DNA from: Solirubrobacter pauli
Lineage (GTDB): Bacteria > Actinomycetota > Thermoleophilia > Solirubrobacterales > Solirubrobacteraceae
DNA length: 64,000 bases
Assembly (NCBI RefSeq): GCF_003633755.1
Contig: NZ_RBIL01000001.1
Location: forward strand, 605,426-669,425
Reading direction: 5' to 3'
The translations under genes and the position numbers were made by a program. The notes under the pieces are model-generated. The model ran no database searches and was not told the origin of the DNA. It worked only from the letters and a program-made list of their open reading frames with translations. Positions 1 through 64,000 of the stretch are shown here, one piece after another. The first letter of the stretch is position 1. Each line of letters opens with the position of its first letter.

Positions 1-57
1 CTCGAGGCCGCGCAGCAGGAACTGATGGCGAGCGGCTACAAGTTCGAGGAGAGCTGA
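1..57 (+). CDS. C-terminal end of a truncated unknown gene
   Basis: The first bases read as an open frame of 18 residues ending in GYKFEES and a TGA stop at 55–57. Only the tail is present, so the family cannot be named. It runs in the same direction as the regulator that follows. Confidence 0.5.
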   Translation, partial: LEAAQQELMASGYKFEES

Positions 58-142
58 TCGCAAGGGCTGCGGCGACCTTGACGAGATGTTGACAAACCGC
101 ATGGCGTTCCTTGAGGAACCGGTCATACGTTGGAAGTCGACC

Positions 143-721
143 ATGCCCAGCACTTCGTCACAGAACGGCCGGCCCGCGGGGGAAACCTCCGAGGCCCGCA
201 TCGCCAAAGCCCTCGCGCATCCGCTCCGCGCGCAGATCCTCCAGCGTCTCGGCGAGCGTGTCTCCAGCCCTGGAGACCTCGCCGAGGAGCTGGGCGCGCC
301 GCTCGGCGTCGTGAGCTACCACGTCCGCATGCTGCGCGACTACAACTGCGTCGAGCTCGTCCGCACGGAGCCCGTGCGCGGCGCGCTGCAGCACTTCTAC
401 AAGGCGACCGCGCGTCCCACCCTCGAGGACGCCACGTGGCGCACGCTGCCCTCGCAGCTGCGCGGCGAGCTCTCGAACGGGACGCTCACGGCGCTCGTGG
501 ACGACCTCGCGGCCGCGGCTGACGCCGACAAGCTCACCGACCCCGAGGTGGTGCTCACCCGCACCCCCGTCGAGCTCGACGAGAAGGCGTGGAAGAAGCT
601 GAACAAGCTCCTCGCCAAGACGCACGAGCAGGCGCTGGCCATCGCGGCCGAGAGCGCCGAGCGTGGCACCGACGGCGTGTTCCAGACGGAGCTCGCGCTG
701 CTGCACTTCAAGCGCGCGTAG
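143..721 (+). CDS. ArsR-like winged-helix transcriptional regulator
   Basis: Likely a DNA-binding repressor. Residues about 17–95 form an ArsR-type winged helix: a helix beginning EARIAKALAHPLRAQIL, then LAEELGAPLGVVSYHVRML as the helix-turn-helix and a wing ending in the HFYKAT motif. The C-terminal half is helical and unassigned, and I see no metal-binding Cys cluster, so a non-metal ligand is more likely. An in-frame ATG at 86 would add 19 unconserved-looking residues. I prefer the ATG at 143 because GGAAG sits 6 bases before it. The family call is firm; the regulated genes are unknown. Confidence 0.8.
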   Translation: MPSTSSQNGRPAGETSEARIAKALAHPLRAQILQRLGERVSSPGDLAEELGAPLGVVSYHVRMLRDYNCVELVRTEPVRGALQHFYKATARPTLEDATWRTLPSQLRGELSNGTLTALVDDLAAAADADKLTDPEVVLTRTPVELDEKAWKKLNKLLAKTHEQALAIAAESAERGTDGVFQTELALLHFKRA

Positions 722-781
722 ACGCATCACGACCCGGGCGCGGGCGATGAGCTCGCCCGCGTCCGGCAGTCAAAGCTCCAC

Positions 782-1327
782 ATGGACACCTTCGGAGCCA
801 AGACCGACCCGGCGATCCTGCTGATGCACGGCGCCGGGGACACGCGGCACGCGTGGGACGACGCGTTCTGCATGCAGCTCGCCGCCGCCGGGCGCCACGT
901 CGCCCGCTACGACCTGGCCGACGGCCCGGACCTCGACGCGCTCGTCCGCCAGGCGCTGGACCGCCTCGACGAGCTCGGCCGCGCGCACCTCGTCGGCCTC
1001 TCCCTGGGCGGGATGGTCGCCCAGAAGCTGGCGATCGCGCACCCGGAGCGGGTCGCGTCGCTCACGCTGATGTCCACGACGGCCGGCGGCGAGCGCCCCG
1101 ACGACTGGTTCGGCGATCCCTGGCGACCGCATCTCGGCGAGATCACGGCGCCGACGCTCGTGATCCACGGCGCCGACGACACGATGTTCCCGCTCCCCCA
1201 CGCGCACACACTCGCCCATGAGATCGACGGCGCGCACCTGCTGGTGCTGCCCGAGACCGGTCACGAGCACCCGCCGCGCCGGCACTGGGACACGGTGGTC
1301 GCGGCGATCGTGGCGCACACCGCGTAG
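782..1327 (+). CDS. Short alpha/beta-fold hydrolase
   Basis: A predicted cytoplasmic serine hydrolase of 181 residues. The oxyanion loop is in LLMHGAGDT, the nucleophile elbow is GLSLG, the acid is probably in IHGADDT, and the catalytic His is in PETGHEHP near the C-terminus. The family is usually about 250–300 residues; here the stretch between the nucleophile and the acid is short, so the cap (lid) domain is nearly absent. That would leave an open active site. Substrate is unknown. The stop is immediately followed by the ATG of the phosphoesterase gene, so the two are probably cotranscribed. Confidence 0.8.
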   Translation: MDTFGAKTDPAILLMHGAGDTRHAWDDAFCMQLAAAGRHVARYDLADGPDLDALVRQALDRLDELGRAHLVGLSLGGMVAQKLAIAHPERVASLTLMSTTAGGERPDDWFGDPWRPHLGEITAPTLVIHGADDTMFPLPHAHTLAHEIDGAHLLVLPETGHEHPPRRHWDTVVAAIVAHTA

Positions 1328-2050
1328 ATGCGGATCGCGGTCTTCGCCGACGCGCACGGCCACGCCGAGGCGCTCGACGCGGTGCTCGCCGCGGCCGACG
1401 ACGCGGAGGTGGACGCGCTGTGGTCGCTCGGGGACATGATCGGCGGCGGTCCGGACCCGGCGCACGTGGTGCGCGCCACCCGCGCGCGCTGCGCGGTGGC
1501 GCTGCTCGGCAACCACGACTACGCGGCGACCGGCTCCGTCGAGCCGTCGCGGCTGGGCGACGCCACGCGCTCCCTCGAGCTCGCGCGCGAGCAGCTCGGC
1601 GAGGACGACCTGGCGTGGATGCGCGGCCGCCGGCCGGCCGCACGCCGCGAGGGCGTGCAGTGCTGGCACGGCGGTCCGCGCAACCCGGTGTGGGAGTTCG
1701 TCACGCCGTCGAACGCGGCCGCCTGCCTGGACGCGCAGCGCTCCGACCTCGGCCTGGTCGGCCACACGCACCTCGCCGCCGCGTTCACGCCGGGCCGCCG
1801 GCGCGTGCGGATCGCCGTGGACGAGCCGCTCGACCTCGGCCACGGCAAGTGGCTGCTGAACCCGGGTGCGGTCGGCGCGCCCGTGCCGCCGCGCACCGGC
1901 TGGTTCGGCGCGCTCGACGCCGAGGCGGCCGCGGGCGCGTTCTGGCTCGAGCTCGACCTGGAGGCGCGGACCGCGACGTGGCGGCGCGCGCCGTACGACC
2001 CGCGGCCGGCGCGGGAGCGAGCCCGCGCGCTCGGGCTGGATGACGCCTAG
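1328..2050 (+). CDS. Calcineurin-like metallophosphoesterase
   Basis: A two-metal phosphoesterase of the YfcE/MJ0936-like type. The signature blocks are all visible: D8 and H10 in FADAHGH, D36 in SLGDM, N62–H63 in GNHD, H114 in CWHGG, and GHTH at about 145–148. These residues bind the metal pair in this family. The N-terminal DAHG opening and the NPGAVG segment near residue 180 are typical of cytoplasmic bacterial members that act on phosphodiesters or nucleotides. The true substrate is not shown by sequence. It starts on the base after the hydrolase stop. Confidence 0.85.
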   Translation: MRIAVFADAHGHAEALDAVLAAADDAEVDALWSLGDMIGGGPDPAHVVRATRARCAVALLGNHDYAATGSVEPSRLGDATRSLELAREQLGEDDLAWMRGRRPAARREGVQCWHGGPRNPVWEFVTPSNAAACLDAQRSDLGLVGHTHLAAAFTPGRRRVRIAVDEPLDLGHGKWLLNPGAVGAPVPPRTGWFGALDAEAAAGAFWLELDLEARTATWRRAPYDPRPARERARALGLDDA

Positions 2051-2065
2051 GGTCGCGAGCCGGCC

Positions 2066-2863
2066 CTAGAGGCCGACCCGTTCGAGCGCGTTGTCGTACG
2101 CGTCCTGGAGCTCTTCGGGGTCGCGACCCTCGGCCTCGCCGCGTTCCCACAGCTGCGCCATGTCGTCGGCGATCGGGGCGTAACGCTCGAGCCATTCCTC
2201 GCTGTGGGCGAGCCAATAGCCGGTGAGCGAGTAGCGCGTGCGGTCCAGGCCGAGCTCGTGGCGCAGGTAGCGCCGGGCGGAGCGTACGGTGCGCGTCTCG
2301 CCCGCCATCCAGATGTAGCCCTCCTCGAGCCGCTCCGGGCAGGAGCGGACGACGTCGTCGAGCCGGCTGGGCACGTCGCCGTCGCCGCTGCCGTGCAGCC
2401 AGCGCACGTCGAGGTCGGCCGCGGTGTCCCACCGCTGGCGGTCGGCCGCGTCGAACACCTCGGCGACGACCATCGTGCGCAGCCCCGCGGGCGTCGACTC
2501 GAGGATCCGGCCGATCGCGGGCAGCGCCGTGAGGTCGCCGACGAGCAGCTGCCAGCGCGCGTCCGCCGGCCGCTCGTAGCCGCCCGCGGTCTCGATCCAC
2601 ACGAGCTGCTCCCCCAGGTCGGCCTCCCGTGCCCACGTGGCGGCGAGCCCGCCCTCATGCAGCGCGAAGTCCACGACGACCTCGTCCGGGCGCGCATCGC
2701 GCACGGTGTAGTTGCGGCGGCGCTCGTGGTCGCCGGGCTCGCCGAAGAAGATCTGCAGCCAGTCGTCGGGCCGGCCGCCGACGGCGGCGCCGGGCACCTC
2801 GAACGTGAGGCGCAGCATCCGGGGCGTGAGCTGGACCCGGTCCTTCAGCGTCGCGGTGAGCAC
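2066..2863 (-). CDS. Siderophore-interacting FAD/NAD(P)H ferric reductase
   Basis: A member of the ViuB/SIP family, which reduces ferric siderophores in the cytoplasm to release iron. The FAD-binding RxYTVR signature lies at residues 50–55, followed by the SIP nucleotide-binding half with LLVGDLTALPAIGRIL and YIWMAGE. Length (265) is normal. The start is GTG at 2863. There is no room for a Shine-Dalgarno sequence between it and a perfect 18-bp palindrome that begins 3 bases upstream, so the mRNA may be leaderless and the operator probably controls the gene directly. It is convergent with the phosphoesterase. Confidence 0.88.
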   Translation of the reverse strand: MLTATLKDRVQLTPRMLRLTFEVPGAAVGGRPDDWLQIFFGEPGDHERRRNYTVRDARPDEVVVDFALHEGGLAATWAREADLGEQLVWIETAGGYERPADARWQLLVGDLTALPAIGRILESTPAGLRTMVVAEVFDAADRQRWDTAADLDVRWLHGSGDGDVPSRLDDVVRSCPERLEEGYIWMAGETRTVRSARRYLRHELGLDRTRYSLTGYWLAHSEEWLERYAPIADDMAQLWERGEAEGRDPEELQDAYDNALERVGL

Positions 2864-2866
2864 CGA

Positions 2867-2884
2867 CGTTAGGGTACCCTAACG
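2867..2884. promoter_or_regulatory. 18-bp perfect palindrome, probable iron-responsive operator
   Basis: CGTTAGGGTACCCTAACG is self-complementary over all 18 bases and ends 3 bases before the start codon of the siderophore-interacting gene. Its TTAGG…CCTAA ends resemble the half-sites of DtxR/IdeR boxes, but the classical IdeR box has a longer centre. The iron link is therefore an inference from the neighbouring gene; a TetR- or other dimeric repressor is the alternative. Confidence 0.65.
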
Positions 2885-2901
2885 CCGGTGCCCGGCCGGT
2901 C

Positions 2902-4911
2902 TTACGGGTTCGTCGTCGAGAGCGTGAACGTCAGCGTCTTCGAGTACGAGCCCGTGCGCAGGGCGTCGTTCGCGTTGATCTGCTGACCGAACTGCACGTC
3001 GACCTGGTCGTTGGAGACCGGACCGCTGTAGGTCAGGAGGTTCAGGCCCGACCCGAGGTTGTTGTACGCCGTGCCGGTGTTGGCCGCGTTGCGAGCGCGG
3101 ACCTGCAGCGGCTGCGGCAGCGAGAACGTGCCGTTGACCAGATGGCCGGTGGCGGTGCTCGACGGATCGGCGACGCTCAGCGTCGCGTCACCGGCGGTGG
3201 AGGTGACGGTCGCCTTCGTGGTCGCCTCGTAGAGCTTGGCGACACCCGGCGTGAACGGGCCGAGCGGCTGCGCCGCGCCCAGCGAGAGCGACAGCGTGGC
3301 CGGAACGGTGCCACCCACGGGCGCCTCGACCGGAGCCGAGGCCCACGTCGTGACCTTGTCCTGGCTCTGGGCGTTCAGCCGCGCCTGCTTGGGAAGCCGC
3401 TCAGCCGCGGCGATCTCGCCGGCGGTCAGGTTCGCCGTGGGCGTGAGCTTCAGCGAGTCGAAGCCACGCGCGATCTCCGAGCCGTAGATGCGGCCGTTGT
3501 ACCAGTAGGTCGACCAGTAGCCGGCCGAGGACGGCAGCTGCGTCGTGTTGAGCGGGCCGCGGTCGAAGTAGCCGATCTCCTTCGGCTTCGACAGGTCGGT
3601 CCAGTCGATGATCGACGCGCCGCCCTGGTACCAGGCCTGGACCATGATGTTGCGGCCGGGCACGGGGATCAGGTTGCCGACGTGCGAGACGCAGTTCTCG
3701 TTGACCGTCTGCGCCACCGGCAGCTTGTAGTAGCTGCGGAAGACGAGCTTGTTGTTGACGATCTCGTAGATCGCGTCCGCGCCCCAGCTCATCTGGTCGG
3801 TCGCGCGGCAGCGAGCGCCGGAGCCGCCGCCCCACTCGTCGGTGAAGAGGACGGCCTTGCCGTCGTTGGAGAACGTGGCGCCGTGCCAGTAGGCGAACAG
3901 CGGGTCGGCGACCGCGTCGATGCGCTTGGGGTTGGCCGGGTCGGAGATGTCGATCAGGAGGCCGTTGCCCTCGCAGGCGCCGGCGGCCAGGTTGATCTCC
4001 TCGTAGACCGTGATGTCGTGGCAGGCGTCGCTGATCGGCTGCGGCGACCAGTTCGTGCCGGACGGGTGCTGCGGGGTCGGCAGCGTCTGCTGCAGGCCGT
4101 CGTGCTTGCCGGTCGCCTCGTCGGCGAAGAGGCGCGGGCCGCTCACCACGGCGGCGGACGCCGGGTCGGCGACGGGGACCTTGATGACGTCGATGCGCCA
4201 GCGCGAGGACTTGCCGCTCGCAGCCGCGTCATCGGGCTCCAGGCCCGGGTTCGAGCTCTTGTAGCAACCCGCGAGCTCCGTGCTGGCGCGCGCAGCCGCC
4301 GTGCCCGAGACGTAGATGTAGAGGTTCGCCGCGTCGTTCTTCGGACGCACCAGGGTGTGCGTGTGCGAGCCGCGGCAGGTCTGCACGCCGGCGACCTGCT
4401 TCGGGTTCTGGATGTCCGAGATGTCGAAGATGCGGATGCCGCGGAAGGCGTCGGCGGGAGCCGCCGTGCCGGTCCCGCGGGCGCAGTCCTTGCGGGCGCT
4501 CGTCGACTCGACCGAGACGAACAGCAGGTTGTTCCAGACCGAGACGTCGTTCTGGCTGCCGGGGCAGAAGATCGACGTGACGAGCTTCGGATCCGCCGGG
4601 TCGGCGATGTTGTAGATGTTGACGCCGTCGTAGTTGCCGTTGAACGCGTAGTCGCCCTGGAAGGCGAGGTCCGAGTTCGTACCGGCGACCGCGGCGGGCT
4701 TCGGGCGGTTGGCCAGATGCTGCAGGCCGAGCGCGGCCTTGCCGGCCGTCGCGTCGTCGACGCCCGGCGCGAGGCCGATGCGCGGGTCACCCGAGGTGAC
4801 CGGGAATTGCTGCGCGGAGGCCGAGACGGCCGTCGCGCCGAACAGGACGGCCGCGCCTAAGGCAGCGCCGAAAACTCGCCGCGCACGGCGATGCGTCGCG
4901 TGATGCGACAT
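2902..4911 (-). CDS. Secreted LVIVD-repeat beta-propeller protein
   Basis: A large exported protein. An N-terminal signal peptide (about residues 1–34: Arg-rich start, hydrophobic AALGAAVLFGATAV core, SASA cleavage region) is followed by repeated blocks such as VNIYNIADPADPKLV, IRIFDISDIQNPKQV and LLIDISDPANPKRI. These are LVIVD repeats, which fold as propeller blades. The last ~140 residues look like a separate beta domain. The start is ATG at 4911, with GGAGGGGG at 4923–4930 upstream; an in-frame start at 4986 would lie before the signal peptide and is less likely. It is transcribed away from the DUF305 lipoprotein. Function is unknown. Confidence 0.82.
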   Translation of the reverse strand: MSHHATHRRARRVFGAALGAAVLFGATAVSASAQQFPVTSGDPRIGLAPGVDDATAGKAALGLQHLANRPKPAAVAGTNSDLAFQGDYAFNGNYDGVNIYNIADPADPKLVTSIFCPGSQNDVSVWNNLLFVSVESTSARKDCARGTGTAAPADAFRGIRIFDISDIQNPKQVAGVQTCRGSHTHTLVRPKNDAANLYIYVSGTAAARASTELAGCYKSSNPGLEPDDAAASGKSSRWRIDVIKVPVADPASAAVVSGPRLFADEATGKHDGLQQTLPTPQHPSGTNWSPQPISDACHDITVYEEINLAAGACEGNGLLIDISDPANPKRIDAVADPLFAYWHGATFSNDGKAVLFTDEWGGGSGARCRATDQMSWGADAIYEIVNNKLVFRSYYKLPVAQTVNENCVSHVGNLIPVPGRNIMVQAWYQGGASIIDWTDLSKPKEIGYFDRGPLNTTQLPSSAGYWSTYWYNGRIYGSEIARGFDSLKLTPTANLTAGEIAAAERLPKQARLNAQSQDKVTTWASAPVEAPVGGTVPATLSLSLGAAQPLGPFTPGVAKLYEATTKATVTSTAGDATLSVADPSSTATGHLVNGTFSLPQPLQVRARNAANTGTAYNNLGSGLNLLTYSGPVSNDQVDVQFGQQINANDALRTGSYSKTLTFTLSTTNP

Positions 4912-5047
4912 GGGTATGGGAACCCCCTCCATAACGATGGATACTTCCCGCGACCGCGGGCCCTCGGCGGCGAAAAATACCCTCATGTGCGGGTCCAGCG
5001 CAACTCATTTCGGACTCAGGCGGGTCACATGGCGTTACGCTGGCGCG

Positions 5048-5725
5048 ATGCGGGTGCACAGGTCACGCTTGACGATCCTTGTCGTTTCCGCCGCCCTGGC
5101 GGGCTGCGGTGGCGCCAAGCAGGACGATCCGGCGGCGCCGGACACGGCTGCTCCGGCCGAGGCGCAGGCCACCACCGCGCCCGACGTCAAGGTGATCCAG
5201 CCGGGCGCGCCGGGCGAGGAGTCCAAGGAGGTCGTCCCCACGCCGACGCCCAAGGGCGGCGGCTTCGTGCCCGAGGACGTCGAGTTCATGCAGAAGATGA
5301 TCCTGCACCATGACCAGGCGCTGGTCATGACCGCGCTCGTGCCCAAGAACGGCGGCGACACCAGCGTGCGCCTCCTGGCCAAGCGCATGGAGGTCTCCCA
5401 GCAGGACGAGGTGCTGCTGATGAAGCAGTGGCTCGAGAACCGCAACTTCAAGGCGGACGGCGGCCACGCCGACCACGCGTCGATGCCCGGGATGCTCACC
5501 GATGAGCAGCTCGCCGAGCTCAAGGCCGCCAAGGGCAGGGAGTTCGATCGGCTGTTCCTGCAGTTCATGACCCAGCACCACGAGGGCGCGCTGCAGATGG
5601 TCCGCGACCTGGTGTTCGCCGGCGGCGGCAGCGAGGCGGAGATCAGCCAGTTCGTCGGGCACGTCGACTCGGACCAGAGCATCGAGATCCAGCGCATGGC
5701 CGAGCTCTCCGAGAAGCTCTCGTGA
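5048..5725 (+). CDS. DUF305 lipoprotein, His-rich metal-binding
   Basis: A membrane-anchored extracytoplasmic protein. The N-terminus MRVHRSRLTILVVSAALAGC carries a lipobox (LAGC), so the mature protein starts at Cys20 and is lipid-anchored. A Pro/Ala/Thr linker precedes a DUF305 domain with two copies of the diagnostic motif, HHDQAL and HHEGAL, plus a His-rich HADHASMPGM loop; this fold is ferritin-like and members have been linked to copper. I chose the ATG at 5048 because it places the signal sequence correctly; the open frame begins earlier, at 4910. It is divergent from the LVIVD gene. Confidence 0.85.
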   Translation: MRVHRSRLTILVVSAALAGCGGAKQDDPAAPDTAAPAEAQATTAPDVKVIQPGAPGEESKEVVPTPTPKGGGFVPEDVEFMQKMILHHDQALVMTALVPKNGGDTSVRLLAKRMEVSQQDEVLLMKQWLENRNFKADGGHADHASMPGMLTDEQLAELKAAKGREFDRLFLQFMTQHHEGALQMVRDLVFAGGGSEAEISQFVGHVDSDQSIEIQRMAELSEKLS

Positions 5726-5814
5726 TGCACAAGCCCTGAGCGGTTTGAGGCCTCCGGATTCTGGGGTAAGGCACGCTCGCCCCTGCTCCTCTGAGTCCAC
5801 CATGAGAGGCCCCT

Positions 5815-7575
5815 TTGCTGTCACGCGTAGCGACGTTCGCCGTACTGACCCTCGGGGTCATCGGCCTCGCACCCGCCAGCGCTTCCGCGCAGTGCCCGGA
5901 AGGCGCCGAGTGCGGCAAGCTCACGGTTCCGCTCGACCATAAGGGCACCGCGCCCGGCACGGTCGACCTGTCGTACGGGACGTTGAAGGCCACCGGCGCC
6001 AAGACCGGCACGTTCGTGATCCTCACCGGCGGGCCCGGCCAGGCCGCTCTGCCGATCCTGAACGACTTCGCCGAGATCATCGAGCCGCTGCGCTCGAGCT
6101 ACGACATCGTCGCGATCGACCAGCGCGGCACCGGCGGGTCCGGCGCCGTCGACTGCGACGTCGAGGACGGCGACGACGTCGCCGCGTGCGCCGCCAAGCT
6201 GGGTGACCGCCGCACGTTCTGGACGACGTCGCAGACCGCGCACGACCTTGAGCGGCTGCGCGTCGCGATCGGCGCGGACAAGCTCACGCTGTTCGGCGTG
6301 TCCTACGGCACGCAGGTCGCGCAGGAGTACCTCCGCCGCTACCCCGGCTCGACCGCGGCGGCCATCCTCGACTCCCCCACGCCCGTCGACGGGCTCGACG
6401 GCGTCGACGAGCTGCGCACGCTCGGCGCCCCGCGCGTGCTGCGCGAGGTGTGCTTCCCGGGCGTCTGCCACGAGACGGTCCAGGTGCCGGCCGACGCGCT
6501 CGAAGCGGCGGTGAAGCGGCTCGGCGACGGCTCCCTGCGCGGTCCGCTCGTCTCGCCGTCCGGGCGCGTGAGCACCGCGCGCATCACGCAGGCCTCGCTC
6601 TACAACCTGATCACCGCGAGCGACACGGCGCCGCTGCTGCGCGCCGGCCTGCCCGCGGCGATCGCCTCGCTGGCGGCGGGTGACGCCGCGCCGTTGATCC
6701 ACCTCGTGTCGGTCACCTCGAGCGGCGAGCGCGGCGGTGGGCCGGAGAGCTCGATCTCGCGCCTGCTCGCGACGTCGTGCGTCGAGGCGCGCCTGCCGTG
6801 GGCGCCGGATTCGCCGATCGCCAGCCGCGCCGACGCGCTGAAGGCGTTCGTCGCCGCCCGCACCGCGGCCTTCGAGCCGTTCGACCCGGAGGTCGTCATC
6901 GGCTCCTCGCTCGCCGAGCTGTGCGCCCAGCGGCCGCCGACTCCGAAGCCCGAGGGCGTGCCGTTCGGCGGCCCGGACGTGCCGGTGCTGATCATCGCCG
7001 GCCGCCAGGACCTGCGGACGCCGCTCGAGAGCGCGCGCCGCACGCTCGGCCAGTACCCGAACGGCAAGCTGCTCGCCGTGCGGTCCGCCGGCCACTCCGT
7101 CGTGACCACCGACTTCACCGGCTGCGCGCGGACGGGCCTGATCGCCTTCCTGCGCGGCCAGGAGGTCAAGCGGTGCTCGCAGATCAGCGCGCGCGACCGG
7201 GCGGCGCTCCCGGCCGGGCCGTTCATCCCCGCGTCGATCGCGAGCCTGCGCCCCACGGGCACGTCCGGCCTCGCTGGGCGCACGTTCAGCGCGGTGCGGG
7301 TGACGTTGACCGGGATCGCCTTCGACACGACGGCCGTCGACACCGACAAGTCGTTCCGGCTGCCGGGCCTGCGTGCCGGCTACATCACCGGCAAGGGGTC
7401 CTCGATCACGCTGCACGGCGTCGAGTGGGTGCGCGGCGTGAAGGTCTCCGGCACGCTGCGCGGCTCCTCCGGCACGCTGACGGTGAGCGGCTCGCAGGCC
7501 GCCGCGGGCACGGTGCGCTTCACGCGCACGTCGGCGACGGGCACGCTCGGCGGCACGACGTTCAGCGCGCGCTGA
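5815..7575 (+). CDS. Secreted TAP-like alpha/beta-hydrolase peptidase
   Basis: Resembles the tripeptidyl-aminopeptidase/proline iminopeptidase family of exported actinobacterial hydrolases. A signal peptide (about 1–25) is followed by the oxyanion loop GGPGQ at 72–76, DQRGTGGSG, the nucleophile elbow GVSYG with Ser165, an acid in IIAGRQDLRTP, and His in RSAGHSVV. Cysteine pairs suit an exported protein. After the catalytic domain there is an extra ~110-residue Gly/Thr/Ser-rich beta domain not typical of the family. The start is TTG at 5815 with GAGAGG just upstream. The natural substrate is not known. Confidence 0.85.
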   Translation: MLSRVATFAVLTLGVIGLAPASASAQCPEGAECGKLTVPLDHKGTAPGTVDLSYGTLKATGAKTGTFVILTGGPGQAALPILNDFAEIIEPLRSSYDIVAIDQRGTGGSGAVDCDVEDGDDVAACAAKLGDRRTFWTTSQTAHDLERLRVAIGADKLTLFGVSYGTQVAQEYLRRYPGSTAAAILDSPTPVDGLDGVDELRTLGAPRVLREVCFPGVCHETVQVPADALEAAVKRLGDGSLRGPLVSPSGRVSTARITQASLYNLITASDTAPLLRAGLPAAIASLAAGDAAPLIHLVSVTSSGERGGGPESSISRLLATSCVEARLPWAPDSPIASRADALKAFVAARTAAFEPFDPEVVIGSSLAELCAQRPPTPKPEGVPFGGPDVPVLIIAGRQDLRTPLESARRTLGQYPNGKLLAVRSAGHSVVTTDFTGCARTGLIAFLRGQEVKRCSQISARDRAALPAGPFIPASIASLRPTGTSGLAGRTFSAVRVTLTGIAFDTTAVDTDKSFRLPGLRAGYITGKGSSITLHGVEWVRGVKVSGTLRGSSGTLTVSGSQAAAGTVRFTRTSATGTLGGTTFSAR

Positions 7576-7591
7576 GCGCGTAGGGCATGCA

Positions 7592-7623
7592 GGAGGTCGC
7601 GGTCGAGGACGACCGCGACCTCC
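7592..7623. terminator. 14-bp perfect stem-loop between genes
   Basis: GGAGGTCGCGGTCG and its exact complement flank a 4-base AGGA loop. It starts 17 bases after the peptidase stop. There is no T-run on either side, so it may stop transcription without a U-tract, act in both directions or protect an mRNA end. It is also the only strong structure between the peptidase and the aminotransferase. Confidence 0.5.
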
Positions 7624-7719
7624 GCGCGCACAGGCGGGATATCCGTACCGAGTTCCGCCTTCGCCGCCGGTACGGTTGCCATGCCGGTCTTCTCCCACCG
7701 CTCAGGGGGTGTTCGAGCA

Positions 7720-9099
7720 ATGGCAACGACGCTGCCGACCTCGCAGCCGTTCGATCCCGCGCATGTCCAGGCGCTCGCGGAGCGCGAGCGCGCGAGGCTG
7801 CGCGAGCGCACGGCGCGCTCGGGTGAGTACTTCGCCCGCGCCGCCGCGGTGATGCCGGGCGGCGTGCCGTCGCAGTTCCAGCGGGCCGACCCGTGGCCCG
7901 TGTACCTGGAGCGCGGGTCCGGTGCGGCCGTATGGGACGTCGACGGGAACCGCTACCGCGACTTCCACAACGGCTTCGGCGTGATGTGCGTCGGGCACGC
8001 CAACCCCGTGATCGCCGCGGCCGTCGCCGAGCGGATGGCGCTCGGCACGCACTTCGCGGCGCCGACCGAGGGCTCGATCGTCGTCGCCGAGGAGCTGCGC
8101 CGGCGCTGGGGGCTGCCCGCATGGCGCTTCACGAACTCCGGCACCGAGTCGACCATGGACGCGGTCCACCTCGCACGCGGCGCGACCGGGCGGGACGTGA
8201 TCGTCAAGATCGAGGGCACCTACCACGGGCACCACGACGCCGTGATGGTGTCCGTCAAGCCGCCACCGGACCGGATGGGTCCGCGCTCGGCGCCCGCCTC
8301 GGTGCCCTACGGCGAGGGCTTCGCCGCCGGGACCGCGGCCGCGACGCGCGTGGTGCCGTTCAACGACGCGGACGCCTTGGCCGCCGCGCTCGGCGAGGAC
8401 GTCGCCGGCGTGATCATGGAGCCGGCGATGATGAACGTGAACATCGTCCCACCGGTCGACGGCTACCTCGAGCGCGTGCGGTCGCTGTGCAGCGCCGCCG
8501 GGGCGGTGCTGATCTTCGACGAGGTCAAGACGGGCGCCGCCGTCGCCGCGGGCGGGGCGACCGAGCTGTACGGCGTCCTGCCCGACGTCGTCTGCCTCGC
8601 CAAGGCGATCTGCGGGGGCCTTCCGGGCGGCGCGATCGGCATGACCGAGCCGCTCGGCGCGCTGGTCGCCGAGGGCCGCGTCAAGCAGCAGGGCACGTTC
8701 AACGGCAACCCGCTGACGATGGCCGCCGCGCAGGCGACGTTGATCGACGTCCTCACCGACGACGCGTACACGCGCCTGCATGCGCTCAACGCGCACCTGA
8801 TGGCCGAGTGCGACCGCGTGATCGCCGCCTACGACCTGCCCGCCCACACGGTCGGCATGGGCTCGAAGGGCTGCGTCGTCATGTCCACCGAGCCGGTGCT
8901 CGAGTACCGCGACTACCTGACCAAGATCCACCACGAGCTCACCGACCTCGCCTGGCTCTTCCACATGAACCACGGCATCTTCATGACGCCCGGCCAGGAC
9001 GAGGAGTGGACCCTGTCCGTCCTGCACGCCGAGGCCGACCTGCAGGCCTACGTCGACGCGTTCGAGGCCTTCGCGCGGGAGGTCAGCGGCCGCGGCTAG
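7720..9099 (+). CDS. Class III aminotransferase, glutamate-1-semialdehyde aminomutase-like
   Basis: A PLP-dependent enzyme of fold type I with the layout of HemL-like aminotransferases. It has the NSGTEST phosphate-binding loop, GTYHGHHDAVMV, the IMEPAMMNVNI and FDEVKTGA segments, and the PLP lysine in LAKAICGGLPGGAIG, followed by TFNGNPL. At 459 residues it is slightly longer than HemL. There are no other tetrapyrrole genes nearby, so a secondary-metabolism or amino-acid aminotransferase role is as likely as haem synthesis. The start at 7720 is favoured over an ATG at 7681 because CAGGGGG lies 11 bases before it. Confidence 0.82.
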   Translation: MATTLPTSQPFDPAHVQALAERERARLRERTARSGEYFARAAAVMPGGVPSQFQRADPWPVYLERGSGAAVWDVDGNRYRDFHNGFGVMCVGHANPVIAAAVAERMALGTHFAAPTEGSIVVAEELRRRWGLPAWRFTNSGTESTMDAVHLARGATGRDVIVKIEGTYHGHHDAVMVSVKPPPDRMGPRSAPASVPYGEGFAAGTAAATRVVPFNDADALAAALGEDVAGVIMEPAMMNVNIVPPVDGYLERVRSLCSAAGAVLIFDEVKTGAAVAAGGATELYGVLPDVVCLAKAICGGLPGGAIGMTEPLGALVAEGRVKQQGTFNGNPLTMAAAQATLIDVLTDDAYTRLHALNAHLMAECDRVIAAYDLPAHTVGMGSKGCVVMSTEPVLEYRDYLTKIHHELTDLAWLFHMNHGIFMTPGQDEEWTLSVLHAEADLQAYVDAFEAFAREVSGRG

Positions 9100-9109
9100 G
9101 CTGCGCGGC

Positions 9110-9712
9110 TTGAGCTCCCCGAACGGAAAGGACGCGCGGCGGCTGCGCTCCGGCGTCACCCCGAGCGCGGAAGCCGTCGCGGTCGTGACCCGCGCGGTCG
9201 AGTCCACCCTGGCCGACCCGGATCTGTGGCAAGTCCGCACCGAGGAGGCGATCCTGCGGCGCTACGAGAAGGCGGGCTTCCCGGTGCGCTCGCTCGCCGA
9301 GGTCGGCGAGACGGTGCCCGTCGCGGTGGCGGACAAGCTGGCGCTGGTCGGCGCCCGCCCGACGGCGCTCCCTCGCCAGCTGCGCAACCGGCGGCGCTTC
9401 CGCGGCCGGCTCGAGGAGGAGATCGTCCAGCTCGTGCGGGCGGCGTGCTCGCCGCTCGTTCACAACGGAGCGGTCTACGGCTACCGCAGCGACCGCGCGA
9501 CCGCGGTCCCGATCCTGGCCGGAGCCCTCGACCCGGCGTTCGACGACGAGCCGTCGCTCATCCTCGCGCTGGCCCGCGCGAAGCACGAGGCGGGCCTGTT
9601 CACGGGCGTGCGACTGCTGTACGGCGACTTCAACGCCTGGTACCTGAACCGCGTGTCGCGCACGTCGCGCACCGCGTTCCGCGAGCGCTTCGTGCGCGAC
9701 CACCCGGCCTAG
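9110..9712 (+). CDS. Conserved-looking protein of unknown function
   Basis: I do not recognise the family. The 200-residue product is soluble and rich in Arg, Ala and Leu, with no signal peptide, membrane segment or metal motif. A compact conserved-looking stretch is YGDFNAWYLNRVSRTSRTAF near the C-terminus. The start is TTG at 9110, only 10 bases after the aminotransferase stop, so it is probably cotranscribed with it. Confidence 0.6.
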   Translation: MSSPNGKDARRLRSGVTPSAEAVAVVTRAVESTLADPDLWQVRTEEAILRRYEKAGFPVRSLAEVGETVPVAVADKLALVGARPTALPRQLRNRRRFRGRLEEEIVQLVRAACSPLVHNGAVYGYRSDRATAVPILAGALDPAFDDEPSLILALARAKHEAGLFTGVRLLYGDFNAWYLNRVSRTSRTAFRERFVRDHPA

Positions 9713-9716
9713 CGCA

Positions 9717-9989
9717 CTACAACGCGACGACGGCGACGATGAACAGGGCCCAGAGGGCGAGGGCCACCCAGCCGAGGACGACGCCGGCGCTGGCCAGGCC
9801 GCGGCCGCCGAGCCGGCCGCCGGAACCATCGATCTGCTGCTTGGCGCTGTTGCCGAACACGATCGCGAGGATCGACGGGATGATCGGGATCAGGACGAGC
9901 CCGACGATCCCGAGCACGAGCGAGGCGGTGGCCTTGCCCGGCGTTTCGGAGGAAGACTGCGTGTGCGTCACGTCTCCATAGGTGCTCAT
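9717..9989 (-). CDS. DUF4190-type small membrane protein
   Basis: A 90-residue membrane protein. A polar Ser/Thr-rich N-terminus is followed by two hydrophobic segments, about 19–47 and 66–90, joined by the GNSAKQQIDGSGGRLGGRGLA loop. The pattern G-x-A-x-x-Q-I and GRGLA-x-AG-x-x-LG is the DUF4190 hallmark. Function is unknown. It ends 5 bases from the stop of the convergent gene at 9110–9712 and is divergent from the VOC gene. Confidence 0.75.
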   Translation of the reverse strand: MSTYGDVTHTQSSSETPGKATASLVLGIVGLVLIPIIPSILAIVFGNSAKQQIDGSGGRLGGRGLASAGVVLGWVALALWALFIVAVVAL

Positions 9990-10001
9990 GATCGACCGAA
10001 T

Positions 10002-10083
10002 ACCCGGCGATCCCGCAGAAAAGTCAGCGTTTCGTGCGCACCGGGAGCGAGCACCAGTGATGAGTTCTGCGCATCGCCGGGGT
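10002..10083. repeat. Imperfect inverted repeat in a divergent promoter region
   Basis: Arms at 10002–10020 and 10065–10083 pair over CCCGGCGAT and CGCAGAA blocks with a one-base offset and a 44-base gap. They lie between the divergent DUF4190 and VOC genes. The wide spacing would suit a looping or two-site regulator, but chance in GC-rich DNA is possible. Confidence 0.35.
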
Positions 10084-10096
10084 CTTAGGTCGTGAC

Positions 10097-10441
10097 ATGC
10101 AGAGCGCGATCACACACCTCCTCGCCGGCGTCCCCGTCACGAACCTCGACGCGAGTCTCGACTGGTACACGCGGCTGTTCGGCCGTGCCCCGGACCTGCG
10201 CGTCGGCAACGAGATCATCTGGGACGTCGACGAGCACGCGTCGCTGTTCATCGAGCCCAACCCGCAGCGGGCGGGCACCGGCCGGATCACGATGGTCGCG
10301 AGCGGCCTCGACGTGTTGCTGCGTCGGCTGACCGACGCGGGCATCGAGCACGAGCCGGTCGAGACGTACACCAGCGGCGTGCGCCACGTGAAGGTCCCCG
10401 ACCCGGACGGGAACGCGATCGCGTTCGCCGCGTCGGCCTAG
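10097..10441 (+). CDS. VOC-superfamily glyoxalase-like protein
   Basis: A 114-residue protein of the vicinal oxygen chelate fold, made of two beta-alpha-beta-beta-beta units. Recognisable parts are VPVTNLDASLDWYTRLFG at the N-terminus and the C-terminal VKVPDPDGNAIAFA, typical of glyoxalase/bleomycin-resistance relatives. The metal ligand set is incomplete, so it may bind a ligand without catalysis. Its 3' end overlaps the small membrane gene on the other strand by 3 bases. Confidence 0.8.
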   Translation: MQSAITHLLAGVPVTNLDASLDWYTRLFGRAPDLRVGNEIIWDVDEHASLFIEPNPQRAGTGRITMVASGLDVLLRRLTDAGIEHEPVETYTSGVRHVKVPDPDGNAIAFAASA

Positions 10442-10563
10442 AGCGAGGAGCCGTCGTCGTCCGACAGCCAGCGCTTGGCGAAGAAGCGCGCGATGACCAC
10501 GAACAGCGCCGTGACCAGGCACACGAAGCCCAGGCCGGCGAGGACGACGAGGAACTCGACCAT
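10438..10563 (-). CDS. 41-residue single-pass membrane protein
   Basis: A short gene encoding MVEFLVVLAGLGFVCLVTAL and a further 21 residues. One hydrophobic helix spans about residues 3–27, then a basic ARFFAKRW segment and an acidic DDDGS tail, so the C-terminus should face the cytoplasm. The frame is clean from ATG to TAG and overlaps the VOC stop. Function is unknown; similar tiny membrane proteins are common but often left unannotated. Confidence 0.5.
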   Translation of the reverse strand: MVEFLVVLAGLGFVCLVTALFVVIARFFAKRWLSDDDGSSL

Positions 10564-10628
10564 GCGGCGAGCGTACCGGCGCGCCGGGAAGACCGGCTTC
10601 GGGTTTTCCCCCGTGTAGCTTCCGCGGC

Positions 10629-11948
10629 ATGGACTACGACGTGATCGTGATGGGCGGCGGCTCGCCGGGCGAGCACACGGCGGGCGCGCTGGCCGAGGGT
10701 GGGCTGAAGGTCGCGGTGGTCGAACGCGAGCTGGTCGGCGGCGAGTGCTCCTACTGGGCGTGCATCCCGTCCAAGACGCTGCTGCGACCGGGGGAGGCCG
10801 TGCACGCCGCGCGCGATGCGCTCGCGACCGCCGAGGTGGACGTCGAGGCCGCGCTGAAGTGGCGCGACTTCATGGTCTCCGACTACTCGGACGCGGGTCA
10901 GGAGCGGTGGCTCGCCGACAACGGGATCGCGCTCGTGCGCGGCGCCGGCACGCTCGCCGGCCCGGGTGCCGTGGAGGTCGACGGCCGCACGTACACCGCC
11001 AAGGACGTCGTGCTCGCCAACGGCGCCGACGCCGTCATCCCGCCCGTCCCCGGCCTGCGCGAGCTCGAGGGCGTGTGGACCAACCGCGAGGCGACCGGCA
11101 TGAAGGAGGTGCCGCGCCGGCTGCTCGTGATGGGTGGCGGCCCGGTCGGCACGGAACTCGCGCAGGCCGTGCGCCGCTTCGGCGCCGAGGTCGTGCTGAT
11201 CGAGCGGTCCGCGCACCTGCTCGGCCGCGAGCCCGCCCAGCTCGGCGAGGCCCTGGCGACGGCGCTGGAGGCCGACGGGATCGAGCTCATCCTCGGCACG
11301 GGCGTGACCGCCGCGCGCCAGGAGGACGGCGACTACGTCCTCACGCTCGACGACGGCCGCGAGGTCCGCGGCGACAAGCTGCTCGTCGCCACCGGCCGTC
11401 GCCCGCGCACCGAGGGGATCGGGCTGGAGACGGTCGGGGTCGAAGCCGGCCCGCACGGCGTGCCCGTCGACGCGCACATGCGCGTCACCGACCGGCTGTG
11501 GGCGATCGGCGACATCACCGGCATCTTCCCGCTCACCCACGTCGGCAAGTACCAGGGCCGGATCGCCGCCGCCAACATCCTCGGCACCCCGCGCGAGGCC
11601 AACTACGACGCCGTTCCGCGCGTCACCTACACCGACCCGCAGGCCGCCGCGGTCGGCGCGACCGAGGCCGAGTACAGCGCGACCTACCGCCTGCCCGACG
11701 TGGCCAAGACCGCCGCGTACACGCGCAACTACGCCGACTCCCCCGGCTACCTCACGCTCCTGAGCGACGGGCACCGCCTCACCGGCGCGCACGCGCTCGC
11801 CCCCGAGGCCGGCGAGTGGCTCCAGCAGGCCACGCTCGCGATCCGCGCGCAGATCCCGCTCGACGTGCTGCTCGACACCATCCAGCCGTTCCCGACGTTC
11901 AGCGAGATCTACCTGTGGACGCTCAAGGACCTGATCAAGCGTCTTTAG
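10629..11948 (+). CDS. Dihydrolipoamide-dehydrogenase-like flavoprotein disulfide oxidoreductase
   Basis: A class I pyridine-nucleotide disulfide oxidoreductase. It has an N-terminal FAD Rossmann motif (VMGGGSPGEHTA), a redox-active CxxxxC in GGECSYWACIPSK, a second NAD(P)-binding GGGPVGTELA near residue 170, the GDITG FAD segment near 295, and a C-terminal dimer domain. In lipoamide dehydrogenase and glutathione reductase the C-terminal HPT-x-x-E motif supplies the catalytic His; here the place reads FPTFSE, so that His is Phe. The enzyme may use a quinone or another electron acceptor instead of a dithiol. No 2-oxoacid dehydrogenase genes lie nearby. Confidence 0.85.
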   Translation: MDYDVIVMGGGSPGEHTAGALAEGGLKVAVVERELVGGECSYWACIPSKTLLRPGEAVHAARDALATAEVDVEAALKWRDFMVSDYSDAGQERWLADNGIALVRGAGTLAGPGAVEVDGRTYTAKDVVLANGADAVIPPVPGLRELEGVWTNREATGMKEVPRRLLVMGGGPVGTELAQAVRRFGAEVVLIERSAHLLGREPAQLGEALATALEADGIELILGTGVTAARQEDGDYVLTLDDGREVRGDKLLVATGRRPRTEGIGLETVGVEAGPHGVPVDAHMRVTDRLWAIGDITGIFPLTHVGKYQGRIAAANILGTPREANYDAVPRVTYTDPQAAAVGATEAEYSATYRLPDVAKTAAYTRNYADSPGYLTLLSDGHRLTGAHALAPEAGEWLQQATLAIRAQIPLDVLLDTIQPFPTFSEIYLWTLKDLIKRL

Positions 11949-12028
11949 CTAACCCTAGGTAAGCAGCGGTTCAATGCACGGCGGGTCTGAGTCGCGGGGG
12001 TCATGAACTGGACGCTCGCGACCGATAA

Positions 12029-12043
12029 CCCCCCGTAAGGGGG
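12029..12043. other. C-run/G-run hairpin in the ftsH leader
   Basis: Six C and five G flank a GTAA loop about 70 bases before the ftsH ATG. It could be a 5'-leader structure or a weak terminator for the upstream oxidoreductase gene; no T-run follows. Confidence 0.3.
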
Positions 12044-12113
12044 ACGCCGCATGACTGACGGGGCGGCGGACGCCCGAATCATTGAACGACCGCCGACCTG
12101 ACCAAGGCTCCCC

Positions 12114-14147
12114 ATGTCCTCCTTCCTGCGCCGACTGCTGACCGCCGTCTCCTTCCCGTTCCGGGCGGCGCTCGCCTGGCTCCGCCCGCGCCCCGGCATC
12201 GCGATCACGCTCACGCTGATCGTGCTCCTCGGGTCGACCGCCACGCTGGCGGCCGTCGTCGGCGGCGAGTCGTCGACCCGGCCGCCCACCGCGCCCAGGG
12301 GCACCGTCGCCGAGACGTTCTCCTACACGGACCTGCGCACCGCGATCAAGGACAAGACCGTCAAGGCGGCCGAGCTCAAGCCCGCTGAGTTCCGCGCGGA
12401 GATCGAGCTCAAGGACGGCGCCAAGCACGTCGTCGGCTACTCACCGACCGACGAGAACCACCTCGCCGAGGAGCTGGCCGCCGCGGGCGCCGAGGTCGAC
12501 ATCGACACGAGCTTCGCCCGCCGTGGCTTCCCTTGGGGTGCGTTGCTGATGATCTTCGGCCTGTTCGCCGTGATCGGCCTGATCATCTACCTGCAGCGCC
12601 AGCAGGCCAAGGCGCAGGGCGGCGTGCACGCCCAGCACACCAAGAAGGCCGAGAAGCAGGGCGAGCTGCCCTCGGTGCGCTTCGCCGACGTCGCGGGCTG
12701 CGACGAGGCCGTGCACGAGGCCGCCGAGCTGGTCGAGTTCCTCAAGGCGCCCGACGCCTACCGCCGGCTCGGCGCGAAGATGCCCTCCGGCCTGATGCTC
12801 TACGGCCCTCCCGGCACGGGCAAGACGCTGCTCGCCAAGGCCGTCGCGGGCGAGGCGGGCGCGTCCTTCTTCGCCATGTCCGGCTCGGACTTCGTCGAGA
12901 TGTACGTCGGCGTCGGCGCGAGCCGCGTGCGCGACCTGTTCGCCAAGGCGCGCCAGGGCACGCCCGCGATCATCTTCATCGACGAGGTCGACGCGATCGG
13001 CGCCAAGCGCGGCGGCGGCGCGGACGGCGGCCAGTCCAACCGCGAGTCCGACCAGACGCTCAACCAGCTGCTGGTCGAGATGGACGGCTTCAGCGGCAAC
13101 GAGCGCGTGCTCGTGATCGCGGCCACCAACCGCCTCGACACGCTGGACCCGGCGCTGCTGCGCCCCGGCCGCTTCTCCCGCCACATCCACGTCGGCGCGC
13201 CGTCCGAGGAGGGCCGCCTGGCGATCCTGGGCGTCCACTCGAAGGGCAAGCCGCTCGCGGACGACGTCGACCTGCCGCAGCTCGCGAAGGTGACCGCCGG
13301 CTCGAGCGGTGCCGAGCTGGCCGAGATGCTCAACGAGGGCGCGATCATGGCCGCCCGGGCCGAGCGCTCCGTGATCACGCACGAGGACCTGTTCGAGGGC
13401 TTCCTGCGCGTGGTCGCCGGACCGCGCAAGGCGTCCGCGATGCTCGCGGCGGGTGAGAAGGAGGCCGTCGCCTACCACGAGGCCGGCCACGTCCTCACCG
13501 CCGAGCTGTGCCCGACCGTCGACAAGACCCTGCACGCCACGATCAACCCGCGTGGCCAGGCCGCCGGCTTCGCCGTCGTCGGCCGCTCGGACCGCGCGCT
13601 GCACACCGCGCAGCACATCCACGAGCAGCTGATCTACATCCTCGGCGGCCGCGCGGCCGAGCACGTCATCTACGGCACGGTCTCCTCCGGCGCCGCGAAC
13701 GATCTCGAGAAGGCGAACCAGATCGCCCGCGCCGCCGTCGAGCAGTACGGCCTGAGCGCCGCCGTCGGCCAGGTCGTCGGCATGCGCTCGGACGTCGCGA
13801 TGGCGACCGCCGACAGCGAGGTCCGCCGGATCGTCGAAGAGGCCTACCGCGACTCGATCGCGCTCGTCGAGGAGCACCGCGAGCAGCTCGAGCGGCTCAC
13901 GCAGGCGCTGCTCGCCGCCGGGGACATCGACCACCTCGAGATCGCCGCCGCGATGGAGGGCTCGACGCCCGCCGCGCGCCGCCCCAACCTCCAGCCGCTG
14001 CCCGACCCCGTGGTCGAGCCGGTGGCCGAGGAGCCCGAGCCGCAGCGCAAGCCGTCGGGCAAGCTGTGGGTCCCGACGCCGGCCGACGTGGGCTCGGCGA
14101 TCGCGGCCTTCCGCGCCGAGAAGCACAACAAGCGCGCGCTCGGCTAG
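12114..14147 (+). CDS. ftsH: ATP-dependent zinc metalloprotease FtsH
   Basis: A membrane-anchored AAA+ protease that degrades misfolded and short-lived membrane proteins as a hexamer. Two transmembrane helices (about 28–50 and 141–160) bracket a short extracytoplasmic domain. The AAA+ core follows, with Walker A GPPGTGKT at 231–238, Walker B IIFIDEVD at about 287–294 and the second region of homology ending RPGRFSRHI. The M41 protease has HEAGH at 455–459. The C-terminus (about 620–677) is Pro/Glu-rich and ends in a basic helix. Length and domain order are normal. It overlaps the convergent membrane-protein gene by 4 bases. Confidence 0.95.
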   Translation: MSSFLRRLLTAVSFPFRAALAWLRPRPGIAITLTLIVLLGSTATLAAVVGGESSTRPPTAPRGTVAETFSYTDLRTAIKDKTVKAAELKPAEFRAEIELKDGAKHVVGYSPTDENHLAEELAAAGAEVDIDTSFARRGFPWGALLMIFGLFAVIGLIIYLQRQQAKAQGGVHAQHTKKAEKQGELPSVRFADVAGCDEAVHEAAELVEFLKAPDAYRRLGAKMPSGLMLYGPPGTGKTLLAKAVAGEAGASFFAMSGSDFVEMYVGVGASRVRDLFAKARQGTPAIIFIDEVDAIGAKRGGGADGGQSNRESDQTLNQLLVEMDGFSGNERVLVIAATNRLDTLDPALLRPGRFSRHIHVGAPSEEGRLAILGVHSKGKPLADDVDLPQLAKVTAGSSGAELAEMLNEGAIMAARAERSVITHEDLFEGFLRVVAGPRKASAMLAAGEKEAVAYHEAGHVLTAELCPTVDKTLHATINPRGQAAGFAVVGRSDRALHTAQHIHEQLIYILGGRAAEHVIYGTVSSGAANDLEKANQIARAAVEQYGLSAAVGQVVGMRSDVAMATADSEVRRIVEEAYRDSIALVEEHREQLERLTQALLAAGDIDHLEIAAAMEGSTPAARRPNLQPLPDPVVEPVAEEPEPQRKPSGKLWVPTPADVGSAIAAFRAEKHNKRALG

Positions 14148-15400
14148 GGGATCTCGGCGCTCGCCACGTCGACCCAGTCGTTGGCCCGGCCCGCACCGCC
14201 GAACGGCACTCCGTTCGGCTTGCGCTCCTGGGCGTAGCCGACGCGGATCTTCACGCGCCCGCGGCACACGTAGGGGAGATAGATGACCCGCGAGGCCTCG
14301 CTGCCGGCGGCGAGGTCCTTCGCGATCGCCCCGCCCAGAGCACCGTCGAAGCAGCCTTTGACGGGGCGTGACTGCGTGACGGTGGCCTCGAACGTGTAGT
14401 ACTCGCGGGCGTCGGCCGCGCGCCGCGCGCGGAAGCTGAACGTGATCCGTCGCTGGGCCGGGAGCCGCTTGTCGCCGCCGGGCCACTCGGGACGTTGCCC
14501 GACGCGGACGCGCACCGGAGCCGCCACCTCCTCGCGGGTCGCGGTCTCGAGGCGCGGCATGACGAGGCCCTTCAGCGGACACCGCAGCACGCCGGACTTG
14601 CGGCGCCGGCACGTGCTGCCGTCGCGGTATTCCACCGAGCGAAGACCGCTGGCGGGTGAGACACCGACCATGTACTGGCCGACGCGACGCCGGCCGGGCG
14701 GGGTCGGCTTCACCAAGAGATAGGCGCCCTCGGGGCTCTGGACCGGCTCGCGCACGACCTGCCCGTCCGCGTCCTCGTAGGTGATCGCCGTCGCCTCAGG
14801 CCCCAGCAGGCCGTAGTAGACGTCGCGCAGGGAGCCGGCCGGGCACGCGCGTCGCGTGCCGTCGTCGCCGCGCGCGTCGCAGCCAGAGGAGTCGCCACTC
14901 GCCGGCAATCCCGAGTACCCGACCGCGATGAACACGTGGCCTGCGCCGTCGGCGAGCTGGCATTCGCTCTGCTGCACCACCTCGGCGCCCCGCTCATGGA
15001 ACCTGCCGTCGTCGCCGAACGCCCCGTCCCGGCCGAGCACGCCGAGCTTGCCCTCGCTCACGCGGCCGACCTGCACGCAGCCCAGCCCTCTCGACGTCTC
15101 GACGACGCGCAGTCCCCACGGCAATCCACCCGCCGGGTCGGCAACGCGCAGATCGAAGAGCCTGCCCGAGTCGACGGTGACGCCTCGGCCTTCCTTCGGG
15201 TTGAGCTTCACGTCCGGCGGGTTGCGCACCGGCTCGCCCTGGAGCAGCCCGGTGGTGGCGGCGACCGCGACGGTCCCGAGGCACAGCGGGAGCGCCGTGA
15301 AGAGCACGCCGGGCCGCCACCAGCGGCGCCGCCGGCGCACGTCGCCGGCCGCGTTCGCCACCCGCTCGATCTCCTGTCCCAGCTCGTCCAGGACCCTCAT
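14144..15400 (-). CDS. Single-pass membrane protein, probable ECF sigma partner
   Basis: A 418-residue protein with a short basic cytoplasmic N-terminus (about 1–28), one membrane helix (about 30–52) and a large extracytoplasmic part with several Cys that may form disulfides. Its start overlaps the stop of the ECF sigma gene (ATGA at 15397–15400), the usual position of an anti-sigma factor. The cytoplasmic part is too short for a ZAS domain and I see no H-x3-C-x2-C motif, so binding to sigma would need a non-standard segment. No family recognised beyond this. Confidence 0.65.
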   Translation of the reverse strand: MRVLDELGQEIERVANAAGDVRRRRRWWRPGVLFTALPLCLGTVAVAATTGLLQGEPVRNPPDVKLNPKEGRGVTVDSGRLFDLRVADPAGGLPWGLRVVETSRGLGCVQVGRVSEGKLGVLGRDGAFGDDGRFHERGAEVVQQSECQLADGAGHVFIAVGYSGLPASGDSSGCDARGDDGTRRACPAGSLRDVYYGLLGPEATAITYEDADGQVVREPVQSPEGAYLLVKPTPPGRRRVGQYMVGVSPASGLRSVEYRDGSTCRRRKSGVLRCPLKGLVMPRLETATREEVAAPVRVRVGQRPEWPGGDKRLPAQRRITFSFRARRAADAREYYTFEATVTQSRPVKGCFDGALGGAIAKDLAAGSEASRVIYLPYVCRGRVKIRVGYAQERKPNGVPFGGAGRANDWVDVASAEIP

Positions 15401-15945
15401 GGCCGGTCACCCTCCCATCGCACTTCCAACGACGCCGCGAGCGCGCGGAGCCCGCGGGACACGCGCGCCCGTGCGGTCGCTTCGCTCACGCCGAGCGAGG
15501 ACGCGACCTCGGGGTACGAGCGTTCCTCGACGACGCGCAGGCGCAGCGCCTCGCGCTGGTCTCCACCGAGCCGCTCCAGCTCCTCCGCCAACGCCGCGCG
15601 CAAGGGCGCCAGACCCATCCGGTGCTCGATCTCCTCGGCTTCGCCCTCCAGGAGCTGCGGCGTCTGGATGCCGAGCGCCTCCCGCGCGCGCCGGTCGAGC
15701 ACGCCCTTCTTCAGGTAACGGGCGATCTGACGGCGGGCGATCGTCAGCAGCCACGCGCGCGCTTCCAGCTCGCTCGACCCGCGGAAGCTGCTCCGGCCAC
15801 GGAACGCCTGCGCGAACGTCTCCGCGCACAGGTCGACCGCGGTCTCGGCGTCGAGCACGCGCCGCGCGCAGAACCGCAGCACCAGCTCCGACTCGCGCCG
15901 GTACAGCGCGACGAACCCCTCGGCGGTGGTCAGCTCCTCCGGCAT
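15397..15945 (-). CDS. ECF-type RNA polymerase sigma factor
   Basis: A 182-residue group 4 sigma factor. Region 2 covers about residues 9–75, with DLCAETFAQAFRGRSSF and the WLLTIARRQIARYL promoter-melting helix. Region 4 covers about 115–170, with LRVVEERSYPEVASSLGVSE forming the helix-turn-helix. Regions 1 and 3 are missing, as expected. It is cotranscribed with the membrane protein at 14144–15400 and divergent from the MpaB-like gene. The signal it answers is unknown. Confidence 0.9.
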   Translation of the reverse strand: MPEELTTAEGFVALYRRESELVLRFCARRVLDAETAVDLCAETFAQAFRGRSSFRGSSELEARAWLLTIARRQIARYLKKGVLDRRAREALGIQTPQLLEGEAEEIEHRMGLAPLRAALAEELERLGGDQREALRLRVVEERSYPEVASSLGVSEATARARVSRGLRALAASLEVRWEGDRP

Positions 15946-15982
15946 CCGCCCCTAAGTGACCACCTCGCCGAGTTCTGTGACG

Positions 15983-16843
15983 ATGCCCGTCGTGCGACGT
16001 GACCACTGGCAGCGCGAGATCGCCCGGATGGACCCCGCGGCCGACTACGCCGAGATCTACCGCCTGCTCGGCGCGCACGAGTTCCCTTGGGACCTGACGC
16101 AGTCGCTCGGGCTCGCCCTGTACCGGACCTACGCGGTGCCGACCATCGGCGAGCTGCTCTCGCGCACGGGCGAGTTCGAGCGCCGTACGCACAAGCGCTA
16201 CGCGGACACCGGGCTGATCCTCGAGGCCGTCATCCAGCACGGGTTCGGCAGCCCGACCGGCCGCGCGGCGCTCCGGCGGATGAACCAGATGCACGGCGCC
16301 TACGCGATCTCCAACGAGGACATGCGCTACGTGCTGTCGACGTTCGTGGTGGTGCCGACGCGCTGGATCGCCCGCTTCGGCTACCGCCCCTTGAGCGAGG
16401 TCGAGCGCGTCGCCAGCACGAACTACTACCGCGAGCTCGGCCGCCACATGAACATCAAGGCGATCCCGGAGACCTACGACGCGTTCGCGACCCTGCTCGA
16501 CGAGTACGAGCGCGAGCACTTCGCGTTCTCCCCCGGCGGCCGGGCGGTGTCCGACGCCACGCTGCGGCTGCTCGTGGGCTTCTACCCACGCCCGCTGCGG
16601 GAGCTGCTGCGTCGCGTGACGCTGACGCTGCTCGACGACCCGCTGCGCGCGGCGTTCCGCTACCCCGACCCGGGCGCGCGCGCCCGTGCGCTGGCGGTCG
16701 GCGGGCTGCGCGCCCGCGCGGCGCTGATCCGGCGCCTGCCCGCCCGCCGCGAGCCGCTCTACGTGCACCAGCGTCGCGAGTTCGCGATCTACTCGGAGGG
16801 GTACCGCGTCGAGGACCTGGGAACGTTCCCGGAACGTCGGTGA
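15983..16843 (+). CDS. MpaB/Lcp-like haem oxygenase family protein (DUF2236)
   Basis: A DUF2236-type protein, a family that includes latex-clearing protein and the fungal mycotoxin enzyme MpaB, both b-type haem oxygenases. Typical segments are TYAVPTIGELLSRTGEF, RYADTGLILEAVI, the conserved RMNQMHGAY and NEDMRYVLSTF, and TNYYRELGRHMNI. The substrate cannot be read from sequence. I place the start at ATG 15983 (MPVVRRDHW); a GTG at 15956 would add 9 residues. It is divergent from the sigma factor, with only about 40 bases between. Confidence 0.75.
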   Translation: MPVVRRDHWQREIARMDPAADYAEIYRLLGAHEFPWDLTQSLGLALYRTYAVPTIGELLSRTGEFERRTHKRYADTGLILEAVIQHGFGSPTGRAALRRMNQMHGAYAISNEDMRYVLSTFVVVPTRWIARFGYRPLSEVERVASTNYYRELGRHMNIKAIPETYDAFATLLDEYEREHFAFSPGGRAVSDATLRLLVGFYPRPLRELLRRVTLTLLDDPLRAAFRYPDPGARARALAVGGLRARAALIRRLPARREPLYVHQRREFAIYSEGYRVEDLGTFPERR

Positions 16844-16898
16844 ATCTCGACCGACGGTCCACCTCTTCCCTCCGGATTGCGTTGTAGCGTGCTGCGCC

Positions 16899-18302
16899 AT
16901 GGCCGCCAGCACGTCTCCGAACGAGGGCTCCGCGCTCGAGCGTTACTTCCACATCCGCGAGCGCGGCTCGACCGTGCGCACCGAGGTCCTCGGTGGCGTC
17001 GTGACCTTCCTGACGATGGCCTACATCGTGTTCGTGAACCCGGCGATCCTCGGCGCCGCCGGGCTGCCGGTGGACGCGGTGACCGTGGCGACGGCGCTCG
17101 GCGCCGCGCTGTTCACGGCGATCATGGGCCTGGCGACCAACCTGCCGTTCGCGCTCGCCGCGGGCCTCGGCATCAACGCCGTCGTGGCCTTCGACCTCAT
17201 CCTCGGCCGCGAGCTGCCGTGGCAGGTGGCGATGGCGTGCATCGTCATCGAGGGCGTGGTGGCGATCATCCTCGTGCTCGCGGGTCTGCGCGAGGCGATC
17301 ATGCGCGCCGTCCCGCACGAGATCAAGCTCTCGATCGGCGTCGGCATCGGCCTGTTCATCACGCTCGTCGGCCTGCGCGACGCGGGCATCACGGTCAACA
17401 ACCCGGCGACCGGCATCGGCCTCGGCGTGCTCACCAACGGCGCGCCGTTGATCGCGCTCGCGGGCCTGCTGGTGATGATCGTGCTCACCGCGCGCGGGTT
17501 CCGCGGCGCGATCCTCGTCGGCATCCTCGTGTCGGCCGCGCTCGGCCTCATCTTCGGGGTGCTGGACACGCCGGACGAGATCGCGCGCCTGCCCAAGGGC
17601 GACGACTTCTCGACGATCGGCGACGCGCTCGCCCCGGACAACCTGCTGGACGCGCTCACGTGGGCGCTCATCCCGGTGATCTTCGTGCTGTTCGTGACCG
17701 ACTTCTTCGACACGATCGGCACGGCGGTCGCGGTCTCGCGCGCCGGTGATCTGCTCGACGAGAAGGGCGACCCGCCGAAGCTCAAGAACCTGCTGCTCGT
17801 GGACTCGATCGCGGCGGCCGGCGGCGGCGTGCTCGGCACCTCGTCCAACACCACCTACGTGGAGTCCGGCGCGGGCGTCGCCGAGGGCGCGCGCACGGGC
17901 CTCGCCTCGCTGGTGACGGCCGGCTGCTTCGTGCTGACGATCTTCTTCGTGCCGCTGATCGCGGTCGTGGCGCAGACGGTGCTGATCGGCCCGGAGGGCG
18001 CGCAGCAGGAGACCCACCCGGCGGTCGCGCCCGCGCTGATCATGATCGGCTTCCTGATGATCCGGCTCGTCGCCGACGTCGACTGGTCGCGCCCCGAGGC
18101 CGCGATCCCCGCGTTCCTCGTGATCGCGGGCGTGCCGCTGACGTTCTCGATCGCCGCGGGCATCGGGCTCGGCGTGCTCGGCTACGTGGCGGTCATGGCC
18201 TCGACGGGCCGCGCCCGCCAGGTGCACCCGCTGATGTGGGCGCTCGTGCCGCTGTTCCTCGCGTTCTTCACGAACCAGTGGCTGTCGGAGCACATCTTCT
18301 AG
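16899..18302 (+). CDS. NCS2-family purine permease (AzgA type)
   Basis: An inner-membrane nucleobase:cation symporter of 467 residues with about 12–14 hydrophobic segments. AzgA-type hallmarks include RTEVLGGVVTFLTMAYIVFV near the N-terminus, the NPAILG and LGINAVVAFD stretches, FVTDFFDTIGTA around residue 265 and GTSSNTTYVESGAGV around 315. The family takes up adenine, hypoxanthine or guanine. No purine riboswitch is visible in the short upstream gap. Confidence 0.92.
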   Translation: MAASTSPNEGSALERYFHIRERGSTVRTEVLGGVVTFLTMAYIVFVNPAILGAAGLPVDAVTVATALGAALFTAIMGLATNLPFALAAGLGINAVVAFDLILGRELPWQVAMACIVIEGVVAIILVLAGLREAIMRAVPHEIKLSIGVGIGLFITLVGLRDAGITVNNPATGIGLGVLTNGAPLIALAGLLVMIVLTARGFRGAILVGILVSAALGLIFGVLDTPDEIARLPKGDDFSTIGDALAPDNLLDALTWALIPVIFVLFVTDFFDTIGTAVAVSRAGDLLDEKGDPPKLKNLLLVDSIAAAGGGVLGTSSNTTYVESGAGVAEGARTGLASLVTAGCFVLTIFFVPLIAVVAQTVLIGPEGAQQETHPAVAPALIMIGFLMIRLVADVDWSRPEAAIPAFLVIAGVPLTFSIAAGIGLGVLGYVAVMASTGRARQVHPLMWALVPLFLAFFTNQWLSEHIF

Positions 18303-18339
18303 GGATCGAGTAGGGGTCTCTTAGGGGCATTCCCAATGG

Positions 18340-18370
18340 TGATCAGGGCTGCCGGACGGCAACCTGATCA
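18340..18370 (+). promoter_or_regulatory. Hairpin directly before the pspC start codon
   Basis: TGATCAGG (18340–18347) pairs exactly with CCTGATCA (18363–18370), with a further inner TGCC/GGCA stem. It ends 2 bases before the ATG at 18373 and occupies the place where a ribosome binding site should be. It could be a dimeric repressor operator or a translation-blocking structure. Confidence 0.5.
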
Positions 18371-18372
18371 TC

Positions 18373-18606
18373 ATGAACACCACCGACAAGAAGCTCACCC
18401 GCTCGTCCACCGACAAGAAGGTCGCCGGCGTCTGCGGCGGCCTCGCCAACTACTTCGGCATCGACCCGGCCGTCACCCGCGTCGGCTTCATCGTCACGAC
18501 GCTCTTCACGGGTGGTGCGGCGGCCCTCGCCTACCTGGCGATGATGTTCGTCATGCCCACCGACGAGCAGGGCATGACCCACCATGACCCCCTCGCCTCG
18601 CTGTAG
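18373..18606 (+). CDS. PspC-domain membrane protein
   Basis: A 77-residue PspC protein, related to the envelope-stress phage shock system. The signature is KVAGVCGGLANYFGIDPAVTR at about residues 16–36, followed by a membrane region (about 37–63) ending in the conserved FVMP. No other phage-shock genes are next to it. Its ATG lacks a Shine-Dalgarno sequence and follows a hairpin. Confidence 0.9.
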   Translation: MNTTDKKLTRSSTDKKVAGVCGGLANYFGIDPAVTRVGFIVTTLFTGGAAALAYLAMMFVMPTDEQGMTHHDPLASL

Positions 18607-18614
18607 GACGAGCC

Positions 18615-19076
18615 TCAGTCGGAGAGCTGCGCGTCGACGATTTCGTCGAGCAGGCCACCGAGATAGCCGTACAGGGCCACCGTCCGCGCGTTCGGGTCCT
18701 CGGGGTTGAAGGACAGCTCGTCATCGTCGTCGTTGATGTCGAGCATCGTCCCCAGCACGAGGCGGAGCGAGTTCACGGCCTGCATCCAGGCCGTGAGCTG
18801 GTCGAGGTCGAGCAGCTCGGCGTCGACGGTGGCCTCGACCGCGTCGATGCTCGCGAGCCGCCCGCTGTGCAGCTCGTCCCGCGTGAGGCTGCGGTACTCG
18901 TTCTCGAGCTCGACGTCCTCAGCGTAGGCGGACGGGTAGAGCCGGCGCACGCGCGGGTCGTCCGGGCTCAGCGCCAACAGCTCGCGCAGCTCGTCGAGCA
19001 GCTGGCGGATGAGCTCGCGCTCCTGCGGCTCCATCGTCAGCAGGAACTTGCCCTGGCGCTTGTCGATCCGCCGCAT
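18615..19076 (-). CDS. DUF2017 family protein, ClpS neighbour
   Basis: A 153-residue acidic, helical protein of the actinobacterial DUF2017 family, which is regularly found next to clpS. The N-terminal FLLTMEPQERELIRQLLDEL and the central AVNSLRLVLG are the recognisable blocks. The start is ATG at 19076, overlapping the clpS stop (TGATG); a GTG at 19100 in the same frame is possible. Coupled translation suggests that it works with ClpS, perhaps in adaptor control, but its biochemical role is unknown. Confidence 0.85.
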   Translation of the reverse strand: MRRIDKRQGKFLLTMEPQERELIRQLLDELRELLALSPDDPRVRRLYPSAYAEDVELENEYRSLTRDELHSGRLASIDAVEATVDAELLDLDQLTAWMQAVNSLRLVLGTMLDINDDDDELSFNPEDPNARTVALYGYLGGLLDEIVDAQLSD

Positions 19077-19363
19077 CAGTCCTGCGTCATGGTCGCCCAC
19101 AGGCCGTGCTCGTGCAGGCGGAAGACGTCCAGCTCGGCCTTCTCGCGTGTGCCGCTCGACACGACGGCACGCCCCTTGTGGTGCACGTCGAGCATCAGCG
19201 CGGTGGCCTTCTCGCGGTTGTAGCCGAACAGCTTCTGGAGGACGAGCACGACGTAGCTCATCAGGTTGATCGGGTCGTTCCAGACGATGACGATCCAGGG
19301 CCGATCCGGGACCTGCTCGTCGTCGGTGGAAGGAAGCTGGACCTCGGCCGGAGCGGCGGACAC
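19076..19363 (-). CDS. clpS: ATP-dependent Clp protease adaptor ClpS
   Basis: A 95-residue adaptor that delivers N-degron substrates to the ClpAP or ClpCP protease. After a flexible acidic N-tail the core begins [18 protein letters not shown], which includes the ND motif of the N-end residue pocket. It continues with [21 protein letters not shown], the helix that contacts the N-domain of Clp ATPase, and ends LWATMTQ. The start is GTG at 19363 with GAAGGG close upstream; the open frame further upstream lacks homology. First gene of a clpS–DUF2017 pair. Confidence 0.93.
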
Positions 19364-19368
19364 GCCCT

Positions 19369-20928
19369 TCAGGCTACCCGGGACATCGCGTGCTCGGCGA
19401 GGGCGGTGATCGTCAGGCTCGGGTTCACGCCCACGTTGGCCGGCACGGCGGCGCCGTCGCAGACCAGCAGGTCCTCGTAGCCGAAGACGCGCAGGTCCTT
19501 GTCCACCACGCCGGTCTCGCGCGAGGCGCCGATCACCGCGCCACCGAGGATGTGCGCCGTCGACGGGATGTTCGCCGCCGCCTCCATGATCGAGCTCTGC
19601 GCGATCCCGCCGGTGCGCTGCGCGAGCCACTCGGTGAACGCGTTCGCGACCGGGATGAACGTCGGGTTCGGCCGCTCCGGGTCCTGCTCGGTGCTGAGCT
19701 TGACGCGCCCGAAGCGCCCGCGCCGCGCCCGCAGCGCGATCGCGTTGTCCAGCGACTGCATGACGAGGACGATGATCGTCCGCCGGGACCAGCCACGCGG
19801 GTTCATCGACCGCGCCAGCCGCACCGGGTGGCGCGCGGCCGCGCCCACCAGCTTCAGCGGCCGCGTGAGCGACGTGCCGTCGCCGGTCAACAGCGTGAAG
19901 ATGCCTGACATGCCGTCGCCCGCGTTGCCGTAGACGACGGTCTCGATGTGGGTGTCCGGGTCGGGGTAGGCCGAGCCGGTGATCGCCACACGGCGGATCT
20001 CCGGCGCGTCACGCGGCAGCGTGACCGCGAGGATCGCCTCGGAGTTCGTCCGCACGAGCTCCCCGAGCCGGTCGGACAGCTCCGGCAGCGAGCCGTTGAG
20101 CTTGCACCTCGCAAGCAGCCGGTTGGTGCCGAGCGCACCCGCGGCCACGACCACGCCGCGCGCGGTCTGCACGCGCCGGCGCTTGCGCACCCACGCGCCT
20201 GACCGCTCGCTCGTCACCGCGTACCCGCCGCCCGGCAGCGGCTTGATGTCGGTGACCATGCGCTCGGGCTCGATCCGCGCGCCCGCCCGCTCCGCGAACC
20301 ACAGGTAGTTCTTCACGAGCGTGTTCTTGGCGCCGTGCGGGCAGCCGACCATGCAGCGTCCGCAGCGCAGGCAGCCCGTGCGGTCGGGACCGTCGCCGCC
20401 GAAGAACGGGTCGGGCACCGTCACGCCCGGCTCGCCGAGGAACACGCCGACGCGCGTCTTGGCGTACGTCTCCCCCACGCCGATCTCCTCCGCGTACTCG
20501 CGCAGGTAGTCGTCGGCCGCGTCGTCCTCGTCGTAGGTGGTCACGCCCAGCATCCGCTCGGCCTCGTCGTAGTGCGGCGCGAGCGTGACCTGCCAGTCGT
20601 CCAGCCCGGCCCACTGCGGGTCGCCGTAGAAGCGCGCCGGCGCGCGGTAGAGCGTGTTCGCGTAGCCGAGCGACCCGCCGCCGACCCCGCTGCCGGACGC
20701 GATCGCGACGTCCCGGAAGATCGTCAGCCGGAAGATCCCGCGCATCCCGATCCAGGGCGCGAAGAAGTAGCGGCGCACGTCCCACGTCGACTTGGGCATG
20801 TCGTCGTCGGTGAAGCGCCGGCCGCACTCGAGCACGCCCACGCGATGCCCCTTCTGCGCGAGCCGCAGCGCCGACACGCTCCCGCCGAACCCGGAGCCGA
20901 TGACGAGCCAGTCGTAGTCGAAACGCAC
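19369..20928 (-). CDS. GMC oxidoreductase, cholesterol-oxidase-like, with Cys-rich insert
   Basis: An FAD-dependent alcohol or sterol oxidoreductase of 519 residues. The FAD Rossmann motif is [11 protein letters not shown] at 10–20, and the C-terminus carries the GMC signature around [20 protein letters not shown]. Around residues 190–205 is a ferredoxin-like cluster [17 protein letters not shown]. This cluster marks the cholesterol oxidase/choline dehydrogenase-like branch of actinobacteria and may bind an iron-sulfur cluster. No signal peptide is seen, so it is probably cytoplasmic. It lies just downstream of the AraC regulator on the same strand. Substrate unknown. Confidence 0.85.
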
Positions 20929-20937
20929 TCGTGGACC

Positions 20938-21849
20938 CTACACGCGCCTGCGCCAGCGGCCGGGCGGTTCACCGAAGTGCCGGCGGAACGCCGTGGCGAA
21001 CGCGTACTCGTTCTCGTAGCCGACCCGATGCGCGACGGTCGCGATCGTCGCCGCCGGCTCGTCCGTGAGCGCCTGCGCGGCGATCGACATCCGCCACCCC
21101 GTCAGGTAGGCGATCGGTGCCTCGCCGACCACCTGCGCGAAACGGCCGGCGAACGCCGAGCGCGACACGCCCGCGAGCGCCGCGAGCTCGGGCACGGTCC
21201 ACGCGCGGGACGGGTCCGCGTGCATCGCCGCGATCGCGGGCCCGGCGACCGGGTCGTCCATGGCGGCGTACCACCCGGGGACGGTCGCGTCGGGGTCCGC
21301 GAACCACGCGCGCAGGCCCAGCGCCAGCAGCAAATCCAGCGCCCGGTCGAGCACCGCGGGCGTACCGGGACCCGGTGCCGCCAGCTCCTCGCGCATGAGC
21401 GTCAGGACGAGCCTTACACGCGGGCCGGCCGCGGCGGCGCGGATCGGCACGAGCGCCGGGAGCGTGTCCACGAGCGACGCCGACAGGATCGCCTCGAGCG
21501 TGTACGCGCCGCAGAGCAGCCGGCCGTGCGCAGCCTCGGCGACCGCCTCCGTCCCGTGCGGCCGGACCGGCGCTCCCGGCTGGGCGACGACGCGGTACGG
21601 CGCGCCCGCGGGCACGAGGATGAGGTCGCCCGCACGCAGCGCGACCGCGTCCGCGCCGTCGCGCTCGAACCATGCGTCGCCGTCGAGCAGGGTGTGGATC
21701 GCGAGCCGTCTCCGGCCGCCGAACTCGATCCCGCGATCCGCCCCGACCGCGGTCTGCGCGAACACCGAGCCGCGCGCCCGGCCGCGGGCGAGGAGGTCGG
21801 CGAGTGGGTCCACGTCCTGGAGGATGACAAAGGAATACGCGCGCTTCAC
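20938..21849 (-). CDS. AraC-family regulator with cupin domain
   Basis: A transcription activator of about 303 residues. The N-terminal half is a cupin ligand domain (AIHTLLDGDAWFERDG, LRAGDLILVPAGAPYRV). The C-terminal ~100 residues hold two helix-turn-helices: MHADPSRAWTVPELAALAGV, SRSAFAGRFAQVVGEAP, and the second HTH ending RVGYENEYAFATAFRRHFG. The usual AraC signature is well conserved. The frame is open to 21972, but the protein-like part begins at the GTG at 21849. It is divergent from the NmrA-like gene, its likely target. Confidence 0.88.
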   Translation of the reverse strand: MKRAYSFVILQDVDPLADLLARGRARGSVFAQTAVGADRGIEFGGRRRLAIHTLLDGDAWFERDGADAVALRAGDLILVPAGAPYRVVAQPGAPVRPHGTEAVAEAAHGRLLCGAYTLEAILSASLVDTLPALVPIRAAAAGPRVRLVLTLMREELAAPGPGTPAVLDRALDLLLALGLRAWFADPDATVPGWYAAMDDPVAGPAIAAMHADPSRAWTVPELAALAGVSRSAFAGRFAQVVGEAPIAYLTGWRMSIAAQALTDEPAATIATVAHRVGYENEYAFATAFRRHFGEPPGRWRRRV

Positions 21850-21887
21850 CCATTGTCCGTCCAGAGCCGCGGGCCGATGCTGCTCGT

Positions 21888-22703
21888 ATGAGCACCTATC
21901 TCGTGATCGGCGGAACCGGCAAGACGGGCCGTCGCGTCGTCGACCGGCTGCGCGCCGACGGCCACACCGCACGTCCCGTCAGCCGCGCGACGGGGTTCGA
22001 TTGGACCCGCCCCGAGACCTACGACGCCGCCGTCGCCCGCGTGGACGGCGTGTTCCTGACCGTCGCGGGCCAGGATCCGGCCAACGCCGGCCGGGTCGCC
22101 GACCTGCTGGACCGCTCCGAGCGCGCCGGCGCGCGGCGCGCCGTCCTGCTCTCCGCCCGCGCCGTGGAGTTCCATCCGACCGGTGCCCTCGCTGCGGTGG
22201 AGGCCGCGACCCAGGCCGCGCCGCTGGCCCACACGATCCTCCGGCCGTCGTGGTTCGCGCAGAACTTCACCGAGGCGTTCCTGTCCCCGGACGCCGAGGG
22301 CCGCGTGACCGCGCCGGCTGGTGACGGCCGCGAGCCGTTCGTCGACCTCGAGGACGTCGCCGCGGTCGCCGTGGCCGCGCTGCTGGACGGGCACGACGGC
22401 ACGCTCGAGCTCTCGGGCAGCGAGGCCCTCACGTTCGGAGAGGCCGTCACCGTCCTGGGCGAGCGCACCGGGCGTCCGGTGCGGTTCGAGCCGGCCGACC
22501 CGCTCGCCTACCGGGCGGCGCTCGCCGAGCAGCTCCCCCCGGAGTACGTCGACTGGCGGATGGCGATGTTCGACGCCATCCGGACGGGCCGCGACGCCCG
22601 CCTCAGCGACGGCATCGACGTCGTGCTCGGCCGTCCCGCGACGAGCTTCTCCGCCTGGGCGGAGCGCGAGGTCACGTTCGCCGCAGCAGGATCCGCGAGA
22701 TGA
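21888..22703 (+). CDS. NmrA-like NAD(P)-binding protein
   Basis: An atypical short-chain dehydrogenase of the NmrA/QOR2 group, 271 residues. The dinucleotide-binding motif is VIGGTGKTGRRV at the N-terminus. Typical later parts are LLSARAVEF, TILRPSWFAQNF and the FVDLEDVAAVAVAAL stretch. The Tyr-x3-Lys of classical SDRs is not apparent, so it may sense redox state or reduce quinones. The divergent AraC gene 38 bases away probably controls it. Its 3' end overlaps coaA, on the other strand, by 32 bases. Confidence 0.85.
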   Translation: MSTYLVIGGTGKTGRRVVDRLRADGHTARPVSRATGFDWTRPETYDAAVARVDGVFLTVAGQDPANAGRVADLLDRSERAGARRAVLLSARAVEFHPTGALAAVEAATQAAPLAHTILRPSWFAQNFTEAFLSPDAEGRVTAPAGDGREPFVDLEDVAAVAVAALLDGHDGTLELSGSEALTFGEAVTVLGERTGRPVRFEPADPLAYRAALAEQLPPEYVDWRMAMFDAIRTGRDARLSDGIDVVLGRPATSFSAWAEREVTFAAAGSAR

Positions 22704-23601
22704 AGTGGTCGCCGCCCTTCTCGAGGATCAGGTCGGCGCGCGGCCGCGTCGGCTTGATGTTCTCGAGCAGGTTCGGGCGGTTGGTGCGCTGCCAGATGCC
22801 CTCGGCGACCGCGGTCGCCTCCTCGTCCGACAGCACGGCGTAGCGATGGAAGTAGGAGTCGGGGTCCTGGAACGCGCCGTTGCGGAGCTTGAGGAAGCGG
22901 TTCAGGTACCAGCGCTGGACGTCGGACTCCTCGGCGTCCAGGTACAGGGCGAAGTCCGCGAAGTCGGACACGTAGACGCGGCCGCTGCCGCGCTTGAGCA
23001 CGTTCACGCCCTCGAGCACGACCACGTCGGGCCGGCGCACGACCTGCGACTCGTCCTCGACGATGTCGTAGATCAGGTGCGAGTAGACCGGCGCGCGGAC
23101 CTCCTCCACGCCGCTCTTCAACTCCGCCACGAAGCGCAGCAGGCGCCGCCGGTCATAGCTCTCCGGGAAGCCCTTGCGGGCGAGGATGCCCTTCTCGATC
23201 AGGGTCGCGTTCGGGAGCAGGAAGCCGTCGGTGGTGACGAGCTCGACGCGCCACTCCGGGCGGATCGTCTGCAGCAGCCGCACGATCATCCGCGCGGCGG
23301 TCGACTTGCCGACCGCGACGCTTCCGCCGAGCGCGAGCAGGAACGGCACCGCGTGCTCCGGGTCGCCGAGGAACTCGCCCTGCGCGGCCGAGAGCTGCTT
23401 GGCGGCGTCGATCCGCAGCTCGAGCAGCCGCGCGAGCGGCAGGTAGACCTCGTCCACCTCGTCGGGCGCGACCGGCTCGCCCAGGCCGGAGAGCCGCGCC
23501 AGCTCGTCGTAGTCGAGGGTGACCGCGGTCGGGGCCGCCAGCTCGCTCCAGCGCGAGCGTGGGACCGCGACGAAGGGTGAAGCCGCGCCGAGCTTCAGCA
23601 A
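22672..23601 (-). CDS. coaA: Pantothenate kinase, type I
   Basis: The first enzyme of coenzyme A synthesis, phosphorylating pantothenate with ATP in the cytoplasm. Walker A is GGSVAVGKST at residues 92–101, with TTDGFLLPNATL, GFPESYDRRRLLRF, YSHLIYDIV and VLEGVNVL as the family blocks. Length (309) is normal for type I. The start is TTG at 23601, overlapping the end of the ybdD-like gene by 7 bases, so it is probably translated from the cstA–ybdD mRNA. The 3' end overlaps the convergent NmrA gene. Confidence 0.95.
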   Translation of the reverse strand: MLKLGAASPFVAVPRSRWSELAAPTAVTLDYDELARLSGLGEPVAPDEVDEVYLPLARLLELRIDAAKQLSAAQGEFLGDPEHAVPFLLALGGSVAVGKSTAARMIVRLLQTIRPEWRVELVTTDGFLLPNATLIEKGILARKGFPESYDRRRLLRFVAELKSGVEEVRAPVYSHLIYDIVEDESQVVRRPDVVVLEGVNVLKRGSGRVYVSDFADFALYLDAEESDVQRWYLNRFLKLRNGAFQDPDSYFHRYAVLSDEEATAVAEGIWQRTNRPNLLENIKPTRPRADLILEKGGDHFISRILLRRT

Positions 23602-23783
23602 CAGCGCGCTTGGGGTCTGGCTTCGCGCTCGTCCTGGCGCGCGCGCTCGAAGGCGCGACGGGTCATCACCGGCTCGTCCGGGTGGTCACGGCGGCGATGC
23701 TCGACGTAGCGGTCGTACGCCGTCTCACCGGACACCTCCCGCAGGTACCAGCGCACCCCGGTGAACACGTCCCTCACCGTCAC
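23595..23783 (-). CDS. YbdD/YjiX-type small protein, CstA partner
   Basis: A 62-residue protein of the YbdD (DUF466) family. It begins with a GTG at 23783 that shares bases with the cstA stop. The core is VRWYLREVSGETAYDRYVEH and the HHP-like RRRDHPDEPVMTRRAFER, typical of the small protein encoded after cstA. It probably supports CstA transport activity; the mechanism is not known. The length and overlap on both sides (cstA before, coaA after) support its being real. Confidence 0.85.
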   Translation of the reverse strand: MTVRDVFTGVRWYLREVSGETAYDRYVEHRRRDHPDEPVMTRRAFERARQDEREARPQARCC

Positions 23784-25876
23784 GAGATCGTCTCCAGCTT
23801 GCGGTCGAACAGCCCGTCCGGCGCGTCGAGCTCGGACTCCTGCGCGGGCACCTCGGAAGTCGGCAGCGGCTCGCGCGACCGGATGGCCTTGATCGAGATG
23901 CGGGTGGCGTCGAGGATGACCACGATGATGAGGGTGGCGAAGAACGCGGCGAGCACGCCATCCACGGTCGAGTTTGTCACGACCGCGTTCATCTCGTCCA
24001 GGTCTTTGGCCGGAGGCAGGACCTGCCCGGCGGCGATCGCGTCCTGGAACTTGTCGCGCTGGGCGAAGAAGCCGAGCTTCGGGTCGCCGCTGAACACCTT
24101 CTGGTAGCTCGCGGTGAGCGTGACGACCGCGTCCCAGGCGAGCGGGATGCCGGTCACCCAGGCCCACTTGAGCTTGCCGTGCTTGATCAAGAGGACGGTG
24201 CAGAGCGTGAGCGCGATCGCCGCCAGCAGCTGGTTCGCGATGCCGAACAGCGGGAACAGCTGGTTGATCCCGCCGAGCGGGTCGGTCACACCCACGTACA
24301 GGAAGTAGCCCCAGGCGGCGACGATGATCGCGCTGCAGAGCCACACGCCCGGCTTCCACGACACGTCGCGGAACGGCTTGTACACGTTGCCGATCGTGTC
24401 CTGGAGCATGAAGCGCCCGACCCGCGTGCCCGCGTCCACCGTGGTGAGGATGAACAGGGCCTCGAACATGATCGCGAAGTGGTACCAGAACGCTTTCATG
24501 CCCTGGCCGGTCACTCCGGCGAAGATCTCGGACACGCCGAGCGCGAACGTCGGCGCGCCGCCGGTCTTGGAGATGAGCGACTCCTCCTCGACGGCCGTCG
24601 CGGCGGACTGCAGCGCGTCCGGGGTGATCGCGAACCCGATCCCGTTGACGAACTCCGACGCCGTCTGCACCGTGCCCCCGGTGACGCCCGCCGGTGAGTT
24701 GACCGCGAAGTACAGGCCCGGGTCGATGATCGACGCGGCGATGATCGCCATGATCGCGACGAAGGACTCCATCAGCATCGCGCCGTAGCCGATGAAGCGG
24801 ACCTGCGTCTCCTTCTCGATCAGCTTCGGCGTGGTGCCGGACGCGATCAGCGAGTGGAAGCCCGAGAGCGCGCCGCACGCGATCGTGATGAACACGAACG
24901 GGAACAGCGAACCGGCGAACACCGGGCCCTCGCCGTTGGTGGCGAACTTCGTCACCGCCTCGTTCTCCATCACCGGGAGCGTCACGAGGATCCCGATCGC
25001 GAGGAGCACGATCGTGCCGATCTTCATGAACGTCGAGAGGTAGTCGCGCGGGGCGAGCAGCATCCAGACGGGCAGGACGGACGCCACGAAGCCGTACGCG
25101 ATCAGGCAGAAGACGAGCGTCTCGGGTTCGAGCGTGAACGCGTCGGCGAGGCTCGAGTCCTGGACCCAGCCACCGGCCGCGATCACGATCAGCAGGAGCA
25201 CCACGCCGATCAGCGAGACCTCCAGCACCCGCCCGGGCCGGATCACGCGCAGGTAGAAGCCCATGAACAGCGCGATCGGGATCGTCATCGCGATGCTGAA
25301 CGTGCCCCAGGGCGAGTTCGCGAGCGCGTTGACGACGACGAGCGCCAGCACCGCGAGCAGGATCACCATGATCGAGAGGACGGCGACCAGCGCGGCGATG
25401 CCGCCGACCGGGCCGATCTCGTCGCGCGCCATCTGCCCGAGGCTCTTGCCATCGCGGCGCATCGAGAAGAACAGGACGACCATGTCCTGCACCGCGCCGG
25501 CGAAGATCACGCCGGCGACGATCCAGATCGTGCCCGGCAGGTAGCCCATCTGGGCCGCCAGCACGGGGCCGACGAGCGGCCCGGCGCCGGCGATCGCCGC
25601 GAAGTGGTGGCCGAAGAGGACGCGCCGGTCGGTCGGCTGGAAGTCGCGGTCGTTGTTCAGGCGCTCCGCGGGCGTGGCGCGGCGCGCGTCCGCCCCGAGC
25701 ACCTTGTACTGGATGAACCGCGCGTAGAAGCGGTAGGCGATGGCGTACGAGCCGACGGCGGCCGCGATCAGCCAGGCGGCGCTGATCGACTCGTCGCGCA
25801 CCAGCGCGATGACTCCCCAGGCGACGGCCCCGACGATGGCCACGGCCGACCAGATCGCGATGGACTTGGTCTTCAC
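23780..25876 (-). CDS. cstA: Carbon starvation protein CstA family transporter
   Basis: A 698-residue inner-membrane protein of the CstA/BtsT family, which takes up pyruvate or peptides. It has about 16–18 hydrophobic segments. Family blocks include RFYARFIQYKVLG, LFGHHFAAIAGAGPLVGPVLAAQMGY (split here), the FSMRRDGKSLGQMA loop and DAGTRVGRFMLQD. The start is GTG at 25876 with GGAGGAAAG at 25879–25887. First gene of a cstA–ybdD–coaA chain. Pyruvate is the best-supported substrate for relatives. Confidence 0.93.
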   Translation of the reverse strand: MKTKSIAIWSAVAIVGAVAWGVIALVRDESISAAWLIAAAVGSYAIAYRFYARFIQYKVLGADARRATPAERLNNDRDFQPTDRRVLFGHHFAAIAGAGPLVGPVLAAQMGYLPGTIWIVAGVIFAGAVQDMVVLFFSMRRDGKSLGQMARDEIGPVGGIAALVAVLSIMVILLAVLALVVVNALANSPWGTFSIAMTIPIALFMGFYLRVIRPGRVLEVSLIGVVLLLIVIAAGGWVQDSSLADAFTLEPETLVFCLIAYGFVASVLPVWMLLAPRDYLSTFMKIGTIVLLAIGILVTLPVMENEAVTKFATNGEGPVFAGSLFPFVFITIACGALSGFHSLIASGTTPKLIEKETQVRFIGYGAMLMESFVAIMAIIAASIIDPGLYFAVNSPAGVTGGTVQTASEFVNGIGFAITPDALQSAATAVEEESLISKTGGAPTFALGVSEIFAGVTGQGMKAFWYHFAIMFEALFILTTVDAGTRVGRFMLQDTIGNVYKPFRDVSWKPGVWLCSAIIVAAWGYFLYVGVTDPLGGINQLFPLFGIANQLLAAIALTLCTVLLIKHGKLKWAWVTGIPLAWDAVVTLTASYQKVFSGDPKLGFFAQRDKFQDAIAAGQVLPPAKDLDEMNAVVTNSTVDGVLAAFFATLIIVVILDATRISIKAIRSREPLPTSEVPAQESELDAPDGLFDRKLETIS

Positions 25877-25930
25877 GGCTTTCCTCCCCCACGCGTACTG
25901 CCAGCGGCGGATTCCTCCCCGAGGTATGCG

Positions 25931-26239
25931 CTAGCTAAACGCGCGGACCCCGGCGGCGACCGCCGCTGCGACGAGCATCACGACGATCATCGGCGCCTTC
26001 GCCAGCATCGCGAGGATCGCGGCGGCGAGCCCGGCGGCGCGGGCATCGACCGCCAGGCCGTCGTCGGTGCCGAACGTCTCGTAGATCACGAGGCCCGCGA
26101 GCAGGGCGGGAGCGAGGAGTGCGGTCACCTGCAGCGCGCGCTGCGGCAGCTCGCGCGTGCCCAGGACGAGCGTGCCGGTGGCCTTGGCCGCGAACGTGCC
26201 GACGGCCAGCGCCGCGATCGTGATCCACACCGTCGTCAT
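25931..26239 (-). CDS. azlD: AzlD branched-chain amino acid exporter subunit
   Basis: The small subunit of the AzlCD exporter, 102 residues with about four hydrophobic segments. It starts MTTVWITIAALAVGTFAAKA at an ATG whose last bases overlap the azlC stop. The AzlD pattern includes LPQRALQVTALLAPALLAGLV in the middle. The frame is open further upstream (to 26287), but that part lies inside azlC. It probably exports branched-chain amino acids or a similar toxic analogue together with AzlC. Confidence 0.88.
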   Translation of the reverse strand: MTTVWITIAALAVGTFAAKATGTLVLGTRELPQRALQVTALLAPALLAGLVIYETFGTDDGLAVDARAAGLAAAILAMLAKAPMIVVMLVAAAVAAGVRAFS

Positions 26240-26904
26240 GTCGCGGCCGTCGTGCGCGTGTGCTTGAGGCCGATCAGCGCCGCGCACGCCGCGGCCACGA
26301 CCGGGACCCCCGCGGGCGTGAACGGCATCAGCAGGAAGGCGATCGCGGCGCCGCCGGCCGCCGCGGAGAGCCGGACGCGGTCGCGCAGCTCACCGAACAG
26401 CAGGAAGGCGAAGAAGGCGGGGAACATCGCGTCGAGACCCAGCGCCTGCGGATCGCCGAGCACGGGGCCGAGCACCACGCCGGCCAGGGTGCCCGACCCC
26501 CAGGCCGCGAACTGCGGGAGCGTGGAGCCGATCAGCCGCTCGCGGTCGAACGTGCCGTCGCCACGGCTGGCCAGGGCGAACGAGGAGTCCACGATCGCGA
26601 CCGACTCGATCGAGCGCTGCACGGGCCCGCCCTTCAGGAACGGGCCGATCGCCAGCCCCATCGGCAGCCAGCGCGCGTTGAGCAGCATGCCGGCCGCGAT
26701 CGCGGCCAGCGCGCCGCCGCCGGTCACCAGGACGGTCAGCGCCGCGAACTGGGCAGCACCGGAGAAGACGATGAAGGACATCAGCACGGGGGCGATCGAG
26801 CCCATCACGGGCTGCGCGAGCACGCCGAACGAGAAGCCGCCGGCGAACGTCGGCAGGATCAGCGAGCCGCCGGCTCTCAAGCCTTCTCGGAAGTTGTCGT
26901 CCAC
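26236..26904 (-). CDS. azlC: AzlC branched-chain amino acid exporter subunit
   Basis: The large membrane subunit (222 residues) of an AzlC/YgaZ exporter. It starts MDDNFREGLRAGGSLILPTF; typical segments are FSFGVLAQPVMG, FSGAAQFAAL, LLNARWLPMGLAIGPFLKG and DSSFALAS. The gene overlaps azlD by 4 bases. It is divergent from the CGNR-type regulator, 30 bases away, which is the likely controller. Confidence 0.9.
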   Translation of the reverse strand: MDDNFREGLRAGGSLILPTFAGGFSFGVLAQPVMGSIAPVLMSFIVFSGAAQFAALTVLVTGGGALAAIAAGMLLNARWLPMGLAIGPFLKGGPVQRSIESVAIVDSSFALASRGDGTFDRERLIGSTLPQFAAWGSGTLAGVVLGPVLGDPQALGLDAMFPAFFAFLLFGELRDRVRLSAAAGGAAIAFLLMPFTPAGVPVVAAACAALIGLKHTRTTAAT

Positions 26905-26919
26905 GGTTGCACCTTACCG

Positions 26920-26925
26920 TATGAT
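26920..26925 (+). promoter_or_regulatory. Probable -10 box of the CGNR regulator
   Basis: TATGAT lies 9 bases before the GTG at 26935, so transcription would begin at or next to the start codon. No Shine-Dalgarno sequence is present. This matches a leaderless mRNA, common in actinobacteria. Confidence 0.4.
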
Positions 26926-26934
26926 TTGCTCTTA

Positions 26935-27519
26935 GTGGTAATACCCACCCCCGAGACGATCAAGCTGCAAGGTGGCTCGTTGGCGCTGGACTTCGCCAAC
27001 TCGGCCGACTGGACCGAGGACGAGGCGATCATCGAGGAGCAGGACGTGCTGCTCGAGCCGGCGTCGCTGGATCGCTGGGGCGAGCGGCTCGGCGTCGCGG
27101 GCCGGCCCGGCGGCGCGGCAGAGCTCGAGCGCGCGCGGGCACTGCGACGCGCGCTGCACACCCTGTTCTCGGCGCTGGCGCGGGACGAGGCGCCCGACGC
27201 CGACGCGCTCGCGCAGCTGCGCGACGCCTACGCCGAAGCCGCCGCCGCCGGGTCGTTCACGTCGCGGCCCGATGGGTCGCTCGTGCTCGACTGGTCACGC
27301 GAGGAGACGCGGCGGGTGCGCTTCGCGGTCGTCGCCGATGCGGTCGCGCTGCTCGCCGACCCCGACCGCGTCGGGCGGCTGCACCGCTGCCCGGGTCGCG
27401 ACTGCGGATGGGTGTTCCTGGACACGAGCGGGCGCCGCAGGTGGTGCTCGATGTCCACCTGCGGCTCGCGCGAGAAGATGCGCCGGATGTACGCGCGCAA
27501 GCGCGCGGCGGGGAATTAG
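26935..27519 (+). CDS. CGNR zinc-finger transcriptional regulator
   Basis: A 194-residue regulator with an N-terminal ABATE-type ligand domain (LALDFANSADW, then a helical Arg-rich part) and a C-terminal zinc finger, RCPGRDCGWVFLDTSGRRRW followed by CSMSTCGSREKMRRMYARKR. The four Cys and the CGSR (usually CGNR) motif define the family. It is divergent from azlCD and probably regulates it. I chose GTG at 26935; TTG at 26926 is an in-frame alternative. The open frame further upstream lies inside azlC and is not credible. Its stop overlaps the convergent peptidase stop. Confidence 0.85.
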   Translation: MVIPTPETIKLQGGSLALDFANSADWTEDEAIIEEQDVLLEPASLDRWGERLGVAGRPGGAAELERARALRRALHTLFSALARDEAPDADALAQLRDAYAEAAAAGSFTSRPDGSLVLDWSREETRRVRFAVVADAVALLADPDRVGRLHRCPGRDCGWVFLDTSGRRRWCSMSTCGSREKMRRMYARKRAAGN

Positions 27520-28598
27520 CCGATCACGCGCAGGTCGAGTGCGCTCGGTGACAGGTTCACCGGGCCGTCGGCGCTGACGAGGATGTCGTCCTCGAGCCGG
27601 ATGCCGCCGCGCTCGCTGTTGTAGATGCCGGGCTCGACCGTGAAGATCATGCCCTCGCGCAGGGGGATCTCCGACGTGGCGACGAGGAACGGCGGCTCGT
27701 GGATCTCGGTGCCGATCGCGTGGCCGGCGCCGTGCAGGCAGGCGCCGATCTCGGGATGGACCTCGACGACCACGCGCTGCGCCTGGTCGACGTCCTTGGC
27801 CGTGTTGCCGACCTTGGTGGCCGCGACCGCGTCGTCGTAGGCCTGCTTGACGACCGCCCAGGCGGAGGCGGCCCAGTCGGACGGCGTGCCGGCGTGCGCG
27901 ACACGGGTCATGTCGCCCCAGTAGCCGTCGAACTGCGCGGCGATGTCGGCGACGATCACGTCGCCTTCCTCGAGCCGGCGGTCACCCGGCGAGCCGTGCG
28001 GGTCGCCGGCGTGGGCGCCGAAGAGGATGTGCGGGCCGGGATGGCTGCCGCCGCGGCGCGCGAGGCTGTACGCGGCCTTCGCGTTGACGTCGGCCTCGCT
28101 GTCGCCGACCTTCAGGTCCGCCCAGACCTCCTCGTAGACCTCGATGATCTGCGCGCAGGCGTGCTTGACGGCCGCGATCTCCTCCGCGTCCTTGGCGGCG
28201 CGCAGCTCCATGATCAGGTTGGACGCCGGGACGAGCTCGTACCCCGCTTCGGCGAGCGCCTTGGCGCGCGCCCAGATGAAGTGGTCCTCCTCCACGCCGA
28301 TCCGCTTGGCACCGCCGAACGTCTCGTAGAGCGTCGGCAGGCCGTTGGTCTTGGCGGCGTCGTAGAGCGCCTTCTCGAGGCCGGTCGGGGCGGCGCCGAC
28401 GCTGTCGCGGTCCAGGCTCGGGGCGATCAGGGCGCCTTCGCCGCCACGGCGGACCGTGACGCCGAAGAAGCGCTCCATCTGCAGACCCCAGAAGCCGGTG
28501 AGGTACGCGATCGAGGCGTCCTTGGTGGCGAGGACGGCGTCCAGACCCGCGTCCTCGAGCAGAGAGTCAAGCGCGGCGACGCGCGAATCGTGCGACAT
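27516..28598 (-). CDS. M24-family Xaa-Pro peptidase
   Basis: A 360-residue cytoplasmic metallopeptidase of the pita-bread fold (Xaa-Pro dipeptidase/aminopeptidase). The N-terminal creatinase-like domain spans about 1–130. Metal ligands of the catalytic half are visible: Asp in DIAAQFDGYWGDMTR (two), His in HGAGHAIG, Glu in VEPGIY and Glu in RLEDD. That is the complete five-ligand set. It probably removes residues next to proline. The start is ATG at 28598, and the frame's upstream part belongs to another gene. Confidence 0.9.
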   Translation of the reverse strand: MSHDSRVAALDSLLEDAGLDAVLATKDASIAYLTGFWGLQMERFFGVTVRRGGEGALIAPSLDRDSVGAAPTGLEKALYDAAKTNGLPTLYETFGGAKRIGVEEDHFIWARAKALAEAGYELVPASNLIMELRAAKDAEEIAAVKHACAQIIEVYEEVWADLKVGDSEADVNAKAAYSLARRGGSHPGPHILFGAHAGDPHGSPGDRRLEEGDVIVADIAAQFDGYWGDMTRVAHAGTPSDWAASAWAVVKQAYDDAVAATKVGNTAKDVDQAQRVVVEVHPEIGACLHGAGHAIGTEIHEPPFLVATSEIPLREGMIFTVEPGIYNSERGGIRLEDDILVSADGPVNLSPSALDLRVIG

Positions 28599-28615
28599 CG
28601 CCGCGCACCCTAGCG

Positions 28616-29893
28616 TCAGCGCACCTTCACGGCGTGAGACGACGTGACGCTGCTGTACGTCAACTTGAGGGTGAGGGTATTGCCCTTCTTGGCCTTCTTC
28701 GTCTTGCTCAGCCGGACGGTCACCGGCCCGCCCCGCTTGGCCGTGGCGCTGCCGGCGGCGATCTTCTTGCCCTTGAGATTGGCCGAAAGGGTCACCTTGC
28801 CGGCGGCCGGGACGGTGACCTTCACGGCAAGCCCCTGGCGCAGCGCCTTGGCCGTCGTCTTGGTCAGCGCGATCGTCGCCTTCGCCGGCGGCGCCGGGGC
28901 GGGAACCGGCACGGGCGGGGCCGGGGGCGCGGGCGGATCGGGCGTGTACGCGGCGGCCGGCGGGTTCGCCGGGCCCCAGTCGGGCTCGCTGCCGGTGGGC
29001 GTGAGGATCGAGTCGTTCGGCGCGGCGCACACGCCCGGGCCGAACGCCGTGAAGCGCGAGACCTCGATGCCCTTGCTCGACCCGTACGCGATGCCGGCGT
29101 TGTCCGGCGCCCAGGTCGGGTCGTGGTACGCCGGGTCCGGCTTGGTCATCTCGCAGGCGAAGTCGGGGTACGCCGGCGGGAACTCCGTCTTGACGTCGCC
29201 CTTGACGGCGAAGAACGTCAGCTTGAGGTTCGCGCCGTAGTCGCTGGTCACGGCGAGCTTGCTGCCGTCGCGCGTGACCTCGCCGTCGCCCATGTCCCCG
29301 TTCGGGACCATCCAGGGCTGGCTGTTGTAGTCGCCGGCGTCGAGGTCGTCGATCGCGACCTGGCGCCCGAAGCCGCCGAACACGAGCGTGCGGCCGTTCG
29401 TGACCCACTCGGGGTTGGAGACGCTGTGCTGGTTGCCGTACACGCTGTGCGGCGTGGCGGTCGTGACGTCCGCGTCGGTGTAGAAGACCGACCGCTGGAT
29501 CGAGCCGCACGAGGACGCGATGGGGCACGAGTACGAGAGGTACGCGTAGGCGATCTTCGTGCCGTCGGGTGAGAAGCTCAGCTGCTTCGGGGCGGGCGCG
29601 AACGTCCCGCCGTCGCCCGACTTCGCCGGCGGCGTGGTGATCGTGTGCAGCGGCCGGCCATCCGCCGCCATCACCTGGATCGGCCCCGTGCCCTGCACCG
29701 CGGCGATCCGGCCGTCGTCGGCCTGGGTCGGCGAATGCCAGCCGCCGCCGTTGGTCAGCTGCACCTTGCGCGAGCCGTCCGGCGTGGCGGACCAGACGTT
29801 GCCCTGGTCGATGTAGACGATCGAGTCGGCGTTCGCCACGGCCGGCGCGAGCAGCGTGAGCAGGCCGGTGGCGAGGAGGAGGCGGGGAAGCAT
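28616..29893 (-). CDS. Secreted TolB/PD40-type propeller protein
   Basis: An exported protein of about 425 residues. A signal peptide (MLPRLLLATGLLTLLAPAV, cleavage near NADS) precedes TolB-like WD40 blades with repeats such as GSRKVQLTNGG, LSFSPDGTKIAYAYL and EVTRDGSKLAVTSD. A proline-rich linker (about residues 315–345) leads to a compact Lys-rich beta domain at the C-terminus. The start at 29893 places the signal peptide best; a GTG five codons earlier is possible. Function is unknown, but the architecture suggests a cell-surface binding protein. Confidence 0.8.
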   Translation of the reverse strand: MLPRLLLATGLLTLLAPAVANADSIVYIDQGNVWSATPDGSRKVQLTNGGGWHSPTQADDGRIAAVQGTGPIQVMAADGRPLHTITTPPAKSGDGGTFAPAPKQLSFSPDGTKIAYAYLSYSCPIASSCGSIQRSVFYTDADVTTATPHSVYGNQHSVSNPEWVTNGRTLVFGGFGRQVAIDDLDAGDYNSQPWMVPNGDMGDGEVTRDGSKLAVTSDYGANLKLTFFAVKGDVKTEFPPAYPDFACEMTKPDPAYHDPTWAPDNAGIAYGSSKGIEVSRFTAFGPGVCAAPNDSILTPTGSEPDWGPANPPAAAYTPDPPAPPAPPVPVPAPAPPAKATIALTKTTAKALRQGLAVKVTVPAAGKVTLSANLKGKKIAAGSATAKRGGPVTVRLSKTKKAKKGNTLTLKLTYSSVTSSHAVKVR

Positions 29894-29948
29894 GGCCGGC
29901 ACTGTCACCGCCGGCCATTGCCGAATCCTTGCCCGCAGGTTGCGGCTC

Positions 29949-31160
29949 CTAGCTCAGCACCTGAGCCTCGTAGCCCTCTTCCTGCAGCTTGCCGAGCACG
30001 GTCTCGGCGTGGTCGCGGCCCCGGGTCTCGAGCACGAGCTCGACCGCGGTCTCGCGGACGTGCAGGCCGAGCCCCTCGCGCACGTGCGAGACGTCGACGA
30101 TGTTCGCGCCGGTGCCGGCCACGGCGGCGAGCAGCGTGGCGAGCCCGCCGGGCCGGTCGGGGATGCGCGTGAGCGCAACGAGGCGGCGTCCCGCCTCGGT
30201 CTCGTGCCGGCGCGCGATCGCGGCCAGCAGCCCCGCGTCGACGTTGCCGCCCGACAGGACGGCGACGGTCGTGCCGTCGGTCGTCTCGACCTGACCGCCG
30301 AGCAGCGCCGCGACGCCGACCGCGCCCGCGCCTTCGACCACGAGCTTGCAGCGCTCGAGCAGCAGCGCCATCGCCTCGGCCGTGGCCTCCTCGTTGACGA
30401 CGACGAGGTCGTCGAGGTGCGTGCGCAGGATCGCCAGCGGGATGCCGCCGGGGCGCTTGACCGCGATGCCGTCGGCGATCGTCAGCGCCGTCTTGGCCTC
30501 TACCGGCGTGCCGGCCTGCATCGACTCCGGGTACGGCGCGCACGCCGCGGCCTGGACGCCGATGATCTTCACGTGCGGCTTGGCGTCCTTGATCGCGAGC
30601 GCGGTTCCGGCCGCGAGGCCGCCCCCGCCGATCGGGATCACGACCTGCGCGAGGTCCGGCACGTCCTCGAGCAGCTCCAACCCCAGCGAGCCCTGCCCGG
30701 CGACGATCGCCGGGTCGTCGAACGGGTGCACGAACGCGAGGCCGTTCGTCTCCGCCCGCTCGAGCGCCTCGACGATGCACTCGTCGACGGTCCTGCCGCC
30801 CTCGTGGACGATCGCGCCGTAGCGGCGCGCGGCCTCGATCTTCGCCATCGGGGCGTCGACCGGGACGACGACCTCGCAGTGCACGCCGCGGGCGGCCGCA
30901 CCGGCGGCGAGCGCCTGCGCGTGATTGCCGGCGGAGGCGGCGATGACGCCGTTCGCGCAGCCGCGCTCGCCCAGCGACTCCAGCTTGGAGGCCACGCCGC
31001 GGACCTTGAACGACCCGGTCCGCTGGAGGTTCTCGGCCTTCAGCGAGACGATCCCGCCCGTACGCTCGGAGAACGTACGGGTCGAGAGCATCGGCGTCCG
31101 GCGCGCGACGGTCTCGACCGCCGCGCGTGCGGCTTTGACGTCGCGCGCGGTGACGCTCAC
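29949..31160 (-). CDS. ilvA: Threonine ammonia-lyase with C-terminal ACT domain
   Basis: A PLP enzyme that converts threonine to 2-oxobutanoate and ammonia. The PLP lysine is K52 in TGSFKVRG; SAGNHAQ and the phosphate-binding GGGGLAAG loop are clear. The C-terminal region (about 325–403) is one ACT-type domain, as in short TdcB/IlvA2 forms, so allosteric control is likely. The start overlaps the ridA stop (GTGA), so the two are translated together. Serine is a plausible second substrate. Confidence 0.92.
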   Translation of the reverse strand: MSVTARDVKAARAAVETVARRTPMLSTRTFSERTGGIVSLKAENLQRTGSFKVRGVASKLESLGERGCANGVIAASAGNHAQALAAGAAARGVHCEVVVPVDAPMAKIEAARRYGAIVHEGGRTVDECIVEALERAETNGLAFVHPFDDPAIVAGQGSLGLELLEDVPDLAQVVIPIGGGGLAAGTALAIKDAKPHVKIIGVQAAACAPYPESMQAGTPVEAKTALTIADGIAVKRPGGIPLAILRTHLDDLVVVNEEATAEAMALLLERCKLVVEGAGAVGVAALLGGQVETTDGTTVAVLSGGNVDAGLLAAIARRHETEAGRRLVALTRIPDRPGGLATLLAAVAGTGANIVDVSHVREGLGLHVRETAVELVLETRGRDHAETVLGKLQEEGYEAQVLS

Positions 31161-31543
31161 AGCGCGATGATCGCGTCCATCTCGACCTCGGCGCCCATGG
31201 GGAGGGCGGCGACGCCGATCGTGGTCCGCGCGGGCGGGTCGGAGGGGAAGTAGGTCGCGTACGCCTCGTTCATCTCGGCGAACACGCTGATGTCCGTGAC
31301 GTAGACCGCCACGCGCACCGCGTTGGAGAGCTTCGCACCCGCCGCCTCGGCGATGATGGTCAAGTTGTCGAGACAGCGCTTGGCCTTCTCCGCGGGCGAG
31401 CCGTCGATGAGCTTGCCGGTCTCCGGGTCCAGGTGCACCTGGCCGCTGATGAACAGATGGCCGTTGGATTTCACGGCGTGCGAGTAGGGTCCGGCGGCGG
31501 GCGGGCCCGGGTTGGCCGTCACGGTTTCACGAGACTGGGACAT
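31157..31543 (-). CDS. ridA: RidA family enamine/imine deaminase
   Basis: A 128-residue YjgF/YER057c-type trimeric enzyme that hydrolyses the reactive 2-aminocrotonate released by threonine ammonia-lyase. Typical blocks are [42 protein letters not shown] and the catalytic-site Arg in [13 protein letters not shown]. The start is ATG at 31543; an upstream extension of the frame to 31678 overlaps the divergent gene and is unlikely. Its coupling to ilvA fits the known biochemical partnership. Confidence 0.93.
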
Positions 31544-31562
31544 GAGAAGGACCGTATCTGAG

Positions 31563-33518
<1,956 letters not shown>

Positions 33519-33557
33519 CGTCTTGTTCCGTTCACCCCCGGCGCTGATGCTCCGGGG

Positions 33558-34481
33558 GTGGGCAATTTCACTTCCGGAAAACGACAGTCAGACTCCCCAG
33601 ACCTCACCGTCGCGCGAGTCGCCACTTCTCAGTGGGGTGTTCTCGACGTTGCGGAGCTTCGCGCGTGTGGGCTCAGCGACCAGGCGATCATGCGCCGCCG
33701 CAGGCGCGGCACGCTCCACCGCATCTACCCGGGTGTCTACGCCGTCGGCTCCCCCACGCTCTCGATGCAGGGACGTTTCCTCGCGGCCACGAAGGCCACC
33801 GACGGCGTCCTGAGCCACTACTCGGCCGCGACGCTCTGGCGCCTCGTCGACTACGACGAACGCGCGCGCCCCCAGGTCACCGTCCCGCACGACAAGCCGA
33901 AGCAGGTCGCGGGCATCCAGGTCTTCCGCTCCCGCCGCGACGTCCAGGCGCGCACCCTCGACGGCATCCGCGTCGCCACCCCCGCCGAGGCGCTCGTCGG
34001 CCTCTCCTCGGTGATGGCGTTGATCCCGCTTCGACGAGCCGCCCGAGAAGCCCTCGCCCTGAAGAAGGCCACCATCCGGGAGCTCCTCGGCAAGACCAAG
34101 CCGCTCGATGAAGCCCTCGCGCTCGGCTTCGTCCCCACCCGCTCGGTGCTCGAGGACTCCGTCGACGACCTCATCCGCACGGCCTTCGACCCGCCGATCG
34201 CCCAGCAGACGCTCGTCCTGGACGGCATCCCGACCACCCCGGACTTCCGCTGGCCGCATCTGCGCCTCTGCGTCGAAGCCGATGGCGACCAGTGGCACAA
34301 CCACCTGCTCGCCCGCCAGGACGACGCGGCCAAGCAGGCCCGCTTGGAAGCCCACGGAGAACGCGTCCTCCGCGTCACCTGGACCCAGGCGACGCGCGAG
34401 CCTCAGCAGACGCTGGCGAGGCTCGCCGCCGCGGGCGCGCCTACAAGATCGAGAGGTAGCGCTCGAGCTCCCACGGAGTGA
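33558..34481 (+). CDS. AbiEi-like wHTH protein with DUF559 endonuclease-like domain
   Basis: A 307-residue two-domain protein. The N-terminus (about 20–75) is an AbiEi-type winged helix (GVLDVAELRACGLSDQAIMR, RGTLHRIYPGVYAVG) known from type IV antitoxins. The C-terminal half (about 190–290) is DUF559, Vsr-like restriction endonuclease fold, with WPHLRLCVEADGDQWH followed by GERVLRVTW. The Asp/Glu-x-Asp pair in VEADGDQWH could be catalytic. No toxin gene is adjacent. The start is GTG at 33558. The 3' end overlaps glnA on the other strand by 41 bases. Confidence 0.75.
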   Translation: MGNFTSGKRQSDSPDLTVARVATSQWGVLDVAELRACGLSDQAIMRRRRRGTLHRIYPGVYAVGSPTLSMQGRFLAATKATDGVLSHYSAATLWRLVDYDERARPQVTVPHDKPKQVAGIQVFRSRRDVQARTLDGIRVATPAEALVGLSSVMALIPLRRAAREALALKKATIRELLGKTKPLDEALALGFVPTRSVLEDSVDDLIRTAFDPPIAQQTLVLDGIPTTPDFRWPHLRLCVEADGDQWHNHLLARQDDAAKQARLEAHGERVLRVTWTQATREPQQTLARLAAAGAPTRSRGSARAPTE

Positions 34482-35781
34482 CCTGGACGCGGTAGTCCTC
34501 CCACTCCTGGCGCTTGATCTCGATGTAGCGGTTGAAGATGTGCTCGCCGAGCGTACGCAGCACGAGCTCGGACTCGGCGGTCACCTCGATCGCCTCGCCG
34601 AGCGTCTCCGGCAGCTGCTCGATGCCGAGGCGGCGGCGCTCGTCCGGGGAGAGGTGGTAGAGGTTCTTCTCCATCGGCTCGGGCAGCTCGTAGCCGCGCT
34701 CGATGCCCTCGAGGCCGGCCTGCAGCAGCACCGCGAAGGTCAGGTACGGGTTGCACGCGGGGTCGGGTGCGCGCAGCTCCATCCGCGTGGCGTTCTCCTT
34801 GCCGGGGTGGTACAGCGGGACGCGCACGAGCGCGCTGCGGTTGCGGCGGCTCCAGGCGACGTAGACCGGCGCCTCGTAGCCCGGCACGAGGCGCTTGTAG
34901 GAGTTCACCCACTGGGCGAAGATGCTGCAGATCTCGCGCGCGTGGCGCAGCTGGCCGGCGATGAACGCCTTGCCGACGTCGCTCAGGAAGTACTTGTCGT
35001 CCGCGTCGTAGAACGCGTTGCGGCCGTCCTTGAACAGCGACTGGTGCGTGTGCATGCCGGAGCCGTTCTCGCTGAACAGCGGCTTGGGCATGAACGTCGC
35101 GTGCCAGCCGTACTTAAGCGCGTACTCCTTGACCGTGATGCGGTACGTCATGCAGTCGTCGGCCATCTTCAGCGCGCTCGCGTAGCGCATGTCGATCTCG
35201 TGCTGCGACGGGCCGGTCTCGTGGTGCGAGTACTCGACGTCGATGCCGAACCGCTCGAGCGCGAGCACCGTGTCGCGGCGGACGTCCGAGCCGGCGTCCA
35301 GCGTCGTGAGGTCGAAGTAGCCGCCCTCGTCCAGGACCTCGGTGCCCTTGTTGTCCTTGAACAGGTAGTACTCGAGCTCCGGGCCGACATTGAACACGTC
35401 GAAGCCCATGTCCTTCGCGCGCTGCTCGGCACGGCGGAGCACGTGGCGCGGGTCACCCTCGTACGGGCGGCCCTCCGGGGTCTGGACGTCGGCGAACATC
35501 CGCGCGACGCCCGCGCCGTCCTCGGGCCGCCACGGCAGCACGTTGAACGTCGTCGCGTCGGGCATGGCGATCATGTCCGACTCCTCGATGGCGTTGAAGC
35601 CCGTGATGGAGGAGCCGTCGAAGCCCATGCCGCCCTCGAAGGCGTCGTCGAGCTGCTCGGCGGAGATCGAGAAGGACTTGAGCTGCCCGAGGATGTCGGT
35701 GAACCACAGGCGGACGAAGCGGATGTTGTTCTCCGCGACGAGCGCCTTGACGTCTTCGGGAGTCTGGGGGCGGTCTGACAT
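34441..35781 (-). CDS. glnA: Glutamine synthetase, type I
   Basis: Makes glutamine from glutamate, ammonia and ATP; a cytoplasmic dodecamer. The protein is 446 residues. Blocks present: FDGSSITGF near residue 53, the beta-Grasp domain with DGAGVARMFADV, GPELEYYLF near 125, HHETGPSQHEIDMRY, MPKPLFSENGSGMHTHQSLF, and the ATP/flap segment KRLVPGYEAPVYVAWSRRNR. The place of the adenylylation Tyr reads KNLYHLSPDER. The length suggests the shorter GSI-alpha type. The start is ATG at 35781; earlier in-frame starts precede the conserved N-terminus. Confidence 0.95.
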   Translation of the reverse strand: MSDRPQTPEDVKALVAENNIRFVRLWFTDILGQLKSFSISAEQLDDAFEGGMGFDGSSITGFNAIEESDMIAMPDATTFNVLPWRPEDGAGVARMFADVQTPEGRPYEGDPRHVLRRAEQRAKDMGFDVFNVGPELEYYLFKDNKGTEVLDEGGYFDLTTLDAGSDVRRDTVLALERFGIDVEYSHHETGPSQHEIDMRYASALKMADDCMTYRITVKEYALKYGWHATFMPKPLFSENGSGMHTHQSLFKDGRNAFYDADDKYFLSDVGKAFIAGQLRHAREICSIFAQWVNSYKRLVPGYEAPVYVAWSRRNRSALVRVPLYHPGKENATRMELRAPDPACNPYLTFAVLLQAGLEGIERGYELPEPMEKNLYHLSPDERRRLGIEQLPETLGEAIEVTAESELVLRTLGEHIFNRYIEIKRQEWEDYRVQVTPWELERYLSIL

Positions 35782-35837
35782 GGCGCCGCTCAGGCTAATG
35801 GACCGGGCGGCGTGTCGTCGTGGACTGGCGGTCGGAC

Positions 35838-36185
35838 TCAGTCCAACCAGCGGTCGGCCCACTGCTTGAGCTCGGCCATCGCGGGCGCGAGCTCACGGCC
35901 CTTGTCGGTCAGCTCGTACGAGACCTTCGTCGGCGTCCCGTCGCTCACGTGGCGCTCGACGATCTTGCGCGCCTCGAGCTCCTTCATGCGCTCGGACAGC
36001 AGGCGGTCGGACAGGTCGGGCACCGCGTGCGCGATCTCGGTGAACCGCATCCGACCGCCGTGCAGCAGCACATAGAGGATCGCCCCGGTCCAGCGCTTGC
36101 CGACGAGCTCCACGGCTTCGTGGTAGCGCGGGCAGCACGCTTCGCAGCCGTGCGTCTCGGAGGCTTCGGGGGCCTGGGTTGTCAT
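35838..36185 (-). CDS. HxlR-family winged-helix regulator
   Basis: A 115-residue MarR-like regulator of the HxlR family. The redox- or ligand-sensing Cys is in CCPRYHEAVELVGKRW; the winged helix is GGRMRFTEIAHAVPDLSDRL and LLSERMKELEARKIVER, ending YELTDKGREL. It lies 22 bases downstream of an AhpD-like gene on the same strand, and an inverted repeat before that gene is a good candidate operator. A start at 36200 would add five residues. Confidence 0.88.
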   Translation of the reverse strand: MTTQAPEASETHGCEACCPRYHEAVELVGKRWTGAILYVLLHGGRMRFTEIAHAVPDLSDRLLSERMKELEARKIVERHVSDGTPTKVSYELTDKGRELAPAMAELKQWADRWLD

Positions 36186-36206
36186 GGACCCGGAGTTCAT
36201 CAGGCG

Positions 36207-36770
36207 TTACGCGGCGCGGAGCACCCGCGTCTCTTCGACCGAGCCGTCCACGGGGACGTCACCGGCGACGTTGACCATAGCGGTGAAGGACTCCATCGAC
36301 AGCACGGCGATGGCCTCGAGCAGCTGCTCCTCCGTCCACCCTGCCTCGCGCGCCTCCTCGTGCAGATGCTGCGGGAAGCGGCCCTCGGTGAGCAGCGGGC
36401 GCAGGTAGCGCAGCAGCGCCGCCTCGCGATGATCGCCGGAGTCCCAGCGCTTCGCGCGCGCGACCTCGTCGATCCCGAGGCCCGCCTGCCGACTCGTGCG
36501 CGTGTGCAGCTGCAGGCCCGGCTTCGATCCGTAGTGCTCGGCCACCGCGAGGCCGATCCGCTCCGCCGAGTGGCGCGGCAGGTTGCCGTTGCGGAGCTCG
36601 GCTCGGTAGCGCACGTAGGCGCGCAGCGCCGCCGGCGCGCCCGCCAGCACGCCGAGGAAGTTGGGAAGTTGCCCAGCCGCCGACGACGCACCCTTGAGGA
36701 TCGGCAGCGAACCTTCCGGTGCCGTCAGGTCGTCATGGATGGGAAACCGGCTCATCTCTGTCTTGGGCAT
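36207..36770 (-). CDS. AhpD/carboxymuconolactone decarboxylase-like protein lacking the Cys pair
   Basis: A 187-residue all-helical protein of the CMD/AhpD superfamily, similar to peroxidase-related enzymes. The recognisable part is LPNFLGVLAGAPAALRAYV and the helix with RIGLAVAEHYGSKPGLQLHTRTSRQAG. In AhpD this helix carries CxxC; here it has Ser/Thr/Arg and no Cys, so alkylhydroperoxidase activity is unlikely. It may be a CMD-type decarboxylase or a structural relative. The start is ATG at 36770; the ATG at 36860 would add an unconserved 30-residue N-terminus that crosses the inverted repeat. Probably cotranscribed with the HxlR gene. Confidence 0.75.
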   Translation of the reverse strand: MPKTEMSRFPIHDDLTAPEGSLPILKGASSAAGQLPNFLGVLAGAPAALRAYVRYRAELRNGNLPRHSAERIGLAVAEHYGSKPGLQLHTRTSRQAGLGIDEVARAKRWDSGDHREAALLRYLRPLLTEGRFPQHLHEEAREAGWTEEQLLEAIAVLSMESFTAMVNVAGDVPVDGSVEETRVLRAA

Positions 36771-36798
36771 GGCCACCACCGTCGGGGAGCTAATGGGG

Positions 36799-36813
36799 CT
36801 TACGACAGGTAAG
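36799..36813. promoter_or_regulatory. Inverted repeat CTTAC-N5-GTAAG, possible HxlR operator
   Basis: CTTAC and GTAAG flank GACAG. The element lies 29 bases upstream of the AhpD-like start, where a promoter would be, and short arms of this type are seen in HxlR-family sites. Assignment to the downstream HxlR gene is inferred from position. Confidence 0.45.
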
Positions 36814-36856
36814 GGTATGTCCGGACGCCGCGCCCCGCAAGGCTTCGGCGTACGGA

Positions 36857-37576
36857 TCATTGGCCGGTAGTCAGAACGGCGATCAAGACGAGCAGGAACC
36901 CGAGCGCCACGGCGTACCCCGCGATGCGGTCCGGACGGTGCCCGATCCGCTCCACCGCGGTGCGCGGCCGCCGCTCGGTGCGCGGCACGGGCAGCCGGTC
37001 GGGATGCCCGCTGATCTTGACCGTCTTGCGCTCACGCGGCTCGGCCGCCAGCGACTCGAACTCGGCCGTCTGACGCCGCGGCGCCGCGTCGAGCTCCTCG
37101 CTGATCACGCCGGCGCTCAGCTCGTCCTCGTCACGCGAGAGCACGATCGTGCGGCTCTCCCCCGGCACGAGCGGCGCCTCGTCGAGGTCCTCGCCCCACG
37201 ACATCACGGCGCGCGCGGCCGCGCGGGGATCAAGCTCAGGGTCGCGCCGGGCGGCGTCGGCGGCGGCGCGGTGATCGCGCGGGCGGTCGCCGACCTCACG
37301 GCGAGCGCCGGCGCGCTCTTGCACGGTCTCGCCGCGGGCGAACCGGCGGCTCTCGTCGGAGCGGTGCTCGGCGACCGCGGTGGCGGTCTCGCCGTCGTGC
37401 CGGATCACGATCTCGTGCTGGACCGCGCGCCGCTCGACGCGGCTGAAGCGGCTCGGCATGCGGTCGAAGATGTCCTCGTTGACGCCCCAGTCGGCCGCGG
37501 CGCGACGACGCCGGCGCGGCGCTTCGCTCTCGTGGTCGTAGAAAGCCCGGTCCTGGGCTTCTTGTTCAGGGGCCAT
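36857..37576 (-). CDS. Charged protein with C-terminal membrane anchor
   Basis: A 239-residue protein of unknown function. Nearly all of it is hydrophilic and rich in Arg, Glu, Ala and Asp, probably disordered. The last ~20 residues (about 217–237, YAVALGFLLVLIAVL) form one membrane helix, so it would be a tail-anchored cytoplasmic protein. A good GAGGAAGAGGACGAG purine stretch precedes the ATG at 37576. A long frame on the other strand has biased composition and is less credible. Confidence 0.6.
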   Translation of the reverse strand: MAPEQEAQDRAFYDHESEAPRRRRRAAADWGVNEDIFDRMPSRFSRVERRAVQHEIVIRHDGETATAVAEHRSDESRRFARGETVQERAGARREVGDRPRDHRAAADAARRDPELDPRAAARAVMSWGEDLDEAPLVPGESRTIVLSRDEDELSAGVISEELDAAPRRQTAEFESLAAEPRERKTVKISGHPDRLPVPRTERRPRTAVERIGHRPDRIAGYAVALGFLLVLIAVLTTGQ

Positions 37577-37605
37577 CGACTCGTCCTCTTCCTCGGCTTA
37601 CGGGG

Positions 37606-37659
37606 TTAGCTGACGGGCTCGCGCCAGAAGAGCGGCGCTACGACGACCAGGACGACCAT
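37606..37659 (-). CDS. Possible 17-residue hydrophobic peptide
   Basis: ATG to TAA encodes MVVLVVVAPLFWREPVS, with AGGTGGGG about 8 bases upstream. It lies 29 bases before the tail-anchored protein gene on the same strand. It could be a leader peptide or small membrane protein, or chance. Confidence 0.25.
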   Translation of the reverse strand: MVVLVVVAPLFWREPVS

Positions 37660-37773
37660 CGACTCGCCCCACCTGCAGTGGGTCCCCCGCTTCCCGCGTC
37701 CAACGGGAATTCAGCGGATGCGAGCGAAAATCGTACCAGCGCCATGAGCGCCTGCACGCTTGTGCTTTCTACA

Positions 37774-38283
37774 TCAACCGTCGGACGGAGCGGCGGCGCC
37801 CACGGACTTTGCGACAAATTTCGCGACGTCCTCGGCGTCCTGGCCCGTGTACAGCTGCGCGGGCATCTGCCCGTTGCCGCGCGAACGGCCCTTGAGGATG
37901 GCGTCGAGCGTGAACTCCGCGTTCGGCGCCAGCTGATCCAGGTTGGGACCGACCTTCGCGACCGCGTTCGCGGCCTTCAGCGTGTGGCACAGGCTGCAGC
38001 GCTTGCCGAACAGCTCCTGCCCCCGCTTCTCGTCGTCGGTCAGACCGGAGATCTGAGCCGACGGGATGTTCTTGTCGTTCGCCTCCGAGGTGATCACCCA
38101 CGCCGGGATCAACCCACCGAGCACGACGATCGCCGCGAAGAACAGGAACAACATGAACCGCCGGCTGCCTCGCGTCTGCGAGTGCATCATGCCGGCGAGC
38201 CCGCCGCGACCGCGACTCATCGCGATCACGAGCGTGGTGATGCCAAGCGCAACAAAGACAAGGACGAAAAAGAGGGTGCCCAC
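37774..38283 (-). CDS. Membrane-anchored c-type cytochrome
   Basis: A 169-residue membrane-bound monohaem cytochrome c facing outside the cell membrane. Two N-terminal membrane helices (about 3–21 and 43–65) are followed by a class I domain with the haem motif CSLCH at 96–100 and a likely Met ligand in GQMPAQ at about 139–142. It probably carries electrons in respiration, but no oxidase genes are adjacent. The start is GTG at 38283. Two membrane anchors, with a basic Gly/Arg loop between, are unusual for so small a cytochrome. Confidence 0.85.
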   Translation of the reverse strand: MGTLFFVLVFVALGITTLVIAMSRGRGGLAGMMHSQTRGSRRFMLFLFFAAIVVLGGLIPAWVITSEANDKNIPSAQISGLTDDEKRGQELFGKRCSLCHTLKAANAVAKVGPNLDQLAPNAEFTLDAILKGRSRGNGQMPAQLYTGQDAEDVAKFVAKSVGAAAPSDG

Positions 38284-38439
38284 GGGCGTGCAATGTACCC
38301 GCTCGACCGGGTGGCTAGTGGCGCGGTCCTCTCAGAACGCCTCCATACGGACCACGAATGGCCGTCACCACCCCGGCGCGAAGCGCCCCGCCCACACCCG
38401 AATCCACCGCCGACCGGACGCGCACGTCGCCCCCGGCGC

Positions 38440-41400
38440 TCACCGCCGACGTCCCGACGCGAAGCTCTGGATCGGCGGCGAGACCTGGCGGAACTCGCCC
38501 ATCGTCGACGCCGCCTCGCGCCCGCCCTGCGCGCCCTCCCCGCGCCCGGCCGCCGCGGCCTGCACCCGGCGCTCAGCCAGCTCGACCACGTCCGCCTTCA
38601 CATCGTCCGGGGTCACCAGCGCCCGCACCGCCTTGACGAACAGGTTGATCCCGCCGCCCGCCTGCGGCAGCTTCTCCAGCCGCCCCTGGCACAGCAGCAG
38701 CGGCTCGGACCGCACCGTCAGCCGGTTCGCCTCATACAGGTCCGGCGGCACGATCAGGTTGATCGTGCCGAACTCGTCCTCCAGCAGCAGGAACACGATC
38801 CCCTTCGCCGTGCCCGGCCGCTGCCGCGCCACCACCAACCCGCCCAACCGCACCGGCGTGTCGTGCGGAATCCGCTGCAGGTCCGCGATCGACACCGTGT
38901 TCGGCGGCAGCGACCGTCGCAGCAGCTGCATCGGATGCGGCCCGAGCGTGAGCCCGGTCGTCGCGTAGTCCCCGATCATCGACTCCCACGGCGTGAGCGG
39001 CCGCAGGTCCGGCGCGTCCGGCACCTCCAGCGGCAACGACAGCTGCGTCCCTTCCACGAGCCGCTCTCCTGGCGCCGCCACCCCGAGTTGCCACAACGCG
39101 GTTCGCCGCGCATGCTCGGACGACCCACCCACCAACGCGTCGCACGCCCCCGCCCACGCCAGCTTGTCCAGCGACGGCCGCCCCGCCCCCGCCCGCGAAG
39201 CCAGATCCGCCAGCGACGTGAACGGCCCACCCGCCTCCCGCGCGGCCACGAGCGCCTTGACCTCGTCCTCACGCACGCCGGACACGTACCCGAGCCCAAG
39301 CCGCACGATCCCGAGCGGGCGAGCGCCGCCCACCACGCCGCCCACCCCATTCACGCCGCCCGCACCCGGCCCGCCCGCAGCGCCTCCCACGCCCGCAGCG
39401 CCTCCCGCGCCGGGCCCACCAGCGACGCTTCCCGCTCCCGCGCCCGGCCACCTCGACGCGCCGCGCGCGTCTACCGAGCCGCCCGCCCCACGCTCGGCCG
39501 CCGCGCGACTCCGCATCGGCGTGGCACCCGTGGCCTCGCCGATCTGCCGGAGCGCACCCACGGGCCCATCGGCGCCTCCCGACGCCGCCGACAGCGCCGC
39601 GCCGCTCCCGCCCGACTTGGCGACGGCCTGCAGGGCGCCGCGCTCGTCGCGCGCGATCCGCACGTCGTTCAGCGTCGCCACGGCGCGTTCCACCTCGGTC
39701 TCGCTCGCCGGCCCCGGGTACGGGCCCATCTCGGGCACCCACTCGACCGTGCACAGAGCCTGGCTCTCGTTCACGTCCGGCGGGCGCAGCTCGACCCCTC
39801 GGCGCTGCGCTTCGTGCGCGAGCGTGTCCGGCGCGTAGAAGCCCATCGGCTGCTCGTTCAGGAGCGCGCAGAGGAACTCCGGCGTGTGGTGCACACGCAG
39901 CCACGTCGACTGGTAGGCGAGCAGCCCGAACGCCGCGCCGTGCGCCTTCGGGAAGCCGAAGCCCGAGAAGCCGACGATCATCCCGTAGACGCGCTCGGCG
40001 ACCTCCTCGCTCACGCCGTGGGTGGCCCGCGCGCCATCGAGGAAGCGCTGGTGGTAGGCCTCGATGGCCTCCGCCGAGCGCTTGCGGCTCATCGCGCGAC
40101 GCAACCCCTCCGCCTCACCGGGCGAGAAGCCGGCGAACGCCATCGCCACCTCGATCACCTGGTCCTGGAAGATGATCGTCCCGAGCGTGTCCTTGAGCAC
40201 CTCGCGCAACGACTCGTGCTCGTACGGCACCTCGTAGTCCGGATTCTCGCGCTGCGTCTGACGGCGCGAGATGTACGGGTTGACCGCGCCGCCCAGGATC
40301 GGCCCCGGCCGGACGATCGCCACCTGGATCGTCAGGTCCTCGAGCGACTGCGGCCGCGTCCGCAGCAACGACGCCATCTGCGCCCGGGACTCGATCTGGA
40401 ACACGCCCATCGTGTCCGCGACCTGGATCGCGTCGTACGTCGGCTTGTCGTCGTACGGGATGCGCGACAGGTCCACCCGCTCCCCGCGCACCCGCCCGAT
40501 CTCCTCCACGCAGCGCTCGACCGCCGACAGCATCCCGAGCCCCAGGAGGTCGATCTTCAAGAACCCCGCGTCGGCGCACGAGTCCTTGTCCCACTGGCAG
40601 AGCTGACGCCCCTCCATCGCCGCGGGCAGCACCGGGCAGCAATCGATCAGCGGACGCGTCGCGACGATCATCCCGCCCGAGTGCTGCGACAGATGCCGCG
40701 GCAGCCCATAGGCCTCGTCGCACAGCCGTGCGAGCCACCGCCAACGTCCTGGCAGATGCGCGTACGAGCGCTCCGACGTGTCCGTCTCGTGCGCTTCAGC
40801 CTGGTCCGGCCGCTTGCCGTTGACCATCGCGAGCCACTCCGACGTGCTCATCGCGAACGCGTTGGCGCGCGCGTCGGGGTCCACGAACGGGCCGGGCTCG
40901 CCCGTGGGCTCCATCCCCATCGCGACCTCGACGTCCCGCCCCACGTTCTTGACCGCCCACGGCTCCGCCCCGCGCGCCACCCGCTCGAGCTCCCCTGCCG
41001 GCAGCCCGAGCACCTTGCCCAGCTCGCGGATGGCACCGCGCGACCGGAACGTCGGGAACGCCGCCACCAGCGCCGAGCGCTCCTTGCCGTAGCGATCGTG
41101 CACCCGGGGGATGAGCTTCTCGCGTACGTCTCGCGGGAAGTCCAGGTCGATGTCCGGCAACGAGTTGAGGTCCTCGTTCAGGAACCGCCCGAGGAACAGG
41201 TCGTTCGCGACCGGATCGATGTGCGAGAGGCCCGTGAGGTAGCAGACGATCGACGACACCGAGGACCCACGCCCCCGCCCGGGTGGCAGCAGCGCCCGGG
41301 CCGAGCTCGGCCCGCGCACCTCGACCGCGACGTCCCGCGCCAGCTCCAGCAGGTCCCGGTGCAGGAGGAAGAACCCGGCGAGGCCGAGCGAGTCGATCAC

Positions 41401-42348
41401 CCGCAGCTCCTCCGTGAGCCGCGCGTTCGCCGCGCCGTGGTTCGCCGACCCCGGCGGGTACCGCACCTCGATCATCGCCCAGCACAGCTCCGCGAGCTTG
41501 CGGGTGGCCTGCGGATCCTCCGCTCCCGGATAGCGGTAGCCCAGGTCCTGCGTGAGGTCGAACCGCAGCCGCGCCGCCAGCTCACCGCTCTCCTCCACCG
41601 CCTCCGCGTGTCCCTCGAAGCGCGCGGCCATGGCTTTCGGCGACGCGAGCACGTGCGCGGTGTTGCCCCGCCGCACCGGCTCCGACGAGTCCAACGTCAG
41701 GTGATGGCGCAGCGCGACGAACGCGTCCTGCAACGGCGCGCGTGACCGCGCATGGACGTGGACGTTCCCCGTGGCCACGGTCTTGAGCCCGAGCCGCTTG
41801 GCGAGCTGCGCCAGCTCCCGGTTGCGCGACCGGTCGTGACGCTGGAACGGCCGCTGCAGCTCCACCCGCAGGTTGTCCGCGCCGAACGCCGCCTTCAGCC
41901 GCTCCAGCGTCGCCGCGTCGTGCACCCCATGGTCCGCGCACCCGCTCAGGCAGACCAGGCCCTCCGGATGGGCCTCGAGCGTCTCCATCGGCACCGCGGG
42001 CGGCGGCTCGTGCGGATCACGGTCATGCACGTGCGCACGCGTGACGATCCGGCACAGGTTGCGCCAGCCGACGGCGTTCTCGACCAGAAGCGTCACGTGC
42101 CGGCGCTCCCCGTCGTGCTCGGGCCGCGGATCGGACACGTCGAGCTCGACCCCCTGGATCGCCCGCAGGCCGAGCGGCTTGGCCGCCTGGGCGAACTCCA
42201 TCGAGCCGGACACCCCGTTGTGGTCCGTGACCGCCATCGCCTCGTGCCCCAGCTCGGCTGCCGCCGTCGCCAGCTCGGCGGGCGACGAGGCGCCGTCCAA
42301 GAAAGAGAAGGCGGTGTGGGCATGAAGCTCGACGTACGGCACGAACAC
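38440..42348 (-). CDS. dnaE2: Error-prone DNA polymerase III alpha subunit DnaE2
   Basis: The mutagenic polymerase of the SOS response. An N-terminal PHP domain (YVELHAHTAFSFLDGASSP, then AVTDHNGVSGSMEF) is followed by the palm with PDIDLDFPRDVREKLI, the fingers and the C-terminal OB-fold (PVRLGGLVVARQRP). At 1302 residues it is about 150–250 longer than usual, chiefly from a ~100-residue Gly/Ala-rich insert at about residues 910–1008. The first GTG (42348) lies inside a LexA box; a second in-frame GTG at 42342 is possible. It works with ImuB, encoded 5 kb away on the same strand. Confidence 0.95.
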   Translation of the reverse strand: MFVPYVELHAHTAFSFLDGASSPAELATAAAELGHEAMAVTDHNGVSGSMEFAQAAKPLGLRAIQGVELDVSDPRPEHDGERRHVTLLVENAVGWRNLCRIVTRAHVHDRDPHEPPPAVPMETLEAHPEGLVCLSGCADHGVHDAATLERLKAAFGADNLRVELQRPFQRHDRSRNRELAQLAKRLGLKTVATGNVHVHARSRAPLQDAFVALRHHLTLDSSEPVRRGNTAHVLASPKAMAARFEGHAEAVEESGELAARLRFDLTQDLGYRYPGAEDPQATRKLAELCWAMIEVRYPPGSANHGAANARLTEELRVIDSLGLAGFFLLHRDLLELARDVAVEVRGPSSARALLPPGRGRGSSVSSIVCYLTGLSHIDPVANDLFLGRFLNEDLNSLPDIDLDFPRDVREKLIPRVHDRYGKERSALVAAFPTFRSRGAIRELGKVLGLPAGELERVARGAEPWAVKNVGRDVEVAMGMEPTGEPGPFVDPDARANAFAMSTSEWLAMVNGKRPDQAEAHETDTSERSYAHLPGRWRWLARLCDEAYGLPRHLSQHSGGMIVATRPLIDCCPVLPAAMEGRQLCQWDKDSCADAGFLKIDLLGLGMLSAVERCVEEIGRVRGERVDLSRIPYDDKPTYDAIQVADTMGVFQIESRAQMASLLRTRPQSLEDLTIQVAIVRPGPILGGAVNPYISRRQTQRENPDYEVPYEHESLREVLKDTLGTIIFQDQVIEVAMAFAGFSPGEAEGLRRAMSRKRSAEAIEAYHQRFLDGARATHGVSEEVAERVYGMIVGFSGFGFPKAHGAAFGLLAYQSTWLRVHHTPEFLCALLNEQPMGFYAPDTLAHEAQRRGVELRPPDVNESQALCTVEWVPEMGPYPGPASETEVERAVATLNDVRIARDERGALQAVAKSGGSGAALSAASGGADGPVGALRQIGEATGATPMRSRAAAERGAGGSVDARGASRWPGAGAGSVAGGPGAGGAAGVGGAAGGPGAGGVNGVGGVVGGARPLGIVRLGLGYVSGVREDEVKALVAAREAGGPFTSLADLASRAGAGRPSLDKLAWAGACDALVGGSSEHARRTALWQLGVAAPGERLVEGTQLSLPLEVPDAPDLRPLTPWESMIGDYATTGLTLGPHPMQLLRRSLPPNTVSIADLQRIPHDTPVRLGGLVVARQRPGTAKGIVFLLLEDEFGTINLIVPPDLYEANRLTVRSEPLLLCQGRLEKLPQAGGGINLFVKAVRALVTPDDVKADVVELAERRVQAAAAGRGEGAQGGREAASTMGEFRQVSPPIQSFASGRRR
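39325..39625 (-). repeat. Gly/Ala/Pro low-complexity insert inside dnaE2
   Basis: The encoded stretch has repeated GGPGAGGAAG- and GVGG-type blocks. The bases show short tandem repeats such as GCCCGCAGCGCCTCCC. It interrupts DnaE2 between the fingers region and the conserved RLGLGYVSGV segment. It keeps the reading frame, so the gene is not broken. Confidence 0.7.
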
Positions 42349-42354
42349 ATGTTC
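42343..42354. promoter_or_regulatory. LexA box at the dnaE2 start
   Basis: GAACACATGTTC matches the actinobacterial LexA consensus GAAC-N4-GTTC exactly and overlaps the dnaE2 start codon region. The close position suggests a leaderless or very short leader transcript, blocked by LexA. Confidence 0.85.
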
Positions 42355-42369
42355 TCATTCCGTCCGGAC

Positions 42370-42393
42370 GGATGCGTACATTCGTTCGCATCC
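42370..42393. repeat. 7-bp inverted repeat upstream of dnaE2
   Basis: GGATGCG and CGCATCC flank a 10-base gap. It lies between the MFS gene stop and the LexA box. It may be the end structure of the MFS transcript, or a second regulator site; no T-run follows. Confidence 0.35.
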
Positions 42394-42415
42394 CATGCCC
42401 TCCGCCCGCCTCGAT

Positions 42416-43639
42416 CTACACCGCCGGCTGAGCCGCTGGTGGCGGCGCCTCGTCGCGCAGCTCGCGAATCGCGGGCGAGGCGATCAGGAACGCCGTCGTG
42501 ACGAGCACGCACGCGAACGCGACCCACAGCGAGGCCGAGATGCCGATCAGCGCCGCGATCGGTCCCCAGATCACGAGCCCGAGCGGCTGGAAGGCGATCG
42601 ATCCGAACCAGTCGTAGGCGCTCACACGCGACAGCGCCGCGCGCGGCACGTGACGCATGAGCGTCGCTTCCCAGACCGAGTTGCCGAGCATCATCGCGAT
42701 GCCGGCGAACAGGCTCCCGATGGCGAGCAGGCCCACGGGCGCACCGACGGCGAGGAACGCGAACGGAAGCGCGAACAGCGCGTAGATGAGCGAGGCGAGG
42801 ACGAGCGGCCGGCGGCTGCGCACACGCACGGCGAGGAGCCCGCCGACCAACGCGCCGATGCCCATGGCGCCCAGGACGGTGCCCCACGCGGCCGCGCCGC
42901 CCAGGTCACGCTCGGCGATCACCGGGCCGAGGGTCGTCCACGCGCCCCACACCAGGTTCGACGCCGAGGCCGCAAGCACGAACGTCCACACCCACGTGAG
43001 CGAGCGGAACATGCCCCAGCCTTCGCGCAGGTCGGCGAGGAACGTGCTCGGCGCAGCGCGGGCCTCGCGCTCGGGAACCCGCAGCCGGAGCAGCAGCAGC
43101 GCGCTGGCGGCGAACGTAAGCGCGTCGAGCGTCAGCGCCCAGCCGGGTCCGAAGGCCGCGATCAGCACGCCGGCGACCGCCGGACCCGCGATCTCCCCGC
43201 CGCTGAGCGCAGTGGCCCGGACGCCGTTGGCCTCCTGCAGGCGCTCAGGTGGGACGATGCTCGGCAGCAACCCCGTGGACGCCGGGTTGAAGAAGCCGGT
43301 GGCGGCGCCGGTGAACCCCGAGAGCAGCGCGAGCATCCACACCTCCGCGGCCCCGGTGACCAGCAGCACGCCGATCGCGCCCTGCGTCAGCAGCCGGGTG
43401 AGATCGGCGGCGACCATCACCGCGCGCCGCGAGACCCGGTCCGCCACCACGCCGCCGATCAACAGCGTGCCGATCATCGGCAACGTCCTGACGGCGAGCA
43501 CGATGCCGATCTCGGAGGCCGAGCCGCCGAGCTCGATCACGGCGAAGGCCAGCGCGATGGCGACCATGCGGTCGCCGAGCACCGACACCGCCTGCGCGCC
43601 GAGCAGCAGGCGGAAGTCCCGCAGCCGAAGCACCCCCAC
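42416..43639 (-). CDS. MFS transporter, enterobactin/macrolide exporter-like
   Basis: A 407-residue 12-helix exporter of the EntS/MefA-like MFS group. It starts LRLRDFRLLLGAQAVSVLGD, a typical opening of this group. The loop 2–3 motif reads GGVVADRVSRRAVMV, and the second half repeats with GGLLAVRVRSRRPLV. The C-terminal tail is Pro/Ala-rich. It probably exports a drug or siderophore. It is 67 bases upstream of dnaE2 on the same strand but not overlapping. Confidence 0.88.
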   Translation of the reverse strand: MGVLRLRDFRLLLGAQAVSVLGDRMVAIALAFAVIELGGSASEIGIVLAVRTLPMIGTLLIGGVVADRVSRRAVMVAADLTRLLTQGAIGVLLVTGAAEVWMLALLSGFTGAATGFFNPASTGLLPSIVPPERLQEANGVRATALSGGEIAGPAVAGVLIAAFGPGWALTLDALTFAASALLLLRLRVPEREARAAPSTFLADLREGWGMFRSLTWVWTFVLAASASNLVWGAWTTLGPVIAERDLGGAAAWGTVLGAMGIGALVGGLLAVRVRSRRPLVLASLIYALFALPFAFLAVGAPVGLLAIGSLFAGIAMMLGNSVWEATLMRHVPRAALSRVSAYDWFGSIAFQPLGLVIWGPIAALIGISASLWVAFACVLVTTAFLIASPAIRELRDEAPPPAAQPAV

Positions 43640-43673
43640 AGCACGCAGCGTACGCGTGAGGTAGAACCGAGGC

Positions 43674-44207
43674 GTGGATCAGCTCCTCACGCCGCGCCTC
43701 CTGCTGCGCCCGTTCACCCCGCAAGACGTGGCCCTCGTGCACCCGATCTACTCGGACCCCGAGGTCATGCGCTACGTGGCCACAGGCCCGATGGCCGACC
43801 TCGCGTACACCCGCCGCCTGCTGGACGACTACACCGACCACCAGGTCCTGCACGGATACTCGTTCTGGGCCGTGGTCGAACGGTCGTCAGGAGCGCTGAT
43901 CGGCGACGCGGGGCTGTACCGGACGCCGGGCGGCGAAGTCGAGCTGGGATACACACTCGGAGCCGCGTGGTGGGGGCGCGGCTACGCGACCGAGGCCGCC
44001 GGCACGTGGCTGCAGGTGGCGTTCGAGCGGCTCGGGGTGGACGAGGTGGTCGCGTTGGCCGAGCCGGCGAACGTCGCGTCGCTGCACGTGCTGACGAAGC
44101 TCGGCATGCAGCGCACGGGCGAGCGACTCGCGTTCGGCCGCCCCCACGCCGTGTTCCGCGGTCAGCGGCCGGCGAGCATCGCCTCGATGCCGTCGAGCAC
44201 GCGCTGA
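43674..44207 (+). CDS. GNAT-family N-acetyltransferase (RimJ/RimL-like)
   Basis: A 177-residue acetyltransferase of the RimJ/RimL type. It opens LLTPRLLLRPFTPQDVALV; the acetyl-CoA-binding loop is WWGRGYATEA and the C-terminal motif is VASLHVLTKLGMQRTGER. Substrate (a protein N-terminus, amino sugar or drug) is unknown. The start is GTG at 43674, close to the MFS start on the other strand, so the two share a promoter region. Its 3' end overlaps the tetR gene by 46 bases. Confidence 0.85.
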   Translation: MDQLLTPRLLLRPFTPQDVALVHPIYSDPEVMRYVATGPMADLAYTRRLLDDYTDHQVLHGYSFWAVVERSSGALIGDAGLYRTPGGEVELGYTLGAAWWGRGYATEAAGTWLQVAFERLGVDEVVALAEPANVASLHVLTKLGMQRTGERLAFGRPHAVFRGQRPASIASMPSSTR

Positions 44208-44911
44208 AGGCCGAACTCGAACTGGTCGATCGGCTCGTCGTAGCCGCCCTGCTCCCACATCAGCGTGATGTGCGGGAAGCGCTCGACGTCGAAGTACTGC
44301 TCCCAGAACTCCTGGCGCTCGTCCCACCAGGTTTCGTCCGAGACACCGCTCTCCCGCTCCGTCTGCGCGGCTTCGACGTCGCGGCGCGTCGCACCCTGGA
44401 CGTAGTTACCGACGAGCTCGGTGACCGCGAGCGTCTCCGCCGGGGTGAGCCCGATGTCCTTGACCGTGCCCAGGTAGGCGTTGAACACCGCGAGGATGTT
44501 CGGGCCGAGCGGGGGTCGCTGGCCCATGCGCACCTGCAGCATCCAGGGGTGGCGCTGGATGAGCGCTCGGCTCTCGCGGGCGTGCCAGGCGAGGCGCGGG
44601 CGCCACGACTCGCTCTCCGGCGGCGCGGGGATGCCGGGAGGCTCGGCGTGGATCGAGTCCAGCATCAGGTCGAGCAACTCGGCCTTCGACGGCACGTAGC
44701 GGTACAGCGACATCGCGCCGACGCCGAGCCGCTCGGCGACCCGCCGCATGCTCACGTTCTCGATGCCCTCGGCGTCCGCGAGCGCCACGGCCACCTCCAC
44801 GATCTGCTCGATCGTGAGCGTGGGCTTCGGGCCGCGCGGCGCGCGTTCCTTCGTGCCCCAGAGGAGCTTCAGGCTGATGCGGAAGTCGCTTCCGCCGGTC
44901 GATTCAGGCAT
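44162..44911 (-). CDS. TetR-family repressor
   Basis: A 249-residue regulator. The helix-turn-helix is at about residues 31–80 (LTIEQIVEVAVALADAEGIE, MRRVAERLGVGAMSLYRYV). The C-terminal ligand domain, with the TetR_C-type helices (TPAETLAVTELVGNYVQGA), resembles drug-binding members. It is divergent from an ABC exporter, and paired inverted repeats in the gap are probably its operator. The likely ligand is the exported drug. Confidence 0.9.
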   Translation of the reverse strand: MPESTGGSDFRISLKLLWGTKERAPRGPKPTLTIEQIVEVAVALADAEGIENVSMRRVAERLGVGAMSLYRYVPSKAELLDLMLDSIHAEPPGIPAPPESESWRPRLAWHARESRALIQRHPWMLQVRMGQRPPLGPNILAVFNAYLGTVKDIGLTPAETLAVTELVGNYVQGATRRDVEAAQTERESGVSDETWWDERQEFWEQYFDVERFPHITLMWEQGGYDEPIDQFEFGLQRVLDGIEAMLAGR

Positions 44912-44917
44912 GCGGAC

Positions 44918-44961
44918 TTGACAAAGTGCGTACGCTGTACTCGCTTATGCGTACAGCGTAC
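44918..44961 (+). promoter_or_regulatory. ABC-exporter promoter with paired TetR operator
   Basis: GTACGCTGTAC (44930–44940) and its exact reverse complement GTACAGCGTAC (44951–44961) face each other across 10 bases. TTGACA at 44918–44923 is a good -35 box for the ABC genes, so the operators would cover the promoter. The -10 box is poor, and a repressor dimer pair bound here would block both divergent genes. Confidence 0.75.
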
Positions 44962-44980
44962 TCGGAAGGGGTCGGTTTGG

Positions 44981-45940
44981 GTGGGTGAGCTGGCGATCGT
45001 CGCAGAAGGGCTGCGCAAGCGGTACCGGGACACGGTGGCCCTGGACGGGCTCGACCTGGCGGTGCCGGAGGGCACCGTGTGCGGGCTGCTCGGCCCGAAC
45101 GGCGCGGGCAAGACGACCGCGGTGCGCGTGCTGGCGACGTTGCTGCGGATGGACTCCGGCCACGCGCGGGTCGCGGGGTGCGACGTCGCCTCGGAGCCGC
45201 GCGCGGTGCGGGCTCGGATCGGCCTCACCAGCCAGCATGATGCGGTCGACGAGGTGCTGACCGGCCGCCAGAACCTGGAGATGTTCGGGCGGCTGCATCA
45301 TCTCTCCCCTCGTGCGGCGCGCCGGCGAGCGGACGAGCTGCTTGAGCGCTTCGGGCTGAGCGAGGCGGCGTTGCGGCCAGCGAAGAAGTACTCGGGCGGC
45401 ATGCGCCGGCGGCTCGACCTGGCCGCGAGCTTCATCCGCGCCCCGCGCGTGCTGTTCCTGGACGAGCCGACCACGGGACAGGACCCGCGCAACCGCAACG
45501 AGGTGTGGGACGTCGTGCGCACGCTGGTGGCCGAGGGCACGACCGTGCTGCTCACGACGCACTACCTCGACGAGGCGGACCAGCTCGCGGACTCGATCTC
45601 GGTGATCGACCGCGGCCGCGTGATCGCGGCCGGCACGCCGGCGGAGCTCAAGGCGCGGGTCGGCGGCTCGCAGATCGACGTGGTCGTGGCGGCGGAGGCG
45701 GACGTGTCGATCGCGGCGACCGCCGTCGAGCTGGCGTGCGGCTCCGCCCCGACGGTGGACGCCACGACCCGGCGCATCACTGCCCCCGCACCGGAGCCGG
45801 TGACCACGCTCGGCGCGGTGCTGCGCGGGCTGGAGGACGTGGGCGTCGCCGCCGAGGATGTGGCCCTGCGCCGCCCGACCCTCGACGAGGTGTTCCTCCA
45901 GCTGACGGGCCAGCCGGCGGCCGAGCAGGTGGCGGCGTGA
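44981..45940 (+). CDS. Daunorubicin-type ABC exporter ATP-binding protein
   Basis: A 319-residue ATPase of the DrrA type. Walker A is GPNGAGKTT at 38–46, the Q-loop is TSQHDAV, the signature is YSGGMRRRLDLA and Walker B is VLFLDEPTTGQDP; the switch His is in LLTTHYLDEA. The C-terminal ~80 residues match the DrrA-specific domain. The start is GTG at 44981 with GGAAGGGG at 44964–44971. It is cotranscribed with the permease (GTGA overlap) and controlled by the divergent TetR. Confidence 0.92.
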   Translation: MGELAIVAEGLRKRYRDTVALDGLDLAVPEGTVCGLLGPNGAGKTTAVRVLATLLRMDSGHARVAGCDVASEPRAVRARIGLTSQHDAVDEVLTGRQNLEMFGRLHHLSPRAARRRADELLERFGLSEAALRPAKKYSGGMRRRLDLAASFIRAPRVLFLDEPTTGQDPRNRNEVWDVVRTLVAEGTTVLLTTHYLDEADQLADSISVIDRGRVIAAGTPAELKARVGGSQIDVVVAAEADVSIAATAVELACGSAPTVDATTRRITAPAPEPVTTLGAVLRGLEDVGVAAEDVALRRPTLDEVFLQLTGQPAAEQVAA

Positions 45941-46734
45941 TCGCGCAGCTGCGCTGGGGCGCGTACGACATCTGGACGATCACCCGCCGGGATCTCCTCA
46001 CCTGGGTCATCAGCCCGGTCCGCGTGATCGGCGAGGTCGCGTTCCCGATCATGTTCGTGCTGCTGTTCGGCTACGTGTTCGGCAGCGGCATGGTCGTCCC
46101 GGGCGGCGGCGACTACCGGGACTTCCTGATGCCGGGCATCTTCGTCATGACCATGGCGTTCGGCATCGGCAACACGATGACCGTCGTCGCGACCGACATC
46201 GAGCGCGGCGTGATGGATCGCTTCCGCTCCCTGCCCATGGCCCCGTCCGCCGTCGTGACCGGGCGCTGCACGGCCGACATGATCAACTCGTTCGCTGCCC
46301 TGCTGATCACGATCGGCTGCGGCCTCTTCGTCGGTTGGAGCTGGCACGACGGACTCGGCAACGCGCTGCTCGCGGTCGCGCTCCTGCTGCTGTTGCGCTT
46401 CGCCTGCCTGTGGGTCGGCATCTACCTCGGCCTGATCGTCGGCAGCCCGGAGGCCGCAGGGGCGGTCTGGGGCCTGCTGTTCCCGATCACGATGGTCACG
46501 AGCGCGTTCGTCGCCCCGGAGCTGATGCCGAGCTGGCTCGGCTTCATCGCCGAGTGGAACCCGCTGTCTTCGACGGTCGGCGCGGCCCGCGAGCTCTTCG
46601 GCAACGTCGGGGCCAGCACCGCCGACTCCTGGATCGGCTCGCACGCCGTCCTCATGGCCGTGGTCTGGCCGCTCGTGCTCTCCGCGATCTTCCTACCGCT
46701 GTCCGTCCGCCGTTACCAGCGCCTGTCGCGCTGA
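45937..46734 (+). CDS. ABC-2-type permease of the drug exporter
   Basis: A 265-residue DrrB-like membrane protein with six helices. It starts at a GTG overlapping the ATPase stop. The amphipathic N-terminus (WTITRRDLLTWVISPVRV) precedes helices beginning GEVAFPIMFVLLFGYVFG; the ABC-2 motif near residue 95 reads DRFRSLPMAPSAVVTGR. Together with the ATPase it forms the exporter; the substrate is probably an anthracycline-like or other hydrophobic drug, which is inferred from family only. Confidence 0.9.
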   Translation: MIAQLRWGAYDIWTITRRDLLTWVISPVRVIGEVAFPIMFVLLFGYVFGSGMVVPGGGDYRDFLMPGIFVMTMAFGIGNTMTVVATDIERGVMDRFRSLPMAPSAVVTGRCTADMINSFAALLITIGCGLFVGWSWHDGLGNALLAVALLLLLRFACLWVGIYLGLIVGSPEAAGAVWGLLFPITMVTSAFVAPELMPSWLGFIAEWNPLSSTVGAARELFGNVGASTADSWIGSHAVLMAVVWPLVLSAIFLPLSVRRYQRLSR

Positions 46735-46740
46735 TGCACG

Positions 46741-47223
46741 TCAGCGTTGCGCGTACCATCGCCCCTCCTCGAGGTCGCGGAACACCACGAGGTCCCGACC
46801 GTCGCCGGTGACGACCTCCCAGTAGCGCCGACGTAAGGGCTCGTCGGTCCACCAGCGGTCCTCGACGAGCCAGGACTCGCGCACGGCGTCCACCTCGCGA
46901 GGACCGATCCGCAGCGGCCGGCCGACCTTGTCGGCCTGGACGCGCACGGGCTTCGGCTTCGCGAGACGCCGAGGCCCGCGGCTCGTCAGCGGCTCGATGC
47001 CGACGCTGGCCGCGCCGGTGTGCTGCGCAGCACGACGCGCCTGCTCGGCCGCCCCACGCTGCAGACCAGCCGGACGACGTGCCTGGCCTCCCCCACCGGG
47101 GTCGGCCGCGTGCCCATCCTCCCCGTCGAGCGGGATGGCCGCGGGCAGCCGACGCGGGCCACCTTGCGCAGGTGGCGGGCCCGGCTGTGGACGACTCGGA
47201 GGGTGACCGCGCTCGGCGCTCAT
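46741..47223 (-). CDS. DUF6504-type protein next to imuB
   Basis: A 160-residue protein. The last ~65 residues look like the conserved DUF6504 domain (VDAVRESWLVEDRWWTDEPL, then YWEVVTGDGRDLVVFRDLEE), commonly encoded near Y-family polymerase genes in actinobacteria. The first half is Pro/Gly/Gln-rich and probably disordered. The start is ATG at 47223 with GAGGGAAG (47227–47234) upstream; the frame continues open to 47538 inside imuB, which is not credible. It probably belongs to the imuB transcript. The role is unknown. Confidence 0.7.
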   Translation of the reverse strand: MSAERGHPPSRPQPGPPPAQGGPRRLPAAIPLDGEDGHAADPGGGGQARRPAGLQRGAAEQARRAAQHTGAASVGIEPLTSRGPRRLAKPKPVRVQADKVGRPLRIGPREVDAVRESWLVEDRWWTDEPLRRRYWEVVTGDGRDLVVFRDLEEGRWYAQR

Positions 47224-47287
47224 CGGCTTCCCTCGAGACGAAGCCAACCGGACCCGTCGGCCGGCAACGTGCGTGCGCCCCATCGGA

Positions 47288-48499
47288 TCATGGCTCCCAC
47301 GGCGCGAGCGCCAGACGGCGCTCTGGCACGCGCGAGTCAGGGTCCACCTCCAAGATGCGCAGCGCGGCGTCCGGACCGGCGGCCGCGCGCGTCTGGCGAA
47401 CCGCCTCCCGGAGGCGGGCGCGGCGGATCGCGGCCGGCTCGGCCAGCAGCGAGCGCTGGTCGCCCGCCGGCGGACCGAAGGCCTCCACGCGCAGGCGGAG
47501 CGAGTCCGCGGGTGCGGGCAGCTCGGTGAGACGGCCACCGAGGGCCAGGCGCATCCGGCGCGGGTCCGACAGCGCCTCCCGGAACGTCAGCTGCGAGCGC
47601 CAGGTGCCTCCGCCGACGAGCGCGGCCGACAGGACGACCGCACGCACGGAGCGTCCGCGCCGCTCGGGACGCGCGAGCACCCGGTCGATCAGCATGCCGA
47701 GCGCACGCTCGAGCTGTGGGCCGAGCGCGGATTCCGGCAGCTCCAGGATCTCCTGCAGGCGCTCGGTGGGGACGCGCGGGCGGAGCGGCGTGTCTCGGCC
47801 CAGTGCGAGGTCGCGCGCCAGCAGACCAGGCTCCCCGAAGCGATCCGCGAGCGCGGCACGTGACAGCTTGGCCAGCTCGCCGAGGGTCGCGATGCCGAAG
47901 CGCTCGAACGCCTCCGGCAGGGCGGCGACCTCGGGGCGCGCGGTGAGCAGCGAGACGGGCAGGGGCGCGAGATAGGCGGCGAGACCAGCCGGCTTCTCGG
48001 GCGCGACCTCGGGCCGCCGGGCACGCGCGCGATGGGCCGCGGCCAGCGCGGCGAAGCGCGACGGCGCAGCGCCCACGCGCCCACCGGCGCCGACGCGGCT
48101 CACACCGCCGGCCAAGGCACGACGTGCGGCCGTGATCACGCTCTCGACGCTGCCGCCGTGCAGGCGACGCAGGCCGTGCTCGTCGAACCAGGCCATGCCC
48201 GGACGGTCGGTCTCCACCGCCGCGCCGATGCTCTCGAGGGCGGCCACGACACCCTCCCAAGCGTCCGCGACGCCGGCCGGATCAGGCGTGATGAGGCGCA
48301 GGGTGGGACAGCGCGCGAGCGCCTCGCCGAGGCGCAGACCGGCGCGCAGGCCGTGCGCTTCAGCAGCGGCTGAGGTCTCGCCGATCAGCTGCTCACGCCC
48401 GACCTCAGGGGCCAGGGCGAGCGGTGCGGCGGCGAGCGCTTCACGGCCCCCGGCGGCAACCGCGAGCTCGAAGCGGAGAAGGAGGACACAGACGACCAT
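47288..48499 (-). CDS. imuB: ImuB, Y-family polymerase-like mutagenesis protein
   Basis: A 403-residue inactive Y-family polymerase that links DnaE2 to the beta clamp in SOS mutagenesis. The palm/finger layout is kept, but the first catalytic Asp region reads VVCVLLLRFEL, lacking the Asp of active enzymes; the later pair appears as WFDEHG. The little-finger region and a C-terminal tail follow. The start is ATG at 48499; the ATG at 48520 would be inside the LexA box. No imuA' gene is adjacent. Confidence 0.88.
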   Translation of the reverse strand: MVVCVLLLRFELAVAAGGREALAAAPLALAPEVGREQLIGETSAAAEAHGLRAGLRLGEALARCPTLRLITPDPAGVADAWEGVVAALESIGAAVETDRPGMAWFDEHGLRRLHGGSVESVITAARRALAGGVSRVGAGGRVGAAPSRFAALAAAHRARARRPEVAPEKPAGLAAYLAPLPVSLLTARPEVAALPEAFERFGIATLGELAKLSRAALADRFGEPGLLARDLALGRDTPLRPRVPTERLQEILELPESALGPQLERALGMLIDRVLARPERRGRSVRAVVLSAALVGGGTWRSQLTFREALSDPRRMRLALGGRLTELPAPADSLRLRVEAFGPPAGDQRSLLAEPAAIRRARLREAVRQTRAAAGPDAALRILEVDPDSRVPERRLALAPWEP

Positions 48500-48504
48500 C
48501 GACA

Positions 48505-48516
48505 GAACATATGTTC
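48505..48516. promoter_or_regulatory. LexA box of imuB
   Basis: GAACATATGTTC is a perfect GAAC-N4-GTTC site, 6 bases upstream of the imuB ATG at 48499. The spacing is like that at dnaE2, which supports joint SOS control. Confidence 0.85.
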
Positions 48517-48597
48517 GCATGTGGATCGGCGGGAAACGCCACCCGGTCAGCCTCCCGACGCCTTCGCGGTCACCACGGGGCGAAACGCCTGCAAATA

Positions 48598-48627
48598 GGT
48601 GAGGCCCCGGTTTCCCGAGGCCTCACC
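48598..48627 (-). terminator. Terminator hairpin of rnpB
   Basis: GGTGAGGCC and GGCCTCACC form a 9-bp stem around a 12-base loop on the low-coordinate side of RNase P RNA. On the minus strand the stem is followed by TATTTGC, a weak T-run. Confidence 0.7.
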
Positions 48628-48630
48628 CGT

Positions 48631-48950
48631 AGCGGATCTGTAAGCCGGATTCTGTCTGGAGCAGCCATCCATCTGTGCGACCGACCTGGACCTCGGCGGG
48701 CAGCCTGCGAACGGTCCTGCTTGGTCTTGCATCAGGTGGGGTTTACCTGGCCGCCGCGTCACCACGGCGCCGGTGCGCTCTTACCGCACCTTTTCAACCT
48801 TGCCGGGACGCCCTTGCGAGCGACCTTAGGCGGTGTGTTTTCTGTGGCACTGTCCCGCGAGTTTCCCCGGGTCGGCGTTACCGACCACCTTGCCCTGCGA
48901 TGTCCGGACTTTCCTCGAGGGCGAAGCCCCCGCAGCTGCTCGATCCGCCA
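48631..48950 (-). ncRNA. rnpB: RNase P RNA
   Basis: The catalytic RNA of RNase P, which matures tRNA 5' ends. Read on the minus strand, the 5' part carries the universal GAGGAAAGTCCGGAC block (P4/CR-I), the middle has AAACCCCACC and GCACCGG-type conserved segments, and the 3' part ends AGACAGAATCCGGCTTACAG. The ends GGCGGATC and GATCCGCT pair to form P1, which sets the boundaries. About 320 bases is short for type A RNA, so one or two peripheral helices may be reduced. The terminator follows. Confidence 0.95.
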
Positions 48951-49030
48951 GGTCAAAGTAGCTGGTTGTGAAGCTACGGTGATCTTGGCCGCCGGATCCG
49001 TCCGCAGCGCCGAAGACACTGGATGTGACC

Positions 49031-49228
49031 ATGTACGACGTCGTCTATATCGATGCGCAGGGTGACGAGACCCCCGTTGCGCAGCAGCTCGATGATCGAA
49101 AGCACGCCGCTGAAGTGGCGTGCAAGGCAGCCGCCGAGCGCGGCGCCGGGCGCATGATGCTGCCGGGTTCGAGCCGTTTGCCCAACTGCGTCTGCGTCAT
49201 CCCCGTGCCGCCGGCGAACGCCGCCTGA
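49031..49228 (+). CDS. Small protein of unknown function
   Basis: A 65-residue soluble protein starting MYDVVYIDAQGDETPVAQQL. The pattern, one beta-strand, a helix with KHAAEVACKAAAERGAGRM, then LPNCVCVIPVPP, resembles small actinobacterial proteins of unknown role. The ATG is at 49031; a GTG two codons earlier is possible. It is divergent from rnpB. Confidence 0.6.
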   Translation: MYDVVYIDAQGDETPVAQQLDDRKHAAEVACKAAAERGAGRMMLPGSSRLPNCVCVIPVPPANAA

Positions 49229-49277
49229 CCCCGGGAAGGTCGCCACGGCGGCCGGCAAGCCGCTAGGTTGCTCCGCC

Positions 49278-50126
49278 ATGCGAGTCGGTGTGATCGGTGG
49301 TGGCCAGATGGGCGCGGGGATCGCGGAGGTCTGCGCGCGATCCGGCGTCGACGTGACCGTGGTGGAGGCAAGCGACGAGCGCGCCGAGCGCTCACGCGCC
49401 TCGATCGAGAAGTCGCTGGACCGGGGCGTGCGCTCCGGCAAGCTGAGCGAGGACGAGAAGTCCGCCGCCCTCGACCACCTCGCGGTGACCGCGACGTTCG
49501 AGGACCTCGAGGGCGCGGACGCGGCGATCGAGGCGATCGTCGAGGACGAGCAGCTCAAGCGCGACGTCTTCCGGCGCCTCGACGAGCTCCTGCCCGACGC
49601 GAAGTTCCTCGCCTCCAACACGTCCTCGGTGCCGATCATGAAGCTCGGCGCCGAGACTAAGCACCCGGGCCGCGTGCTCGGGATGCACTTCTTCAACCCG
49701 GTGCCGGTGCTTCCGCTCGTCGAGCTGGTCACGTCGATCATGACCGAGCCCGAGACCGTCAGCGAAGTCCGCACGTTCGCGGAGAACGTGCTCGGCAAGC
49801 AGTGCATCGACTCCCAGGACCGCGCGGGCTTCGTCGTCAACGCGCTGCTGATCCCGTACCTGCTCAGCGCGATCCGCATGTACGAGTCGGGCTTTGCCTC
49901 CAAGGAGGACATCGACCAGGGCATGGTGCTGGGCTGCGCGCACCCGATGGGGCCGCTGCGGCTCTCCGATCTGATCGGCTTGGATACGTTGCTGGCGGTC
50001 GCCGAGTCCCTGCACGACGAGTTCCGCGACCCCGCTTCGGTGTCCCCGGCACTTCTCAACCGCATGGTCGAGGCCGGCCTGCTCGGTCGCAAGACCGGGC
50101 GGGGCTTCTACGACTACTCGAAGTAG
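49278..50126 (+). CDS. 3-hydroxyacyl-CoA (3-hydroxybutyryl-CoA) dehydrogenase
   Basis: An NAD(P)-dependent enzyme of fatty acid/butyrate metabolism, oxidising 3-hydroxyacyl-CoA or acting in reverse. The Rossmann motif is GVIGGGQMGAGIAE at residues 4–17. The catalytic His–Glu pair lies in LGMHFFNPVPVLPLVELV; SSVPIMKLG and the C-terminal helix ending GRKTGRGFYDYS are also typical. At 282 residues it is a stand-alone Hbd/FadB2 type. It appears to be a single gene with no other beta-oxidation genes nearby. Confidence 0.93.
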   Translation: MRVGVIGGGQMGAGIAEVCARSGVDVTVVEASDERAERSRASIEKSLDRGVRSGKLSEDEKSAALDHLAVTATFEDLEGADAAIEAIVEDEQLKRDVFRRLDELLPDAKFLASNTSSVPIMKLGAETKHPGRVLGMHFFNPVPVLPLVELVTSIMTEPETVSEVRTFAENVLGKQCIDSQDRAGFVVNALLIPYLLSAIRMYESGFASKEDIDQGMVLGCAHPMGPLRLSDLIGLDTLLAVAESLHDEFRDPASVSPALLNRMVEAGLLGRKTGRGFYDYSK

Positions 50127-50152
50127 GGCACGCGCCGCGGCGCGCCGCGGCT

Positions 50153-50530
50153 TCAGGTCAGGATCGACGAGTGGCGGGCGACGACCTGCCACCCGTTGGT
50201 CCCACGCGCCCACACGTCCGTGAGCCGGAACAGGTTCGTGAGGTTGTTCTCGTCCCAGCTCGCGAGCTGTGAGAACCGCGAGTGGATCACCGCCGTGTCG
50301 CCGAACACATCCACGTCCATCTCCTCGAAGGCGAACGACGTGATCGTGTAGCCCTCGCGGGCAGCGCCCATCCACTGCTCGCGCGTCATCGGATCGGGGT
50401 TGAGGTGGACCGCCGTGAAGGTGAAGCCATCCGCGACGAGCTCCTCGAGGCGATCCATGTCCCGCGACTGCATCGCGGACATCCACTCCTCTTCCAGCCG
50501 AGCCAGCTCTTCACGATCGGACGCACTCAT
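50153..50530 (-). CDS. NTF2-like (SnoaL/DUF4440) protein
   Basis: A 125-residue protein of the NTF2-like fold. Typical are LARLEEEWMSAMQSRDMDRL at the N-terminus, LVADGFTFTAV, and GWQVVARHSS near the end. Members act as small hydrolases, isomerases or ligand-binding proteins; no catalytic residue can be assigned. It is downstream of the lexA-coupled zinc-ribbon gene on the same strand, with about 10 bases between, so it may be cotranscribed. Confidence 0.8.
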   Translation of the reverse strand: MSASDREELARLEEEWMSAMQSRDMDRLEELVADGFTFTAVHLNPDPMTREQWMGAAREGYTITSFAFEEMDVDVFGDTAVIHSRFSQLASWDENNLTNLFRLTDVWARGTNGWQVVARHSSILT

Positions 50531-50540
50531 CGCGCGGAGG

Positions 50541-51044
50541 CTATTCGATCGTCGTCCCGCAGGAGGAGCACGCGCCGTGCGCCCCGGACGCCGCCGGCAG
50601 CACCTCGCCGTGGCACACCGGGCACGCCGCGGGCAGACCCATCGCCAGGCCCTCCCAGGCGCGCGACATCACGTCGTCGAGCGTCGGCCCGGCCAGCGAC
50701 GCGCCCGCGACCTCCGCAACGCCCGGCGCAAGCTCCGACTCGTCGACCTCCGGGGCGAGCTCGGTCAGCCACGCGTCCTCGGGCGAGAGGGGCGCCACGG
50801 CCGGCTCCAGGTACACGCTCGGCACCTCGGCGACGACCGGCGTCTCCGCCTCGACGACCGCCTCGGCGTCCGTCGCGCTCTCGTCCGCCTCCCGCCGGCG
50901 CGGGAACTCGACGACCTGCCCACCCTCCTGCACCGCCGCCTCGTCCTGCTGCGGCCGCGCCGAGGGCGGCGCGAGCACGTCGAACAGGGACGGCTGGCGC
51001 GCGTCATCCGCGTAGTCGCGGTGATCGGCCATCAGCGCACTCAT
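50541..51044 (-). CDS. Zinc-ribbon protein translationally coupled to lexA
   Basis: A 167-residue protein. The N-terminal 100 residues are acidic and Pro/Ala/Glu/Val-rich, including QPSLFDVL, which resembles a beta-clamp-binding motif (Q-x-x-L-F). The middle is a short helical part, and the C-terminus has two CxxC knuckles, CPVCHGEV and CSSCGTT, forming a zinc ribbon. The ATG at 51044 overlaps the lexA TAA, so it is made with LexA and is probably SOS-induced. No family recognised. Its partner and role are unknown. Confidence 0.7.
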   Translation of the reverse strand: MSALMADHRDYADDARQPSLFDVLAPPSARPQQDEAAVQEGGQVVEFPRRREADESATDAEAVVEAETPVVAEVPSVYLEPAVAPLSPEDAWLTELAPEVDESELAPGVAEVAGASLAGPTLDDVMSRAWEGLAMGLPAACPVCHGEVLPAASGAHGACSSCGTTIE

Positions 51045-51691
51045 TATGCGACCCTCCGCATCACGCCGACCACCCGGCCGAGGACTTGCACCTCACGCGA
51101 GCGGATCGGCTCCAGGGCATCGTTCTCCGGTTGCAGACGCACGTGGTCCGCCTCCTTGAAGTAGCGCTTCACGGTGGCCTCCTCGCCCACGAGCGCGACG
51201 ACGATCTGCCCATCGTCGGCCGTGTCCTGCTGGCGGACGACGACCACGTCGTCCGGGAGGATCCCCGCCTTGATCATCGAGTCCCCGCGCACCCGCAGCA
51301 GGTACTCGCCATCTTCACCGCCCGCGATCTCCGGGATCGCGACGTACTCCTCGATGTTCTCCTCGGCCAGCAACGGCTGACCGGCGGCCACGTGCCCGAC
51401 GAGCGGCAGCCCGTTCGGCAGCACCGCGGACTTCACCGCGTCGATCGCCGTCGTCGTCGCCGAGGCTGCCTTGTCCAGCAACTCGATCGCGCGTGGCTTG
51501 GATGGATCGCGCCGCAGCAGCCCGACCTTCTCCAGGTTCGCCAGGTGCGCATGCACCGTCGACGACGACGCCAGCCCGACCGCCTTCCCGATGTCTCGCA
51601 CCGTCGGCGGATAGCCGTGACTGGCTGAATAGCGCTTGATGAAGTCGAAGATCTCCTGCTGGCGCTTCGTCAGATCCTTGCCGATGTCCAT
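51044..51691 (-). CDS. lexA: SOS repressor LexA
   Basis: Represses SOS genes and is inactivated by RecA-stimulated self-cleavage. The N-terminal winged helix is at about 1–70 (IGKAVGLASSSTVHAHLANL). The cleavage site is Ala103–Gly104 in VAAGQP. The catalytic dyad is Ser138 in RGDSM and Lys175 in ATVKRYF. Length (215) is normal. A LexA box 29 bases upstream shows autoregulation. The following gene is coupled to it. Confidence 0.96.
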   Translation of the reverse strand: MDIGKDLTKRQQEIFDFIKRYSASHGYPPTVRDIGKAVGLASSSTVHAHLANLEKVGLLRRDPSKPRAIELLDKAASATTTAIDAVKSAVLPNGLPLVGHVAAGQPLLAEENIEEYVAIPEIAGGEDGEYLLRVRGDSMIKAGILPDDVVVVRQQDTADDGQIVVALVGEEATVKRYFKEADHVRLQPENDALEPIRSREVQVLGRVVGVMRRVA

Positions 51692-51719
51692 GCGGTGTTC
51701 GCGTCTCCTGAACTTGCCC

Positions 51720-51731
51720 GAACGTGTGTTC
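51720..51731. promoter_or_regulatory. LexA box of lexA
   Basis: GAACGTGTGTTC is a perfect GAAC-N4-GTTC site, flanked by C and G, 29 bases upstream of the lexA ATG. It shows that lexA controls itself. Confidence 0.85.
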
Positions 51732-51782
51732 GCACAAGGTACCTCCCCTCGCGGACGGACTCAAGCCTGCAACGTCGCTGGC

Positions 51783-51788
51783 TATACT
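51783..51788 (+). promoter_or_regulatory. -10 box of the tRNA-Leu gene
   Basis: TATACT lies 14 bases before the mature 5' end of the tRNA. The -35 position (CTCAAG) is weak. Confidence 0.5.
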
Positions 51789-51802
51789 TCGCGGCCGTTC
51801 CG

Positions 51803-51887
51803 GCGCCGATGGCGGAATTGGTAGACGCGCCAGGTTGAGGGCCTGGTCCGGGCTAACCGGGTGGAGGTTCGAGTCCTCTTCGGCGCA
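51803..51887 (+). tRNA. tRNA-Leu(GAG)
   Basis: A class II tRNA of 85 bases. The acceptor stem pairs GCGCCGA (51803–51809) with TCGGCGC (51880–51886), discriminator A. The D-arm is GGCGGAATTGGTAGACGCG, the anticodon stem CCAGG/CCTGG holds loop TTGAGGG with anticodon GAG at 51837–51839, the long variable arm is seen, and the T-arm is GGAGGTTCGAGTCCTC. CCA is not encoded. The 3' end is the likely insertion site of the downstream element. Confidence 0.97.
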
Positions 51888-51894
51888 TACGAGA

Positions 51895-51925
51895 AAGGGC
51901 CCGCATAGGCGGGCCTTTTCTTTTT
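51895..51925 (+). terminator. Intrinsic terminator after tRNA-Leu
   Basis: GGCCCGC and GCGGGCC pair across an ATAG loop. The stem is followed by TTTTCTTTTT, a strong T-run. It isolates the tRNA from the integrase. Confidence 0.9.
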
Positions 51926-51976
51926 CCGAAGATGCTCTTTGACCCCGACTGCGGGATCGCGCTGAAAACGCGGTTG

Positions 51977-51994
51977 AAAACAAAGGGCTGTTTT
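51977..51994 (+). promoter_or_regulatory. Inverted repeat over the integrase start
   Basis: AAAACA and TGTTTT flank AAGGGC. The ribosome-binding purines lie at 51982–51987, partly in the loop, and the TTG start at 51993 overlaps the right arm. It could limit integrase translation or be a binding site for an element regulator. Confidence 0.4.
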
Positions 51995-53228
51995 GCCGAA
52001 GCTCACCAAGGACCAGATCGCGGCCAAGATCGCCGCGCTGCAGGCCAAGCTCGAAGACGACGACGGCGGCGTCTACGAGGACCCAGACACCAAGCGCTGG
52101 TTCATCGTCATGCGCCCACCCGGCGCCGAGAAGACCACCACCCGCCGACGCGCCCCCGACGGCAGCCGACTCCGCACACGGGACGAAGCACTGATCGCCC
52201 GCGGCCAATGGGAAGCGCAGATGCAGTCGGGAACGGTCGCTGTCGGCCGCGAGCGCTTCGAGACCTTCTGGCCGCACTACCTGCGCCACGCCAAGGCGGA
52301 GATGACGCGCGGCTCGTGGGACGACCTCCGCGCCCACGGCGACAAACGACTGCTCCCGTTCTTCAGCGGGATGCAGCTCAGCCGCATCGGCGTCGACACC
52401 GTCCGCGAATGGCGGGCGACGATGCACGAGTGCGTCGAAGCCGGCGAGTGGGCGCCCAAGACGATCAACAACGCGCGGATCGCCCTACTCAGCTGCTTCC
52501 GGATGGCCGTCGCCGATCGGCTGATGGCGCACAACCCGGTGCTGGACGTCAAGCCGCTGCCGATCGACTTCATCGAGCGCCCGTATCTCCAGATCGGCCA
52601 GATCAACGGATACATCGACGCCTGCGCGCCGCGCTACCGCCCGCTCGCCGCCTTCCTCGTTGGGACGGGCGCCCGCGTCTCGGAAGCGATCGGGCTGGGA
52701 TTGGGCGATGTGGACCTGCAGGCCGGAGCGGTCAGGATCCACAAGCAGCGCGCGCGGGACGCGACGCTCACCACGCGTCCGACCAAGGGACGCAATTTCC
52801 GCACCGTGGCGATCGGGCCCGGCCTGGTCGCCGTGCTGCGCGACATGCTCGCGCTGCGGACCGAACGCGGTGTCGACGACGCCGGTTGGCTGTTCCTCTG
52901 TCCGCCGACCGCACGAGGACGCTACTCGCGGCGCGACGAGCCCCGGCCGCCGCACCGCAAGACCGTCCACGACTGGCACGAGCAGGCGCTCGAGGACGCC
53001 GGCCTCACCGACATGCCGCTGCACGCGCTCCGTCACACCGCCGCGGCCGCGTGGCTCGGTACGGGACGTTCACTTGAGTTCGTGCGCGCGCAGCTCGGCC
53101 ACAGCTCCGTGAAGGTCACCAGCGACTACTACGGCCACCTCGAAGAGCACTTCCGGGCGGCCGGCGTCGCGGACACCGAAGCCCGGATCCAGGCGGCGCG
53201 GGAAGCCCGACTCGTGGCGATGCCCTAG
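51993..53228 (+). CDS. Tyrosine-type site-specific integrase
   Basis: A 411-residue phage-like integrase that would recombine the element with the tRNA gene. The N-terminal part includes a helical SAM-like core-binding domain (about 85–185). The catalytic domain has Arg228 in GARVSEAI, His344 and Arg347 in HALRH, His370 in LGHSS and Tyr380 in SDYYGH. The full active set is present. The start is TTG at 51993. It lies 105 bases after the tRNA and reads away from it, the usual position for a tRNA integrase. The stop overlaps the convergent excisionase-like gene. Confidence 0.93.
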   Translation: MPKLTKDQIAAKIAALQAKLEDDDGGVYEDPDTKRWFIVMRPPGAEKTTTRRRAPDGSRLRTRDEALIARGQWEAQMQSGTVAVGRERFETFWPHYLRHAKAEMTRGSWDDLRAHGDKRLLPFFSGMQLSRIGVDTVREWRATMHECVEAGEWAPKTINNARIALLSCFRMAVADRLMAHNPVLDVKPLPIDFIERPYLQIGQINGYIDACAPRYRPLAAFLVGTGARVSEAIGLGLGDVDLQAGAVRIHKQRARDATLTTRPTKGRNFRTVAIGPGLVAVLRDMLALRTERGVDDAGWLFLCPPTARGRYSRRDEPRPPHRKTVHDWHEQALEDAGLTDMPLHALRHTAAAAWLGTGRSLEFVRAQLGHSSVKVTSDYYGHLEEHFRAAGVADTEARIQAAREARLVAMP

Positions 53229-53449
53229 GAGACGCGGCGCAGTGTGGCGGCACTGGTATCTCCGGGCCGCCACGCCGCACGAGCGCGATCGATCCACGCG
53301 TCGATCGCGTCGGGCTCGAAGCGCAATGGCCCATCCGGGCCACCGAGCCGCAGAGACGGGATGCGCCCATCCGCGGCAGCGCGATAGAGCCAGGCGCGAG
53401 ACACCTTCAGTTGATCGCAGACGTCTGCCGGTTTCAGCAGATCCGCCAT
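53225..53449 (-). CDS. Excisionase-like helix-turn-helix protein
   Basis: A 74-residue MerR/excisionase-type DNA-binding protein. The core is LLKPADVCDQLKVSRAWLYR and then AADGRIPSLRLGG, ending with RFEPDAIDAWIDR: the helix-turn-helix_17 (excisionase) pattern. It is convergent with the integrase, with a 4-base overlap, and is read from the sigma gene: the sigma stop and its ATG overlap (TGATG). It probably directs excision or acts as a regulator. Confidence 0.8.
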   Translation of the reverse strand: MADLLKPADVCDQLKVSRAWLYRAAADGRIPSLRLGGPDGPLRFEPDAIDAWIDRARAAWRPGDTSAATLRRVS

Positions 53450-54120
53450 CACGCCACCTGCGCATTCCGAAGCTTGCAGCGCGCCCGCTGCAGCGCGTTG
53501 TTGACCGCCCGGACGCCGACATGAAGCGTCTCGGCAATTTCATGATGCGTGTGATCCGTGGTGGCCAGTGCCAGCGCGCGACGCTCGAGCGGAGAGAGCG
53601 CCCGGCCACGGCGAGCCACGAGGCGCAGCTGCTCGCGAGAGATCACTTTTGTCACCGGATCATCGTCGGGCGGGCCGACGAGCTGCATCGCCACCGGCGT
53701 TCGACGCGTCTGCTTGCGGGCGACCGCACTCGCCCATGGGGATTGGGAGCGCTGCGGGTGCTCGTCCAACGCGTCAATCGACGCTGCAAGAGTAAGCAAG
53801 AGGTGCTTGCGTGCCCGTGCCGCCTGAACGACGGTTCGCGCCTCACGGGTCGCGCACATCCAGGCGAAGCTGCTGAACGGCACCCCGCGGGCGGGCTCCC
53901 ACCGCGGCGTTGCGTCAAGGATGGCCATCCGCGCCTCCTGCGCCAGGTCCTCTGGCTCGGCGCCGGGGACGAAGTAGCGGGAAGCGATGGTGCGCACCAT
54001 CGGCTCGTACAACTTGAGCAGCCGGTGCTGGGCTGCGCGATCCCCTGCCCCGGCGGCGGCGATGAGTCGTCGTTCGAAGCCCGACGTGGGGAGCGGTTGG
54101 GTGCGGGTGTCACGTGCCAT
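53449..54120 (-). CDS. Sigma-70-family factor on the element
   Basis: A 223-residue sigma factor. Region 2 runs about 35–105 (LLKLYEPMVRTIASRYFVPG, DLAQEARMAILDATPRWEP, then VPFSSFAWMCATREA). Region 4 runs about 165–215 (ALSPLERRALALATTDHTHH, EIAETLHVGVRAVNNALQRA). The layout is like SigH/ECF-type factors. It is coupled to the excisionase-like gene downstream. No anti-sigma gene is next to it. It might switch on the element's own promoters; its binding motif is unknown. Confidence 0.85.
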   Translation of the reverse strand: MARDTRTQPLPTSGFERRLIAAAGAGDRAAQHRLLKLYEPMVRTIASRYFVPGAEPEDLAQEARMAILDATPRWEPARGVPFSSFAWMCATREARTVVQAARARKHLLLTLAASIDALDEHPQRSQSPWASAVARKQTRRTPVAMQLVGPPDDDPVTKVISREQLRLVARRGRALSPLERRALALATTDHTHHEIAETLHVGVRAVNNALQRARCKLRNAQVA

Positions 54121-54208
54121 GCCTTCCGACCGTAAGCACGGGCTTTGACGATTCCGGGGGTCACGTCGTCCGGCAGGCGCCGGTCATTCGGACCGCAATC
54201 TGGAAGCC

Positions 54209-55534
54209 ATGACGCAAGTCCCGCTCCACGCCATTGGAGCGTCCGAGGATCTCGGACCGCTGCTCAGAGTCAGGGTCGAAGCGCCCGACGGCGCGAGCCT
54301 CGTGAGCGTTCCAGCCGACGAACCCATCAACGTGTTCGTCGCGGATCTGGCCGAGGCCCTTGCCGTCACGCCAGCGGATGCGCACTGGTCCTTTGGCCCC
54401 AGCTCGGACTCCGTGTTCGACCGTCGCATGTCGCTCGGAGAGCTCGGGGTACGAGACGGAGACGTGCTCGTCATGCGGCGTCTGCAGCCCGCCGCCACCT
54501 CGCAGGAGTTCGCGTGCTCGCTCCACGCCCGCACGCAACTCACCCTGCCGGCTCGATTGACTCCCGCCGAACGGGCCGGCATCGCGCTCCGCGAGTCCAT
54601 GCGACACGGACCGTCACACGGAGCGCCTCAACCGAACGAGACGGCGGCCGACCCTGAAGTGCTGTCGCTGCCCACGCGGACTCCGCTCTGGCGGCGGATG
54701 CGGAGTGCCTGGGCCGCGAGCGACTATGAGCGCCGTCTCGATGAGCGGATCACCGCACCACGGCTTGCCCAATGCGCCACCATCGCGGTCTTGTCGCCCA
54801 AGGGCGGTCCCGGCAAGACCACGGTGACCGCGCTGCTCGGCTCGCTGCTCGCGTACCTACGGAGCGACCGCGTCATCGCGGTCGACGCGAATCCCGACTT
54901 CGGATCGCTCGGCCGGCGCCTCACTCCCCAGCACGACGTGTTCCTCGACGACCTGCTGCATGGGTGCCTGTGCGACTCCGCTCTGTCGGCAGCAGCCTTC
55001 GACGGCGCTCTTGGTCGCGGTCCGGACGGCCTGATGGTGGCGCCGGCGCCGACTGATCCGCAGCGCGCCAGCGCGCTCGACGAGGACGCCTACCGCGCAT
55101 TGTTCACTCGCCTCGCGACGTTCGCCGGTGCGCTCGTGCTGGACTGCGGCACCGGCCTGGACGCGCCTCCGGCCCGTGCGGCCCTCGCCCGCGCGGATCA
55201 AGTCGTCCTCCTCACGGACGCCGAACCTGACACGGCAAGCCTGGTTTGGGAAGCCGCTACCTGGCTGCGCGACGTGGCGCCACCGCTGGTGTTGGTCGTC
55301 AACAAGCACGAGCCGCGCTCCGAGCTCAACGTTGAGACGTTCGGTCAGGCGATCCCGTTCGCACGCGGGCTGATCACGATCCCACGCGAGGATGCCGCCG
55401 CCACGCTCCTCCGAAGTGGCCGTTTCAGCTGGTCGCAAGCGGCTCCAGGCTGGCGGATCCGTGTGCGCGAGCTGGCCGCGTTGTTGACCGCCGACTGGCC
55501 GGGTCTCGGTCTCGAGGCGAGCCGACGTCGCTGA
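54209..55534 (+). CDS. Ubiquitin-like (YukD/EccD) domain fused to MinD/ParA-type ATPase
   Basis: A 441-residue fusion. Residues about 18–92 look like the YukD/EccD ubiquitin-like fold of type VII secretion (LLRVRVEAPDGASLVSVPAD, then SLGELGVRDGDVLVMRRL). A linker (about 95–185) leads to a MinD/ParA-type ATPase with the deviant Walker A SPKGGPGKTT at 196–205, VDANPD at 225–230, and LVLDCGTGLD and LLTDAEPD farther on. Such ATPases position or assemble surface machinery, and EspI in ESX systems has a similar ATPase. No EccC, EccB or WXG100 gene is seen here. GGAAG precedes the ATG. It is divergent from the sigma gene. Confidence 0.8.
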   Translation: MTQVPLHAIGASEDLGPLLRVRVEAPDGASLVSVPADEPINVFVADLAEALAVTPADAHWSFGPSSDSVFDRRMSLGELGVRDGDVLVMRRLQPAATSQEFACSLHARTQLTLPARLTPAERAGIALRESMRHGPSHGAPQPNETAADPEVLSLPTRTPLWRRMRSAWAASDYERRLDERITAPRLAQCATIAVLSPKGGPGKTTVTALLGSLLAYLRSDRVIAVDANPDFGSLGRRLTPQHDVFLDDLLHGCLCDSALSAAAFDGALGRGPDGLMVAPAPTDPQRASALDEDAYRALFTRLATFAGALVLDCGTGLDAPPARAALARADQVVLLTDAEPDTASLVWEAATWLRDVAPPLVLVVNKHEPRSELNVETFGQAIPFARGLITIPREDAAATLLRSGRFSWSQAAPGWRIRVRELAALLTADWPGLGLEASRRR

Positions 55535-55542
55535 CGCGGCGG

Positions 55543-55580
55543 TTTGCAACGAGATTGCACATTCTTCGCAACGAGACTGC
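55543..55580 (+). promoter_or_regulatory. Two direct repeats TTYGCAACGAGAYTGC
   Basis: The 16-base unit occurs at 55543–55558 and 55565–55580, 22 bases apart (two helical turns), with one internal C/T difference in each variable place. It lies just after the ATPase stop and before the next gene. The GCAAC part resembles ECF -35 elements. It may be an operator or a sigma-dependent promoter pair. Confidence 0.5.
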
Positions 55581-55664
55581 TTCATCCAGCGGATTCACGT
55601 CTGCCTGCCGCGGAGGACGCTCGCGCCCGAGGTACCGTCGCTACAACCTGACCCGCTAGGACCA

Positions 55665-56345
55665 ATGAGTGCCGACCTCTACCTCGAGCTTCTGCTTGTG
55701 GGCATCCTCGCCACGGCGGTTGCCTTGGGCGCCGTCACGGCGGTGATCCTCGTGAGCCGCAGCGCCCGCGACCGCCGGGTGGCGACATCGGTGCCTGAGG
55801 TTTGGCCCGTCCACAAGCCGCGCGCCCAGCTCGGCTCTACGGCGCGCCTCGCGAAGCTGCTTGATCGAAGTCGGCGCCTGGCCGCAGCGGAGGCGCACGT
55901 CGGACGCGAGTTCGAGCTAATCCAGCGCTCCGGCTGGATGGTCGAACGCAACGTCGTGACCGGCGCTCATCGAGTTCCGTTCGTCGTGCTGGGGCCAGGC
56001 GGTCTCTTCGCGATCTGCGCGACCGACGGCGCGTGGACGATGCAGGACCTCGCGGCGCTTGCGGCGGCCGGCGGCGAGCTGCGCGCGACGCTGCCGGACT
56101 ATCGCGGACCCGTGACGGCGGTCGTCTGCATCGCGTTCGACGACGCCGAGCCGCGGTCCTGGCACTCGCCCAGTGTCGGCGGCGGCTGGGTGGTCGGCGT
56201 AGAGCGACTGCGTGAGTGGCTCCACGCATGCAGGTGTGAAGACGGGTTCTCGCGCGAGGACATCGCGAGCCTCCACTCCGCCGCGGGTCCGCATTGGCAG
56301 CGCCACTCGATCCTCCGTCTGCCGCCGGTTCAGAACGTGGGCTGA
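55665..56345 (+). CDS. Membrane protein with NERD-like domain
   Basis: A 226-residue protein. One N-terminal membrane helix (about 8–31) and a basic helical linker are followed by a compact domain with GREFELIQRSGWMVERNVVT and VPFVVLGPGGLFAIC, which resembles the nuclease-related NERD fold. The invariant acidic/Lys catalytic residues of NERD are not clear, so nuclease activity is doubtful. It lies in the element cargo after the ATPase fusion. The start is ATG at 55665 with AGGA a few bases upstream. The family call is tentative. Confidence 0.5.
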   Translation: MSADLYLELLLVGILATAVALGAVTAVILVSRSARDRRVATSVPEVWPVHKPRAQLGSTARLAKLLDRSRRLAAAEAHVGREFELIQRSGWMVERNVVTGAHRVPFVVLGPGGLFAICATDGAWTMQDLAALAAAGGELRATLPDYRGPVTAVVCIAFDDAEPRSWHSPSVGGGWVVGVERLREWLHACRCEDGFSREDIASLHSAAGPHWQRHSILRLPPVQNVG

Positions 56346-56551
56346 CTGGGGCGCGATGTCATCGCACGAACATCACGAGCACCGCCGAGATCGCAGCTGC
56401 CAACAAGGACGGCGGATCGCTCAGTGATCCTCCGCGCGACGGTCCGAACGGTGCAAAGATTCCGAGCCGGGAGAGCAATGGCGGCCTTGTCGTATCGAAG
56501 GCAGGACAACTCGGCGCGGAGGTCGCTCGCGACTGCCGCCTAGGTGTGTAG

Positions 56552-57880
56552 ATGGCCGCGATCACACCGCCGACTGAGCTGGAACGCCTCGCGCATGAGC
56601 GAGACGGGCTGGTCGCGTGGCTGGCACGAGAGTTCGCCCAGGCCCTCTCCATCGAAGACGCCGAGGACATCGTGTCTGAGGCACTGCCCGGGCTCGCCAA
56701 CGATCCTTCGTTGCCCGCCACCGGCCGTCGGCGGCGCGTCTATCTCCGGCGCGCGCTGCAGCGGGATGCGATCGACGAGCTCCGCCGGCGTCACGGCCGC
56801 GCGCTTCGTGATGGTCCGCGACAACTGCTCCCGCTCGAGCGCGCCGTAGCCCTCGCTGACCCCAGCGCCGCCCCAGAGCAGCATCTCGAGGAGCAGCAGG
56901 CCGCCGTCGAGCGACAAGCGGTCGTCGGGCGGACGATGGCTCGACTTCGGCCCGAGGACGCGGAGGTCCTTCGCCTCAAGTACCTCGAAGGGCGCGCCCC
57001 GGACGAGATCGCCGCCGAGCTCGGGATCACACGCACCCAGTACGAGCGTCGGCTCGCGCGTGCCGGAGCGAACGGCGTCGACGCGCTAAGCACCGCCGAG
57101 GGCAGCTCTGCGTGCAAGTCGGCTCGGCAGATGCTCGCGGTCGACGGCCACCGCTCTCGCGACGAGATCGAGCGGTTGGACGTCCATCTTCTGGACTGCC
57201 TGCACTGCCGGGCGTTCGCTTTGCGGGCGAGAGGCCTTCTGGAGGCCGCGACGCTTCCGCTCGTCGGCGTACTCGAGCGAGCTGCAGCACGCCTCGGATC
57301 GATCCTCGGTCGCGGCGGCGAGCCTGCCCTTCACGACGCCCGGGACGTCGCGCTCGCCGGCGGCTCTGCCGTTGGCGCCGGCACCGCGGTGGGTGTCGGT
57401 CTAGGCACGAAGATGGCGGTTAGCTGCGCGGGCGTCGCGATCGCAGCCGTCTGCGCCGGTCCCATCGCGCACGAGCTGGCTCCCAAGCCGAATCCCGCAC
57501 AAGCGGAACAGCAGCAGAGCGCGACCAAACGGACGAAGCCCCGGGCAACGCCGACGACGGCTCCCGCGACGCCGACTCCGACCGTCACCGTGAGCCAGCC
57601 GGTGTCGACTCCCACCGCTGCACCGACTGCGAGGCCGAAGAAGCGCGCGCAGCGGCCGCGCTCCACGGCTAAGGAACGACGTCAACGCGCGAAGGCTGCG
57701 GCTGCCAAGGAGTTCGGGCCCGAGTCGGCCACGCCGGATGTCTCGGCCGCGGCCAAGGCGTCCGCCGCGACCGCAACCACCACATCGAGCGCCTCACCGC
57801 CGCCGCCACCCCCGCCGAAGCCGGCGTCCACTTCCAAGGGTCCGACGAGCTCATCGTTCAGCGGAGAGTTCCGCCCATGA
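56552..57880 (+). CDS. Sigma factor fused to ZAS anti-sigma, membrane helix and extracellular tail
   Basis: A 442-residue single polypeptide. Sigma region 2 is at about 20–85 (DAEDIVSEALPGL, RALQRDAIDELRRR) and region 4 at about 125–172 (LRPEDAEVLRLKYLEGRAPD, EIAAELGITRTQYERRL). A zinc anti-sigma (ZAS) motif follows: Cys188, His212, Cys216 and Cys219. A membrane helix spans about 287–308, and the remaining ~135 residues are a Pro/Thr/Ala/Lys-rich outside tail. A membrane-tethered sigma factor would need cleavage or a signal to be released. The next gene overlaps its stop (ATGA). Confidence 0.82.
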   Translation: MAAITPPTELERLAHERDGLVAWLAREFAQALSIEDAEDIVSEALPGLANDPSLPATGRRRRVYLRRALQRDAIDELRRRHGRALRDGPRQLLPLERAVALADPSAAPEQHLEEQQAAVERQAVVGRTMARLRPEDAEVLRLKYLEGRAPDEIAAELGITRTQYERRLARAGANGVDALSTAEGSSACKSARQMLAVDGHRSRDEIERLDVHLLDCLHCRAFALRARGLLEAATLPLVGVLERAAARLGSILGRGGEPALHDARDVALAGGSAVGAGTAVGVGLGTKMAVSCAGVAIAAVCAGPIAHELAPKPNPAQAEQQQSATKRTKPRATPTTAPATPTPTVTVSQPVSTPTAAPTARPKKRAQRPRSTAKERRQRAKAAAAKEFGPESATPDVSAAAKASAATATTTSSASPPPPPPPKPASTSKGPTSSSFSGEFRP

Positions 57881-59553
57881 AACTGGCTCTGTGTGGAGTG
57901 CTCTGCGCGGCGGGTGTATGGGCCACGGTCAGTGCCGCGGAGGTTCACGCCGGCACCGCGACCATCCACCAATGCGCTGGACCGGCAGGGCAGATCGCCG
58001 CCACCGACATGGTGCGCGCTCCGGACGTGTCGCGGATGGAGGTCAGCATGGCGTGCGGGGTCCCGGGCGCCGACTGGCAGATCCGCCTCCGCCGCGGCGG
58101 TCCGGGGTTTGATCCCGCGAACCCCAGCGAGGTGCTGATCACCGGACCAGCAGGGACGGTGATCTCGGGTGGTCGAATCGAGAGGCAACTCTTCGGCTAC
58201 GTGTACAGCACCGCCGTCGGCCAGGCGACCTGGGGATTCGGGTACCGGTTGTCCGACGCCGAACGACGATTGATCGAGCGGTGCGGCACCGAATGGCCCT
58301 ACGAGGGTCAGCTCGAGACGTGTGGTCCAGCAGCCGGTGGGTGGTGGCAGTTCCCGACGACGGCTGTCGACCTGCCGACGGCGCCCACACCCGTCGTTCG
58401 CATCGGGTTCGGCTGCTACCGCAACGGGAGCAACTGCCAAGGGCCGCTCAGGGATGAGTTCCTCGGCATCAGGCGGATGACCCTGCGCGTTGCCGACGTC
58501 GCGGCTCCAGTGGTCACCGGGGCTGTCGGACCGCTCGCCGCGGACGAACCTGTGCGTACTCGGATGCTGTCGATCAACGCGTCAGATGTCGGGCTCGGGC
58601 TGTACCGGCTGATCGTGAGCGTGGACGGCCGGGTGACGGAGACCCAGTGGTTCGAGCCTGCTGCGACCGCATGCCGTGACGCCGACCCGAACACCGCCGA
58701 CCCCTACGAGTTCAACGCTGCGACCGCATGCCCCACCGTCTCATCCTCGCGGACGTTCCACCTGTCGTCTCTGCCGGCGAGCGGCATGCACCAGGTGCGC
58801 GTCGACGTCGAGGACGCTTCGGGCAACCGCACTGCGGCCGTCGATCGCGTTGCGACGTTCGCGTTGCCGTCGGACGGGTTGCGCTGTCCGACCGCCGGGT
58901 GTGTCCGGCCACCGCCGAGACCGAACGGCGTCAACGCTTCGCCCTCTGCGACGCTCGCCATCTCCGGCAAGCGAACGCTTCGGCTGAACTACGGGCGTAA
59001 GGCGACCGTGAGCGGACGGTTGGTCAACTCGGCGGGCCTTCCGATCGCCGCGGCCCAGCTCGAGGTCTCGCAGCGCGTGACCGGATCTTCGGCGTGGACC
59101 CCAGCCGGGCAGGTGCAGACCGACGCCGGCGGACGTTTCCGCTACGTCGGGACCAAGGGGGCCTCGCGCGTCCTCGCGGTCCAGTACCGCCCGACGCTGG
59201 ACGCGTCAGACGTCGGGACAACCGCCCAGGTGACCGTACGAGTACGAGCTGGCGTGACGATGACGCTTCGCCCGAAGACGGTCAACCCGGGCGGCACGGT
59301 TCGCGTGCGTGGTCGACTCCTCGGCGAGGGCGTACAAGCCGGGACGCTGGTCGAGCTGCAAGCGATGGACGGTCGCGAATGGCGCACGTTCAAGACGTTG
59401 CCGGTCAAGCGAGGGCGTTTCGCCTATCGCTACCGCTTCCGTCATACGTCGGGAGGTGCACGGTTCCTGTGGCGGATCCACGTGCGCGCGCAAGCCGGCC
59501 TCCCCTACTCTGCGGGCACCTCGCGAGCCGCCTGGGTGTCGGTCCGGCCGTGA
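57877..59553 (+). CDS. Secreted Cys-containing surface protein with Ig-like repeats
   Basis: A 558-residue exported protein. The signal peptide is about 1–25 (MKLALCGVLCAAGVWATVSA). The N-terminal ~180 residues hold scattered Cys; a middle part (DVAAPVVTGAVGPL… NASDVGLGLYRLIVSVDGRV) and EDASGNRT are Ig/fibronectin-like; the C-terminal third has two beta repeats beginning GRKATVSGRLVN and GGTVRVRGRLLG. No LPXTG or membrane anchor is seen, so it may be secreted or loosely attached. The start overlaps the sigma-fusion stop. Family unknown. Confidence 0.7.
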   Translation: MKLALCGVLCAAGVWATVSAAEVHAGTATIHQCAGPAGQIAATDMVRAPDVSRMEVSMACGVPGADWQIRLRRGGPGFDPANPSEVLITGPAGTVISGGRIERQLFGYVYSTAVGQATWGFGYRLSDAERRLIERCGTEWPYEGQLETCGPAAGGWWQFPTTAVDLPTAPTPVVRIGFGCYRNGSNCQGPLRDEFLGIRRMTLRVADVAAPVVTGAVGPLAADEPVRTRMLSINASDVGLGLYRLIVSVDGRVTETQWFEPAATACRDADPNTADPYEFNAATACPTVSSSRTFHLSSLPASGMHQVRVDVEDASGNRTAAVDRVATFALPSDGLRCPTAGCVRPPPRPNGVNASPSATLAISGKRTLRLNYGRKATVSGRLVNSAGLPIAAAQLEVSQRVTGSSAWTPAGQVQTDAGGRFRYVGTKGASRVLAVQYRPTLDASDVGTTAQVTVRVRAGVTMTLRPKTVNPGGTVRVRGRLLGEGVQAGTLVELQAMDGREWRTFKTLPVKRGRFAYRYRFRHTSGGARFLWRIHVRAQAGLPYSAGTSRAAWVSVRP

Positions 59554-60770
59554 AGCTCGCGCCACTCGCCGCCGTCCTCCTGGTGGGAGCGTCCGCTGCC
59601 AAAGCTGAGGCGAGCGAGCTGACGATGACTGCGCAGGCTGTCTTCGCGCGCGGCGAGTTCCTCACACAGGCGCCCGCTCCGCCCTCACAAGGCGTGCTGT
59701 GCTTGGTCGACTCAGGGGTCGACGTGAACCCCGACACGGAATCGATCGTCTTGAGCCGGGAATCGGTTTTGGGTGGCACGGCCGACGACGTCACTGCATA
59801 CAACCACGGCACGTACGTCGCGATGGTCGCCGGGGCAAGCGCGAACGGTTGGGGCATGGTCGGCGCGTGGCCTGGGCTCAGCGTACTCTCGGTGCGAGCG
59901 CTTCCGGAGGGAACCGACAACCTGAGCGGCGACGCGTACCGCGACGGCATCTTGAGCTGCCGCCAGGCGAAGCGCTCGCGCGGGCTGGACGTCAAGGTCA
60001 TCGAGCTGGCGCTCGGAGGGCCGATGGAAGGCCGTACACCAGCCGAGCTCGCGGACCTCAACGAAGCCATCGCCCGCGCCCGCGCCGACGAGATCAGCGT
60101 CGTCTCTGCGGCCGGGAACGACGGCGGCCCGGTCAACGTCCCGGCGGCGCTTCCTGGCGTGCTCGCGGTGGCTGCTGCTGCGCGCGACGGAGGGCTGTGT
60201 GCGTTCTCGTCCCGTGGAGCAGAGGTAGACGTCACTGCCCTGGGATGCGGGATGGACGTCGCCCAGGTTCCGAACGGGGATGCGGGCATCGGGGAGAGCA
60301 CCAGCCTCGCCTCAGCGTATGTCGCGGGTGTGCTGACCGCTCTGCGCTCGTTCCGTCCCGACCTGACCGCCGCGCAGGCGGAAGCTGCGCTGGCCAGTTC
60401 GCCCGGTGGGCGGTTCGATGCCGCCGCTGCGTTCCGCGCTGCTGGCCTCGGATCCCTCGTCGACGCGTACGTTCCTCCGCAGCCTCCGCCGGCTCCCCAA
60501 CCGGCTGCCTGCAACGCAGCCACCGCGATCTGTGTGTCTCCGCGCGTGTCCCGCGCCACGAAGCACGGGCGCCGGGTCACGATTCGGCTCGCGACCATGC
60601 CCAAGGGCGTGAAGACACTCGTGCGTGTTGACGGGCGGCGGCGCTATGAGGGACGATCGAAACGCATCGTGCTCAAGGTTCGACGATTCAAGACCATCAG
60701 TCTCCGGTTCGTCGCGAAGGGGCGAACGCCGTCCGCCGCGGTGGTCCTTCGACCACGGCAGTTCCGCTAG
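59550..60770 (+). CDS. Secreted subtilisin-like serine protease (S8)
   Basis: A 406-residue exported protease. Signal peptide about 1–21; catalytic Asp54 in CLVDSGVD, His86 in YNHGTYVAMVAG, oxyanion Asn190 in SAAGND, and Ser252 in STSLASAYVAG. The triad is complete, and the Ser motif differs from the common GTSMAAPHVAG. A Pro-rich linker (about 315–330) precedes a basic C-terminal beta domain of ~75 residues. No propeptide of normal length is obvious. The GTG start overlaps the previous stop. It may process the tail of the sigma fusion or the neighbouring surface proteins; this is inferred. Confidence 0.87.
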   Translation: MKLAPLAAVLLVGASAAKAEASELTMTAQAVFARGEFLTQAPAPPSQGVLCLVDSGVDVNPDTESIVLSRESVLGGTADDVTAYNHGTYVAMVAGASANGWGMVGAWPGLSVLSVRALPEGTDNLSGDAYRDGILSCRQAKRSRGLDVKVIELALGGPMEGRTPAELADLNEAIARARADEISVVSAAGNDGGPVNVPAALPGVLAVAAAARDGGLCAFSSRGAEVDVTALGCGMDVAQVPNGDAGIGESTSLASAYVAGVLTALRSFRPDLTAAQAEAALASSPGGRFDAAAAFRAAGLGSLVDAYVPPQPPPAPQPAACNAATAICVSPRVSRATKHGRRVTIRLATMPKGVKTLVRVDGRRRYEGRSKRIVLKVRRFKTISLRFVAKGRTPSAAVVLRPRQFR

Positions 60771-62284
60771 TGCCAAGGTGCGCCCGGATCGGGGTGGCGG
60801 TGGTGGGAGCGGCCGCGCTGTCCTTCCCGGCGCATGCCCGAGCCGGCACGTACGAGGTCGTCGCGTGCGCTGCTGCGCAGGGCGCCAACCGAGCCTGGGT
60901 TCCGTTCAACACCGACGCCTCCGGCCTGGTGACGGAGGACGGCTGTGCGGCCGTGATGGGCGGCGCCGCGGACGGGCTGTCGTCGCGTGATCGGGTCCCC
61001 GCCCCGCCGAACGCCGTCGCCGGCACTGAGGCGGGATGGAGGTTCCCGGCACCTCCGGGAACGGCGATCTCGCGGATCACAGCGCAGTACTACTTGGGGC
61101 AGTTCAGCTCCGGCGAGTGGCTCCCGTTCCTGCGGACCGCTGACGGCACCGTCCTGGATAGCTGTGTCCCCGCCAGTGGACAGACGCGATGCGAGCGTGG
61201 AGCGAGTGCGTTCGACCCGCTCGGGCCTTCCTCGTCGTTCGCCGTCAACACGTCGGCCGTCGAGGCCGGTGTCCGTTGTGCAGCTCCCTCGGGCACCTGC
61301 GGCAACGGCGTCGGCCTCAACGCGGCGTGGATGGCGATGTACTCGGCGCGGGTGCAGATCAATGACCTCCTCCTTCCTTCACTCGTGGCACCCACGGGCT
61401 CGTTGTGGGCAGACGGCTTCCAGTCAGGCGCGAGATCGGCAACTGTGGCTGCCACGGACAACACCGGCATTCGCTCGACGTGGATCGCCATCGACGACAC
61501 GCGCCGCAGCTCTGCCACCCGCAACTGCGACTACACGCGCACGATTCCGTGTACCAACGAGACCGGAGCGACCCTCAGTCTCGATACGCGGACGATTCCG
61601 GACGGCGCCCACCTCGCCACCGTAGGAGCCGACGACGCAGGCGGGAACACGTCAAGCGAGTCGCGCATGATCGTCGTCGACAACACGGCGCCGACAGCTC
61701 CGGTCAATTTGACGCTCGACGGCAACGCCCGCCGCAGCATCAACAGCTTCAATCTCGCTTGGCGGGTCCCCGAAGGACAAGTCGCGCCGATTTCGGCGGC
61801 GCGCTGGTCGCTCTGCCCGCGAGGGAAGTCAACCTCGGCTGAGTGCATCACCGGCCCGGGGACCACGGCCCAGACGCTCGACGGCGTCGCGGCTCCCGCG
61901 ATCGGTGACTGGGATCTGCGTGTCTGGCTCGTGGACGCGGCTGGCAACGCGAATCCGTCAGCTGCGGCCGGCCCCTTGCGGCTCACGCTCCTCGGTCACG
62001 ATCCGCGCGTGCGGATTCGAAGCGTGCGGCGCGCCGGACGCCTCGTGCGAGTCTCAGGGATCACGCGGGCAAGGTCCGGGCGCATTAACGTGCGCGTCGA
62101 GCGTCGGGTCGGCGGACGCACACTCCGTGTGCAAGGCACGGTCCGCATTCGCGACGGCCGCTGGACTCGCCGGCTCCGTCTGACCACGCGGATGGCTCAG
62201 TTCATGCGGCTCAACGCAATCGCTCGATTCGATGCGCAGCAGGGCTACCGTGCAGCGGTGGCTCGCCGCGCCGTCCCGCGGTAG
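60770..62284 (+). CDS. Second secreted surface protein with Ig-like domains
   Basis: A 504-residue exported protein. The signal peptide is about 1–25 (GVAVVGAAALSFPAHARA). The N-terminal part has several Cys (CAAAQ, EDGCAAV, DSCVPASGQTRC); the middle is Ig-like, with the tell-tale VDNTAPTAPVNLTLDG, and the C-terminus is an Arg-rich beta domain (VRIRSVRRAGRLVRVSG). It is similar in layout to the protein at 57877–59553. The start is a GTG that shares its first base with the protease stop (TAGTG). Last gene of the chain; a terminator follows. Confidence 0.7.
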   Translation: MPRCARIGVAVVGAAALSFPAHARAGTYEVVACAAAQGANRAWVPFNTDASGLVTEDGCAAVMGGAADGLSSRDRVPAPPNAVAGTEAGWRFPAPPGTAISRITAQYYLGQFSSGEWLPFLRTADGTVLDSCVPASGQTRCERGASAFDPLGPSSSFAVNTSAVEAGVRCAAPSGTCGNGVGLNAAWMAMYSARVQINDLLLPSLVAPTGSLWADGFQSGARSATVAATDNTGIRSTWIAIDDTRRSSATRNCDYTRTIPCTNETGATLSLDTRTIPDGAHLATVGADDAGGNTSSESRMIVVDNTAPTAPVNLTLDGNARRSINSFNLAWRVPEGQVAPISAARWSLCPRGKSTSAECITGPGTTAQTLDGVAAPAIGDWDLRVWLVDAAGNANPSAAAGPLRLTLLGHDPRVRIRSVRRAGRLVRVSGITRARSGRINVRVERRVGGRTLRVQGTVRIRDGRWTRRLRLTTRMAQFMRLNAIARFDAQQGYRAAVARRAVPR

Positions 62285-62315
62285 CGCACGATCGGCGCGG
62301 GGGCGATTCGCGATC

Positions 62316-62342
62316 GCCGCCTTAGATGTAGGGCGGCGTTTT
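62316..62342 (+). terminator. Intrinsic terminator after the surface-protein operon
   Basis: GCCGCC (62316–62321) pairs with GGCGGC (62332–62337) around a 10-base loop and is followed by GTTTT. It lies 31 bases past the last stop and supports the four-gene chain as one transcription unit. Confidence 0.65.
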
Positions 62343-62372
62343 CCTCACTCTCGACCACGCCGCGATATCGCC

Positions 62373-62939
62373 ATGCTTGACCTCGCCCCAGCTCCAACGC
62401 GGAGCCGCGCGGGTGCGCGCCCGCGAACCGCCGAAACTCATCTCGAGACCTCTAGGCCCCGAAGCGCCGACGCGACCTGCAGCTGGTGCGACCAGCATCC
62501 CGACCAGCACTGTCCTTCGTGCGCGGCACGGCGCAGACACGCCGTCCGCCTCGTGCGTGCCGGTGCGTCGGTCGTTGAGGCGGCTGAGCGGCTTCACCTG
62601 CCGATCGCGCGCGTCGAACGCCTTCTTGAGGAGGAAGAGGACCGCCGGGCGCTCGCCGACTTCCCGGTGCCGAGTGTCGACAACGCGATGCTGAGGGAGC
62701 TCCTCGCGAAGCAGCAGCGGGCCGAGACCACCCTCACCATCCCGGAGCTCGCAAGGCGCCTCAGTACCTCGCAGGCGCAGGTCGAGCGCTGGCTGGGGCT
62801 TCGCGCGACCGCGCCGAAGACGACTCGCGACGGTCGAACCTACCCGGCGCGCTTCCTCCAGCACGTCAGTGCGGATACGGCGGGTCGAATCGCTCGCGCG
62901 ATCGGGCTACTGCCCTGCGACGTCGACCGCGCAGCGTGA
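62373..62939 (+). CDS. Zinc-knuckle protein with two helix-turn-helix segments
   Basis: A 188-residue putative DNA-binding protein. An Arg/Ala-rich start precedes CSWCDQHPDQHCPSCAARRR, two CxxC knuckles of a probable zinc ribbon. Two helix-turn-helix-like segments follow: RAGASVVEAAERLHLPIARV and TIPELARRLSTSQAQVERWL. I do not recognise a named family. It could be a regulator of the element. The ATG at 62373 is chosen because the upstream part of the frame (from 62232) overlaps the surface-protein gene and its terminator. Confidence 0.6.
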   Translation: MLDLAPAPTRSRAGARPRTAETHLETSRPRSADATCSWCDQHPDQHCPSCAARRRHAVRLVRAGASVVEAAERLHLPIARVERLLEEEEDRRALADFPVPSVDNAMLRELLAKQQRAETTLTIPELARRLSTSQAQVERWLGLRATAPKTTRDGRTYPARFLQHVSADTAGRIARAIGLLPCDVDRAA

Positions 62940-63160
62940 GGTTCTTGCGACGCTAACGGTCGATCCCGTCCGATTCACGCAATCTACCAAGCGCAACGCC
63001 GCCAGTAAAATGGCGGGATCGTCGAAGCGGATCCCTCCGGCGAGCAGGGACCCGCACTTATGCGAGGCACCGTAACGCTGTGTCAGTAGCGACTCGACCC
63101 GGAAAGTTAGGCCGGGCACATCGACGGGACTCCTCCCCCGGGCGATACCTCCAATGGGGG

Positions 63161-63391
63161 ATGGTGGCGCGTCAGCGGGTGTGGAACGCTCGGCGCGTGG
63201 ACTGGATCGAGCAGATCGCCGAAGCCGCGGTGACCGTATACCACCGCGGCGAGCTGCCCTATGAAGACGTCGAGCGCGCCGCCGTCGTCGTAGAGGCCTT
63301 GGGCGTCGAAGACGACCTCGAGCGCCGTATCGAAACCGTGGCCAACGCCCTGCGGGACACGAAAGCAACTGCTCAGGGCAGCCCGAGCTAA
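63161..63391 (+). CDS. Small acidic protein, start uncertain
   Basis: A 76-residue protein (or fewer). The credible part is VDWIEQIAEAAVTVYHRGEL and the helical ERAAVVVEALGVEDDLERRI; the amphipathic acid-rich helices look protein-like. Starts at 63080 (GTG), 63161 (ATG) and 63197 (GTG) are all possible; none has a clear ribosome binding site. Function unknown. Confidence 0.45.
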   Translation: MVARQRVWNARRVDWIEQIAEAAVTVYHRGELPYEDVERAAVVVEALGVEDDLERRIETVANALRDTKATAQGSPS

Positions 63392-63740
63392 GCGGTACGG
63401 CGACACTAGGAAAGTCGGCCCCGCATGAAGCGGTCACCGCGTCCAAGCGGAACAGACAAACGAGGTATGACCGGCGCCGTAGCAACGACCGTGATAACCC
63501 GCTTGAGAAGCTGAAGGCGCCGCCGGCGGCGCGATACGGAACCGTCGAAAGGCGCCAGTTCAGTCTGCGGACTTTCGGCTTCCGAGCGTTCTCGCGCAAG
63601 GGTTGCCACGCTCGGCGGCACCGATCGGGCTCGCCGCGCCGGCTATCCCACGGAAGGCCAGTCCTCGCGCTCGGCGGGGTTCAGTCTTCTCGAAGCGGCG
63701 CGCCGCCCGTTCGATCAAGGACGTCGAACCGCCTAGGAAC
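63392..63740. other. 349-base stretch with no supported gene
   Basis: Several short frames exist on both strands (for example 63406–63621 on the minus strand), but all are Arg/Ser/Pro-rich, overlap each other and have no recognisable domain. No tRNA, strong hairpin or long repeat is visible. Confidence 0.5.
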
Positions 63741-64000
63741 TCAGGATGCTTCCGGCGGGACGTTAGCCGCAACGGTCGGAGGGAGCCGGTCTGCGTACAT
63801 CCTACGGAGATACTCGAAGGACTGCTCCTGCGTAGGCTCGTACTCCAGTTGTTCACGTACGTAGCGCAGCCGGTGTTCGGCGGTGTGGAGGATCTCAGCC
63901 CAAGTCTTGACCCATAGCCTGACCGGGAGATCGTCGTAGGCCTTGACTAGGCCAGTCTCGGGGCCTCGGTTGGTCCTTTCTCGGCGCATCTCTGGTGTGA
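63741..64000 (-). CDS. C-terminal part of a gene running off the window
   Basis: An open frame that reaches the right edge without an upstream stop, so the ATG at 63987–63989 is probably internal. The visible end includes NRGPETGLVKAYDDLPVRLW, WAEILHTAEHRLRYVREQLE and YEPTQEQSFEYLRRMYADRL. This helical tail reminds me of C-termini of large GHKL-type ATP-binding proteins found in accessory regions; this is tentative. It runs towards the small gene at 63161. Confidence 0.5.
   Translation of the reverse strand, partial: TPEMRRERTNRGPETGLVKAYDDLPVRLWVKTWAEILHTAEHRLRYVREQLEYEPTQEQSFEYLRRMYADRLPPTVAANVPPEAS

What the first reader, a model, noticed from the sequence alone, without database searches (positions are those of the whole stretch)
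56552..62284. Four-gene chain: tethered sigma, surface protein, subtilase, surface protein
All three junctions overlap (ATGA, GTGA, TAGTG) and a terminator follows the last gene, so the four are one unit. A membrane-held sigma factor together with a secreted protease and two related Ig-like secreted proteins suggests a closed loop: an outside event, proteolysis, release of sigma, and expression of surface proteins. I know of no described system with this set.
Basis: partly seen in the sequence, partly recalled or inferred. Interest (0 to 1): 0.8.

Follow-up and report, generated by a model that had tools for sequence, protein, structure and literature searches.

The report
Mobile-element sigma factor with surface tag
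Soil bacteria of the Solirubrobacter group carry gene switches anchored in the cell membrane whose outer end bears a short conserved protein tag; many are made together with the fibre-like surface proteins encoded next to them, and this one sits on a large mobile DNA element beside its DNA-transfer machine, so it may let the element sense the cell surface before acting.

Summary
The four genes, junctions and terminator are real. The window is from a Solirubrobacter-like genome (Thermoleophilia). The operon lies in a ~161 kb integrative conjugative element (ICE): tyrosine integrase beside tRNA-Leu, 57-bp att repeats, T4SS genes, empty site in four relatives. srfA-subtilase-srfB is conserved in over 15 loci; the full four-gene order in seven, including a second copy in this genome, also beside a T4SS.

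The unreported feature is an outer C-terminal tag, [G/S]-x-E-F-x-P-end, often with a second EFGP 25-58 residues earlier. It occurs in 29 of 47 tethered sigmas (shuffles: mean 0.65, max 4); all 24 sigmas followed by an Ig-like gene have it or a close variant. Translation-signal constraint does not explain it.

Best reading: a split relative of ECF48/52/53 sigmas, whose sensor is a separate surface protein probably docked by the tag. Docking, signal, protease role and control of transfer are inferred. New variant of a known kind.

The parts
51803..51887 (+). tRNA-Leu(GAG); its 3' 57 nt are the left end (attL) of the mobile element
   Evidence: ARAGORN; 57-bp perfect direct repeat about 161 kb downstream at C1:818271-818327
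51993..53228 (+). tyrosine integrase of the element
   Evidence: Pfam Phage_integrase E 3.1e-21
54209..55534 (+). YukD-like ubiquitin fold fused to a MinD/ParA-like ATPase
   Evidence: Pfam YukD 1.1e-9, CbiA 1e-7
55665..56345 (+). membrane protein without a Pfam match, conserved upstream of the sigma in three elements
   Evidence: 51-60% identical genes upstream of the sigma in L050, L103, L104
56552..57880 (+). membrane-tethered ECF sigma factor: regions 2 and 4, HLLDCLHC zinc motif, membrane helix near residue 288, disordered outer tail
57710..57739 (+). internal tail motif KEFGPESATP, conserved island in an otherwise diverging tail (approximate coordinates)
   Evidence: alignment with two relatives; second EF motif in 27 of 36 tailed sigmas
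57845..57880 (+). C-terminal tag SSSFSGEFRP-end, overlapping the start of srfA (approximate left coordinate)
57877..59553 (+). SrfA, secreted protein with Ig-like beta-sandwich domains
   Evidence: signal-like N-terminus; AlphaFold C-terminal part pLDDT mostly above 90; Foldseek Ig/FN3 and SiiE adhesin
59550..60770 (+). secreted subtilase (S8), catalytic residues intact
   Evidence: Pfam S8 2.4e-24; T7SS mycosin model 91.9 bits, under its cut-off
60770..62284 (+). SrfB, secreted disulfide-rich Ig/FN3-like protein
   Evidence: AlphaFold pLDDT 80.6; VIA Z about 11, residues 199-504; conserved Cys
62315..62338 (+). intrinsic terminator after the four genes
62232..62939 (+). HTH gene following the unit, conserved in the G005 element
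   Evidence: Pfam HTH_23 5.8e-6; 53-57% in L050

Best explanation
The unit is a surface-coupled transcription switch carried by an ICE. The ECF sigma is held at the inner face of the membrane by a fused zinc-finger anti-sigma-like domain and one helix (architecture shown; inactivity in this state inferred). Its disordered tail runs outward and ends in a conserved EFxP tag, usually with a second EFxP motif about 25-58 residues earlier (shown). The tag most likely docks to an extracellular partner, best candidates being the co-translated Ig-like Srf proteins (inferred from gene coupling). When the Srf complex meets a surface event, or is changed by the co-secreted subtilase, the tail is altered or cut, intramembrane proteolysis follows and the sigma is freed to express the element's surface and perhaps transfer genes (inferred). 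It works like an ECF52 sigma whose fused carbohydrate-binding sensor has been replaced by a tag plus separate sensor proteins.
For: Tag: EF in the last 12 residues in 29 of 47 non-redundant tethered sigmas; shuffled tails mean 0.65, max 4 in 1000 shuffles. All 24 sigmas with an Srf gene directly downstream carry EF or a close variant; the 11 tagless tethered sigmas have none (Fisher p 8e-5, not corrected for phylogeny). Among 1124 called genes, EF ends after a clearly disordered stretch occur almost only on tethered sigmas, one other membrane protein and one zinc-finger-only protein. Tag sites FxxEFxP-stop in this genome: 3, control 0, all at the two operon copies. Sigma-Srf coupling recurs in four families. 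ICE: integrase, 57-bp att repeats, T4SS genes, empty site. The second own-genome copy and the S. soli copy also lie beside T4SS genes.
Against: Several tagged sigmas have no Srf gene next to them (10 of 29; S. deserti orphan), so the tag may bind a general host factor. Most pairs lack an adjacent protease. T4SS linkage fails for L055 and L105 and was not seen within about 8 kb in families f2-f4. No target promoter was identified. Tag-Srf binding was not modelled.
Confidence: 0.5

Rival explanations
1. The EFxP tail is a recognition or cleavage site for a host protease (a tail-specific carboxyl-terminal protease, or the operon subtilase). The Srf proteins are only regulated outputs, and the tail binds no Srf protein.
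For: Tagged sigmas without Srf neighbours keep the tag. IutY, the one tested fused sigma, is processed by the carboxyl-terminal protease Prc and then RseP (PMC8999054). Repeated EF motifs would suit repeated cut sites.
Against: Does not explain why every Srf-linked sigma carries the tag or why sigma and Srf starts overlap; several tails place EF 6-9 residues before the end, so an exact C-terminus is not needed.
Confidence: 0.27
2. Srf proteins and subtilase are mating-contact adhesins and their processing enzyme for the T4SS; the sigma is an assembly or feedback monitor for that apparatus. (Overlaps in part with the best explanation.)
For: Eight of ten sigma-Srf loci with long flanks have a T4SS ATPase, coupling protein or relaxase nearby, against one of eight srf-subtilase loci without a tagged regulator (hand-assembled table). 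Tandem Ig/FN3 folds resemble adhesins.
Against: Chromosomal versions with no T4SS exist (L055, L105, L058 and families f2-f4 within 8 kb). The 8/10 set was chosen by similarity to this sigma.
Confidence: 0.3
3. The tail motif is only a by-product of the ribosome-binding site and overlapping start codon of the next gene.
For: In the window GGAGAG lies about 8 nt before the srfA start.
Against: EF persists with GAG or GAA codons, often without any GGAG, and in genes with no overlapping start codon.
Confidence: 0.03
4. An ordinary tethered sigma plus unrelated surface cargo on a mobile element, with no functional link between tail and neighbours.
For: ICE cargo is often a chance set; sigma without the other genes exists (L103, L104).
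Against: Same pairing in four families and several T4SS types.
Confidence: 0.1

Closest known systems
ECF52 sigma factors (SCO4117 of Streptomyces coelicolor)
   Same: ECF domain, zinc finger, membrane helix, proline-rich outer extension; release by an unknown protease proposed (PMC5826349, PMC8999054)
   Different: No fused carbohydrate-binding domain here; instead an EFxP tag and separate co-translated Ig-like proteins, on an ICE
ECF48 and ECF53 sigma factors
   Same: C-terminal zinc-finger anti-sigma domain plus one or two membrane helices, Actinobacteria (PMC8999054)
   Different: No EFxP tag or coupled Ig-like proteins are mentioned in the papers read; group membership not tested
IutY (ECF243) of Pseudomonas putida
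   Same: Sigma fused to its membrane anti-sigma domain and activated by proteolysis (PMC8999054)
ECF54
   Same: Subtilase genes noted in the neighbourhood (PMC8999054)
   Different: There the proteases are proposed to keep the sigma inactive by degrading it
Mycosins (type VII secretion subtilases)
   Same: Best NCBIfam match of the subtilase
   Different: 91.9 bits against a cut-off of 278.75; nearest T7SS-like gene is a YukD-MinD fusion

Membership tests
ECF sigma factor with fused anti-sigma (ECF48/52/53 kind) | ECF sigma regions 2 and 4 | tested here: met
   TIGR02937 52.2 bits, cut-off 42.9; Sigma70_r4_2 in 11 of 11 relatives
ECF sigma factor with fused anti-sigma (ECF48/52/53 kind) | C-terminal zinc-finger anti-sigma domain | tested here: met
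   HLLDCLHC motif; His212, Cys216, Cys219 nearly invariant or invariant; zf-HC2 in 4 of 11 relatives, though not in the window protein itself
ECF sigma factor with fused anti-sigma (ECF48/52/53 kind) | Membrane helix followed by a proline-rich outer extension | tested here: met
   Hydropathy peak 1.99 at residue 288, 136-residue tail
ECF52 | Fused C-terminal carbohydrate-binding domain | tested here: not met
   No domain matched after the helix; disordered tail ending SFSGEFRP
ECF48 or ECF53 group | Position in the ECF sequence classification | not tested
   The ECF classification models were not available
Integrative conjugative element | Integrase, flanking att direct repeats, empty site in relatives | tested here: met
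   G003, G004, G001 and G006 align across the joined site
Integrative conjugative element | Conjugation genes (T4SS ATPase, coupling protein) | tested here: met
   TraG/VirB4 P-loop 2.2e-15, TrwB 1.6e-9, weak TrbL, SLT
Integrative conjugative element | Excision and transfer | not testable with these tools
   Needs cells
T7SS mycosin | Equivalog score TIGR03921 | tested here: not met
   91.9 bits, cut-off 278.75
S8 subtilase | Asp, His, Ser and oxyanion Asn | tested here: met
   Asp54, His86, Asn190, Ser252; conserved in 16 of 18 correctly framed proteins, two have Thr at the Ser position

The most novel reading that the evidence does not exclude
An order-wide signalling class in which membrane-tethered sigma factors are plugged by a short C-terminal EFxP peptide into separately encoded Ig-like surface fibres, and conjugative elements have recruited it, with a dedicated protease, as a contact or assembly sensor that controls transfer.
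Probability: 0.25. Interest if true: 0.85.

Novelty: new variant of a known kind. Interest (0 to 1): 0.62.

Why it matters
Fused-anti-sigma ECF factors are known, but what their outer ends sense is almost entirely open. A short conserved outer tag with a genetically coupled surface partner gives a directly testable sensor-to-sigma link, and placing it on conjugative elements beside the transfer machine suggests how a Gram-positive ICE could sense its surface. The searched open literature gave nothing on such a system in Solirubrobacter.

Tried and rejected
Ribosome-binding-site origin of the tail motif: rejected. Tag tied to the srfA-subtilase-srfB trio only: rejected, it marks a wider class of tethered sigmas. 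First tail pattern allowed TGG as a stop by mistake; those hits were discarded by eye. Membership in mycosins: below cut-off. Relatives on plasmids: only distant S8 proteases. Shared ECF promoter upstream of the operon: none found, although about 50 bp before the sigma start is conserved in three relatives. The first family-wide sigma search failed on the server; a 61-genome search replaced it. The first genome-contig scan with the sigma found nothing; a second found S. deserti and S. soli. SrfA N-terminal half was not folded confidently; SrfB residues 1-198 are barely covered by structure matches.

Full report
WHAT IS THERE. The sigma has ECF regions 2 and 4, a HLLDCLHC zinc motif, one hydrophobic helix and a 136-residue disordered tail. 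SrfA, subtilase and SrfB begin with signal-like sequences. The subtilase keeps Asp54, His86, Asn190 and Ser252; it resembles T7SS mycosins but is far below that family's cut-off. AlphaFold models of SrfB (pLDDT 80.6) and of the C-terminal part of SrfA are tandem Ig/FN3-like sandwiches, with adhesins among the structure matches. A shared fold does not show function.

WHERE IT IS. The genome is 7.1 Mb; named relatives of the sigma are Solirubrobacter deserti and S. soli (Thermoleophilia). The unit lies inside an ICE: tRNA-Leu(GAG) followed by a tyrosine integrase, a 57-bp perfect copy of the tRNA 3' end about 161 kb downstream, and an uninterrupted site in four congeners, whose DNA aligns across the joined junction for about 80 nt. 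Downstream are TrbL-like, VirB4/TraG, TrwB coupling with Replic_Relax, ParA and SLT genes. A second copy in the same genome (C1:330061-336803) has the same order and is also followed by TrbL-like, VirB4 (42% identical) and SLT genes, and the S. soli copy likewise has TrbL-like, VirB4 and coupling-protein genes. In S. deserti the sigma survives (79%) in a related element without trio or T4SS genes next to it.

CONSERVATION. srfA-subtilase-srfB order is found in many loci of the family. With the tethered sigma directly upstream: window, L049, L050, L055, L105, L108 and L106/L164; L099 reaches its contig end after srfA. The more common unit is only two genes, tethered sigma then one Srf protein, usually with overlapping stop and start; it occurs in families f1 to f4 of the order. 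In genera g2 and g25 a non-sigma membrane protein with a tail ending in C..GELGC or a similar motif takes the sigma's place.

THE TAG. The tails diverge except for EF motifs. In the window protein and two relatives the conserved islands are KEFGPESATP and SSSFSGEFRP at the very end. Across 47 non-redundant tethered sigmas, 29 have EF in the last 12 residues, against a shuffled mean of 0.65 and maximum of 4. A second EF motif, mostly 25-58 residues from the end, occurs in 27 of 36. The five other zinc-finger membrane sigmas of this genome that were checked lack both tag and Srf neighbour. GEFGP-stop DNA is enriched in this order against the rest of the class. The motif is not a ribosome-binding-site artefact, and among 1124 called genes it is nearly confined to this protein class. 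In three sigma-less Solirubrobacter loci the Srf protein itself ends in an EF-containing tail.

HOW IT PROBABLY WORKS. Sigma held inactive at the membrane by its own zinc-finger domain (inferred from ECF48/52/53 and IutY; PMC8999054, PMC5826349); outer tag docked to a surface partner, most simply the co-translated Srf protein (inferred); a surface event or proteolysis frees the sigma (inferred). The subtilase is an accessory of some versions. Control of conjugation is suggested by T4SS proximity in eight of ten long-flank loci, against one of eight controls (table assembled by hand; selection bias; not seen in families f2-f4).

VERDICT. Observation confirmed; interpretation partly supported; new variant of a known kind, with a previously unnoticed (as far as the searched literature shows) outer tag as the most useful lead.

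Noticed in passing
L049:11632-12864 (G000:C1:337631-338863): Non-sigma membrane protein with a lysine/alanine-rich inner part and an outer tail ending SGFSSEFRP, between srfB and the TrbL-like gene of the second element: the same tag on a protein without a sigma domain.
   Followed up: partly
window 56498-56551: About 50 bp directly before the sigma start is strongly conserved in the S. deserti and S. soli elements, with a GTCGYTCGCGAC palindrome; possible promoter, operator or small-ORF end.
   Followed up: partly
L119 (G062), 3442-4659 minus strand: Sigma N-terminal part fused in frame to the C-terminal part of an SrfB-like protein, as if the intervening genes had been deleted; may be a remnant.
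   Followed up: no
L100 (G023:C108): Tail fragment TSTFSGEFAP-end at a contig start followed by a VirB4-like ATPase fragment and a WXG100-like protein.
   Followed up: no
L054, L057, L120, L123: Tagged membrane proteins without a sigma domain, tails ending in disulfide-like loops (CVPGELGC, CTAPGQLGC, CATAVPGQLGC, CIGLNELGC), upstream of the same Srf-subtilase-Srf set.
   Followed up: partly
window 54209-55534: YukD-like ubiquitin fold fused to a MinD/ParA-like ATPase near the integrase of the ICE.
   Followed up: no
G000:C1:1357815-1358927 (L198): Chromosomal tethered sigma ending TKEFSFEGS, near a cysteine-synthase-like gene and conserved across the genus, without an Srf neighbour.
   Followed up: no
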